Shown here: in pieces, positions 1-38,700 of the stretch
Layout: each line of letters starts with the position of its first letter
How positions within the stretch are numbered: position 1 is the stretch's first letter
NCBI GenBank assembly: GCA_025359865.1
Contig: JANYDH010000093.1
Span: forward strand, 1 to 38,700
Source of the DNA: Actinomycetes bacterium
GTDB taxonomy: Bacteria; Actinomycetota; Acidimicrobiia; Acidimicrobiales; Ilumatobacteraceae
Length of the DNA stretch: 38,700 nucleotides
Direction of reading: 5' to 3'
Notes under the pieces: model-generated
Seen by the model: only the letters and a program-made list of their open reading frames with translations
Told to the model about the DNA's origin: nothing
Databases searched by the model: none
Translations under genes and position numbers: made by a program

Positions 1-20
1 GCGACATCTCACGACCAAAG

Positions 21-80
21 CTGCTGGGTGCGGGTGCAAGCTGCTGGGTGCGGGTGCAAGCTGGTGGGTGCGGGTGGCGG
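21..80. repeat. 20-bp tandem repeat (two exact copies plus a degenerate third)
   Basis: Positions 21-40 and 41-60 are identical 20-mers (ctgctgggtgcgggtgcaag). Positions 61-80 are a third copy that diverges at its end. The repeat lies just beyond the stop codon (90-92) of the small minus-strand membrane gene. A plus-strand reading frame crosses it but has no homology or ribosome site, so I treat the block as non-coding. Its GGGTGC core resembles the reverse complement of the heptamer repeat at 7133-7167. Confidence 0.85.
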
Positions 81-89
81 GTGCTGGGG

Positions 90-347
90 TCAGGCCGAGG
101 AGCTGGTCGTGGTACGCGAGGAGCGACCGGCGACGAGGTACCAGACCGCCGCGCTCGCCAGCCACGTACCGTTGATGGCGACGGCGCTCCAGCGGTGTTT
201 GATGACCCACCCGACCACGATGCACGCCACCGCGGCTTCGTGGATCACGAACCATCGCAACCGCCGTTGGCGAACGATTGGGATCCATCGTGCGATGCAC
301 AACAGTGATACGGGATAGCCGATCACAAACAGGAGCACGACAAACAT
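90..347 (-). CDS. Small hydrophobic membrane protein (unknown function)
   Basis: An 85-residue reading frame with about three hydrophobic segments: roughly residues 2-20, 33-50 and 56-73. Basic residues lie between the first two, and a Ser/Thr-rich tail follows. It starts only 9 nt after the stop of the VOC/cupin gene, so it is probably the last gene of that transcript and translated by reinitiation. I recognise no family. It could be a small DUF-type integral membrane protein or, less likely, a chance frame. The hydrophobic pattern and operon position are the only support. Confidence 0.5.
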   Translation of the reverse strand: MFVVLLFVIGYPVSLLCIARWIPIVRQRRLRWFVIHEAAVACIVVGWVIKHRWSAVAINGTWLASAAVWYLVAGRSSRTTTSSSA

Positions 348-356
348 GGTCAGACG

Positions 357-1544
357 CTACTGAGTAGCTACATCAGCGTTGTGACCAACGGGACGCGGCT
401 CGTGGGTGATCAGCGCGGGCAAGGAAACCTCGAGCAGTTCGAGGTTGGACGATGCCTCAGTCCATCGGTGGACTGCGCCAGCGGGGATGACGACCGCGTC
501 GCCTTCGGCGAGATCGACTCGCTGCTCGCCATCGGCGTGGAGACTGGCCGTGCCTTGGCGGACGAGCAGGAACAGGAACTCCCCGCTGTGAGCCCCAGGC
601 GCCGACTCGGTAGTAGGGGCTGAGCCGTTGTGCACAGGGCGCATGACGCGAACCCCGGCCAGACCGTCGGTGGCATCGGAGATCCCGAGGTCGCGGTACT
701 CGAAACCGTCGATGCGTGCCGCGTGCCAAGCTGCCTCAGCCGCGACGTGGCGCACGAAGCGCTGGCCGCCGAAGTCTCTCAAGGGATCTAGGCGGCCGGT
801 GGGAAGTGAGGTCGCGGGGTCGGCGTAGGTGTCGTGAACCGCCGGACAACCCACCTCGATCACCTCCAACCCGGGAGAGCACTCGAGTACCCGGTGGCGG
901 ATCTCGGGCGGTTGGAGCACGCAGTCGCCAGCGTGAAGGATGAACGGCTCGCCCTGATCTTCGTAGACCAATTTGACCCAACCGCGATGGCAGAAGATCA
1001 TCTGGAACCTGACCTTGTGGAAGTGCACGTAATCGGGTACCGGGCCGCCGTCTTCGATGCGGATATGCGATGCGATGAACCGTCCGCCTTGTCGGCCGGG
1101 AATCAGATCGCGGTAACCCATACCAGCACGTCCAAGGTTGAACGATGGAGTGCCGCCGGCGCGGCTCACCACGAACGATTGCTGGATTGGAGGAATATCG
1201 AGCGGCGGATCTGATGGAAGCAGGATGATCGTCGACCCGTTCGGGGCAACCATCTGCGTGGCCCCGGCGGCCACGGTCGATGGGGCGCTGCACAGGATGT
1301 GCAGCGTTGGTGGCGTGAACATGGTGTCGGGCCGAACGCGTTGCAGTCGTAACTGAACTCCGAGACCGTCGATGACGACCATGGCCGGGTCGTCGGCAGG
1401 CGAGATCATCCTGACCCGGAAACCCAATCGATCGGTGAAAAACGCGAGAGTCTCGGCGATGTCGATGCACGGCACCACGACCTGTGCCGACTCGAGCAGG
1501 GAGAGGCTCCCAGTCGGCGGAAGAGGTTCAACCAGATCGTCCAT
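357..1544 (-). CDS. VOC (glyoxalase-type) domain fused to two cupin domains
   Basis: The 395-residue protein has three beta-rich domains. Residues about 15-115 resemble a VOC/glyoxalase/bleomycin-resistance module: an opening strand ending VVVPCIDI, then AFFTDRLGFRVR. Residues about 165-245 form a first cupin with a metal-type HFHK motif and a later PPEIRHR. Residues about 285-375 form a second cupin (GEFLFLLVRQG, then IPAGAVHRW). Each fold commonly binds a divalent metal and acts on small organic molecules, so a dioxygenase or isomerase of a small metabolite is plausible, but the substrate cannot be read from sequence. The start follows a TAGCTT box by 9 nt with no Shine-Dalgarno. The small membrane gene follows 9 nt downstream. 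Confidence 0.8.
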   Translation of the reverse strand: MDDLVEPLPPTGSLSLLESAQVVVPCIDIAETLAFFTDRLGFRVRMISPADDPAMVVIDGLGVQLRLQRVRPDTMFTPPTLHILCSAPSTVAAGATQMVAPNGSTIILLPSDPPLDIPPIQQSFVVSRAGGTPSFNLGRAGMGYRDLIPGRQGGRFIASHIRIEDGGPVPDYVHFHKVRFQMIFCHRGWVKLVYEDQGEPFILHAGDCVLQPPEIRHRVLECSPGLEVIEVGCPAVHDTYADPATSLPTGRLDPLRDFGGQRFVRHVAAEAAWHAARIDGFEYRDLGISDATDGLAGVRVMRPVHNGSAPTTESAPGAHSGEFLFLLVRQGTASLHADGEQRVDLAEGDAVVIPAGAVHRWTEASSNLELLEVSLPALITHEPRPVGHNADVATQ

Positions 1545-1553
1545 GCAGCATCG

Positions 1554-1559
1554 AAGCTA
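1554..1559 (-). promoter_or_regulatory. -10 box (TAGCTT) for the VOC/cupin gene
   Basis: TAGCTT on the minus strand lies 9 nt before the ATG at 1544, giving a leader of about 0-3 nt. It matches the TANNNT pattern seen before most first genes of this window. Confidence 0.45.
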
Positions 1560-1572
1560 TCGGTTACCGTCA

Positions 1573-1592
1573 CACGCGCTGCGGTGCGCGTG
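1573..1592 (-). terminator. GC-rich hairpin after prfC
   Basis: CACGCGC and GCGCGTG form a perfect 7-bp stem around a 6-nt loop, starting 5 nt past the prfC stop codon. There is no clear U-tract, so it would be a non-canonical terminator or mRNA 3'-end stabiliser. It separates prfC from the -10 box of the VOC/cupin gene. Confidence 0.5.
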
Positions 1593-1597
1593 ATCGG

Positions 1598-3172
1598 TCA
1601 CTCGACGTTCAATGGTCGCAACATCAGCTCGGGCTCATCGTTGAGCAGGCGCTGCAAGCGGTACTTGTTTTCGAACAGTGCAACCGTAGCGCCATCGCCA
1701 CGGGTGAGAATGCGGATGCCGCCGATGGCTCGCAGGCGTTCGGCGCTCTTTGCGTCGGTGGCCCGGATGGCCTGGTACGGCGAACCGGTGAGTTCCACCG
1801 GCGCGTTGAACTCGCTCTCAAGCCGGTGGGCGAACACCTCGAATTGCAACTGACCGACGGCAGCGAGCACGAGCGACGCATCACCCATATCGGGATCGCG
1901 TAGCACTTGCACCACACCCTCTTCCTCCAGCACCTCGAGCCCACGACGGAACTGCTTGACCCGACTGGTGTCGGCCGGTCGCGCGCTGGTGAACAGTTCG
2001 GGCGCGAACGACGGCAGGCCGGGGAACCGTACCGGATCGCCCTCGAAAAGCGTGTCGCCGATGCGGAGGTCGGTCGCATTGACGAGCCCGACCACGTCGC
2101 CCGGAAACGCGTCGTCGACCGTGGATCGTTCTGCACCGAATACCGACGACGCGTACTTGGTGGCGAAGGGCCGCCCGGTGCGGGCGATGGTGAGTGACAT
2201 GCCACGCTCGAAGTGGCCACTGCAAATTCGAGCGAATGCAAGTCGGTCTCGATGCGACTTGTCCATGTTTGCTTGGACCTTGAAAACGAACGCGCTACAA
2301 CCCGAGTCGAGCGCTCGCGGGACATCGTCTACATCCGGCCTCGGTGGCGGTGCCGGAACGAGCTCGAGCACCGCATCGAGGAGGTGCCGAACACCGAAGT
2401 CGGTGAGCGCCGAACCGGCGTACACCGGAGTCGACTCGCCAGCGAGGAACGATGGAATGTCGACGTTGGCACCAACCGCATCGAGTAGCTCGCATGCGTC
2501 GAGCGATCTGCGCCAGACGCCACCGCCATCGGCCACATCATCGAGTGCGAGGAGCTCCTCGGGGGCCATCGTAGCTCCGCGAGCGGTGCGGGTGAATCGG
2601 CTGAACATGTTGCTACGGCGGTCGACAACGCCGCCGAATTCGTCACCATCGCCCACCGGCCAGGTGGCCGGTGTCGGACGAAGGCCGATCTGGGTCTCGA
2701 TCTCGTCGAGAAGTTCGAGCGGATCGCGACTCGGCCGATCGAACTTGTTGAGGAAGGTGAGTACCGGCAGTCGCCGGTTGCGGCAGACCTCGAACAGCTT
2801 CAGCGTCTGCGGTTCGATTCCCTTGGCCGCATCGAGCACCATCACCACGGCATCGACCGCCGCCAGAACGCGGTAGGTGTCCTCACTGAAGTCTCGGTGG
2901 CCCGGGGTGTCGAGCAGGTTGATGACGTGGTCCCGATAGGTGAACTGCATCGCTGCCGACGTGATCGAGATGCCACGCTTCTGCTCGAGTTCCATCCAGT
3001 CGCTGGTGGCGCTTCGGCCTCCAGCCTTGGCCTTGACCGACCCGGCCGATACCAATGCTCCGGCATTGAGCAAGAACTTTTCTGTGAGCGTGGTCTTGCC
3101 CGCGTCGGGGTGGCTGATGATCGCGAACGTGCGACGCCGCGCCGATTCCTCGAGAAGGTCAAGAGATTTCAC
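1598..3172 (-). CDS. prfC: Peptide chain release factor 3 (RF3, GTPase)
   Basis: This cytoplasmic translational GTPase recycles RF1/RF2 from the ribosome after termination. The 524-residue length matches the family (about 525-530). The N-terminus carries the G1 loop SHPDAGKTT, the switch-I-region ISIT, the G3 DTPGH and the G4 NKFDR. These are followed by the translation-factor beta barrel and the RF3 C-terminal domain (ASLVLAAVGQLQFEVFAHRL). The start is GTG at 3172-3170. There is no Shine-Dalgarno, and a TAGGCT box lies 8 nt upstream, suggesting a leaderless mRNA. It is divergent from the LLM oxidoreductase and appears monocistronic, with a hairpin after the stop. Confidence 0.97.
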   Translation of the reverse strand: MKSLDLLEESARRRTFAIISHPDAGKTTLTEKFLLNAGALVSAGSVKAKAGGRSATSDWMELEQKRGISITSAAMQFTYRDHVINLLDTPGHRDFSEDTYRVLAAVDAVVMVLDAAKGIEPQTLKLFEVCRNRRLPVLTFLNKFDRPSRDPLELLDEIETQIGLRPTPATWPVGDGDEFGGVVDRRSNMFSRFTRTARGATMAPEELLALDDVADGGGVWRRSLDACELLDAVGANVDIPSFLAGESTPVYAGSALTDFGVRHLLDAVLELVPAPPPRPDVDDVPRALDSGCSAFVFKVQANMDKSHRDRLAFARICSGHFERGMSLTIARTGRPFATKYASSVFGAERSTVDDAFPGDVVGLVNATDLRIGDTLFEGDPVRFPGLPSFAPELFTSARPADTSRVKQFRRGLEVLEEEGVVQVLRDPDMGDASLVLAAVGQLQFEVFAHRLESEFNAPVELTGSPYQAIRATDAKSAERLRAIGGIRILTRGDGATVALFENKYRLQRLLNDEPELMLRPLNVE

Positions 3173-3180
3173 TGTCGATC

Positions 3181-3186
3181 AGCCTA
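3181..3186 (-). promoter_or_regulatory. -10 box (TAGGCT) for prfC
   Basis: TAGGCT on the minus strand lies 8 nt before the prfC GTG start, and no ribosome-binding site is present between them. This fits leaderless transcription. Confidence 0.5.
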
Positions 3187-3262
3187 TGAGCGCCGATCGA
3201 CTTACCCCGCCCGAGAACTCCGTCAGCGAGGTCGGGCGTGGGTGTCGCGGCTTGGTACGCAC

Positions 3263-3268
3263 TACGGT
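3263..3268 (+). promoter_or_regulatory. -10 box (TACGGT) for the LLM/sensor/regulator operon
   Basis: TACGGT lies 6 nt before ATG 3275, so the start codon would be at or next to the transcription start. The same hexamer at similar spacing precedes the carboxyltransferase (8268) and the LigD-type polymerase (8205-8210, minus). Confidence 0.55.
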
Positions 3269-3274
3269 CATCGT

Positions 3275-4138
3275 ATGCAGATCGGCCTGGTCATCTTCCC
3301 CACCGACAAGGGCATTCAACCCGTTGAGCTTGCGCGCGAAGCCGAAGCCAGGGGCTTCGCGTCACTGTGGTTTCCGGAGCATTCGCACATTCCAAGTTCG
3401 CGGCGTACGCCGTGGGCCGGACGAGAAGGTGCGCCGCCGTTGCCGGAGGAGTACTGGCATACCCACGACCAATTTCTTGCGCTGGCAGCTGCCGCAGCAG
3501 TGACCACGAGCATCAGGCTGTGTACCGGCATCACGCTCGTCGCTCAACGCGACCCGCTGTGGTTGGCCAAGGAAGTTGCCACGCTCGACCATCTGTCGAA
3601 CGGACGGGTGTCGTTGGGTGTCGGCTACGGGTGGAACATCGAAGAGATGGAGCATCACGGCGTCGATGTCACCCGGCGGCGCAAGATCGTCAGAGAAAAG
3701 ATCCTTGCGTGTAAGGAACTGTGGACCAAGGATGAAGCCAGCTTCGCTGGCGAGTTCGTGAACTTCGACGCCTCGTGGTCGTGGCCGAAACCCATTCAGA
3801 AGCCGCACCCCCCGATCATCGTCGGAGCTTCGCCAACCGAACTGCACTTCCGCCACATCACCGAGTACGGCGACGCCTGGATGCCGATCGAGGGTCGGTA
3901 CGAGATCAGCGTTGCGTGGGGAAGCCTCACCGCGTATGCGGCCGAACACGGTCGCGATCCGGCAACGCTGCAGCTTGGTGTGTTCGCGCCGAAACCGACC
4001 GTGGAACGACTCGTCGAGTTGCGCGACATCGGCGTCAGTTTTGTGGCGCTCAGCCTGCCGGCGCTCGACCGCGACGCGGCGATGGCCGCGCTCGACCGGT
4101 ACGCCCTATTGCTCGGCGAGTTTCACGGCGCTCAGTGA
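3275..4138 (+). CDS. LLM-class (F420-type) oxidoreductase
   Basis: This 287-residue TIM-barrel protein belongs to the luciferase-like monooxygenase family, in the group usually annotated as probable F420-dependent oxidoreductase. Visible hallmarks are the opening strand QIGLVIFPTD, AREAEARGFASLWFPEHSHIP, the strand ITLVAQRDPLWLAKEVATLD with SNGRVSLGVGYGW, and PIIVGASP. The reading frame stays open upstream, but the ATG at 3275 opens the first barrel strand and is 6 nt after a TACGGT box, so I reject the longer frame. Its stop overlaps the sensor-kinase start (ATG within TGATG), implying translational coupling. The substrate is unknown; flavin rather than F420 use cannot be excluded. Confidence 0.9.
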   Translation: MQIGLVIFPTDKGIQPVELAREAEARGFASLWFPEHSHIPSSRRTPWAGREGAPPLPEEYWHTHDQFLALAAAAAVTTSIRLCTGITLVAQRDPLWLAKEVATLDHLSNGRVSLGVGYGWNIEEMEHHGVDVTRRRKIVREKILACKELWTKDEASFAGEFVNFDASWSWPKPIQKPHPPIIVGASPTELHFRHITEYGDAWMPIEGRYEISVAWGSLTAYAAEHGRDPATLQLGVFAPKPTVERLVELRDIGVSFVALSLPALDRDAAMAALDRYALLLGEFHGAQ

Positions 4139-5208
4139 TGCGGATCGACGAAGCCCCCGAAGTCCTTGACGTGGACAGCCGAGTGCTCGTCGATCTCAGC
4201 CCTGCGCCAATGCTGATGTACGACATGGACAGCTTCCAGATCATTCATGCCAACCAGGTGGCTGCTGAACTCTATGGTTGGCCGCTCGATGAGCTACGGA
4301 CGCTGTCGGTACTCGACCTCCGGTTCGCGGAGGAAGCTGAGTTGCTGCGCAACATGATCGACTCCTACTTTGCTCTGGATCCAGGCGATCGTCCGGCTGC
4401 ATTTGCGACGGGACGCTGGAGGCATCGGCACCGGAACGGATACGAGATGTTCGTCGAGGTCGCAGCGCGACCGGTGGCCATCCAGGGTCGGCTGGTGTGC
4501 CTGTCGATGATCTTCGACGTCACCGCTCGGGCCGAGGCGCTTCGACAACTCCTCGAGCTCGCAGAACACACGCATGCCAGCGTGGCGGAGCGTCTCCATG
4601 ACGGCCCCGTGCAAGTACTCACTGCAGCATCGCTTCGGGTCGGTCTGTTGCGCCGCGGCGCCGAAGAGGCCGAGGAACCGCGGCTCGCCGAGGTCGAGCG
4701 ACTGATCTTGCACGCGCTGAAGGATCTTCGCCGCGAGATGGACGACCACCGAGCGCCTTTGGAGATGTCTTGCGACCTAGTCGGTTCGTTGCAATCGCTC
4801 ATCGATCGACACGCGCAGCACGTGCGTCTCCTGGTTGCAGCGGTCGGAGTGGAGCCTCCGCCGGCGGTCTCGTCGCTGCTGTACCGAGTGGTGCAGAGTC
4901 TGTTGGGCGATGATGTGATCGATGTCGGCCAGCACGAGGCCGGGCATCGTCAACAGCTTCGGCTGGTGGTGTCGCTGCGATCTGCCGCCATCACTATTCC
5001 GATTCGTGAAGGTGCATTGGTGCCGGAGGGCGTGACAGCAATGGTGGCGGCGATGAACGGTCGGATCGAGGCAGACGCAGACGCCAAAGCAGAGACAGAC
5101 GTAGCGGCAGAGGCAGCGGTACACGGTGAGCCTGCTTGCGTGACTATTGTGGTTCCTTTCACGGCTGACGATAGTGCCAGCCGTAGCGAGTCGGGTGGGG
5201 CGCAATGA
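4138..5208 (+). CDS. PAS-domain sensor histidine kinase, NarL-partner type, with degenerate ATPase domain
   Basis: The protein has 356 residues. Residues about 15-125 form a PAS fold (LSPAPMLMYDMDSFQIIHAN, then the WRHRHRNGYEMFVEV core). A HisKA_3-like dimerisation helix follows with the phospho-acceptor motif RLHDGPVQ (His154), and then a C-terminal region in the position of HATPase_c. That region lacks the N-box: where an E..L.N..KHA motif is expected it reads VVQSLLGDD. It also lacks the DxGxG box. An Ala/Asp/Glu-rich stretch follows AAMNGRIEA. No membrane segment is visible, so it is cytosolic. It overlaps the LLM gene upstream (1 nt) and the regulator downstream (4 nt). The protein may be a pseudokinase or phosphotransfer partner instead of an active kinase. 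Confidence 0.85.
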   Translation: MRIDEAPEVLDVDSRVLVDLSPAPMLMYDMDSFQIIHANQVAAELYGWPLDELRTLSVLDLRFAEEAELLRNMIDSYFALDPGDRPAAFATGRWRHRHRNGYEMFVEVAARPVAIQGRLVCLSMIFDVTARAEALRQLLELAEHTHASVAERLHDGPVQVLTAASLRVGLLRRGAEEAEEPRLAEVERLILHALKDLRREMDDHRAPLEMSCDLVGSLQSLIDRHAQHVRLLVAAVGVEPPPAVSSLLYRVVQSLLGDDVIDVGQHEAGHRQQLRLVVSLRSAAITIPIREGALVPEGVTAMVAAMNGRIEADADAKAETDVAAEAAVHGEPACVTIVVPFTADDSASRSESGGAQ

Positions 5209-5852
5209 ACTCAATCAACCTGGTCATTGTCGAAGATCATGCGATGGTCGCGTCTGCGATCGGGGCCACTATCGAGGCCGAAGACGGGTTTCGTGTGCTG
5301 GCTACGTTGAACAGTGGCGAGCAGTTGCGAGCAGTACTCGGTCAGCTGACCGATCGGGTCGACATCGTGCTGCTCGATTTGCGGCTGGCCGATGGCGTCG
5401 ATTCGATGGAGTTGGTACCGACCGTGCGCGAATTGTGCCTGTCAGCGAGGGTCGTGGTGCTGAGTGCCTGGAGCGATGACCGTTCGATCGCCCGGGTGAT
5501 CGAGGCAGGGTGCGATGGCTATCTGCTGAAGGACCAGGAAGTTGGCGAACTGATGCTTGGTTTGCGATCGGCCGCGGCAGGTCAACCTGCGTTCGCTCCG
5601 GCTGTCTTGCGTCGCGTCGTAGGGCTACTCAACCCGAGCCGCTCGAGTCAGGTTCGGCTGTCACCGCGTGAGCTCGACGTACTGCAGCGACTCGGCGACG
5701 GCGAGTCCACAGCCGATATTGCGGCGGCCCTCTTCGTCAGCGTCAACACCATTCGCAACCACGTTCAAAGCATCATGCAGAAGTTGGATGCGCATTCCCG
5801 TCTCGAGGCTGTAGCGCATGCCGTGCGCACCGGGCTGATCACGGTACGTTGA
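5205..5852 (+). CDS. NarL/FixJ-family response regulator
   Basis: The 215-residue regulator has a receiver domain (residues 1-120) with acidic pocket VEDH, phospho-acceptor aspartate in LLDLRL, Ser in VVLSAW and Lys in LLKDQ. All are canonical. A LuxR-type helix-turn-helix follows from about residue 150 (LSPRELDVLQRLGDGESTADIAAALFVS, then NTIRNHVQSI). It starts inside the stop of the PAS kinase gene (ATGA overlap), so the pair is co-translated. Since the receiver is intact while the partner's ATPase is degraded, phosphate may come from another kinase or from acetyl phosphate. Targets are unknown; the LLM oxidoreductase operon itself is the obvious candidate. Confidence 0.93.
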   Translation: MNSINLVIVEDHAMVASAIGATIEAEDGFRVLATLNSGEQLRAVLGQLTDRVDIVLLDLRLADGVDSMELVPTVRELCLSARVVVLSAWSDDRSIARVIEAGCDGYLLKDQEVGELMLGLRSAAAGQPAFAPAVLRRVVGLLNPSRSSQVRLSPRELDVLQRLGDGESTADIAAALFVSVNTIRNHVQSIMQKLDAHSRLEAVAHAVRTGLITVR

Positions 5853-5885
5853 CCGGCGCAGGTTCTGAGCGGCACTACTCGTCGA

Positions 5886-5891
5886 TATTCT
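5886..5891 (+). promoter_or_regulatory. -10 box (TATTCT) for the VIT1/CCC1 gene
   Basis: TATTCT, close to the sigma-70 consensus, lies 7 nt before ATG 5899 with no ribosome-binding site, again suggesting a leaderless transcript. Confidence 0.55.
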
Positions 5892-5898
5892 GATCGCC

Positions 5899-6594
5899 AT
5901 GGCTATACACCGTGAGCGTCATCTGGGCCATCGCATCGGCTGGTTGCGGGCCATGGTCCTCGGAGCGAACGACGGCATCATCTCCACCGCGTGTCTACTG
6001 CTCGGCGTCGCAGCTGCTGACGCCACCCGGTCGGCGTTGTTGACCGCCGGTATGGCTGGATTGGTTGCTGGGTCGGCTGCGATGGCGCTCGGTGAATTCG
6101 TGTCGGTGTCGTCGCAACGCGACTCCGAACGAAGCGACATCGCAAAGGAGCGATGGGAGCTGACGAACGTGCCCGAGCGCGAACTCGAAGAGTTGGCCGA
6201 TATCTACCGGGGCAAGGGGTTGAGCAACGACTTGGCGCACACGGTGGCCGTCGAACTCACTGCTCATGACGCGCTTGCCACCCACCTGCGCGATGAGCTC
6301 GGTCTCACCGCGGACGATTTGGCAAACCCGCTCCAGGCGGCATTGAGCTCGTCGCTGGCGTTCGCTTCAGGCGCAGCGATTCCCCTCGCTGCTGCAGCGC
6401 TGTCTTCGACGTCATCGCGTATTGCTGTCACAGTCGCGGTCGTACTGGTGGCGCTCGTGGGCCTTGGATGGGCGGGGGCGAGCGTTGGCGGCGCAGCACC
6501 CGGCAAGCCGATCGGCCGGATCGTGGTGGGCGGGTTGCTGGCCATGGCGTTCACGATCGTCGTCGGCCGATTGTTCGGTGCTGCGGTGTCCTGA
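5899..6594 (+). CDS. VIT1/CCC1-family Fe2+/Mn2+ transporter
   Basis: The 231-residue membrane protein belongs to the vacuolar iron transporter family, whose members move Fe2+ or Mn2+ out of the cytoplasm. The signature is in the first helices: LRAMVLGANDGIISTACLLLGVAAA, then GLVAGSAAMALGEFVSVSSQRDSE. A charged cytoplasmic helical stretch (about residues 70-135) corresponds to the metal-binding domain of the family. Three further hydrophobic segments follow. The length is typical. It has its own probable leaderless promoter and stands alone between the regulator gene and the lipoprotein gene. Metal specificity cannot be decided from sequence. Confidence 0.92.
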   Translation: MAIHRERHLGHRIGWLRAMVLGANDGIISTACLLLGVAAADATRSALLTAGMAGLVAGSAAMALGEFVSVSSQRDSERSDIAKERWELTNVPERELEELADIYRGKGLSNDLAHTVAVELTAHDALATHLRDELGLTADDLANPLQAALSSSLAFASGAAIPLAAAALSSTSSRIAVTVAVVLVALVGLGWAGASVGGAAPGKPIGRIVVGGLLAMAFTIVVGRLFGAAVS

Positions 6595-6630
6595 TCCGCC
6601 GTACATTGATCCGCCGTACATTGATCGTAC
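6592..6630. repeat. 15-bp tandem repeat that duplicates the stop-codon region
   Basis: The unit TGATCCGCCGTACAT occurs at 6592-6606 and 6607-6621, followed by a partial copy TGATCGTAC. The first TGA is the stop codon of the VIT1/CCC1 gene, so the stop context itself has been duplicated. No hairpin typical of a terminator is visible here. Confidence 0.85.
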
Positions 6631-6674
6631 GGTGTTACAGTTTGATGTCGCTTTCGACGTTCGGTACCATCCAT

Positions 6675-6680
6675 GGAGGA
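6675..6680 (+). promoter_or_regulatory. Shine-Dalgarno GGAGGA that fixes the lipoprotein start
   Basis: A strong GGAGGA lies 10 nt before ATG 6691. An in-frame ATG at 6673 overlaps this site and has no ribosome site of its own, so the start at 6691 is preferred. Confidence 0.75.
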
Positions 6681-6690
6681 GAGCAGGGTC

Positions 6691-7131
6691 ATGCAGACAC
6701 CGCACAAGGCTCGAGCAACACCGGTACTGGTCGCAGTCATCGGGCTGGTCTCGATGTTGCTGTCGGCATGCAACCCGGAAGCTGAGAACGCCAACCTTGC
6801 GGCCATCAACCAGCGTCGCGCGAACGTCTCGGTGCCTGCGCTCACACGCTCGGATGAACTCGACGCAAAGGCCCGTGCTCAAGCCGATCGGATGGCGAGG
6901 GCCGCCAGGATCGTCCATTCGAAGAACCTCACCAGCGGTGTGAGCCCAGGCTGGACCCTCATTGGCGAAAATGTCGCCTCTGCCGACTCGATCGAAAACG
7001 CCGAGTCCGCTCTTGAAGCGTCGCAACCGCACCTCGCCAACCTGACAAACCCGGTGTTCAGCGAGGTTGGGCTTGGCGTAACGGTGAGCAACGGTGTGTT
7101 CTACGTCGTGCAAATCTTCGTCAGTCGCTGA
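6691..7131 (+). CDS. CAP/SCP-superfamily-like lipoprotein
   Basis: The 146-residue precursor has a short basic N-terminus, a hydrophobic stretch and a lipobox LLSAC with Cys27, so it is probably an extracytoplasmic lipoprotein. The mature part resembles the short bacterial CAP/SCP fold: a helix with AINQRRA, then LDAKARAQADRMARA, a His-containing IVHS, the GWTLIGENVA motif characteristic of the family (GENIA-like), and a closing strand GVFYVVQIF. Members act as secreted proteases or lipid/polysaccharide binders; the role here is unknown. The start is set by a strong Shine-Dalgarno. The 3' end runs into a heptamer repeat. Confidence 0.85.
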   Translation: MQTPHKARATPVLVAVIGLVSMLLSACNPEAENANLAAINQRRANVSVPALTRSDELDAKARAQADRMARAARIVHSKNLTSGVSPGWTLIGENVASADSIENAESALEASQPHLANLTNPVFSEVGLGVTVSNGVFYVVQIFVSR

Positions 7132-7132
7132 C

Positions 7133-7167
7133 CTGCACCCTGCACCGTGCACCGTGCACCCTGCACC
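7133..7167. repeat. Heptamer tandem repeat (five STGCACC units)
   Basis: Five consecutive 7-mers (ctgcacc, ctgcacc, gtgcacc, gtgcacc, ctgcacc) start 1 nt after the stop codon of the lipoprotein gene. They fill most of the 46-bp gap to the convergent LigD-type gene. The array contains GTGCAC dyads and could form small hairpins in either transcript. Confidence 0.9.
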
Positions 7168-7177
7168 CGGGCACTGG

Positions 7178-8197
7178 TTACGGCACACGCTTTGCCCGGC
7201 TGGGGGCCACCCGTGGAAGTTCGCTGGCAGTCTTCGGATAGTTGGGTGGCCATGGAGCGTCAGGCAAACCCGCAGCGGTGTCACGCTGTGCCATCTGCAG
7301 CAACGGTTCGAGCGATTGCGGATGGTCGTCCATATCGGCCCAAGGATCACCACGGTCGGCGAGGCGCTGTGGAACCGTCGCAATGGTGAGTTGGTCGGGA
7401 TCGATCGTTGGTAGGTCGGCCCACTCGAACCCGCACGACACCGGGGCGTGGTCGCGAGCGCGAACCGACCAGGGGGCGAACACGGTCTTGTGCGGGGCGT
7501 TCTGGTTGAAGTCGATGAAGATCCGAGCACCGCGCTGCTCTTTCCACCATGCGTCGGTCACGAGCGAGGGATGGCGGCGGGACAACTCACGCGCCGTTGC
7601 GACAGCCGCCGAGCGCACCGCGAAGCTGTCCCACTGCGAGCGCAAACGGACATAGACGTGCAGCCCACGGTTGCCGGTGGTTTTGATGTACGAGCGAATT
7701 CCCACCTCGTCGAAGAGTTCCTTGGTGACGGCGGCAGCTTCTTGCGCCATTGCGAAGGTGGTCCCCGGCCCGGGGTCGAGGTCAATTCGCAACTCGTCGC
7801 AAGACAATGAGCCGCTCGCTCGGATGGGCCACGAATGGAACCCGAGGCAACCAAGGTTGACTGCCCACACCAGGTGGGCGAGGTCTGCGATCACAAGCGC
7901 ACGCGACTTCGTGCCGTTGACGGTGCTGACGACCATGGTGGACAGCCACGGTGGGGCAGAGTCGGGAACCCGCTTCTGGAAGAACGATGACCCGGAGGCT
8001 CCATTCGGGAACCGCTGCATGAGCACGGGGCGATCGCGCATCGCCCGCATCACGGCGTCGCCGATGGACAGGTAGAACCGCACCAGATCGAGCTTCGTGT
8101 CGCCGCGGAGCGGGAAGAACACCTTGTCAGGGTTCGAGATCACCACCTCGCGGCCCGTGATCTCAAGCACGACATTGCCGGCATCGGATTCGGCCAC
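7178..8197 (-). CDS. Stand-alone LigD-type polymerase/primase domain (PolDom, AEP superfamily)
   Basis: The 339-residue protein matches the polymerase domain of bacterial NHEJ ligase D without ligase or nuclease modules. Visible features are the entry motif SNPDKVFFP, the catalytic metal motif RIDLDPGP (two aspartates), TTGNRGLHVYVRL, and RIFIDFNQNAPHKTVFAPWSVR for nucleotide handling. Such enzymes add nucleotides or RNA primers at DNA ends during break repair or damage bypass. Two starts are possible: GTG 8206 and GTG 8197. The second lies 7 nt after a TACGGT box that overlaps the first, so I chose 8197. No Ku or DNA ligase gene lies in the window. It is divergent from the carboxyltransferase gene. 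Confidence 0.93.
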   Translation of the reverse strand: MAESDAGNVVLEITGREVVISNPDKVFFPLRGDTKLDLVRFYLSIGDAVMRAMRDRPVLMQRFPNGASGSSFFQKRVPDSAPPWLSTMVVSTVNGTKSRALVIADLAHLVWAVNLGCLGFHSWPIRASGSLSCDELRIDLDPGPGTTFAMAQEAAAVTKELFDEVGIRSYIKTTGNRGLHVYVRLRSQWDSFAVRSAAVATARELSRRHPSLVTDAWWKEQRGARIFIDFNQNAPHKTVFAPWSVRARDHAPVSCGFEWADLPTIDPDQLTIATVPQRLADRGDPWADMDDHPQSLEPLLQMAQRDTAAGLPDAPWPPNYPKTASELPRVAPSRAKRVP

Positions 8198-8204
8198 GAG
8201 TCTC

Positions 8205-8210
8205 ACCGTA
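8205..8210 (-). promoter_or_regulatory. -10 box (TACGGT) for the LigD-type gene
   Basis: TACGGT on the minus strand lies 7 nt before GTG 8197 and overlaps the alternative GTG at 8206, which argues for the downstream start and a leaderless mRNA. Confidence 0.5.
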
Positions 8211-8267
8211 GCTGACGACCGATCAGCGGCGTGCCCACGCGTAGCTGTTCGAGTGGTCGACGCCCAC

Positions 8268-8273
8268 TACGGT
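8268..8273 (+). promoter_or_regulatory. -10 box (TACGGT) for the carboxyltransferase gene
   Basis: TACGGT lies 6 nt before GTG 8280, with no ribosome-binding site. It supports that GTG over the in-frame GTG at 8253. Confidence 0.55.
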
Positions 8274-8279
8274 CGTACT

Positions 8280-10145
8280 GTGGATCTGGTCGAGGTGACA
8301 GCACCGATGCAAGGCACCGTCGTGATGGTGAATGCGAGCGTGGGGCAACAGGTGCGAGAAGGCCAGCAACTCCTACTGATCGAGTCGATGAAAATGCACC
8401 ATGCGATCGACGCCGTGGTTGCTGGTTCGGTGTTGCAGATCTTGGTAGCAGAGGGCCAAACGGTGATGGTGGGCGATGTGCTCATCGCGTTGGGCCCAGT
8501 GTCGGCTGGCCATGCTGAGCGGATCGCGTCCGGCGTCCTCGCAGGCGTCGCCGCGGTTCCCGCAGTTGTCGTCATCGATCCGGCCTTCGTCCGCCCCGAC
8601 CTCGCCGAGAGTCTCGAGCGGCACGTGGTGGGCCTTGACATATCCCGCCCCGAGGCCGTCGCTCGCCGTCGGGCGGTCGATCGGCGCACGGCCAGAGAGA
8701 ACGTTGCGGATCTCGTCGACGAAGGGTCGTTCGTGGAGTACGGCCCAGTGGTCATTGCCGCCCAGCGGCGGCGGCGTCCACTCGACGAACTCATCGCGCG
8801 TACGCCCGCCGACGGCATGATCGGAGGCATCGGCCGCATCAACGGCCACCTGTTCACGGGCCGCGCCGCTCGGGCAGTGGCCGTGTCCTACGACTACACC
8901 GTTCTTGCCGGGACCCAGGGGCTGCAGAATCACCGCAAGAAGGACCGGCTGTTCGAAGTTGCCGAGCAGCTTCGCCTGCCCGTGGTGTTCTTCACCGAAG
9001 GTGGAGGCGGGCGGCCCGGCGACACCGACGGCGTAGGCGTCAGCGGGCTCGACTGTCTCGCGTTCCTCCTGTTCGCCAGGCTCAGTGGGCTGGTCCCGCT
9101 CGTAGGCATCAACGCCGGGTACTGCTTTGCCGGGAATGCGGCGATGCTCGGTTGTTGCGATGTGGTCATTGCTACCGCTGACTCGAACATCGGCATGGGT
9201 GGCCCGGCGATGATCGAAGGCGGCGGTTTAGGAGTGTTCCAACCGGGTGAGATCGGCCCGATCGATGTGCAACGCCACAACGGCGTGGTCGACATCGTGG
9301 TCGACGACGAAGCCGCGGCCGTTGCCGCTGCCAAGAAGTATCTGTCGTATTTCCAAGGCAGTTTCGAAGCATGGGATGTGCCCGACCAACGACTACTTCG
9401 TCACGTGATCCCCGAAGACCGCAAGCGCGCCTACGACGTACGCAATGCCATTGATGGGCTGTTCGACAGCGGCTCGGTGCTCGAACTGCGCCGCGGGTTC
9501 GGCCTGGGCATGATCACCGTGCTCGCCCGGATCGAAGGCCGGCCGATCGGTGTGGTGGCCAACAACCCGAATCACCTCGCCGGAGCAATCGACAGCGATG
9601 GTGCCGACAAGGCGGCGCGGTTCATGCAACTCTGCGACGCGTTCGACCTGCCGATCATCACACTCGTCGACACGCCCGGCATGATGGTTGGGCCCGAGAT
9701 CGAGCAGACCGCGCTGGTGCGGCACTGCACCCGGCTGTTCGTTACCGGTGCCAACGTGAGTGTGCCGCTGGTGAGCATCGTGCTCCGCAAGAGCTACGGG
9801 CTCGGTGCCCAAGCGATGATGGGCGGCAGCACGAAGGCCCCCCTTGCGTGCGTGGCCTGGCCGACCGGCGAGTTCGGCGGGATGGGTCTCGAAGGCGCTG
9901 TACGACTTGGCTACCGCAACGAACTTGCCGCTGTGACCGACCCCGCCGAACGTGAGGTGGTGTTCCAGCAGATGGTCGACCGGATGTACGCACACGGGAA
10001 GGCGCTGAATGCAGCGTCACATTTCGAGATCGACGATGTCATCGACCCGGCCGACTCGCGACGGTGGATCACTGCCGTGCTCGACTCGGCACCCGAACCA
10101 GCGCCGCGTACCGGGAAGAAGCGCCCGAACATCGATACCTGGTAG
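8280..10145 (+). CDS. Biotin-carrier domain fused to acyl-CoA carboxylase carboxyltransferase
   Basis: The 621-residue protein begins with a biotinyl domain (residues about 1-70: VTAPMQGTVV, the biotin site ESMKMHH with Lys38, then VAEGQTVMVGDVL). A complete carboxyltransferase of the acyl-CoA carboxylase beta type follows. The N-subdomain has RTPADGMIGGIGRINGHLF and GINAGYCFAGNAAMLGCCDVV; the C-subdomain has LVDTPGMMVGPEIE, RKSYGLGAQAMMGG and the C-terminal KRPNIDTW. Ordinary carboxyltransferase subunits are about 515-550 residues and lack the biotin domain. The biotin carboxylase that would charge Lys38 is not in the window. GTG 8280 was chosen for its -10 box. The substrate (acetyl-, propionyl- or other acyl-CoA) is unknown. 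Confidence 0.92.
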   Translation: MDLVEVTAPMQGTVVMVNASVGQQVREGQQLLLIESMKMHHAIDAVVAGSVLQILVAEGQTVMVGDVLIALGPVSAGHAERIASGVLAGVAAVPAVVVIDPAFVRPDLAESLERHVVGLDISRPEAVARRRAVDRRTARENVADLVDEGSFVEYGPVVIAAQRRRRPLDELIARTPADGMIGGIGRINGHLFTGRAARAVAVSYDYTVLAGTQGLQNHRKKDRLFEVAEQLRLPVVFFTEGGGGRPGDTDGVGVSGLDCLAFLLFARLSGLVPLVGINAGYCFAGNAAMLGCCDVVIATADSNIGMGGPAMIEGGGLGVFQPGEIGPIDVQRHNGVVDIVVDDEAAAVAAAKKYLSYFQGSFEAWDVPDQRLLRHVIPEDRKRAYDVRNAIDGLFDSGSVLELRRGFGLGMITVLARIEGRPIGVVANNPNHLAGAIDSDGADKAARFMQLCDAFDLPIITLVDTPGMMVGPEIEQTALVRHCTRLFVTGANVSVPLVSIVLRKSYGLGAQAMMGGSTKAPLACVAWPTGEFGGMGLEGAVRLGYRNELAAVTDPAEREVVFQQMVDRMYAHGKALNAASHFEIDDVIDPADSRRWITAVLDSAPEPAPRTGKKRPNIDTW

Positions 10146-10190
10146 CCACCCAACCTGTGCCGGTCGGCATCGGTGTGATCAACCCATTCG

Positions 10191-10195
10191 AGGAG
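10191..10195 (+). promoter_or_regulatory. Shine-Dalgarno AGGAG for the racemase/OSBS gene
   Basis: AGGAG lies 10 nt before ATG 10206. It is one of the few first-gene starts here with a ribosome site, consistent with read-through from the carboxyltransferase gene 60 bp upstream or a leadered mRNA. Confidence 0.65.
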
Positions 10196-10205
10196 AAGTA
10201 CACCC

Positions 10206-11309
10206 ATGCGTATTGATGAGATCGAGCTACGTGTAGTCCGGTTGCCGTATCGCACGCCGTTCAAGACGTCGTTCGCCAACGAGACGAAGAAGATCGCGGT
10301 CCTGGTCACAGTTCGTAGCGAGGGCGTCGAGGGCTATGGCGAAGGGGTGATGGACCCGCTGCCGATGTATCGCGAGGAAACCATCGCCGGCGCGACCGGT
10401 CTGATGCGCGGGGCCCTGTGCCCCGACCTGTTCGCATATGGCTGCGAACACCCCGGCGAGTTGTACGACCGGTGGGCGCACTGGAGGGGCAATCCGATGG
10501 CCAAGGCCTCGGTCGAACTGGCCGTATGGGATTGCTACGCACGCCAACAGGGCGTCCCTCTGCGCACCCTGCTGGGGGGCGACCGAACCGAGATCCTGGT
10601 AGGCGCCAGCCTCGGTATGAACCCCGTCGAACAGACCGTCGAATCGGTGCAACGCCATGTCGCCGAGGGCTACCGGCGCGTCAAGTTGAAGATCGAACCA
10701 GGTTGGGACCGCGAGATGATGTCAGCTGTACGAGCAGCCGAGCCGGAGATCGAGTTGTCGGTCGACGCCAACTCGGCGTACACCCTCGCCGACACGGAAC
10801 TGTTGCAGAGCTTCGACGAGTACCACCTGCACTACATCGAACAGCCACTGCATTGGGACGACCTCACCGATCATGCCGCGCTGGCGGCACTGCTGCGTAC
10901 GCCGATCTGCCTGGATGAGTCACTCACCTCACCCGCCCGGGTGAAGGCCGCGCTCGACCTGGGCGCGTGCTCCGTCGTCAACGTCAAGGTCGGCCGCTTC
11001 GGCGGCATCGCCGCGGTGCAGCGGGTGCACGACTTGTGTGTCACGCGCCAGGTTCCGATGTGGTGCGGTGGCATGTTGGAAACCGGGATCGGGCGTGCCC
11101 ACAACATCCACATCGCTACGATGCCCGGATTCGTGTATCCCGGTGACACTGCTTCGGCCAGCCGCACCTACGCGCGTGACATCGTCGAGCAGTCGCTCGA
11201 GGCCGTGAACGGGATCATGCAGGTGCCCGCAGGGCCGGGCATCGGCGTCACCCTCGACCGCCCCTTCCTCGACACAGTCACCGAATCGGTCGAGGTGCTA
11301 CGGCCATGA
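10206..11309 (+). CDS. Enolase-superfamily N-succinylamino acid racemase / o-succinylbenzoate synthase
   Basis: The 367-residue protein has the capping domain plus barrel of the muconate lactonizing enzyme subgroup. The acid/base pair is KLK (Lys160, Lys162) and Lys261 in NVKVGRFGG. Metal ligands are Asp187 (SVDANSAYT), Glu212 (YIEQPL) and Asp237 (LDES). The MWCGGMLETGIGRAHN stretch is typical of the OSBS/NSAR family. Family members make o-succinylbenzoate for menaquinone or racemise N-succinylamino acids, often both. The downstream gene is a GNAT transferase overlapping by 4 nt, and no other menaquinone gene is present. This favours the NSAR role in converting D- to L-amino acids. An OSBS role cannot be excluded. 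Confidence 0.9.
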   Translation: MRIDEIELRVVRLPYRTPFKTSFANETKKIAVLVTVRSEGVEGYGEGVMDPLPMYREETIAGATGLMRGALCPDLFAYGCEHPGELYDRWAHWRGNPMAKASVELAVWDCYARQQGVPLRTLLGGDRTEILVGASLGMNPVEQTVESVQRHVAEGYRRVKLKIEPGWDREMMSAVRAAEPEIELSVDANSAYTLADTELLQSFDEYHLHYIEQPLHWDDLTDHAALAALLRTPICLDESLTSPARVKAALDLGACSVVNVKVGRFGGIAAVQRVHDLCVTRQVPMWCGGMLETGIGRAHNIHIATMPGFVYPGDTASASRTYARDIVEQSLEAVNGIMQVPAGPGIGVTLDRPFLDTVTESVEVLRP

Positions 11310-12010
11310 CCGATGCCGCCCTGCGGCCGACCGAGTTTCGGCTGCTCACCTCTGCCGACGAGCTTGCTGTCCTGCCCGAATTCGAACAGCGGGTGTGGGG
11401 CGGCGATTCCGAGATGGTGTCGGTGAACGTGTTGGTGGCGACCATCAGCGAGGGTGGCGTCGCGATCGCAGCATTCGATGGCGAGACCGTGATCGGCGCG
11501 GTGTACGGGTTTCCGACCAGGGATGCCCACGTGTTGCACTCGCACTACATGGCGGTTGACCCGGCCTACCGGCGGCGTGGTTTGGCGGTCGAGTTGAAAC
11601 ACCGCCAGCGGGCGTGGTGCTTGGAGCAGGGCTACACCCACATGCGCTGGACGTACGACCCGTTGCAACTGGCCAACGGTCACCTCAACCTGCATGTGCT
11701 CGGCGCGGTGGGCGTGCGCTACCACCGCAACCACTATGGCTCGCTCGGCGGCATCAATGGTTCGCTACCGTCTGATCGGGTGACGGTGTTGTGGGACTTG
11801 CATGCGGCCGAGCCGCGACCGGTTCCCGAACTCTCGGTCGAGGTCCCACCATTTGCGCACGACGCTATTACGACATCATCCGGCGAGGCTCACGAAGCCC
11901 GACTCGCGGTACGGGCCGGATTGGAAGATCACCTCGGAAACGGCTGGCTGCTGGTCGACATCAACCGCGATGCTCGGCAGTACCTGCTTGCGCGAGAGCC
12001 GTCGCTCTGA
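11306..12010 (+). CDS. GNAT-family N-acyltransferase coupled to the racemase
   Basis: The 234-residue protein is a GNAT-fold transferase of the kind often found beside NSAR/OSBS enzymes. The acyl-CoA binding motif is MAVDPAYRRRGLAVELKHRQR (shown here by its core YRRRGLAVEL). The C-terminal half has WTYDPLQLANGHLNLHVLGAVG and RYHRNHYG, with SDRVTVLWDL, which resembles the COG3375 group. In the described NSAR pathway a GNAT enzyme succinylates the D-amino acid, the racemase inverts it, and a hydrolase releases the L-amino acid. No such hydrolase is next to it. The start overlaps the racemase stop (ATGA), so expression is coupled. Confidence 0.85.
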   Translation: MTDAALRPTEFRLLTSADELAVLPEFEQRVWGGDSEMVSVNVLVATISEGGVAIAAFDGETVIGAVYGFPTRDAHVLHSHYMAVDPAYRRRGLAVELKHRQRAWCLEQGYTHMRWTYDPLQLANGHLNLHVLGAVGVRYHRNHYGSLGGINGSLPSDRVTVLWDLHAAEPRPVPELSVEVPPFAHDAITTSSGEAHEARLAVRAGLEDHLGNGWLLVDINRDARQYLLAREPSL

Positions 12011-12034
12011 CCCAGTGGCTGCGACCCAGTGGCT
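12009..12034. repeat. Tandem duplication of 14-bp period at a convergent junction
   Basis: GACCCAGTGGCT occurs at 12009-12020 and 12023-12034. The first copy includes the last two bases of the GNAT stop codon. The duplication occupies nearly all of the 30-bp gap to the convergent oxygenase gene. Confidence 0.8.
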
Positions 12035-12040
12035 ACGACT

Positions 12041-13039
12041 TCACGTGTCACCTACCGGTTTCTTGCCCGCCAGAACCTCGCCGGCCAGTTGCGGGAACAC
12101 CCGACCGACCTTGGTCAACAGCCAGTCGCCGTAGGTGCCGCCAATGGTCGAGAGGTCTGCATCGTCCCATCGCTCGCGTTCGTCGTGAAACGTCGGGTCG
12201 AGCGGTAGTGGTTCGATGGTCGCCGACCATGACGGGTCGAGGAAGAACGGCAGAGAGATGCGGTCGTGCGCGGTTTGGTTGCGGACGCGGTGTGGTGTGC
12301 TGCGATAGCGGCCGCGGGTGAGCCGGTCGAGCATGTCGCCGAGGTTGCAGATGATCAGATCGGGTTCGCTTGGCACGTCGATCCATTCGGTCCCGACACA
12401 GACCTGCAGGCCCGGAGTTCCGTCATGGACGAGCAGGGTCAACAGCCCGTAGTCGCTGTGTTCGGCGACCCCCCAGCGGTTGGCGTCGGCGTGCGGTTGT
12501 GGCGGGTACGTGAAGATCCGAAACAGCACGGTCGGATCTGCGGTGAGCTGTCGCCGAAACCACTCCGGATCGAGCCCGAGCCCAACGGCCATCGCAGCAA
12601 GGATCCGTTGGCCGATGTGTTCCATCACAGTCATCCAACCGGTCACCAATGGGCGCAGTTCGGGTACCTCAGCAGGCCACACATTGGGACCGTGTAGAGG
12701 CAGAGGCAGAGGCGATGACGGCAACTCGCGACCGAAGTAGTAACCCTCCTTCAGATCTGGCACGCCAGACGTGAGCTCATCGCCGAGCGGAAACCAGCCG
12801 CGCCATGCCCGACCGCCCACGGAGAGCGCAACGCGTGCCTTCGTTTCGGCGGGCAGTGCGAAAAATCGTCGTGCGGCTGTGAGCAGGTCATTGCGCCGTG
12901 CGGCATCGACCCCGTGACCAGTCACCGCGAAGAACCCCGTGGTTCGACACGCTTCGTCGATGAGTTGGGCAGCGTCCGTAGCGGTGAGGTCGACCACGCG
13001 GATCTGGGTCGTGCCTGAGGATTCGTGGGCGCCGGTCAC
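12041..13039 (-). CDS. 2-oxoglutarate/Fe(II)-dependent oxygenase, isopenicillin-N-synthase-like
   Basis: The 332-residue enzyme has the two-part family architecture: an N-terminal DIOX_N-like region (GFFAVTGHGVD, FFALPAETKA) and a C-terminal jelly roll. The iron triad is His194-x-Asp196 (AEHSDYG) and His250 (STPHRV). The 2-oxoglutarate-binding pair is Arg260-x-Ser262 (RIS). Such enzymes hydroxylate or desaturate small molecules; the substrate is not readable. GTG 13039 is 6 nt after a TAAGCT box. It is divergent from the aminotransferase and convergent with the GNAT gene. Confidence 0.92.
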   Translation of the reverse strand: MTGAHESSGTTQIRVVDLTATDAAQLIDEACRTTGFFAVTGHGVDAARRNDLLTAARRFFALPAETKARVALSVGGRAWRGWFPLGDELTSGVPDLKEGYYFGRELPSSPLPLPLHGPNVWPAEVPELRPLVTGWMTVMEHIGQRILAAMAVGLGLDPEWFRRQLTADPTVLFRIFTYPPQPHADANRWGVAEHSDYGLLTLLVHDGTPGLQVCVGTEWIDVPSEPDLIICNLGDMLDRLTRGRYRSTPHRVRNQTAHDRISLPFFLDPSWSATIEPLPLDPTFHDERERWDDADLSTIGGTYGDWLLTKVGRVFPQLAGEVLAGKKPVGDT

Positions 13040-13045
13040 GATCCG

Positions 13046-13051
13046 AGCTTA
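13046..13051 (-). promoter_or_regulatory. -10 box (TAAGCT) for the 2OG oxygenase gene
   Basis: TAAGCT on the minus strand lies exactly 6 nt before GTG 13039, and there is no ribosome-binding site. Confidence 0.55.
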
Positions 13052-13103
13052 CGTGGGCCGAAGAACGCGAGCAGCACGGCCTGATGCGCGAGCATAAGCA
13101 GTC

Positions 13104-14459
13104 GTGATCGAACGAAAACGCATTACCGACCTGCTCGTCAATGAAGAGCAGCGGTTCTTCGAACTTCACCCACGCTCAGCCGAGCGCGCTGCCCAAGCCA
13201 AACTGCACCTGCTGGGTGGGGTGCCGATGCCATGGATGTCGAGGCTCCCTGGCTCGTTCCCGTTGTTCTTCGACAGCGCCCGTGGCGCATCGTTCACTGA
13301 CGTCGACGGCATTCGGTACGTCGACTTCTGCCTCGGCGACACCGGGGCAATGGCCGGTCATGCGTTGGAGCAGGTGGCCGACGCGTTGGGTCGACAGGCG
13401 CGCAACGGCATCACCACGATGATGCCGAACGATGACGCGCCGTGGGTGGCCGCAGAGTTGACGCGGCGTTTTGGATTGCCGAAGTGGCAGCTGGCGATGA
13501 CTGCGACCGATGCGAACCGGTTCGTGTTGCGATTCGCCCGCCACCTCACCGGTCGGCCGAAGGTGCTGGTGATGGATTGGTGCTACCATGGCACCGTCGA
13601 TGAGGCACTCGCCACGCTCGACGAAGCTGGTGAGGTGCAACCGCGAGCGGGGTCACTCGGCCCGCCCGTGCATCCATCGCTCACCACCAAAGTGGTGCAG
13701 TTCAATGACATTCCCGCGCTCGAACAGGCGCTCGCCGGGCGCGACGTGGCTGCGGTGTTGATGGAGCCGGCACTGACGAATGTCGGGATCGTCCTGCCCG
13801 ACGCCGGGTATCTCGATGCCGTTCGCCGGTTGACCCGTCTCTACGGAACCATGTTGGTGATCGACGAGACACACACGATCTGCGTCGGACCTGGCGGGGC
13901 TACGCGGGCATGGGCACTCGAGCCCGACTTCTTCGTGATCGGCAAGACGATCGGTGGGGGAATGCCGGCAGCGGCGTACGGCATGACCGACGAGATCGCC
14001 GCACGACTCACCGACGATGTCGCCCACGCCAGCATCGACACGTCAGGAATCGGAGGCACCCTCACCGGCAATGCCCTGGCCACGGCTGCCGTCCGGGCGA
14101 CGCTCGGATCATCGTTGCGTGATGAGGACTTCGCCTACATGATCCCGCTGGCAGAGGCGTGGGCCGACGGAGTTCGCACGGTCTACGAGGCTGCCGGCCT
14201 GGCATGGCATGTGCAGCAGCTCGGGGCGAGGGCCGAGTACTGGTTCTGTCCTCCGCCGTGCAATGGTAAACAGGCGGCCGCCGGCATCGACCCTCAACTT
14301 GATCAGTTCATGCATCTGTGGGCGCTCAACCGTGGCGTGTTGTTGACCCCGTTCCACAACATGGCGCTGTTGTCGCCCCATCACACTCAAGCTGACGTCG
14401 ATCTGCATACCGCCGTCTTTGCCGATGCCGTCGCGACGCTTGCAGCGCCTGCGAGGTGA
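13104..14459 (+). CDS. Class III PLP-dependent aminotransferase (glutamate-1-semialdehyde aminomutase-like)
   Basis: The 451-residue fold-type I enzyme has VDFCLGDTGAMAGH near the N-terminus, WCYHGTVDE (cofactor phosphate/ring region), VLMEPALTN, the PLP-ring aspartate in LVIDETHT, and the Schiff-base Lys281 in VIGKTIGGGMPAAAYG. A late TLTGNALATAA follows. The overall pattern is closest to glutamate-1-semialdehyde 2,1-aminomutase-like transaminases, which include many non-haem enzymes. The gene is the first of a coupled set with a TauE/SafE exporter and, probably, the sulfatase. An amino-sulfonate or other amino substrate is possible but unproven. The GTG start at 13104 has only an imperfect upstream TAAGCA box. 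Confidence 0.88.
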   Translation: MIERKRITDLLVNEEQRFFELHPRSAERAAQAKLHLLGGVPMPWMSRLPGSFPLFFDSARGASFTDVDGIRYVDFCLGDTGAMAGHALEQVADALGRQARNGITTMMPNDDAPWVAAELTRRFGLPKWQLAMTATDANRFVLRFARHLTGRPKVLVMDWCYHGTVDEALATLDEAGEVQPRAGSLGPPVHPSLTTKVVQFNDIPALEQALAGRDVAAVLMEPALTNVGIVLPDAGYLDAVRRLTRLYGTMLVIDETHTICVGPGGATRAWALEPDFFVIGKTIGGGMPAAAYGMTDEIAARLTDDVAHASIDTSGIGGTLTGNALATAAVRATLGSSLRDEDFAYMIPLAEAWADGVRTVYEAAGLAWHVQQLGARAEYWFCPPPCNGKQAAAGIDPQLDQFMHLWALNRGVLLTPFHNMALLSPHHTQADVDLHTAVFADAVATLAAPAR

Positions 14460-15184
14460 GCGCCGCAGAACTGACCATCGTTGGGGTGGCCGTCTTTTTT
14501 GCCGGCATGGTCCAGATCGTGTCGGGCTTTGGCTTCGGGCTGTTGTCGGTGCCGTTGATGACGCTTGCCATTCCCACCCGCGATGCCGTGGTGGTCAGCA
14601 CACTGCTTGGATCCGGTGTGTCGCTCTGGCAAGCGTGGCATCAGCGTGCGCATCGTCAGCGCGTGTTGGTCCGGCGCCTCACGATCTCTGCCTACATCGG
14701 CATGCCGTTCGGCCTGTGGGTGTTCGTGGTCGTCGACGATCATGTGCTGCGACTCATGCTTGGCATCGCAGTGTTGATCTCGGTCGGATTGCTGGCGGCG
14801 CGGGTGAATCTGCGGCACAGTGGCCCTGCTCTCGATGTGGGTGCCGGATTCATCAGCGGAGTGCTGAACACATCGCTATCGACCAACGGCCCACCGCTCG
14901 TGTTCGTGCTGCAAGCCCGCCATCTCGAGCCGGATGAGTTTCGCGGCACGATCTCGATGGTGTTCGCGCTCAGCAACATCGCCGGCATCGGCCTGTTCAT
15001 CGCGGCCAGCAAGATCCACGTCGACGGCCTGGTAGCTGCAGCGGTTGCGTTGCCGGCCCTGGGCATTGGACAATTGGCCGGATATCCGTTGCGTCGCCAT
15101 GTGCACGGTGACCGGTTCCGGTGGTTGATGCTCGCGTTGCTGGTCGTTGCCGCCGCGAGCGCGATCATCTCTGCGTTCACCTGA
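14456..15184 (+). CDS. TauE/SafE-family sulfite exporter-like permease
   Basis: The 242-residue polytopic protein has about eight hydrophobic segments in two similar halves, as in TauE/SafE anion exporters. The characteristic first-helix motif is GMVQIVSGFGFGLLSVPLM, and the second-half motif is GAGFISGVLNTSLSTNGPPLV. Family members have been linked to export of sulfite, sulfoacetate or other organosulfur anions. The GTG start overlaps the aminotransferase stop (GTGA), so the two are translationally coupled. A sulfatase gene follows 30 nt later. Together they suggest a pathway that releases a sulfur oxyanion needing export. Confidence 0.9.
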   Translation: MSAAELTIVGVAVFFAGMVQIVSGFGFGLLSVPLMTLAIPTRDAVVVSTLLGSGVSLWQAWHQRAHRQRVLVRRLTISAYIGMPFGLWVFVVVDDHVLRLMLGIAVLISVGLLAARVNLRHSGPALDVGAGFISGVLNTSLSTNGPPLVFVLQARHLEPDEFRGTISMVFALSNIAGIGLFIAASKIHVDGLVAAAVALPALGIGQLAGYPLRRHVHGDRFRWLMLALLVVAAASAIISAFT

Positions 15185-15214
15185 CCAGCATCACCGGTGT
15201 GTCAACCTGAGGTG

Positions 15215-16864
15215 ATGCACGATCAGCCCCCGCACATGACCGCGAGACCCGACAACGTCGTCGTGGTGCTCCTTGATTCGTTGAATCGTCACGACCTCGG
15301 CTGTTACGGGTCAAAGGACTTTGAAACCCCGAACATCGACCGGTTCGCGTTGCGTTCCACACGGTTCACCCGGCATGTCACGGGATCGCTGCCGTGCATG
15401 CCTGCTCGTCACGACATCCTGTGCGGCTCGCTCGACTTCCTTTGGCGACCGTGGGGCTCGATCGAACTGTGGGAACAGCCGATCACGGCAAACCTGCGCG
15501 CCGCCGATGTGACGACGATGCTCGTCACCGACCACCCGCACCTGTTCGAGACGGGTGGTGAGAACTACCACACTGACTTCGGTGGATGGGACTACGTGCG
15601 CGGCCACGAAGGTGATCCGTGGAAGACGTGGCTCGATCCATCATGGATCGGTGTTCCTGCCCCGCCGGCCGAGCGCGGCGACTGGTTCCTCCGGCGCAGG
15701 TTCGGCGATGCGGTGCCGCCGATATCTCGCGCCTATGACACAACGCGTACGCACTTTCGCGAGGAGATCGACTTTCCTGGTCCGCGCACCATGAGCGCAT
15801 CCGCAGCCTGGTTGGGCGAGGCGGCTCGAGTGGCAGGTGATCGGCGCTGGATGTTGTTCGTCGACGAGTTCGATCCGCACGAACCGTTCGACACGCCAGC
15901 CCCATGGACCGGTCGATATGAGGACGAACCCTGGCATGGCGACCGGTTGATCTGGCCGCCGTACGTGGTCGGCGGCATCAGCGGTGGGCATCTTTCCGTC
16001 GCGGAGGGTCGGCACATTCGCGCCAACTACGGGGCCAAGCTGACGATGATCGATCACTGGTTCGGTCGTCTGCTCGACCAACTCGATTCCACCGGTCTCT
16101 GGGAGACCACGGCGGTGATCGTGTGTACCGATCATGGGCACTACCTCGGTGACAAACGCAACACGACCGCCGGTTCGATGGTCGCATCCGGTCCGGTCGA
16201 GCGAGTCGACCTGTGGGGAAAGCCGCTCGTTCCCCAGTTCGAACCGCTCGGCCACGTTCCGTTGTTGATCCATTGGCCAGGTGTCGCCGCCGGCGGCACG
16301 TGTGATGCGCTCACCACTGCTGTCGACCTACATGCCACCCTGGCCGATGTGTTCGGTGTCACCCCGACGCATCGCACGCACGGACATTCGCTGGTGCCGC
16401 TGTTGACGGGCGAGAGCCGCCACATTCGGGACTGGGCGATCGGTGGTGTGTTCGGAAACTGGGTGCAGGTCACCGATGGCCGCCGGAAGTACGCACGTGC
16501 GCCCGAGGGCGACAACCTCCCGCTGAGCATGTGGAGCAACCGGTGGAGCACCATGCCCGTCCATGCGAAAGGCCTCGTCGAGCTACCACCACCGGATGAG
16601 CGTGCCTACCTCGACTGCATGCCGGGGACGCGCATTCCGGTCATCCGCCAGCCCTACCAGGCTGGTGATGCGCTGCCGTTCTGGGTGGGGCGCGCCCACA
16701 GTGGGCAACACCACCTGTACGACGTCGATGACGATCCCGAAGAACTCGAAAATCGAGTCGGCGAGGCGGGCGAGCAGGAGATGATCGATTTGCTGCACGA
16801 GGCGCTGCGTGCAGTGCAAGCACCAGTCGAGCACCTGACGCGACTTGGCCTCACGAAACCCTGA
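15215..16864 (+). CDS. Cys-type sulfatase (alkaline-phosphatase superfamily)
   Basis: The 549-residue enzyme has the sulfatase N-terminus VVVVLLDSLNRHDLGCYG, with metal aspartates. The modification motif is CMPAR: Cys61 would be converted to formylglycine. Further features are DEFDPHEPFD, the metal-binding CTDHGHYLGDKR and a C-terminal HDL-type fold end. It hydrolyses sulfate esters, or possibly phosphonate or phosphate monoesters as some relatives do. No signal peptide is visible, so it is probably cytoplasmic. Starts at GTG 15197, GTG 15212 and ATG 15215 are all in frame; GAGG immediately upstream favours 15215. It follows the TauE/SafE gene. A dedicated formylglycine-generating enzyme is not in the window. 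Confidence 0.9.
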   Translation: MHDQPPHMTARPDNVVVVLLDSLNRHDLGCYGSKDFETPNIDRFALRSTRFTRHVTGSLPCMPARHDILCGSLDFLWRPWGSIELWEQPITANLRAADVTTMLVTDHPHLFETGGENYHTDFGGWDYVRGHEGDPWKTWLDPSWIGVPAPPAERGDWFLRRRFGDAVPPISRAYDTTRTHFREEIDFPGPRTMSASAAWLGEAARVAGDRRWMLFVDEFDPHEPFDTPAPWTGRYEDEPWHGDRLIWPPYVVGGISGGHLSVAEGRHIRANYGAKLTMIDHWFGRLLDQLDSTGLWETTAVIVCTDHGHYLGDKRNTTAGSMVASGPVERVDLWGKPLVPQFEPLGHVPLLIHWPGVAAGGTCDALTTAVDLHATLADVFGVTPTHRTHGHSLVPLLTGESRHIRDWAIGGVFGNWVQVTDGRRKYARAPEGDNLPLSMWSNRWSTMPVHAKGLVELPPPDERAYLDCMPGTRIPVIRQPYQAGDALPFWVGRAHSGQHHLYDVDDDPEELENRVGEAGEQEMIDLLHEALRAVQAPVEHLTRLGLTKP

Positions 16865-16879
16865 ATATTCGACCAAAGC

Positions 16880-16904
16880 TCGAGGTGGGTCGAGGTGGGT
16901 CGAG
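16880..16904. repeat. 10-bp tandem repeat at a convergent junction
   Basis: TCGAGGTGGG occurs at 16880-16889 and 16890-16899, followed by a partial TCGAG. It lies in the 42-bp gap between the convergent sulfatase and metallo-hydrolase genes, right before the stop codon of the latter. Confidence 0.85.
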
Positions 16905-16906
16905 GG

Positions 16907-17620
16907 TCAGTGGCCGAACCACTGCATCCAGTCGGCGGCTGTCTTCGGTTTGAACACGTAGTTCGTCTCTTTGATGACGGCGATCGTGCCGCTCGACGGC
17001 GCAGAATAGCGATGCCCGGGGTAGACGATCGTGTCGTCGCTCATCGCCGCCAGGGTCTGCAGGCTGTGGTACATCGCTTCCGCGTCGCTGCCTGGCAGAT
17101 CGGTGCGTCCGCAGCCTTCCAAGAACAAGGTGTCGCCGCTCACCAATCGGCCATCGACGAGGAAGCACTGACTACCTGGGGTGTGGCCAGGGGTGTGGAC
17201 CAGCGAGATGTCGATCCGCCCGACCGAGACGACGTCACCGGAATCGTGCGCTACAAGTTGAGCTTCGCCCAGTCCCGTCGTGCGCTTCATCCACGGCAGT
17301 TCGGCGCGCTGGACGTGCACGGGGCAGTCGCATCGTTCGAGTAATCGGGCGACCCCTTCGATCTGGAATCCCATCATCGCTCCGCCGACGTGATCCGGGT
17401 GATAATGCGTCGCCAGTACGCCTGTGCAGTGCATGCCATCGGATTCGACGATGTCGAGCAGTTCGTCGACGGCGTAGGCCGGATCGACAAGTACGCATTC
17501 GCCGGTAGCCCGGTCGCCGATCGCGTAGACGAAGTTCACCATCTGCTGCGCGATCTGATCGTCGACTGCAAAGTCGCGCCCGGACAGCAGTTGGCGGAAG
17601 TACATCTGGTCGTCGCTCAC
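16907..17620 (-). CDS. Metallo-beta-lactamase-fold hydrolase (glyoxalase II / ETHE1-like)
   Basis: The 237-residue enzyme carries the metal motif ATHYHPDHVGG, the downstream HTPGHTPGS, the bridging aspartate in LVSGDTLF and the terminal VYPGHRYS. CGRTDLPGSDAEAMYHSL resembles the glyoxalase II/persulfide dioxygenase branch. Such enzymes cleave thioesters of glutathione or mycothiol, or oxidise persulfides to sulfite. The reading frame remains open upstream, but that part is the antisense shadow of the neighbouring gene. GTG 17620 is 7 nt after a TAGCCT box and is the likely start. It is transcribed in the same direction as the maleylpyruvate-isomerase-fold gene but has its own promoter. Confidence 0.9.
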   Translation of the reverse strand: MSDDQMYFRQLLSGRDFAVDDQIAQQMVNFVYAIGDRATGECVLVDPAYAVDELLDIVESDGMHCTGVLATHYHPDHVGGAMMGFQIEGVARLLERCDCPVHVQRAELPWMKRTTGLGEAQLVAHDSGDVVSVGRIDISLVHTPGHTPGSQCFLVDGRLVSGDTLFLEGCGRTDLPGSDAEAMYHSLQTLAAMSDDTIVYPGHRYSAPSSGTIAVIKETNYVFKPKTAADWMQWFGH

Positions 17621-17627
17621 ACCGCGC

Positions 17628-17633
17628 AGGCTA
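17628..17633 (-). promoter_or_regulatory. -10 box (TAGCCT) for the metallo-hydrolase gene
   Basis: TAGCCT on the minus strand lies 7 nt before GTG 17620 and decides that start over a much longer frame. Confidence 0.55.
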
Positions 17634-17666
17634 CTTGTGCGTCGGGTCCTGGTCGCGGGTCGAACG

Positions 17667-18440
17667 TCAGTTGCCGCCGAACGACAGCCAGGCGCGGGCA
17701 AGATCGTTGTCAGGCATTGTCGATATCGGAGCACGGTTCCACAGCGCCAAGACCAGTTCAGCGGCAGGCCCACTGAGCTCCGCATCGACAATCTGAGCAT
17801 CGTCGGCGACCACACTGACGCCAGTGCCGTCGACACGGACCACGAACGAATCGCCGTTGCCGGTGCCGGTGCCGGTGAAGCTGATCCGGACGGTGCCGGT
17901 CGGCGGCGTTCGCCCGTCACGGCCCGCCACACGGGTTACGATCACCTCGAAGTACTCGCGAACGAAGTCGGCCGCAAGAGCGGCGTCGAACGGTGTCTCG
18001 GCTCCGACCGCATGCTCGGCATCCCAGCGGTGCACGGCCAGTTCGTGTGCTTGACGGCGGGGCCACACGGCAGCTACGCGGGCAACAGTAAACGGGTGCC
18101 ATGTCGGTGCCTCGGGTGCCAACACGGCGAGCGTGGTGATCAGTGCCTCGACGCCGGTTCGGAGCCATTCGGCCAACTCAGCTGGCTCGTCAGGGCCAAG
18201 AGGCGGAGGAGCGTCGATCTGTGACTCGTCCGGGCGAGCTGCCGTGGCGGCAGACAGCCGTGCCCAACGGTGGATGTAGCCCATGTGGTGGGCGAGGTCG
18301 CGGAGCTGCCAACCAGCGCACGACGGAACGTGTGTGTCGAGCGGTCCGAGTTCAATGATCGTGGCCAATCGGTTGCCGTCGCGGCGGAGACTCTCGATGT
18401 AGTGCTGCACGCTCGTACCATAGGCCTCGATGCCGACCAT
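17667..18440 (-). CDS. Maleylpyruvate isomerase/DinB-fold family protein (mycothiol-dependent type)
   Basis: The 257-residue protein has the four-helix DinB-like domain with histidines LRDLAHHMGYIHRWA and HELAVHRWDAEHA, typical of the actinobacterial mycothiol-dependent maleylpyruvate isomerase family. A C-terminal SCP2/alpha-beta-like domain (about residues 165-257) ends in a segment like AELVLALWNR. Most family members are annotated only by fold; a mycothiol S-transferase-like role is inferred. I chose ATG 18440; GTG 18449 is an alternative. Its first 11 bp overlap the 5' end of the divergent ProA-like gene. The metallo-hydrolase gene follows downstream. Confidence 0.85.
   Translation of the reverse strand: MVGIEAYGTSVQHYIESLRRDGNRLATIIELGPLDTHVPSCAGWQLRDLAHHMGYIHRWARLSAATAARPDESQIDAPPPLGPDEPAELAEWLRTGVEALITTLAVLAPEAPTWHPFTVARVAAVWPRRQAHELAVHRWDAEHAVGAETPFDAALAADFVREYFEVIVTRVAGRDGRTPPTGTVRISFTGTGTGNGDSFVVRVDGTGVSVVADDAQIVDAELSGPAAELVLALWNRAPISTMPDNDLARAWLSFGGN
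18416..18421 (+). promoter_or_regulatory. -10 box (TACCAT) for the ProA-like gene
   Basis: TACCAT lies 8 nt before ATG 18430. It would lie inside the coding region of the divergent maleylpyruvate-isomerase-fold gene. Confidence 0.4.
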
Positions 18441-19878
18441 CGCGCTCACGTCGCTTACTGCTGGCCAACTCGTTCCGTACGGCGGCGATCGCGCTGCCGT
18501 AGTCGGCGCGGAACTTGCAGCTGCGTTTCGTGAGGGTGATCGGCTGGTGGCGGTGCACGACTCGGGCGATCTGCTGCACATCCCCGCTGATGAGCACGCC
18601 CTGGTCGACGACGCAGTCGGTCGCGCCGTCGTAGCGTTCGGGATACTTGCCGGCGTGAGCGACGCGGCGATTTCTGCGTTCTTCGACACGTTCGCGATCC
18701 TCTTGGAACGCGACGACTCGTTCGCGCCGATCGCTGCGGCAAACTCCGCTGATGTGAGTGTCGCCCGGCAGCGGGGACGGTCGACCACCAGGCTCGAACT
18801 GTCCGCCGGGATGCGCGCCGACATGGTCGCCGGTCTGCGCGTGTGGCGCGACGGACCTGCTTCGAGGAACACGAGGGTCGCGACGATCGATCACGGGTCT
18901 TGGACGGTCGCTACTCGCCGGGCTCCGCTGGGTGTAGTCGGGTTCGTGTTCGAAGGTCGTCCCAACGTCTTCGCCGATGCCGCTGGCGTACTCCGTACCG
19001 GCAACACCGTGGTGTTTCGCATCGGTAGCGATGCGCTCGGTACAGCGCGGGCGATCATGACTCATGCGGTCGAGCCTGCGTGCGTCGCCTCAGGCCTGCC
19101 GATAGGGGCAGTCAACCTGGTCGACTCCACTGCGCACGCGGCCGGATGGGCGCTGTTCTCCGATCGGCGGCTGGCATTGGCGGTCGCTCGCGGCTCGGGT
19201 CATGCTGTTGCCCAGTTGGGGGCGGTCGCACAGCAACATGGGGTTCCGGTGAGTCTGCACGGCATAGGCGGAGCATGGCTCGTCGCCGCAGCCGACGCCG
19301 ACACGGATGCGCTCGAGGCTGCAGTGCAGTTCTCGCTCGACCGCAAGGTGTGCAACACGCTCAATGTGTGCTGTGTGGAAGCCTCCGCAGCCGATCGGCT
19401 GGTACCGATCGTGCTCCGCGCCGCCCGCGCCGCAGCTGCAGCTCGTGACGCCGAATTGGTGCTGCACATCACGTCGTCAGCTGTGGAGTACATCGCCGGT
19501 ACAGCCGATGTGATCGGAGACGACAGCCTCGCTACCGAATGGGAGTGGGAGAACTCGCCGGAATTCACGCTGGCTGTGGTCGACTCGGTCGATCATGCGG
19601 TGGAGTTGTTCAACCGGTACAGCCCACGGTTCGCTGCATCGCTCATCAGCGACGACCCAACCAGACACCAGCAGTTCTACGATGCCATCGATGCGCCGTT
19701 CGTCGGCAACGGCTTCACCAGGTGGGTCGACGGTCAGTTCGCGTTCGATCAACCAGAGTTGGGTCTGTCGAACTGGCAGTTCGGTCGCCTGCTCGCGCGT
19801 GGCGGTGTTCTGTCGGGCGATTCGGTCCACACGCTGCGTACTGTTGCCCATATCCGCGACCACACTCTGCACCGATAG
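18430..19878 (+). CDS. Divergent ProA-like aldehyde dehydrogenase (gamma-glutamyl phosphate reductase family)
   Basis: The 482-residue protein has the ProA core: RRAPLGVVGFVFEGRPNV followed by LRTGNTVVFRIG (ProA normally has RGG here), and the catalytic-cysteine motif VCNTLNVCCVE (Cys308; ProA has CNTVETLL). It has a 60-70-residue N-terminal extension compared with ordinary ProA (about 415-420 residues), a WEWENSPEF segment and an altered C-terminus (LLARGGVLSGD). No proB is near. It is probably a paralogue acting on another acyl phosphate or aldehyde, though true ProA function is possible. Starts downstream of 18430 are possible; this one overlaps the divergent gene by 11 bp. Confidence 0.8.
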   Translation: MPTIALTSLTAGQLVPYGGDRAAVVGAELAAAFREGDRLVAVHDSGDLLHIPADEHALVDDAVGRAVVAFGILAGVSDAAISAFFDTFAILLERDDSFAPIAAANSADVSVARQRGRSTTRLELSAGMRADMVAGLRVWRDGPASRNTRVATIDHGSWTVATRRAPLGVVGFVFEGRPNVFADAAGVLRTGNTVVFRIGSDALGTARAIMTHAVEPACVASGLPIGAVNLVDSTAHAAGWALFSDRRLALAVARGSGHAVAQLGAVAQQHGVPVSLHGIGGAWLVAAADADTDALEAAVQFSLDRKVCNTLNVCCVEASAADRLVPIVLRAARAAAAARDAELVLHITSSAVEYIAGTADVIGDDSLATEWEWENSPEFTLAVVDSVDHAVELFNRYSPRFAASLISDDPTRHQQFYDAIDAPFVGNGFTRWVDGQFAFDQPELGLSNWQFGRLLARGGVLSGDSVHTLRTVAHIRDHTLHR

Positions 19879-19883
19879 TTCGC

Positions 19884-19889
19884 TACCGT
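19884..19889 (+). promoter_or_regulatory. -10 box (TACCGT) for the M1 peptidase gene
   Basis: TACCGT lies 7 nt before GTG 19897 and overlaps another in-frame GTG at 19888, so the downstream start is preferred. Confidence 0.55.
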
Positions 19890-19896
19890 GTGCGTC

Positions 19897-21555
19897 GTGG
19901 CGCGACCAACAATGCTAGGAAGATCGGTGCTCATCGTGGCGCTGGCAGTTGCACTCGCGGCGGCGACGACGGCCTGCTCCAGCGGTAGCGGGGTCACCGC
20001 GCTCAACGCCGATGACACGGCAGCGACCACGTATCCTGCGACGACCACGTACCCGGCGACCCCGACCGCAACCACGGCTACGACTACCTTCCCCTCGACT
20101 ACACGGCCCGAGCCGCCCGCATCTGCCGACCCGGGCGACGAGGCGGGGAGTGCGAGCGAGTCATCTACCGCAACGGACCCTGGCGCGGGTGAAGCACCTG
20201 CTCCGGCCAACAGCCCGCCGGGCAACCCCGATGGTGTGGGCGACGCGTTGTTTCCCGAGCTCGGCAACCCAGGCCTCGATGTCGAGAACTACGACGTCAA
20301 ACTGTCGTACGATCCGGCGTCGGGCGAACTCGTCGGTCAAGCCACGCTCACGATTTCACCCACCGAGAACCGCGAGGAATTCACCTTGGATTCCGCGGGC
20401 CCCGATGTGTCGAGCGTCCAGGTGGGCGGGACCGACGCCGAGTACAACCAGGACGGTGAAGAACTGCGCATCACCCCGACACATCCGTTGACAAAGGGTA
20501 CGGTGGTCGAGGTCAGGCTCGACTGGACCGAGAACCCGCAATCGCTCACGTCCGAGGTGGGGCTCGACGAGGGCTGGTTCGGCACCGACGGTGGGTCGTA
20601 CGTCTTGAACGAACCCAGCGGTGCTCGGACATGGATCCCGAGCAACGACCATCCGAGCGACAAGGCCACCTGGACCTTTGCGATCACCGTGCCGAAGGGC
20701 GTGACGGCGGTGGCCAACGGCAGCCATGTCTCGACCACCAGTGGAGCTGACGGCGATACGTGGGTATGGCGCGAGGACCAACCGATGGCGACCTATCTGG
20801 TGCAGGTGCTCACTGGTGACTACGAGTTAGTCGAGGGCACGGGCCCGAATGGGCTGCCGTTGCTGAGCGTCGTACTGCGGTCAGATCGTGCAGTGATGCA
20901 GCCGTTCATCGACTCGATCGCCTCGCAGATCGACTTCTACGACGAGTACTTCGGGCCGTATCCCCTCGACCGGTATGGCATTGCGATGAGCGACAGTTTC
21001 GGTGGTCTGGCGATGGAGACCCAGGAGCGTTCGCTGTTCAGCCGAGAGGACTTCCAATCAGGTGAGCTCGGCCACTGGGAGCAGCTGCTGTTGTCGCACG
21101 AGCTTGCCCACCAGTGGTTCGGCGACGCGGTGACGCTTGCGAGGTGGCAGGACATCTGGTTGAACGAGAGCTTCGCCACCTACGCGGAGTGGATGTGGCT
21201 CGACCACACCGGCGATCAGCCGCTCGACAGCGCCGCCAACGATGCACTGCAGACCAAGCGCTCATCCGGTGCCGGTACCGCTCCAACGGGTGATCCCGAG
21301 GTCGGCGACCTGTTCGGGTTCAACTCATACGATGGTGGCGCAGTGGTGGTACATGCGTTGCGGTTGACGATCGGCGACGATCAGTTCTTCACAATCTTGG
21401 AGCAATGGGTCGAGCGCAACACCGGTACCAGTCAGACGACTGAGGACTTCATCGCGCTCGCCGAGGAGATCTCCGGCCAGGACCTCACCGGGTTCTTCGA
21501 CACCTGGTTGTTCTCGCCTATACCGCCAGCGAAGTATCCGGTGCAGGCGGCCTGA
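19897..21555 (+). CDS. M1-family zinc metallopeptidase, lipoprotein
   Basis: The 552-residue precursor has a signal peptide with lipobox ending TAC (Cys27), followed by a Thr/Pro/Ala-rich linker (about residues 30-105) and then an M1 peptidase. The zinc site is HELAHQW (His401, Glu402, His405) with Glu424 in NESFATYAEW, 19 residues later as in the family. The exopeptidase motif GAMEN is altered to GLAMET. It is likely anchored on the outer face of the membrane, where it would trim peptides. The long low-complexity linker probably spaces it from the membrane. The start GTG 19897 follows a TACCGT box. A palindrome lies just after the stop. Confidence 0.93.
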   Translation: MARPTMLGRSVLIVALAVALAAATTACSSGSGVTALNADDTAATTYPATTTYPATPTATTATTTFPSTTRPEPPASADPGDEAGSASESSTATDPGAGEAPAPANSPPGNPDGVGDALFPELGNPGLDVENYDVKLSYDPASGELVGQATLTISPTENREEFTLDSAGPDVSSVQVGGTDAEYNQDGEELRITPTHPLTKGTVVEVRLDWTENPQSLTSEVGLDEGWFGTDGGSYVLNEPSGARTWIPSNDHPSDKATWTFAITVPKGVTAVANGSHVSTTSGADGDTWVWREDQPMATYLVQVLTGDYELVEGTGPNGLPLLSVVLRSDRAVMQPFIDSIASQIDFYDEYFGPYPLDRYGIAMSDSFGGLAMETQERSLFSREDFQSGELGHWEQLLLSHELAHQWFGDAVTLARWQDIWLNESFATYAEWMWLDHTGDQPLDSAANDALQTKRSSGAGTAPTGDPEVGDLFGFNSYDGGAVVVHALRLTIGDDQFFTILEQWVERNTGTSQTTEDFIALAEEISGQDLTGFFDTWLFSPIPPAKYPVQAA

Positions 21556-21570
21556 CACGACTCATCCGGC

Positions 21571-21618
21571 GACCTTTGGCGTTGGGGTGTCATTGACAGC
21601 AACCCAACGCCAAACATC
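21571..21618. terminator. 12-bp-stem palindrome between convergent genes; copy 1 of a dispersed element
   Basis: TTTGGCGTTGGG (21575-21586) and CCCAACGCCAAA (21603-21614) are perfect inverted repeats around a 16-nt loop. Within the loop, TGTCATTGACA (21588-21598) is a second dyad. Placed between the stops of the M1 peptidase and FAD oxidoreductase genes, it could act as a bidirectional terminator. A related element lies at 27165-27212. Confidence 0.8.
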
Positions 21619-21629
21619 GTGGGTGTGGT

Positions 21630-23009
21630 TCACTGACCGGTGAGGCGGGCGATGATCGCGCTGCGCCACCGCTCACGCTTTCCCGTGCGGCTCTCGTAGT
21701 TGTCGGCGCCTACCGGCAGGCGAACCATCGAGTTGATGCCGATCCACCGCAGTGGCTCTGGCTCCCACCGCCGTGATCGGTGATCGACCCAAGGCAACCG
21801 GGTGAGGTCGGATGTGGTGCCGGTGATGAGGTCGGCCAGCGTGCGACCCGACAGGTTCGCGGTGGCGACCCCGTCGCCGACGTAGCCGCCGGCCCATGCG
21901 ATGCCGGTCGTACGGTCGAGACCGACCGAACACCACCAGTCACGCGGCGCTGCGACTGCGCCGCCCCAGCGGTGGGTGATTGCCGCAGTACCGATCGAGG
22001 GGAACAGTTCGCGCAAGGTCTCGCCGAGGCTGTCGTGAACAGCGGTGTTCGTGTCGTACTGGGGGCGAATGCTGCTACCGAAATGGTACGGCGCGCCGCG
22101 ACCCCCGAACGCCAGCCGGTTGTCCGCGGTGCGCTGTCCGTAGATGATCATCCGCCGCCCATCGTTGAACGTCTCACGATGGCGAAGGCCGATCTCATCG
22201 AAGACCGAGTCGGTGAGCGGCTCGGTGGCCACCATCAATGAATAGATCGGCGCGACATCACGACGATGACCCTTCAACAACGGAGTGAAGGCTTCGGTGG
22301 CGCGCACGATGAACCGGGTCGTGATGGTGCCGCGACTCGTGATGACCCGACCGGCAAGCAGCTCTGTTGCCCTGGTCTGTTCGTGGATCGTGACACCCCG
22401 ACGTTCGACAGCGTTGGCCAGTCCGCGAGCAAGTCGGCCAGGGTGAATGGCTGCGCAGTGCGGCGTGAAGGCCGCGCCGAGGGTGTCGGAAGCGTTCAGG
22501 CGGCGGCGGGCCTCGTCGGCAGGCAACCAGACGTGGTCATCTTCGCCGAACCCGAACGCGCGAAGTACTTCGATGTCGTGGCGGATTCGTTGTGCCTGCA
22601 CCGCGCTGCGTGCCAGATGGATGGAGCCACCCTTCGCAAAGTGGCAGTCGATTCCCTCGACCGCGGCGACTCTGCCGACCTCGTCGACGGTGTCGAACAT
22701 CGCCCGCTGGAGACCGATTGCTGCATCGCGGCCATGGGAGGCCGCCATCGCATCGAGTCCCATCGGTAGCAGTGCCGAACACCAACCACCATTGCGTCCG
22801 CTCGCGCCGAACCCCACCCGCTCACCGTCGAGGACGATGATCCGTAGGTTGGGGTCGGCCGCTGCCAGGTAGTACGCCGTCCAGAGTCCGGTGTAGCCAG
22901 CACCGACAATCACGACATCGGCCTCGGTATCGCCAGCCAGCGCTGGACGGTCGATTGCTGCCTCGTCGCTCGGAAGCGTGTCGTGCCAGAGCGAGAGAGC
23001 GTGTGCCAT
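21630..23009 (-). CDS. FAD-dependent amine/amino-acid oxidoreductase (DAO family, PuuB-like)
   Basis: The 459-residue flavoprotein starts MAHALSLWHDTLP, with the Rossmann dinucleotide motif VVIVGAGYTGLWTAYYLA, the FAD ribose acid in IIVLDGERVGFGASGRNGG, and a C-terminal GGYVGDGVATANLSGRTLADLI that closes the FAD site. The pattern is that of gamma-glutamylputrescine oxidoreductase/glycine oxidase-type proteins, which oxidise secondary or primary amines to imines with H2O2 release. The substrate is unknown. The ATG at 23009 is 6 nt after a TACGCT box, so the longer upstream frame is rejected. It ends at the 21571-21618 palindrome. Confidence 0.92.
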   Translation of the reverse strand: MAHALSLWHDTLPSDEAAIDRPALAGDTEADVVIVGAGYTGLWTAYYLAAADPNLRIIVLDGERVGFGASGRNGGWCSALLPMGLDAMAASHGRDAAIGLQRAMFDTVDEVGRVAAVEGIDCHFAKGGSIHLARSAVQAQRIRHDIEVLRAFGFGEDDHVWLPADEARRRLNASDTLGAAFTPHCAAIHPGRLARGLANAVERRGVTIHEQTRATELLAGRVITSRGTITTRFIVRATEAFTPLLKGHRRDVAPIYSLMVATEPLTDSVFDEIGLRHRETFNDGRRMIIYGQRTADNRLAFGGRGAPYHFGSSIRPQYDTNTAVHDSLGETLRELFPSIGTAAITHRWGGAVAAPRDWWCSVGLDRTTGIAWAGGYVGDGVATANLSGRTLADLITGTTSDLTRLPWVDHRSRRWEPEPLRWIGINSMVRLPVGADNYESRTGKRERWRSAIIARLTGQ

Positions 23010-23015
23010 CGGGCG

Positions 23016-23021
23016 AGCGTA
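23016..23021 (-). promoter_or_regulatory. -10 box (TACGCT) for the FAD oxidoreductase gene
   Basis: TACGCT on the minus strand lies 6 nt before ATG 23009 with no ribosome site. Confidence 0.55.
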
Positions 23022-23070
23022 CTGGTGGCGGCGATGCGCACAGAGCGTCCGCGGTGGCACAGCCCGTACG

Positions 23071-23916
23071 TCAGATGCCGAGGACGACGTTGTCGATCAG
23101 GCGAACCTCGTCGAACCACACTGCCGTTGCCAGGAGTGCGCGCTCGAACGCTGGCTCGACCGGTGCCAGGGTGTCGGGGTCGACCATCGCCATGTATTCG
23201 CGCCGGGCCAGTGGTTCGGCGTCGATGTGGCTGTTCGCCAACTGCACGAGCGCCGCCGCGTCGCGGTCGCCAGCGTTGAAACGGTGGACAGCGAGATCCA
23301 GTGCCTGCGACACGCACCCGGCAGCTTCGCGCTGCGCCGGAAGCAGTCGGCGATTGCGGCTGCTCATCGCCAGTCCATCGGACTCGCGCACGGTGGGGTG
23401 GGCGATGATCTCCACACCCAGATCCAGGTCGCAGGTCATCCGGCGGATGATGGCCAGTTGTTGGAAGTCCTTCTGGCCGAACACGGCCACGTGTGGGCGC
23501 ACTGCGCCGAACAGCTTGGTGACCACCGTGGTGACACCCTCGAAGTGACCGGGCCGGTGGGCGCCTTCCAGCACGTCGGCGAGTGGGCCCGGCTGCACAT
23601 GGGTCTGGAACCCTGCGGGATACATCGCATCAGCGGTTGGGGCGTACACGGCGTCGACCCCTGCGCCACGACAGGCATGGAGGTCGTCGTCGATGGGACG
23701 GGGATACCGGGCAAAGTCGTCACGGACATCGAATTGCAGCGGATTGACGAAGATCGAGACGACCACCAGATCTGCGCGGCGACGTGCATCGGCGACGAGT
23801 GCCAGGTGACCGTCGTGAAGCGCTCCCATTGTGGGAACGAATGCGACAATGTGGCCGGCGCGGCGCTGCGTATCGGACCATTGCTGCATGGCAGATGGCT
23901 GATCGAAAACGAACAT
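23071..23916 (-). CDS. panC: Pantothenate synthetase
   Basis: The enzyme condenses pantoate with beta-alanine using ATP in pantothenate (CoA precursor) synthesis. The 281-residue protein carries the HIGH-like FVPTMGALHDGHLALV, FVNPLQF, the QKDFQQLAIIRRM motif with a catalytic Lys, and the KMSKS-like GLAMSSRNR. The length matches the family. It begins 11 nt after the panB stop without a clear Shine-Dalgarno, so it is co-transcribed and probably translated by reinitiation. The panD gene for beta-alanine is not in this window. Confidence 0.97.
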   Translation of the reverse strand: MFVFDQPSAMQQWSDTQRRAGHIVAFVPTMGALHDGHLALVADARRRADLVVVSIFVNPLQFDVRDDFARYPRPIDDDLHACRGAGVDAVYAPTADAMYPAGFQTHVQPGPLADVLEGAHRPGHFEGVTTVVTKLFGAVRPHVAVFGQKDFQQLAIIRRMTCDLDLGVEIIAHPTVRESDGLAMSSRNRRLLPAQREAAGCVSQALDLAVHRFNAGDRDAAALVQLANSHIDAEPLARREYMAMVDPDTLAPVEPAFERALLATAVWFDEVRLIDNVVLGI

Positions 23917-23927
23917 GTGGTGATCGA

Positions 23928-24767
23928 TCAGTGAAATGAGTGCGCCTCATCGGGCCAACTGCCGGCACGAACGTCGCTGACGTACTGCTGCGTTGCCGCC
24001 ACCACTTGGCCGCGCAGGTCTGCAAAGTGGCGGGCGAAGGTGAGCGTGGTCTCGCTGAGGCCGAGCACGTCGTGCAGCACGAGCACTTGACCATCGCAAC
24101 CGATGCCGGCGCCGATACCGATGGTGGGGATGCTCAGCTTGGACGTGATCTCGGCGGCAAGGTCCAGGGGGATACCTTCGAGTACAACAGCGCAGGCCCC
24201 AGCCTGTTCGACAGCGTGTGCGTCGTCGAGGAGCCGCTCTCGCCCGCCGGCATCGTGCCCGCTGGTGCGTCCTTGAACCCGGTGCCCTCCCATTCGGTGA
24301 AAGCTCTGCGGGGTGAGGCCGATGTGGCCAACTACCGGGATGTCGACGCGGGAGATGGCCAAGATGGTGTCGGCCATGGCGAGGCCGCCTTCTAACTTCA
24401 CGGCTTCGGCACCGGCCTTCATTAAACGGACCGAGCTTTCCACAGCCTGTTGGGAGCTGACCTGGTAGCTGCCAAAGGGTAGGTCGCCGATGACCAACGC
24501 CCGTGTTCGGGCTCGGGCGACGGCTGATACGTGGTATACCATTTCGTCGAGTTCGACCGGAATGGTGTTGGTGTGGCCCTGCATGACGGTGGCAACGCTG
24601 TCGCCGACCAGAATCGCGTCGACACCGGCCTGATCAACGAGCCGGGCAAACGTCGCGTCGTACGCGGTGATCATTGCGATCTTGTGACCGTCGACTTTGA
24701 AGCGGGCCAGATCGGGCACCCGTACATGCTTCGAAGGGATGTTGGCCCCAGCCGAGGGAGTGCTCAT
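23928..24767 (-). CDS. panB: 3-methyl-2-oxobutanoate hydroxymethyltransferase
   Basis: The enzyme transfers a hydroxymethyl group from 5,10-methylenetetrahydrofolate to ketoisovalerate, giving ketopantoate. The 279-residue TIM barrel shows MITAYDATFARLVDQAGVDAILVGDS with Mg-binding Asp, DLPFGSYQ, KLEGG and VGHIGLTPQS, with the general base Glu in VLEGIP. It is the first gene of the panB-panC operon, with a TAGGTT box 6 nt before the ATG. Ketopantoate reductase is elsewhere. Confidence 0.97.
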   Translation of the reverse strand: MSTPSAGANIPSKHVRVPDLARFKVDGHKIAMITAYDATFARLVDQAGVDAILVGDSVATVMQGHTNTIPVELDEMVYHVSAVARARTRALVIGDLPFGSYQVSSQQAVESSVRLMKAGAEAVKLEGGLAMADTILAISRVDIPVVGHIGLTPQSFHRMGGHRVQGRTSGHDAGGRERLLDDAHAVEQAGACAVVLEGIPLDLAAEITSKLSIPTIGIGAGIGCDGQVLVLHDVLGLSETTLTFARHFADLRGQVVAATQQYVSDVRAGSWPDEAHSFH

Positions 24768-24773
24768 GCTGGC

Positions 24774-24779
24774 AACCTA
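24774..24779 (-). promoter_or_regulatory. -10 box (TAGGTT) for panB-panC
   Basis: TAGGTT on the minus strand lies 6 nt before the panB ATG, within the 66-bp gap to the phosphatidylcholine synthase gene. Confidence 0.55.
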
Positions 24780-24833
24780 TCCACCGGGCAGGCACTCACG
24801 TCGTTCTGCGCATGGGCCGAGCAGCTACGGATG

Positions 24834-25601
24834 TCACTCGATACTGGCGGTGGCCTTCAGGTCGGCCGCGAGCGCAGCGTCGTCGGCGCCGGAACCGAGA
24901 GTGCGCCAGACGCCGATACCCAAGATGTACACCGGGCAGGCGATGATGAGCGCAGTAAGTACGTCGGGCTCACGGGGGTACACCCCGGTGAGCCACAAGA
25001 CGCTGGCGAGCCAGGTGACGGTGATCGACACGGTGAGGGGCCGGAACCGGCGCACCTGCATCGGGTGGACGAACTTCCAGTTGGTGAGCTGCGTGAGCGT
25101 GAGCAGTACGCATACCACCGCGGTGACCCACTGGTCGACCCTCAGCAGGTACAAGGTTGGGACGATCATGTTCCACTCGCAGGGGAAACCATTGAACCAG
25201 TGGTCACTTGTCATTTGGTCGGTACGTGACATCCACAGCGCTGACATGAACAACATGAATGCACCGATGTACAGCGATGCACCATGGGGAAGCATGTGGA
25301 AGCGGTGCAGAAAGATCACCGGAATGACGATGCAGGTGACGAAATCGACGATGAGGTCGAGCGTGTAGCCATCGATGCGCGGAATGTGATGGCTCACGTT
25401 CCAGGCCCTGGCAACCGGCCCATCGATGCCGTCGAGCACCATCGCAACCGCAAGCCAAGTGATGGCTTCGCGCGGTCGGTAATCGGAGACCGCAATGATG
25501 CCGAGCATGCCGCACACCGCGCCACTGGCAGTGACACAGTGAACGATCCATCCCTTGGTCAACGGGTGGTTGACAGTCGTTGGGCAGGAGTTACTGGTCA
25601 T
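24834..25601 (-). CDS. pcs: CDP-alcohol phosphatidyltransferase, probable phosphatidylcholine synthase
   Basis: The 255-residue protein has about eight hydrophobic segments and the CDP-alcohol motif DGIDGPVAR...DGYTLDLIVD, in the form typical of phosphatidylcholine synthase. In that enzyme a DG.DGP.AR start and a Gly/Leu-Asp second half precede a TYV/IP-type helix; here FVTCIVIPVIFL follows. FNGFPCEWNMIV in the middle also matches that family. The reaction would be CDP-diacylglycerol plus choline to phosphatidylcholine and CMP at the cytoplasmic membrane. A phosphatidylserine or other CDP-alcohol transferase is the main alternative. The start has no ribosome site; a TAGTAT box lies 45 nt upstream. 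Confidence 0.82.
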   Translation of the reverse strand: MTSNSCPTTVNHPLTKGWIVHCVTASGAVCGMLGIIAVSDYRPREAITWLAVAMVLDGIDGPVARAWNVSHHIPRIDGYTLDLIVDFVTCIVIPVIFLHRFHMLPHGASLYIGAFMLFMSALWMSRTDQMTSDHWFNGFPCEWNMIVPTLYLLRVDQWVTAVVCVLLTLTQLTNWKFVHPMQVRRFRPLTVSITVTWLASVLWLTGVYPREPDVLTALIIACPVYILGIGVWRTLGSGADDAALAADLKATASIE

Positions 25602-25646
25602 GTGGTGATGGTGCGGTGAGCATCCGGGGAAGCTTGCCGCTGCTCG

Positions 25647-25652
25647 ATACTA
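25647..25652 (-). promoter_or_regulatory. Candidate -10 box (TAGTAT) for the phosphatidylcholine synthase gene
   Basis: TAGTAT on the minus strand would give a leader of about 38-40 nt before ATG 25601. It is the one good TANNNT box here that is far from the start codon. Confidence 0.4.
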
Positions 25653-25697
25653 CATCAGTTCGGATTCGATCGTGTCGCGCCGCCACCTGGACGTTGC

Positions 25698-27128
25698 TCA
25701 CCAGAGCACCCGCAATCCGGCTTCCGGGTCGTCGACGACGGAGCTGGTGACGTCGATCTTCAGAGTGCACCGTCGCTCGAGGTCGTACTGCGGCCAGCCG
25801 GGATCGCCGTGGTGCGCGAGCGCCAGGACCGCATCGGCGTAGACGTCGGCCACCCTGGCACGGTCGGTCGACGTGCCGGTGAACTGTTCGACACCAGGGC
25901 GGTCCAGATTGTGGAACAGAAACGGGATGTCGATCGCATGACATGAACCGAGCATGCCGCCAAAGGCCGGTGTGGGCCAGGTGAACCAGTACATCCACGT
26001 CGGGTTCGCGTTGTCGACCCTCGCCTCGGCCACATGGCGGGCGGGTACGCGGAACACCTCGTCGGTCTGGATCGCGCTCGCAAGTTGTCCGCAGGAGGCT
26101 CCGGCGCGCGCCGCCCGGTAGCGACCCAATGCTGTAGCGGTACCTTCGCCGAAGTGGTGCACGGCGTGACGTTCGAGTTGCTCATCGGTCATGGTTGCCG
26201 TCGCAGGGTTGAAAGCCGAAAAGAGATGCATCTCGTCACGAGTCGTGCCGATCACCAGCGGCACAGCGTGATGGGCAGCCACATCGAGCATGTCCTCGGC
26301 AACGAGGTCACCGTCGCCGCATGGTGAGAACCCCGTGAATCCGGCGCCGACGTTGCTGAGGATCGTGCCCTGGGCATCGAGGATGCGCTGTACCGGAACC
26401 TCACGGAGTTCGTCCAAGTGCGAAGCGCCGGCCGCTGTCAGGAACTCGGCCAACGCCTCATCGGCCCGCTCAGCCGTGCGGAGTTGGTTGATCGACGGGC
26501 TCATCGCAAACGCGCGTTGGAACAGGCCGTCGGCAGCGGCGACAGCGAGCAGCGCGATGACGGCCGATCCGCCCGCCGACTCGCCGACGATCGTGACGTT
26601 GTCGGGGTCTCCGCCGAACGAGGCAATGGTGTCGTGAACGAACTGCAACGCTGCCACGATGTCGCGCAGCCCGCAGTTGGATCGTCCGCTGAAGCCGAAT
26701 GCGCCCAGTCGGTAGTTGATCGTGACCACGACCGCGTTGCCGCGTTGCGCAAGTGCGGTGCCGTCGTACCACGGCATCGACGAACTGCCCGTTGTGTACC
26801 CGCCTCCATGAATCCAAACCAGCACGGGTCGCCGCGCGTGATCGGCACCGGGGGTGAACACGCTGAGTGAGAGGCAGTCCTCGGCGGCGGGGTGGTCGGC
26901 GCTGCCGAGCGCCTGTTCGAGCAGGCTGAACAGTTGCGGGCATTGCGGGCCGTATTCCGTGGCGTCGAGCACTCCGTCCCACGTCGTGACAGGGGTCGGT
27001 GCGTCGAATCGGGCTGCTGTCGCGTAGCGGATGCCGAGGAACGACGCAACGTCAGCGTTGCGTAGCCCGCGAACCGGTCCATATGGGGTGGAGATGTCGA
27101 GCGTCAAGCCGTCCGGTTGCAGCGTCAC
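25698..27128 (-). CDS. Type B carboxylesterase (alpha/beta hydrolase)
   Basis: The 476-residue esterase has GIRYATAARF near the N-terminus, the EDCLSLSVFTP segment and the oxyanion HGGGYTTGS. The nucleophile elbow is GESAGG with Ser184. The family's other catalytic residues are an acidic residue and a late His, here plausibly in GSCHAIDIPF. It would hydrolyse carboxylic esters or lactones; no signal peptide is seen. GTG 27128 is 6 nt after a TATCGT box. It is divergent from the acyltransferase, with the second copy of the palindromic element between them. Confidence 0.92.
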   Translation of the reverse strand: MTLQPDGLTLDISTPYGPVRGLRNADVASFLGIRYATAARFDAPTPVTTWDGVLDATEYGPQCPQLFSLLEQALGSADHPAAEDCLSLSVFTPGADHARRPVLVWIHGGGYTTGSSSMPWYDGTALAQRGNAVVVTINYRLGAFGFSGRSNCGLRDIVAALQFVHDTIASFGGDPDNVTIVGESAGGSAVIALLAVAAADGLFQRAFAMSPSINQLRTAERADEALAEFLTAAGASHLDELREVPVQRILDAQGTILSNVGAGFTGFSPCGDGDLVAEDMLDVAAHHAVPLVIGTTRDEMHLFSAFNPATATMTDEQLERHAVHHFGEGTATALGRYRAARAGASCGQLASAIQTDEVFRVPARHVAEARVDNANPTWMYWFTWPTPAFGGMLGSCHAIDIPFLFHNLDRPGVEQFTGTSTDRARVADVYADAVLALAHHGDPGWPQYDLERRCTLKIDVTSSVVDDPEAGLRVLW

Positions 27129-27134
27129 GAATAA

Positions 27135-27140
27135 ACGATA
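27135..27140 (-). promoter_or_regulatory. -10 box (TATCGT) for the carboxylesterase gene
   Basis: TATCGT on the minus strand lies 6 nt before GTG 27128, and the gap is AT-rich with no ribosome site. Confidence 0.55.
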
Positions 27141-27164
27141 CCCGTGTAGCCCGACTCACGGCTG

Positions 27165-27212
27165 ACCTTTGGCGTTGTGTAGTTGTCAATGACAGCCAGA
27201 CGCCAAAAGTCG
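27165..27212. repeat. Copy 2 of the dispersed palindromic element, in a divergent promoter region
   Basis: TTTGGCGT (27168-27175) pairs with ACGCCAAA (27200-27207), with an inner dyad TGTCAATGACA (27184-27194). It shares with 21571-21618 the 14-nt start GACCTTTGGCGTTG, the centre TGTCAwTGACAGC and the end ACGCCAAA. It lies 25 bp upstream of the esterase -10 box and 50 bp upstream of the acyltransferase -10 box, so it is not in a terminator position. Confidence 0.75.
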
Positions 27213-27258
27213 GGGGACGGGGTCAGTCGACATCGAACCAACGGCGTGGCACCAGCAC

Positions 27259-27264
27259 TAGCCT
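27259..27264 (+). promoter_or_regulatory. -10 box (TAGCCT) upstream of the acyltransferase
   Basis: TAGCCT lies 8 nt before GTG 27273, which opens a 9-codon mini-ORF, and 34 nt before the acyltransferase ATG. The start of transcription is therefore expected at or near the mini-ORF. Confidence 0.45.
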
Positions 27265-27272
27265 CGTGCGTC

Positions 27273-27302
27273 GTGACGGACCCGGACTGCATGCTGCGAT
27301 GA
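27273..27302 (+). CDS. Putative leaderless mini-ORF (9 codons) coupled to the acyltransferase
   Basis: GTG 27273 opens a frame encoding MTDPDCMLR and ends at TGA 27300-27302. The stop overlaps the acyltransferase ATG 27299 in an ATGA arrangement. The GTG is 8 nt after a TAGCCT box. The acyltransferase itself lacks a Shine-Dalgarno, so ribosomes loaded on the mini-ORF could reinitiate. Support is positional only. Confidence 0.35.
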   Translation: MTDPDCMLR

Positions 27303-27925
27303 CACGTCGACACGACATTGCGGGGGAGTACATCCGGCGAGCATGGGAAGCCGTCGGTCGCTGGGGTGCGATCGGTCCTGACAGCCGCACGGGTCGCCGC
27401 TTCGGGACGTTCGGTAGGGGCAGTATCATCTGCTTTCCTACCAACACGATCTTCAACGAGCGCTACATCCACATCGGCGAGGGCACGATGATCGGCCCCC
27501 AAACCACGCTGTCGGCAGGCATGGTCCCCGGGCAGGAGTGTCTCGGTGACCGCGTGGTCTCCATCGGCCACCGGTGCCTGATCGGTAAGGGCAGCGGGAT
27601 CGTCGGTCATTACTCGATCGAGATCGGCGACGACGTGTGGACGGGTCATCACGTGTACATCACCGACCAGAATCATGGCTACGAAGATGTCGATCGGCCG
27701 ATCTCGCAACAATCGATGCCTGAGCGCTCGGTCACAGTGGGCGACGGGTCGTGGCTCGGGCACGGAACGGTGGTGCTCCCGGGGGCGCACATCGGCAGAC
27801 ACGTGGTGGTCGGTGCCAATTCTGTGGTCACGGGTACGCTTCCCGATTTCAGCGTGGCCGTCGGTAGTCCGGCACGCGTGATTCGTCAACACGTGGCCGG
27901 ACAGGGTTGGATCACGCTGGACTAG
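27299..27925 (+). CDS. Hexapeptide-repeat acyltransferase (left-handed beta helix)
   Basis: The 208-residue protein consists of a short helical N-terminus (IAGEYIRRAWEAVGRWG) followed by hexapeptide coils: IHIGEGTMIGPQTTL, CLIGKGSGIVGHYSIEIGDDVW, ITDQNHGYED and SVTVGDGSWLGHGTVVLPGAHIG. It closes with VVVGANSVVTGTLPDFSVAVGSPARVIR. The DQNHGY loop contains the catalytic-type His of the maltose/galactoside O-acetyltransferase group. It would acetylate a sugar or related hydroxyl, with acceptor unknown. The frame continues upstream to 26999, but that part is antisense to the esterase. The stop TAG shares the palindrome CTAG with the stop of the convergent gene. Confidence 0.9.
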   Translation: MTRRHDIAGEYIRRAWEAVGRWGAIGPDSRTGRRFGTFGRGSIICFPTNTIFNERYIHIGEGTMIGPQTTLSAGMVPGQECLGDRVVSIGHRCLIGKGSGIVGHYSIEIGDDVWTGHHVYITDQNHGYEDVDRPISQQSMPERSVTVGDGSWLGHGTVVLPGAHIGRHVVVGANSVVTGTLPDFSVAVGSPARVIRQHVAGQGWITLD

Positions 27926-28503
27926 ATGTCGCCGCCGAGTTCGCCGGGCGGCGAACAACTCTTCATCTCGTTGACCGTGGCGAAATCGATGATGATGTTG
28001 GTGACCGGACCGCCGTCAACTTTGGTCTCACCGTAGGACTGCAACTCGAACGCGCGCAGCGCTTGCGTGTACACCCGCCTGTCTTGTAGCAAGATCTCGA
28101 AATAGCCGCGGTACTTGTCGACCAAGCGCTGATCGCGAGCGGTGACAACCGGAAACGCAGTGATGTCGTTGAGTTCTTGTTCGAGCAAGTCGGTCGCAGC
28201 ATCGACCACATCGGCGCGTTGTACCATCTGTTCGTTGGTGGGATGCGCGATGTATCCCTCGGATGTGTCGACAAGTGTGAGCCGACGCTGTTCGTAGATC
28301 GCGCATGTTGCTTGGGCATGTTGGCGCCAGGCCACATCGTCGACTCGGTAGGCGGCCTTCTTCGATGCAAAGAATAACGCGTACACCCACATCGCGGCAA
28401 TCGCCAGGCAGACCACGGCAAGCCCAAGTTTGACCCACCGTCGTCCCGGTTGCACCTGGGGAGGTCGGTCGGAACTGCGTTCTACGACTTCTGTTGTGGT
28501 CAC
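27922..28503 (-). CDS. Membrane-anchored protein of unknown function
   Basis: The 193-residue protein has a cytoplasmic N-terminus rich in Arg/Pro, one membrane helix (about residues 24-46: WVKLGLAVVCLAIAAMWVYALFF) and a helical, probably extracytoplasmic domain with two cysteines (CAIYEQRR and near the end SCSPPG). I recognise no family. GTG 28503 has an AGGA at 5-nt spacing and overlaps the DoxX stop (GTGA), so it is co-translated with DoxX. Its stop codon is part of the CTAG shared with the acyltransferase. Confidence 0.85.
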   Translation of the reverse strand: MTTTEVVERSSDRPPQVQPGRRWVKLGLAVVCLAIAAMWVYALFFASKKAAYRVDDVAWRQHAQATCAIYEQRRLTLVDTSEGYIAHPTNEQMVQRADVVDAATDLLEQELNDITAFPVVTARDQRLVDKYRGYFEILLQDRRVYTQALRAFELQSYGETKVDGGPVTNIIIDFATVNEMKSCSPPGELGGDI

Positions 28504-29006
28504 GATGTTCCTTTCGGGGGCCGGTACGAGATCAGCAGTTGTGCGACCCCGCCGCCGACACCGACACCGGCGGCGATGACGGCACCAGCCCAGGACTGCC
28601 AGTGCCAACCAATGAGGTGGTCGATCGAATACCGCCCAGGGCCGATTGCCGCCACCGACCAGGCTGCTACTGCAATGGATGCGCAGTACTCCCAACCCTG
28701 GTCGGCGAGAAAGATGAAGAAACCGACCTTCCAGTGGGCGACCACGATGGCAACCACCATCACGCCGATGATTCCCGACGCTGCAAACGGGGTGATCAGC
28801 CCGGCAGCAAACAGTACGCCGGCACCGATTTCGGTGGTGGCGGCCAGCCGGGCCTGCCACATCGGCCACTTCATCCCGATCGAACCGAACCACCGGGCTG
28901 TGCCGCTAAGCCCACCTTTGCCGGCGACCTTGTTGTAGCCGTGGTAGGCGAGAAACAAACCGAACACCATGCGCAACGCGAGCAGTCCGAGATCGACGTG
29001 TGCCAT
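28500..29006 (-). CDS. DoxX-family membrane protein
   Basis: The 168-residue protein has four to five hydrophobic helices. The family start is LALRMVFGLFLAYHGYNKV, followed by ATTEIGAGVLFAAGLITPFAASGIIGVMVVAI with the TE.GAG core, and then VGFFI. DoxX-type proteins occur in thiosulfate:quinone oxidoreductase and in redox-stress membrane complexes; the specific role here is unknown. The ATG at 29006 is 6 nt after a TAGCCT box. It heads an operon with the membrane-anchored unknown and is divergent from the ABC exporter. Confidence 0.9.
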   Translation of the reverse strand: MAHVDLGLLALRMVFGLFLAYHGYNKVAGKGGLSGTARWFGSIGMKWPMWQARLAATTEIGAGVLFAAGLITPFAASGIIGVMVVAIVVAHWKVGFFIFLADQGWEYCASIAVAAWSVAAIGPGRYSIDHLIGWHWQSWAGAVIAAGVGVGGGVAQLLISYRPPKGTS

Positions 29007-29012
29007 CCCGCC

Positions 29013-29018
29013 AGGCTA
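29013..29018 (-). promoter_or_regulatory. -10 box (TAGCCT) for the DoxX operon
   Basis: TAGCCT on the minus strand lies 6 nt before ATG 29006, inside the 51-bp divergent gap to the ABC exporter. Confidence 0.55.
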
Positions 29019-29057
29019 TGGGCCTGGAGTGGTCTTCGGTGGTTGAATGAACGGCCT

Positions 29058-30884
29058 GTGCGATCAGCCACCACCACCGAGACATCCGACGTGGCTGTAG
29101 TGCCCCCTGCACAATCACACGGCGGCTCGTTTCGACAGGCGGCCCGTTTGCTTCGAATTCTGCTCGGTCACCACAAGCGACTGTTCTTCACCGCCGTCGC
29201 CGGTGCCGCTGTGTTTGCGACATGCACTGTCTTGTCGTCGGTCGTGCTCGGCAAGATTGCCGACGATCTCATCGTTCCACGGTTCGAGAACGGGTCGGTC
29301 GCGCGTGGCAAGGTAGCCCTCGTCTTGGGCACGTTGATCTTCATCGGCCTGATCCGGGCATGTGGGGTCGTGGTGCGACGCACGTGGGCAGGCCGTACCT
29401 CTTGGCGGATCACCGAATCGCTCACGGCTCGGGTGATCGACCGAATTGTGGCCCAACCGGTGCCATGGCATCGCCGCCAGAGCACCGGTGATCTCATCAC
29501 TCGCGCCGGTGTCGATGCCGAGGCGGCCACGGCCGTTCTCGGGCCGCTGCCATACGCGAGCAGTGTGGTGGTGCTGCTGGTGTTGTCGTGTACTTGGATG
29601 CTGATCGTCGATCCCGTACTCGGCGCTGCGGCTACTGCTGTCTTTCCCGTGCTGCTCACCCTCAATGTCGTGTATCAACGGCGCGTCAACCATCATTTCA
29701 GCACCGCCCAGGTAGAGCTTGGCAACCTGAGTGCGGCGGTCCATGAGAGCTTCGAAGGCGTGCACGTCGTCAAGGCATTCGGGGCCGAACGTCGCGAGAC
29801 CGAGCGGTTGGCGGTGATTGCCTACCGGCTACGAGCTGCCCGCGTCGAAACGGTCCGCCTCCGCAGTGTGTTCGAAGCGCTGCTCGATGGTGTCCCCAAT
29901 GTGGTCAATGTGCTGTTGCTCGTCGGCGGGGCGTACCGGGTGAGAAGCGGAGCGATGACCGTCGGTGATCTGCTCAGCTTCATCTACCTGTTCACCCTGA
30001 TGGTGCTGCCGCTTCGGCTGATCGGGTATGCACTGAGCGAACTGCCCCATTCGCAGGCGGGGTGGGCTCGCCTCGAGCAACTGCTCGACGAGCCGCTCGA
30101 GGCCGACCCCGCTCTGGTGCTGACGCGTGGACCCACCAACGACGTTGATATTCGAGACGTGTGGGCCACCCACGACGCCGAACGAGAAGTGCTTCGCGGG
30201 GTCACAGCTCATGTGTCAGCCGGACGAACCGTCGCCGTGGTCGGTGCTACGGGCGCAGGCAAGACCACACTGCTGCACCTGATCGCCGGGTTGATCCCGT
30301 CGTCGTCCGGTGCCATCACCGTGCCGCAGGGAGGTACTGCGATCGTCTTCCAAGAGCCGTTCCTGTTGGCGGGCACCGTGCGAGAGAACGTCACGTTCGG
30401 ACAGCACTACTCCGACGATGCGGTCAGCGATGCATTGGCCGCTGCCGAAGCTTCGTTCGTACTTGAGCTGCCGGATGGTCTCGACACGATGGTCGGTGAG
30501 CGTGGGGTCGGGCTCTCGGGCGGCCAGCGTCAGCGGATTGCACTGGCGCGTGCGCTCGTCCGGGCGCCGGCCGCGCTGTTGCTCGATGACACCACGTCGG
30601 CCCTTGATCCGGCTACCGAGGCCAAGGTCTTGTCGAATCTGCGTCAGGTACTCGGTGAAACAACCGTCATCGCCGTCGCGTCCCGACCGTCCACGATCGC
30701 ACTGGCCGACGACGTGCTGTACTTGGTAGATGGCGCGGTGGTCGCGCACGGCACTCACGACGTACTCATCGAATCGAACGAGCACTATCGCCAATTGATG
30801 CGCGCCTTCGAGCACGATCGTGAATCCCTCGATGAATCGGCTGCTTCGGACACGAGCCCAGACGATGCCTGGAGTGCCTCGTGA
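29058..30884 (+). CDS. ABC exporter half-transporter 1 (degenerate ATP site)
   Basis: The 608-residue protein has a six-helix type IV ABC transmembrane domain (about residues 35-330) fused to a nucleotide-binding domain. Walker A is GATGAGKTT (about residue 395), Q-loop VFQEPF, and the signature is canonical, LSGGQRQ (about 484). Walker B reads LLLDDTTSALD, with Asp in place of the catalytic Glu, and the H-loop reads VASRPST, with Ser in place of His. Those changes mark the degenerate site of a heterodimeric exporter. It overlaps the second subunit by 4 nt (GTGA). The substrate is unknown: drugs, lipids or peptides. GTG 29058 is the best start; GTG 29091 and 29100 are in frame. Confidence 0.92.
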   Translation: MRSATTTETSDVAVVPPAQSHGGSFRQAARLLRILLGHHKRLFFTAVAGAAVFATCTVLSSVVLGKIADDLIVPRFENGSVARGKVALVLGTLIFIGLIRACGVVVRRTWAGRTSWRITESLTARVIDRIVAQPVPWHRRQSTGDLITRAGVDAEAATAVLGPLPYASSVVVLLVLSCTWMLIVDPVLGAAATAVFPVLLTLNVVYQRRVNHHFSTAQVELGNLSAAVHESFEGVHVVKAFGAERRETERLAVIAYRLRAARVETVRLRSVFEALLDGVPNVVNVLLLVGGAYRVRSGAMTVGDLLSFIYLFTLMVLPLRLIGYALSELPHSQAGWARLEQLLDEPLEADPALVLTRGPTNDVDIRDVWATHDAEREVLRGVTAHVSAGRTVAVVGATGAGKTTLLHLIAGLIPSSSGAITVPQGGTAIVFQEPFLLAGTVRENVTFGQHYSDDAVSDALAAAEASFVLELPDGLDTMVGERGVGLSGGQRQRIALARALVRAPAALLLDDTTSALDPATEAKVLSNLRQVLGETTVIAVASRPSTIALADDVLYLVDGAVVAHGTHDVLIESNEHYRQLMRAFEHDRESLDESAASDTSPDDAWSAS

Positions 30885-32662
30885 TCGACGAGCCGATCGG
30901 CCGTTGGAGCGCGGCCGAAACGATCAACCGCGGGGTGAAGGAAGCCCCGGCGCTGAAGAGCGGGTTCGGAAAGACACTGTCGTTCGCTCTCGTTGGCGCA
31001 GGTGGCCGAGTGGCGGTACCGGTCTTGCTGCAACAAGCCATCGACCGCGGGTTCAGGGCGGGTCGCGTGGATGTTGGCATGGTCACAGTGCTGGCCAGCA
31101 TCGGCCTCGCTGTCGTCGTGTTGGCGACCGTCTGCCAGCGCATCGCCGTCAGGCGGTTGGGATACCGCAGCGAGGAGGCGCTCTACGGACTGCGGATCCG
31201 GCTGTTCGAACACATCCATCGACTCTCGATCGCCGACCATAACGAGGAACGAAAGGGCTCGCTCGTGGCACGGGTCACGAGCGATGTCGAGACCCTGGCC
31301 CAGTTCTTCTCGTGGGGCGCCCTCGCGTGGTTGCTGGATGGCACGGTGATGGTGCTCGTCGCCTCGGTCATGATCGCGTACGACTGGATGCTTGCGGTCG
31401 TGGCGTTCGTTGTCGCCGCGCCGCTCGCTTTGGTGCTGCAGCGTGTGCAGAGCTATCTCGTGGCCGCCTACGAGCGAGCTCGCGTCGACAACGCCGAGGT
31501 GCTGACCAACGTCAGCGAGGTGGTTTCAGGTGCCGAGACGCTACGTGCGTATGGTGCCGGACAGCGATACGCGGGCGTGGCCAAGGGGGCCAGCCACCGT
31601 CGCTCGAACTCGAACATTCGTGCAGGAACGATCGGTGCATTCCTGTTTCCGTCGGGAGAAGTGTTCGGCGTCCTCACCGTGTCCGCCGTGGTCATCGTTG
31701 GTCTGCTTCGCGGTCCGTCCGGAGGGCTCACGGCTGGTGCCCTCATCGGCTTCATCTTCCTCACGTACCGGTTTCTTGAGCCCATCGCGGAGTTCACCGA
31801 AGTGCTCGACCAAACGCAAACTGCGGTAGCAGGGCTTCGGCGGGTACTCGGAGTGCTCGAGATACCGACCGGACCGCCAGAGTCGAAGCATCCTGTCGCG
31901 CTCCCCATGGGGCGCTTGGGGATCGACATCGAGCACGTTACGTTCACCTACCCGTCGCGTGGGGACGACGATTCGGCACCGGTACTCATCGACGTCTCAG
32001 CACAAATTCCCGCAGGTCAACAGGTGGCGATGGTGGGCGAGACCGGCTCGGGCAAGACCACGTTGGGAAGGCTCGTGGCCCGGCTGGCCGACCCGAGCGC
32101 GGGCATCGTGAAGATCGGCGGCGTGCCGTTGACCACGGTGGCCAATGACGAATTGCGGTCACGTCTCGTGGTGGTCCCACAAGAGCCGTTCTTGTTCGAA
32201 GGGTCGATTGCGGCCAATCTGAGCTTTGCCAGGCCTGCGCTCTCGATGGAAGAAATTTTAGCGGCCATCGACGAGCTCGACCTCGGTGATTGGCTCGACG
32301 CACTGCCAGACGGTCTGCAGACCGAGGTCGGCCAACGCGGTTCGCAACTCTCTGCAGGCGAGCGTCAGCTCGTCGCCCTGGTACGTGCGTCGCTCGTCGA
32401 TCCCGACGTACTGGTGCTCGACGAGGCCACGTCGTCCGTCGACGCTCTGACCGAGGTGCGTCTCACGCGTGCACTCGACAAGTTGGCTCAGGGGCGTACC
32501 ACTATCGCAATTGCACATCGTCTCTCGACCGCCGCACGAGCCGATCGAGTGCTCGTACTCGAACACGGTCGCCTTGTTCAAGACGGTTCCCACGCGGAGC
32601 TGGTGCAGCGTGATGGTCCGTATGCCCGCATGTACGAAGCGTGGGTGTCGGCTACCACGTAA
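30881..32662 (+). CDS. ABC exporter half-transporter 2 (catalytic partner)
   Basis: The 593-residue protein has a transmembrane domain (about residues 30-310) plus nucleotide-binding domain. Walker A is GETGSGKTT (about 386), Q-loop VVPQEPF, and Walker B VLVLDEATSSVD has the catalytic Glu. The H-loop AIAHRLST is intact. The signature is altered to LSAGERQ (about 489). In the heterodimer this gives one consensus site (its Walker motifs with subunit 1's LSGGQ) and one degenerate site, as in TM287/288-like exporters. The start overlaps the first gene's stop. Its own TAA stop lies in the -10 box of the following SDR gene. Confidence 0.93.
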   Translation: MIDEPIGRWSAAETINRGVKEAPALKSGFGKTLSFALVGAGGRVAVPVLLQQAIDRGFRAGRVDVGMVTVLASIGLAVVVLATVCQRIAVRRLGYRSEEALYGLRIRLFEHIHRLSIADHNEERKGSLVARVTSDVETLAQFFSWGALAWLLDGTVMVLVASVMIAYDWMLAVVAFVVAAPLALVLQRVQSYLVAAYERARVDNAEVLTNVSEVVSGAETLRAYGAGQRYAGVAKGASHRRSNSNIRAGTIGAFLFPSGEVFGVLTVSAVVIVGLLRGPSGGLTAGALIGFIFLTYRFLEPIAEFTEVLDQTQTAVAGLRRVLGVLEIPTGPPESKHPVALPMGRLGIDIEHVTFTYPSRGDDDSAPVLIDVSAQIPAGQQVAMVGETGSGKTTLGRLVARLADPSAGIVKIGGVPLTTVANDELRSRLVVVPQEPFLFEGSIAANLSFARPALSMEEILAAIDELDLGDWLDALPDGLQTEVGQRGSQLSAGERQLVALVRASLVDPDVLVLDEATSSVDALTEVRLTRALDKLAQGRTTIAIAHRLSTAARADRVLVLEHGRLVQDGSHAELVQRDGPYARMYEAWVSATT

Positions 32663-32665
32663 GAT
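32660..32665 (+). promoter_or_regulatory. -10 box (TAAGAT) for the SDR gene, overlapping the ABC stop codon
   Basis: TAAGAT begins with the TAA stop of the second ABC gene and lies 6 nt before ATG 32672. Confidence 0.5.
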
Positions 32666-32671
32666 GCAGTG

Positions 32672-33502
32672 ATGGCCGAGCAACGCGTTGCATCATCCGG
32701 ACTGACCCGAGTAGCAATCGTCACAGGAGCTGGTTCCGGCATCGGCCGGGCGACCGCCGAGCTGTTCGCCGCACGAGGTCATTTCGTGGTGGCCGTCGAC
32801 CTTACCGACGATGCCCTTGCTTGGGTGGCCGACATGGCCGACGTGGCCGACGTGGCCGACATCGTGCCATTTGCCGGCGACGTCGCCGACGATGTAACTG
32901 CGGCCACCATGGTGAGCATCGCAATCGATCGCTGGGGGCGTCTCGATGCGGCTGTCCTCAATGCCGGCATCGTCGGAGGTCCAGGTTTCGAAGAGCCAGG
33001 CGCGCTCGAACGGTTCGACCGGATGATTGCCGTCAACGTGCGCAGCATCGTCAGCGGCATCCGTCACTGTGCTCCTGCAATGCGCCGCAGTGGCGGCGGT
33101 GCAATCGTTGCCACGGCGTCAACGTCAGGGCTCGGCGGCGACCGAGGCAACTGGGCTTACAACGCCTCGAAGGCAGCGGTCATCAACCTGGTACGAGCAG
33201 CCGCAATGGACTACGGCAGTCAGGGCATTCGAATCAACGCGGTCGCTCCCGGGCCGACCGAGACGGGGATGACCGTAGGGCTGCAACGCATGCCTGCGCT
33301 CCATGCAGCCATGTTGCGCCGCGTCCCGTTGCAACGCTGGGGACAACCGAGCGAACTGGCCGAGGCGATCTGGTTCCTTGCCTCGCCGGCGGCCAGCTTC
33401 ATCCACGGAGTGCTGCTTCCCGTCGATGGTGGGCTCAGTGCCAATGCCGGGCACTACGACCCTCCCGAGCTTCCAGCCGCAAATCTCGCGGATCCAGGCT
33501 GA
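32672..33502 (+). CDS. Short-chain dehydrogenase/reductase (SDR)
   Basis: The 276-residue Rossmann enzyme shows the NAD(P)-binding TGAGSGIGRA, an acidic residue in VAVDLTD after strand 2 (NAD preference), NAGI, the catalytic Ser region ATASTSG, Tyr and Lys in YNASK, and the PGPTET motif of classical SDRs. A VADMADVADVAD insert encoded by a 9-bp tandem repeat follows strand 2. It would oxidise or reduce a secondary alcohol or ketone; the substrate is not readable. ATG 32672 follows a TAAGAT box by 6 nt; GTG 32669 is an alternative start. Confidence 0.93.
   Translation: MAEQRVASSGLTRVAIVTGAGSGIGRATAELFAARGHFVVAVDLTDDALAWVADMADVADVADIVPFAGDVADDVTAATMVSIAIDRWGRLDAAVLNAGIVGGPGFEEPGALERFDRMIAVNVRSIVSGIRHCAPAMRRSGGGAIVATASTSGLGGDRGNWAYNASKAAVINLVRAAAMDYGSQGIRINAVAPGPTETGMTVGLQRMPALHAAMLRRVPLQRWGQPSELAEAIWFLASPAASFIHGVLLPVDGGLSANAGHYDPPELPAANLADPG
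32825..32860. repeat. 9-bp in-frame tandem repeat inside the SDR gene
   Basis: Four RTGGCCGAC units in register (32825-32833, 32834-32842, 32843-32851, 32852-32860) encode Val/Met-Ala-Asp repeats in the loop after strand 2 of the Rossmann fold. Confidence 0.85.
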
Positions 33503-33565
33503 CCTGTCATACCATCGACGAACGAGGGTTCGGCAGGTACATCTCCAGGGCGAGTTCGAATCGCC

Positions 33566-33571
33566 TATACT
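33566..33571 (+). promoter_or_regulatory. -10 box (TATACT) for the lipid desaturase gene
   Basis: TATACT, near consensus, lies 13 nt before ATG 33585, giving a leader of about 6-7 nt. Confidence 0.5.
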
Positions 33572-33584
33572 TGGGCGTTGAGTC

Positions 33585-34403
33585 ATGAACGAGCATCTGG
33601 ATCACGTGTCGTTGTTGCCTCGGCCTCTGGTTGCAGCTGTGGCCGAGCCGGTTCCTGTCGTCTCCGCTCGGTGGCTGCTCGGTAGATACGACTACCCGCT
33701 CAGCCACCGGATCCTCGAACTCTGTTCGCTCGCTGCGTTCGTGGCGCTCGCTGCGGCGATGGCCACACAAGTGGTTCCATCGATTGGTGACCGACGTACC
33801 GGATGGACGATTGCGCTCGTCGCCGCTGCCCTCATGATGGGTTGTGCTCTAGCTGATCTGCTGTCTGGCGTGGTGCATTTCATCTTCGATCAGTACGGCA
33901 CGCCGACTACTCCGGTGATCGGTCAAAAATTTGTGAAGCCATTCCGGGATCACCACATCGACCCGTTGGCGATGACGCATGGTGATTTCATCGCGGTGAA
34001 CTCCGACAACCTGCTGATTTCCTTGCCGGTGATGGGGCTCGCGCTTGCCTTTGTCGATCTGAGCACGCACCCGTACATCGGTGTCTTCGTTCTAGCATTG
34101 GTTCTGGCTGCTGGGATCACGAACCAGATCCACAAATGGGCGCACATGCCAGAGGTCTCGAGACCGGTGCGATTCGCTCAACGTCGTGGCCTGATTCTCG
34201 GTGTCGAGCACCACGACTGCCATCATCGCGCTCCGCACGATCGCCATTACTGCATCACGTTCGGCCGCCTCGATGTGGTGCTCGACGTGATGACAACGCG
34301 ACTCAGCTGCGGTTCTGCAGACCGAACGGGAACGGCCCATCCACACCAGCCACGCTGCACCGAAGATCGATTGGGCCGACAAACTGATCATCACGCCACG
34401 TAA
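33585..34403 (+). CDS. CarF/TMEM189 (PEDS1)-type lipid desaturase, putative plasmanyl-lipid desaturase
   Basis: The 272-residue membrane protein carries the Lipid_desat histidine framework: ADLLSGVVHFIFDQYG, then KPFRDHHIDPLAMTHGDFIAVNSDN, NQIHKWAH, and GVEHHDCHHRAPHDRHYCITFG. These align closely by eye with CarF/TMEM189, which installs the vinyl-ether bond of plasmalogens. FAD4-type acyl desaturases of plants share the fold, so the substrate is not certain. Hydrophobic segments flank the His clusters. The usual C-terminal FWRRLE-like region is missing: after LDVVLDVM, the last 32 residues form an unrelated polar tail that is antisense to the 3' end of the neighbouring DUF2510 gene. Confidence 0.85.
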   Translation: MNEHLDHVSLLPRPLVAAVAEPVPVVSARWLLGRYDYPLSHRILELCSLAAFVALAAAMATQVVPSIGDRRTGWTIALVAAALMMGCALADLLSGVVHFIFDQYGTPTTPVIGQKFVKPFRDHHIDPLAMTHGDFIAVNSDNLLISLPVMGLALAFVDLSTHPYIGVFVLALVLAAGITNQIHKWAHMPEVSRPVRFAQRRGLILGVEHHDCHHRAPHDRHYCITFGRLDVVLDVMTTRLSCGSADRTGTAHPHQPRCTEDRLGRQTDHHAT

Positions 34404-35082
34404 CGCGTTGGCCGGGGGCCACGTCGACCACGCTGATAGCGGCGGTGCCGACCACTCGCGACCTGTCGCTGTAGGCGATCCTCACGGAGTAGCTTCGGAT
34501 CCGCGTGTCGAGATTGGTGATCGAGCCGTCGAATGTGGCGAGTCCGCCCTCCAGCCGGCACCAGTTTTCGGCGACCGTGTAGCGACCGGGGTTGGTGTAG
34601 TTCTCGACCTCGCGGATTGTGAGCCGGGTCGTGCCAACGCCGATCGCGCACAGCCCGAGGGCTACCGGAGCGATGATGAGCCCTGCCGCCGCCATGCGCT
34701 TGCCGCTCAGCGCAGCATCGGTTGGGAACTCGCGGCAATGGCGCAGTGCCACGACACCGAGCGCAACCGCCGAGAGCGCTCCGGCTGCACCCAAGACGAA
34801 CAGGAACGGAACCCAGGACAACGTGACTGCCCCCAGGCTGAACACGAGGGAAAGCACGGCCGGTCGTTTGGCCGGATGACGAACCGTCGGCTCCGCGCCG
34901 GATTGGCCAACACCAGGTACTTGACGATGTTGCATCACCCCGTGCGGATCGACATACCGTTCTCCATCGACCGAGACGTCGGGCGTCCATGTCTCGCCGT
35001 TGAAGTAGCGGAACTCGTAGCGCCCGACCGGATCGGGGAACCAGCCTGCTGCGTTCGTGGTGCTCGCCGACTGGTTGCTCAT
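34303..35082 (-). CDS. DUF2510-domain membrane protein
   Basis: The 259-residue protein begins with a DUF2510 module (residues about 12-45: GWFPDPVGRYEFRYFNGETW), an actinobacterial short domain usually attached to membrane proteins. Two or three hydrophobic helices follow (about 72-150), then a C-terminal beta-rich, probably extracytoplasmic domain (GSITNLDTRIRSYSVRIAYSD, like FxLYD-type domains). Function is unknown. The last 101 bp overlap the desaturase gene convergently. A TATCGT box lies 9 nt before the ATG. Confidence 0.88.
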   Translation of the reverse strand: MSNQSASTTNAAGWFPDPVGRYEFRYFNGETWTPDVSVDGERYVDPHGVMQHRQVPGVGQSGAEPTVRHPAKRPAVLSLVFSLGAVTLSWVPFLFVLGAAGALSAVALGVVALRHCREFPTDAALSGKRMAAAGLIIAPVALGLCAIGVGTTRLTIREVENYTNPGRYTVAENWCRLEGGLATFDGSITNLDTRIRSYSVRIAYSDRSRVVGTAAISVVDVAPGQRVTWRDDQFVGPIDLRCSVAGVDGPFPFGLQNRS

Positions 35083-35091
35083 CGTGGCGAG

Positions 35092-35097
35092 ACGATA
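35092..35097 (-). promoter_or_regulatory. -10 box (TATCGT) for the DUF2510 gene
   Basis: TATCGT on the minus strand lies 9 nt before ATG 35082, with no ribosome-binding site. Confidence 0.45.
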
Positions 35098-35124
35098 TCG
35101 CTGATGGGTCGGTCAATCCGCCGG

Positions 35125-36756
35125 TCACTCAGTCGCGGCGGCATCGCGAGCCCAGCGGTAGTCGGCCTTGCCGCTTGGGCTGCGATACACCGAATCGACC
35201 CACACCACCCGACGGGGCGCCTTGTACGACGCGATCCGGCTACGGATCTGGGTGATCACGTCGTCAGCATCCGCGGTGTTGCCCGGTTCTCGTGAGGCTA
35301 CGAGAACCACGATCTCACCGAGCCGCTCATCGGGCACCCCGACCACGGTGCAATCGAGAACCCCCGGATGTAGTCGGGCGGCTACCTCCACCTCTTCGGG
35401 GTAGACCTTCTCGCCGCCGGTGTTGATGCACACCGAACCGCGGCCCAGCAGGTGCACGGTTCCATCTGCGTCGATGGTGGCGAAGTCGCCTGGCACGGTG
35501 TACGCGACACCGTCGATGGTGCGAAACGTGGCAGCCGTGAGTTCATCATCACGGTAGTACCCGCGGGGCATCGGCCCACTCACCGCCAGCATCCCGATCG
35601 TTCCGGAACCTCGCGCCGCTGGACGTTGCGTTGTTTCGTCGAGAACGACGGTGTGAGGTGGTGCGGTAAACACCGCAGTGGCGTTCGGGGCGGTTCCCGG
35701 CATGGTCATCGAGACAGCAAAGGGGCCGCCTTCGCTCGCCCCGATCATGTCGATGATCACGGCTTGGGGCGCCCACCTCTGGAACGCGACCTTGCACTCG
35801 ACCGACAACGTGGCGCCCGTAGAAACGATCCGCTGCAGCGTTGCCAGGTCGTACGGTGCGCCGCTCGAATGAGCGGTCTCGAGCGCAGCGATCATCGGCC
35901 GTGCGAATGCATCGCCGACGATCGACAACTGCGTCACGCCGTGCGAGCCGACAAGGCCCCACAGTTCGTCGGCATCGAATCGGCGTCCGCCCAGCATCAC
36001 GACGGTGCCGCCCATCACGAATGCGGAGATCGCGAGGAACAGTGCGGTGCCGTGCATCAGTGGCGGGGCACACAGATTGACCGGGCTCCTACCTGTCGCA
36101 TTGAGGTCGGCTGCCACGCGGGCTACCTCATCGGCGGTCTCGGGTACTGCCATGCCTGCCGACACATATCCGGTGAAGGCAAGCGCGCCGAACAGGTCGA
36201 CGTGGCGCCACATCACAGCTTTTGGCAGTCCGGTCGTGCCACCAGTGTAGAGAAACAACAGATCCTCGCCGGATCGCTCGGTCCGCGGAGCGGGCACCGC
36301 TTCGTTTACCACGTCGTGATACCACCGTGCCCCGGGAAGTAGCGGCGAACCATCGTCCACTTGGAGTAGCAGCCTCAGTGAAGGAACGGTCGCTTGTGCT
36401 TCGCCGACGCGGTCGGCGAGTGAGCCGTGGAACACCAGCACTTCTACGCCTGCGTTGTCGAGAACGTACGCAATCTCGGCGGCGAGGTAGCGGTAGTTGA
36501 CGTTGACCGGTGTGGCGCGCAGCTTGAAGGCAGCGAAGACCGACTCGATGTACTCGGTGCAGTTGAACAGCAATTGGGCGACCCGTGTGCCTGCCTCGAC
36601 CCCAAGGGCGGCGAGTCCGCCGGCCAAACGCGCTGCCCGCCCCTCGAGCTCGTTCCAGCGCATTTCGTGGTCGCCCACAACGACGGCTACATGCTCGGGC
36701 TGCGAGTCGGCCATTGCCTCCCACAACGTTGCCCAGTTCTCGGACAGTTCGCTCAT
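35125..36756 (-). CDS. Acyl-CoA synthetase (AMP-forming, FadD-like)
   Basis: The 543-residue adenylating enzyme has the P-loop-like LFLYTGGTTGLPKAVMW, the adenine/acyl motif around IDMIGASEGG, the hinge region with VPGDFATID and GRGSVCINTGGEKVYPEEVE, and the C-terminal catalytic lysine in SPSGKADYRW. It would activate a carboxylic acid to acyl-CoA; the chain length is unknown. The reading frame is open upstream, but GAGGAGA 9 nt before ATG 36756 fixes the start. A TACGAT box about 66 nt upstream gives a leadered mRNA, unlike most genes here. It is divergent from the histidine phosphatase. Confidence 0.93.
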   Translation of the reverse strand: MSELSENWATLWEAMADSQPEHVAVVVGDHEMRWNELEGRAARLAGGLAALGVEAGTRVAQLLFNCTEYIESVFAAFKLRATPVNVNYRYLAAEIAYVLDNAGVEVLVFHGSLADRVGEAQATVPSLRLLLQVDDGSPLLPGARWYHDVVNEAVPAPRTERSGEDLLFLYTGGTTGLPKAVMWRHVDLFGALAFTGYVSAGMAVPETADEVARVAADLNATGRSPVNLCAPPLMHGTALFLAISAFVMGGTVVMLGGRRFDADELWGLVGSHGVTQLSIVGDAFARPMIAALETAHSSGAPYDLATLQRIVSTGATLSVECKVAFQRWAPQAVIIDMIGASEGGPFAVSMTMPGTAPNATAVFTAPPHTVVLDETTQRPAARGSGTIGMLAVSGPMPRGYYRDDELTAATFRTIDGVAYTVPGDFATIDADGTVHLLGRGSVCINTGGEKVYPEEVEVAARLHPGVLDCTVVGVPDERLGEIVVLVASREPGNTADADDVITQIRSRIASYKAPRRVVWVDSVYRSPSGKADYRWARDAAATE

Positions 36757-36765
36757 CGTCGCGCT

Positions 36766-36772
36766 TCTCCTC
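36766..36772 (-). promoter_or_regulatory. Shine-Dalgarno GAGGAGA of the acyl-CoA synthetase gene
   Basis: A clear purine-rich site 9 nt before ATG 36756 that chooses this start over upstream in-frame alternatives. Confidence 0.7.
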
Positions 36773-36822
36773 GTCATTGGTCCACAAGACTTGTTCACTG
36801 CTTGACTTCGTGACCACACGGG

Positions 36823-36828
36823 ATCGTA
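36823..36828 (-). promoter_or_regulatory. -10 box (TACGAT) for the acyl-CoA synthetase gene
   Basis: TACGAT on the minus strand, preceded by TC, gives a leader of about 60 nt containing the Shine-Dalgarno. Confidence 0.4.
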
Positions 36829-36838
36829 GAACCGCACG

Positions 36839-36844
36839 TACGCT
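36839..36844 (+). promoter_or_regulatory. -10 box (TACGCT) upstream of the histidine phosphatase
   Basis: TACGCT lies exactly 6 nt before GTG 36851, which opens a 6-codon mini-ORF, and 26 nt before the phosphatase ATG. Confidence 0.5.
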
Positions 36845-36850
36845 CTAACG

Positions 36851-36871
36851 GTGATGGAGCTTTCACACTGA
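36851..36871 (+). CDS. Putative leaderless mini-ORF (6 codons) coupled to the histidine phosphatase
   Basis: GTG 36851 (or ATG 36854) opens a frame MMELSH ending at TGA 36869-36871, whose last base is the first base of the phosphatase ATG. The GTG is 6 nt after TACGCT. Arrangement and spacing match the mini-ORF at 27273-27302. Evidence is positional only. Confidence 0.35.
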   Translation: MMELSH

Positions 36872-37548
36872 TGGAGATCGTGCTCATTCGCCATGGCGAA
36901 CCCGAATGGGTCGTCGACGGTCTCAATATCGACAACCCTCCGCTGACCGCGCGTGGCCACGCACAGGCGCAGGCCATGGCCGAGTTCATCCGCAACGAAC
37001 ACTTCGACGAGGTGTATTGCTCACCGTTGGTTCGCGCCCGACAGACCGCTGCACCATTGTTCCAGGCACTTGGTCGTGACGAGAGTGTGCAACCCTGGCT
37101 CGAGGAGATCCGCAACCCGTTGTGGCATGGCACCCCGCAGGAGCGTGCTGACGAGGCCTATCGCCAAGACCGTGCCCGCAACTCGCACGAGCGGTGGGAT
37201 GGTCTCGTGGGTGGCGAACCGCCGCGGGAGTTCGTCGAGAGAATCCACACCGGATGCATGGCGTTCTTGACTGAGCGGGGAGTGACCCGCATCGAGTCCG
37301 AACTGTCGATGTGGAACATCACCGACCCGCCGCGCAAGATTGCGCTTGTCGCACACGCCGGCACCAACTCGGTCGTGATCTGCCATGTCCTCGGCATTGC
37401 GCCGACGCCGTGGGAATGGGAACGTTTCGTGATCGGTCACGCGACGGTCAGTCGGCTCGAGGCGATGAAGATGGGCGATGGACATTCGTTCAGCCTGACC
37501 TCGCTGTCGGACGACGAGTACCTGCCACGGACCGACCGCACCCGCTGA
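36871..37548 (+). CDS. Histidine phosphatase (phosphoglycerate-mutase-like)
   Basis: The 225-residue protein opens with the catalytic LIRHGEPEW (phospho-accepting His). DNPPLTARGHAQAQAMAEF follows, then the YCSPLVRARQTA arginine and the second catalytic His in LVAHAGTNS. It is a member of the branch-1 histidine phosphatase superfamily. Substrates range from sugar phosphates to nucleotide or cofactor phosphates, and none can be assigned. No Shine-Dalgarno precedes it; a 6-codon mini-ORF overlaps its start codon. Next downstream is the methyltransferase with its own promoter. Confidence 0.92.
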   Translation: MEIVLIRHGEPEWVVDGLNIDNPPLTARGHAQAQAMAEFIRNEHFDEVYCSPLVRARQTAAPLFQALGRDESVQPWLEEIRNPLWHGTPQERADEAYRQDRARNSHERWDGLVGGEPPREFVERIHTGCMAFLTERGVTRIESELSMWNITDPPRKIALVAHAGTNSVVICHVLGIAPTPWEWERFVIGHATVSRLEAMKMGDGHSFSLTSLSDDEYLPRTDRTR

Positions 37549-37584
37549 GCCGCTCTCCGCTCGCCTCGTGGTGGGCGTCGCAGA

Positions 37585-37590
37585 TATCGT
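37585..37590 (+). promoter_or_regulatory. -10 box (TATCGT) for the methyltransferase gene
   Basis: TATCGT lies 6 nt before ATG 37597, again without a ribosome-binding site. Confidence 0.55.
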
Positions 37591-37596
37591 CCGCTG

Positions 37597-38676
37597 ATGA
37601 GCACCACCGAGATCGATCCTGATCGTCTGAAGATGTTTTCGTTCCAGCTGTTCACCAAGCTGGAGGGTGCCGTTACCTCCGGCATGATCCACCTCGGTGA
37701 TCAGTTGGGCCTGTACAGCGCGCTGCGGGCCGCCGACACGGCAATGACGTCCGCCGAATTGGCCGATGCCACGGGTCTATCAGAGCGGTGGGTGCGAGAG
37801 TGGGCCTACAACCAGGCCGCTGCCGGTCTGATCGTTGCCGATGCCGACGAGCGCTTCTCGTTGACTCCGGAGGCGACAGCCGTCTTGGCTAGTCCCGACC
37901 ACCCGGCGTACGGAATGGGCATGTTTCATCGGTTGCCGCAGACCATGCGTGCGGTAGAGGAGATGCCCGAGAGCTTTCGCAGTGGGCTGGGGCACGACTA
38001 CGACAGCCATGGCCCACAAGGTGCGGTCGGGATCGAGCGCAGTTTCGAGCCATGGAACCGGGCGTTCCTGCTGCCGCTGGTGCTGCCAGCGGTCGAGGGC
38101 GTGGTCGCGAAGTTGCAGCACGGGGCCAAGCTCGCGGATGTCGGCTGCGGTGCTGGGGGTGCGGTGCTGTTGATGGCGAAGGAGTTTCCGCGTAGCACGT
38201 TCACCGGGTACGACATCTCGCAGTTCGCACTGGCCCGCGCCGATCAGAAGCAGCTGGAATCCGGGGTGGTCAATGCGACGTTCGTCGACCCACGTCGTAC
38301 GCCGCTGCCGAACGACCAGTCGCTCGATGTGGTCACCACATTCGATTGCATCCACGACATGACCCATCCACAGCAGATGATCGCTGCGATCCGGGCGGCG
38401 CTCAAGCCGGACGGTACCTGGTTGCTCGTCGACATCAAGGCACTTGACACCTTCGCCGAGAACGCTCGCAAAAATCCGATGGCGTCGTTGATGTACGGCA
38501 TCAGCGTGCTGAGCTGTATGTCGTCCGCGCTCAGCGAGCCTGACGGTGAGGGCTTAGGCACGCTGGGATTGTCGCAAGGCCGGGCTCAACAGATGGCGAC
38601 CGAGGCCGGATTCACCAGGTTTCGGCGCCTCGACATCGATCACGCGGTGAACGCGTTCTACGAAGTGCGCCCCTAA
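37597..38676 (+). CDS. Class I SAM-dependent methyltransferase with N-terminal winged helix (Rv2258c-like)
   Basis: The 359-residue protein has an N-terminal winged-helix/dimerisation region (about residues 20-95: GLYSALR, ELADATGLSERWVREW, ERFSLTPEATAVL). A Rossmann methyltransferase follows: motif I LADVGCGAGGAVLLMA, motif II FTGYDIS, FDCIHDMTHP, and LKPDGTWLLVDI. This two-domain layout resembles mycobacterial Rv2258c-type proteins and plant-like O-methyltransferases, but the acceptor is unknown. The start is fixed by the TATCGT box. It ends 24 bp before the window edge. Confidence 0.93.
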   Translation: MSTTEIDPDRLKMFSFQLFTKLEGAVTSGMIHLGDQLGLYSALRAADTAMTSAELADATGLSERWVREWAYNQAAAGLIVADADERFSLTPEATAVLASPDHPAYGMGMFHRLPQTMRAVEEMPESFRSGLGHDYDSHGPQGAVGIERSFEPWNRAFLLPLVLPAVEGVVAKLQHGAKLADVGCGAGGAVLLMAKEFPRSTFTGYDISQFALARADQKQLESGVVNATFVDPRRTPLPNDQSLDVVTTFDCIHDMTHPQQMIAAIRAALKPDGTWLLVDIKALDTFAENARKNPMASLMYGISVLSCMSSALSEPDGEGLGTLGLSQGRAQQMATEAGFTRFRRLDIDHAVNAFYEVRP

Positions 38677-38700
38677 ACCCCACTGCGCACGAGCTTTGGT

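Follow-up and report, generated by a model that had tools for sequence, protein, structure and literature searches.

The gene studied here very probably encodes a di-iron lipid desaturase, to judge from its sequence. It belongs to the Lipid_desat family, whose known reactions are the formation of the vinyl-ether bond of plasmalogens (CarF/PEDS1) and of the trans-3 bond of plant phosphatidylglycerol (FAD4). Alignment and trees indicate that the acidimicrobial proteins are a separate Lipid_desat clade, in which glycine replaces the PEDS-type histidine. Tentatively, and with slightly less than even confidence in the statement as a whole, we read the product as an O2-dependent di-iron phospholipid desaturase of this clade that would most likely convert an alkyl-ether substrate to a vinyl ether. 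The window, i.e., the whole stretch of DNA analysed, comprises 38,700 nucleotides of contig JANYDH010000093.1 (assembly GCA_025359865.1, Ilumatobacteraceae).

The desaturase gene and its catalytic residues

The features discussed are collected in Table 1. The frame of the desaturase gene is open over all 272 codons, and two stops were found in the single frame translated from the opposite strand. The start and the first 30 residues are uncertain. A search with the Pfam profile, which the preliminary description had proposed as a check, gave 145.6 bits (E 2e-42, residues 88–236; cut-off 26.4 bits) and placed the protein in the family. The histidine motifs listed in that description were all present in the translation, namely PFRDHHIDP (residues 119–127), NQIHKWAH (180–187), HHDCHHRAPH (209–218) and YCITFG (222–227). 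The genome (4.99 Mb, 96.6% complete) contains no other Lipid_desat match, and none of the 14 control genomes matched. It had been called actinobacterial-looking, which is right, since it falls in the same family group (f1) as the Ilumatobacteraceae relative G018 and represents an acidimicrobial bacterium.

Table 1. Features of the window (positions in nucleotides; residues numbered in the desaturase)
Feature	Position	Strand	Basis
Lipid_desat (PF10520) membrane desaturase gene	33585–34403	+	ATG start, 272 aa, profile match
H98 + D102: first conserved His, Asp equivalent to mouse PEDS1 D100	33876–33890	+	alignment
F120-R-D-H123-H124: second His box, Phe equivalent to mouse F118	33942–33956	+	alignment
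G133: ninth-His column (CarF H113 / mouse PEDS1 H131), here Gly	33981–33983	+	alignment
D158 + H162: clade-fixed, short loop between third and fourth long helices of model	34056–34070	+	alignment, model
H183 + H187: third His box (NQIHKWAH)	34131–34145	+	alignment
H210, H213, H214: fourth His box (HDCHH)	34212–34226	+	alignment
Non-homologous tail, residues 240–272, antisense through DUF2510 3' end	34302–34400	+	Pfam match ends at 236
DUF2510 gene, convergent with the desaturase	34303–35082	-	
Acyl-CoA synthetase	35125–37002	-	NCBIfam subfamily cut-off passed, 581.1 vs 543
Phosphatidylcholine-synthase-like protein	24834–25601	-	190.8 bits, below 300-bit equivalog cut-off

The catalytic residues of mouse PEDS1 are H96, D100, F118, H121, H122, H187, H191, H215, H218 and H219; the eight histidines and D100 are essential and F118 is important, as stated in passages of PMC8960569 and PMC7149458. 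The mouse numbering was transferred to the window protein by motif spacing and through the CarF rows of the alignment, animal PEDS1 being represented by its published numbering only. All eight catalytic-type histidines and the essential aspartate were found in the window protein, aligned with those of the CarF rows. Twelve columns are invariant across the 61 aligned homologues, and the invariant positions include H123, H124, H183, H187, H210, H213, H214 and F120, as well as R121. H98 is gapped in two rows and D102 in one, and both are fixed elsewhere.

The ninth-histidine position and the acidimicrobial clade

According to passages of PMC9131029, a ninth histidine is present in animals, myxobacteria and Leptospira and absent in plants, which usually have arginine in this column, and in Alphaproteobacteria; it marks the plasmalogen-forming members, and plant or alphaproteobacterial homologues do not complement carF. 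When it was mutated, CarF failed to give a response in M. xanthus and mouse PEDS1 retained 7.4% of its activity, as given in part of PMC8960569. In the window protein this column is occupied by glycine, as it is in all seven relatives of the clade (L025–L031; 8/8 members). Among the 96 other distinct homologues, 86 have histidine here (49/53 within the alignment), including all 12 fetched proteins over the CarF cut-off and all 14 homologues of the order to which the Leptospiraceae records belong. The Rubrobacteraceae are divided equally between histidine (6/12) and asparagine (6/12), and 54 of the 58 remaining homologues have histidine. The histidine one position before G133, H132, is peculiar to the window protein within the clade, the other members having R (five), Q (one) and D (one).

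The preliminary description had named the product a CarF/TMEM189-type lipid desaturase. Its assignment to the Lipid_desat family and to the di-iron desaturases stands; the CarF/TMEM189 type does not, since the ninth histidine is absent and the protein is therefore not to be filed as CarF/PEDS1. The window enzyme may still function like CarF/PEDS1 despite this. Against the NCBIfam CarF equivalog NF045946 (cut-off 500 bits), the window protein scored 145.5 bits and five clade relatives scored 153.7–183.7 bits. This cut-off is narrow, being reached by 0/30 genomes of the Leptospiraceae-holding order (best 229.6 bits), so that falling below it says little by itself.

The homologue set comprised 104 rows and two phage rows after 30 duplicate loci had been dropped. 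The best 80 of 204 relatives were kept, and the scan required conserved peptides, so that rows without the motifs are under-sampled; the broken or partial pieces L018–L024 failed a motif filter and were left out. Twenty-two genomes exceeded the CarF cut-off, and 12 of their loci were retrieved. One match in the relative G034 (L004; 20.7 bits) was rejected, as it lies below the Lipid_desat cut-off and its locus reads as a NuoE/NuoF-like frame. A careful tree was built from 58 rows with the columns around G133 removed and the long-branch sequences L101, L139 and L142 left out. In it the eight acidimicrobial proteins stay together on a single branch (support 100/98), CarF forms its own branch apart from them (100/99), and the Rubrobacteraceae together with one Gemmatimonadota row form another (100/94). 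None of the CarF, Rubrobacteraceae and Leptospiraceae rows falls on the clade's branch, and a quick tree of 106 rows agrees on these groups. Spirochaetal rows stand closest to the clade (92/90), but this position should not be relied on. Both trees consist of rows other than FAD4, animal and alphaproteobacterial ones, so that the side of the CarF/FAD4 divide on which the clade falls is not read from them.

The lack of the ninth histidine is a trait that the window protein shares with plant FAD4. Since this is the residue reported to separate CarF/PEDS1 from the plant and alphaproteobacterial homologues, and since those homologues fail to complement carF, the product could be an acyl-lipid desaturase of the FAD4 kind. 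Such an enzyme would desaturate an ester-bound acyl chain of a phospholipid close to its carboxyl end, and the organism would need no ether lipids. We rank this second and regard it as somewhat unlikely, because the column holds glycine and not the usual plant arginine, D134, F135 and N139 are kept near it, as in 39, 39 and 47 of the 53 other rows, respectively, and the clade lies beside the spirochaetal rows in the tree described above.

Further residues set the clade apart. K115, D158 and H162 occur in 8/8 members, and in the 53 other rows K was found in 0, D in 2 and H in 2; D141 is present in 8/8 members vs. 1/53 others, and V138 is another residue proper to the clade. The loss of the ninth histidine together with K115, G133, D141, D158 and H162 would be compatible with a third functional type, neither PEDS1 nor FAD4, whose double bond would be placed at a new position of a phospholipid chain or in a new class of lipids. 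This is an unlikely reading in our estimate.

The desaturase gene is rare and patchy across Acidimicrobiia. Only 3 of the 61 genomes of the window's relatives were over the Lipid_desat cut-off (the window's own, G018 and G047), and the gene was found in 0/4 other genomes of the same genus, which are 83–98% complete. A draw from the class gave one match in 395 genomes, the window's own; a draw from the phylum gave 19 in 396, namely the window's own, one Nitriliruptoria and 17 Rubrobacteraceae (family f84). In the family of Aquihabitans sp. G128, 5/24 genomes have the gene, and these are the sources of L026 and L028–L031. The record of L030 is labelled Ilumatobacteraceae, at odds with its grouping in the Aquihabitans family. 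The closest relative of the window protein has 51–52% identity. Among the matches listed in a search of open-licence full texts, none dealt with CarF or plasmalogen-desaturase genes in Acidimicrobiia.

Rubrobacterales reportedly have mixed ether/ester lipids, to go by a title (Sinninghe Damste et al. 2023) cited in PMC11150832. As asparagine occupies the ninth column in half of the Rubrobacteraceae rows, the ninth histidine may be dispensable in some organisms with ether lipids. The many matching genomes, the His/Asn at the ninth column and the ether/ester lipids of the order make the Rubrobacteraceae a better candidate than the window gene for aerobic plasmalogens in Actinomycetota. Their Lipid_desat rows are L005–L016, L038, L045, L061, L071, L083 and L085.

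CarF-like proteins with the ninth histidine also occurred, among others, in records titled Bacteroidetes (L035, L066), Gemmatimonadaceae (L036), Acidobacteria (L064), Planctomycetota (L041, L055, L079, L096) and Uhrbacteria (L046, L086, L102). Uhrbacteria have small, host-dependent genomes; CarF-like genes are unexpected there, and the metagenome bins may be mixed. In two records titled Klebsiella pneumoniae (L097, L104), the Lipid_desat genes group with myxobacterial rows, and these records are probably mislabelled metagenome bins. According to passages of two reviews, of 2021 and 2022 (PMC8156234, PMC9131029), the only bacteria with CarF-like proteins are myxobacteria, Alphaproteobacteria and a few Leptospiraceae, and outside the myxobacteria Leptospira alone has a "true" CarF. 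Genes of the CarF-like kind with a ninth histidine are more widespread in bacteria than these passages state, their function being predicted.

Mobile elements were also searched. In 72,556 plasmid records, tblastn searches with the window protein and with a CarF matched nothing, and among the 31 pattern matches obtained in viral_contigs none was confirmed as a relative. The 50,697 phage records searched contained two distant homologues (28–32% identity over 58–68% of the protein). One (L143, positions 2283–2819) is annotated as hypothetical in Erythrobacter phage vB_EliS-L02 (UIS25202.1) and is located between a PhoH and a portal gene. The other (L144, positions 1501–2097) is a distant Lipid_desat homologue in a 595-kb uncultured phage, whose record is without annotation.

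Possible ether-lipid capacity, proposed reaction and fold

Four FAD-oxidase_C proteins were found in the window's genome. The best PDB match of two of them, the AGPS-like L147 and L148, was alkyl-DHAP synthase, and both keep the HHHG stretch and the aligned Tyr and Arg, which we take to be the AGPS catalytic residues. AGPS-like proteins (E <= 1e-30) were present in seven of the eight desaturase-bearing genomes (not G047) vs. seven of the ten desaturase-free acidimicrobial genomes chosen; with the query used, none was found in Rubrobacter G791 or Myxococcaceae G785. Because desaturase-free relatives have them too, there is no co-occurrence signal and the test is uninformative. That these proteins do not track the desaturase gene also speaks for the FAD4-kind alternative. 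The fatty-acyl-reductase domain PF07993 was also searched and rejected as uninformative, as it occurred in 19/19 genomes and 14/14 controls. AGPS homologues are abundant in Actinobacteria of Black Sea genomes, and ElbD homologues need not mean ether lipids, according to passages of PMC11868695. The preliminary description had suggested that the organism may make plasmalogen-like ether lipids aerobically; with AGPS-like genes that are present and do not track the desaturase, aerobic plasmalogen synthesis is possible, judging from the genes, and not indicated.

In the reading we prefer, that of a phospholipid desaturase, the product would be a membrane-embedded di-iron enzyme with four long helices, whose His boxes would face the cytoplasm if the topology published for CarF applies here. 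The eight histidines would bind two irons, and D102 and F120 would hold two of the ligands. Using O2 and electrons, the enzyme would act on intact membrane phospholipids and desaturate a hydrocarbon chain close to its glycerol end. To this point the account is well supported by homology. The likeliest substrate would be an alkyl (ether) phospholipid, converted to a vinyl ether as by CarF/PEDS1. This substrate is favoured because most of the bacterial homologues among which the clade stands retain the PEDS residues and because the genome has AGPS-like candidates; it is only modestly more likely than desaturation of an acyl chain.

The AlphaFold2 model (61 sequences) has four long helices (pLDDT 85.6, pTM 0.79), with low confidence at residues 1–30 and beyond 240. 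No PDB structure reached E <= 0.001 in a Foldseek search, in which Scs7p came first (E 0.43), and no convincing relative of the window protein was found among PDB sequences. Scs7p, a membrane di-metal hydroxylase, was the nearest solved structure in VIA-align (Z 8.8, rmsd 4.2, 177 aligned), followed by SCD1 as the next nearest membrane di-metal fold (Z 5.1–5.2) and by an unrelated row (4.6); Z below 13 in helical models possibly reflects a common arrangement, and 8–9 is modest. Two viral proteins in BFVD matched at E <= 0.001, one of them a Harvfovirus lipid desaturase domain protein. The Harvfovirus proteins whose predicted structures match the model, A0A3G5A308 (E 2.4e-07) and A0A3G5A6S0 (E 2.9e-03), are named lipid desaturase and fatty acid desaturase domain proteins.

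That a fatty-acid hydroxylase is the nearest solved fold (Z 8.8 vs. 5.2 for SCD1) raises the question of another oxidation by the same fold, in which a lipid chain would be hydroxylated or a different class of ether lipid desaturated, and the clade's own residues K115, G133, V138, D141, D158 and H162 could be read in the same way. We consider it distinctly improbable, given that such Z values are modest for a helical membrane protein and that, to our knowledge, Lipid_desat is known for the two reactions named at the outset and no member hydroxylates.

Genomic setting and comparison with known systems

The best DUF2510-match regions of six genomes (G001–G004, G014 and G018), from 37 searched, were compared with the window. 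The window's gene block consists of an acyltransferase-like gene, DoxX, two ABC transporters, an SDR, DUF2510, the acyl-CoA synthetase, a histidine phosphatase and a methyltransferase. Parts of it were recognisable in all six regions with varying completeness, down to the synthetase, DUF2510 and SDR only in G002. The DUF2510 proteins are just 35–41% identical across the alignments of the relatives, so that the correspondence of the regions rests on the neighbours. No desaturase was found at E <= 0.1 in any of the six corresponding regions. Between the second ABC gene and DUF2510 there are 4 bp in G014, 18 bp in G018 and 246 bp in G003; the distance from the SDR to DUF2510 is 712 bp in G004 and 3.7 kb, with other frames, in G001 and G002. 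The desaturase of G018 sits on another contig than its block. The distribution is compatible with acquisition of the desaturase by the lineage of the window, and repeated loss is also possible. In the preferred reading, the gene is accessory and was either acquired or retained at this place within a conserved block of genes.

Two neighbours had been taken as hints of unusual membrane lipids, and neither hint holds. The adjacent acyl-CoA synthetase (73–75% identical) is in place about 1.1 kb or less from DUF2510 in G001 and G002, and the phosphatidylcholine synthase, 8 kb away in the window, has its counterpart (70–77% identical) near the block in G014 and G018, in all four cases with the desaturase absent there. 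Being kept in desaturase-free regions, both are old neighbours and no evidence of an ether-lipid pathway. Phosphatidylcholine may be general in the window's family of Acidimicrobiia, as the counterparts in G014 and G018 suggest. An ether-lipid operon, of which the preliminary description had seen no obvious sign, found no support: the desaturase alone, out of 14 window proteins, matches the seven clade loci (E <= 1e-6). Two generic matches of 28–31% between L025 and far parts of the window stand aside from the flank comparison, whose simple gene caller missed the desaturase itself in L028, L030 and L031. Flanking genes are common to L026 and L029, and likewise to L028, L030 and L031; none of them is near the window gene.

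The last 33 codons of the desaturase (window positions 34302–34403) overprint the 3' end of DUF2510 in antisense. The better DUF2510 matches in relatives align up to its residues 252–259, so that its own end aligns there, and the pLDDT of the desaturase tail is below 60. The tail looks like read-through that would have arisen when the gene came against DUF2510. A TATACT sequence lies at 33566–33571, 13 bases before the ATG, and could give a near-leaderless transcript of the gene's own; the scan found no full sigma-70 promoter around the gene. A stray insertion without present function that is being lost would suit the absence from the six regions, the overprinting tail and the divergence of the sequence from its best relative, and it is very improbable with 272 codons open, the eight histidines, the aspartate and the phenylalanine kept despite that divergence, and a confident domain model.

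A natural clade with glycine at the residue said to separate CarF from FAD4 offers a ready test of the role of this residue. One member belongs to Aquihabitans sp. G128, whose genome is complete and apparently from a culture; its gene is located at about 1,834,691–1,835,329 of the chromosome. Should the clade form vinyl ethers, function could not be told from the ninth histidine, and aerobic plasmalogens would extend to Acidimicrobiia; should it not, the Lipid_desat family may have a further reaction.

Comparison with the known systems indicated that CarF of Myxococcus xanthus (NF045946; rows L119–L128) resembles the window protein in the Lipid_desat domain, the eight histidines, the aspartate, the phenylalanine and the N-x-x-HKW-x-H and Y-C-I-T motifs. 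They differ in the ninth column (His vs. Gly), in their strongly supported separate branches and in the equivalog score (145.5 bits vs. the cut-off of 500). Animal PEDS1/TMEM189, compared by published numbering and spacing only, has equal catalytic residues by the mouse numbering, with H131 missing in the window protein. Plant FAD4, the plastid trans-3 phosphatidylglycerol desaturase, was compared by description only; it belongs to the same Pfam family, has the eight histidines and is likewise without the ninth. The Rubrobacteraceae proteins (L011, L014, L038, L045, L061, L071 and others) represent another actinobacterial group with the same His boxes, and they differ from the window protein in their 33–36% identity to it, in the histidine or asparagine of the ninth column and in forming a separate branch.
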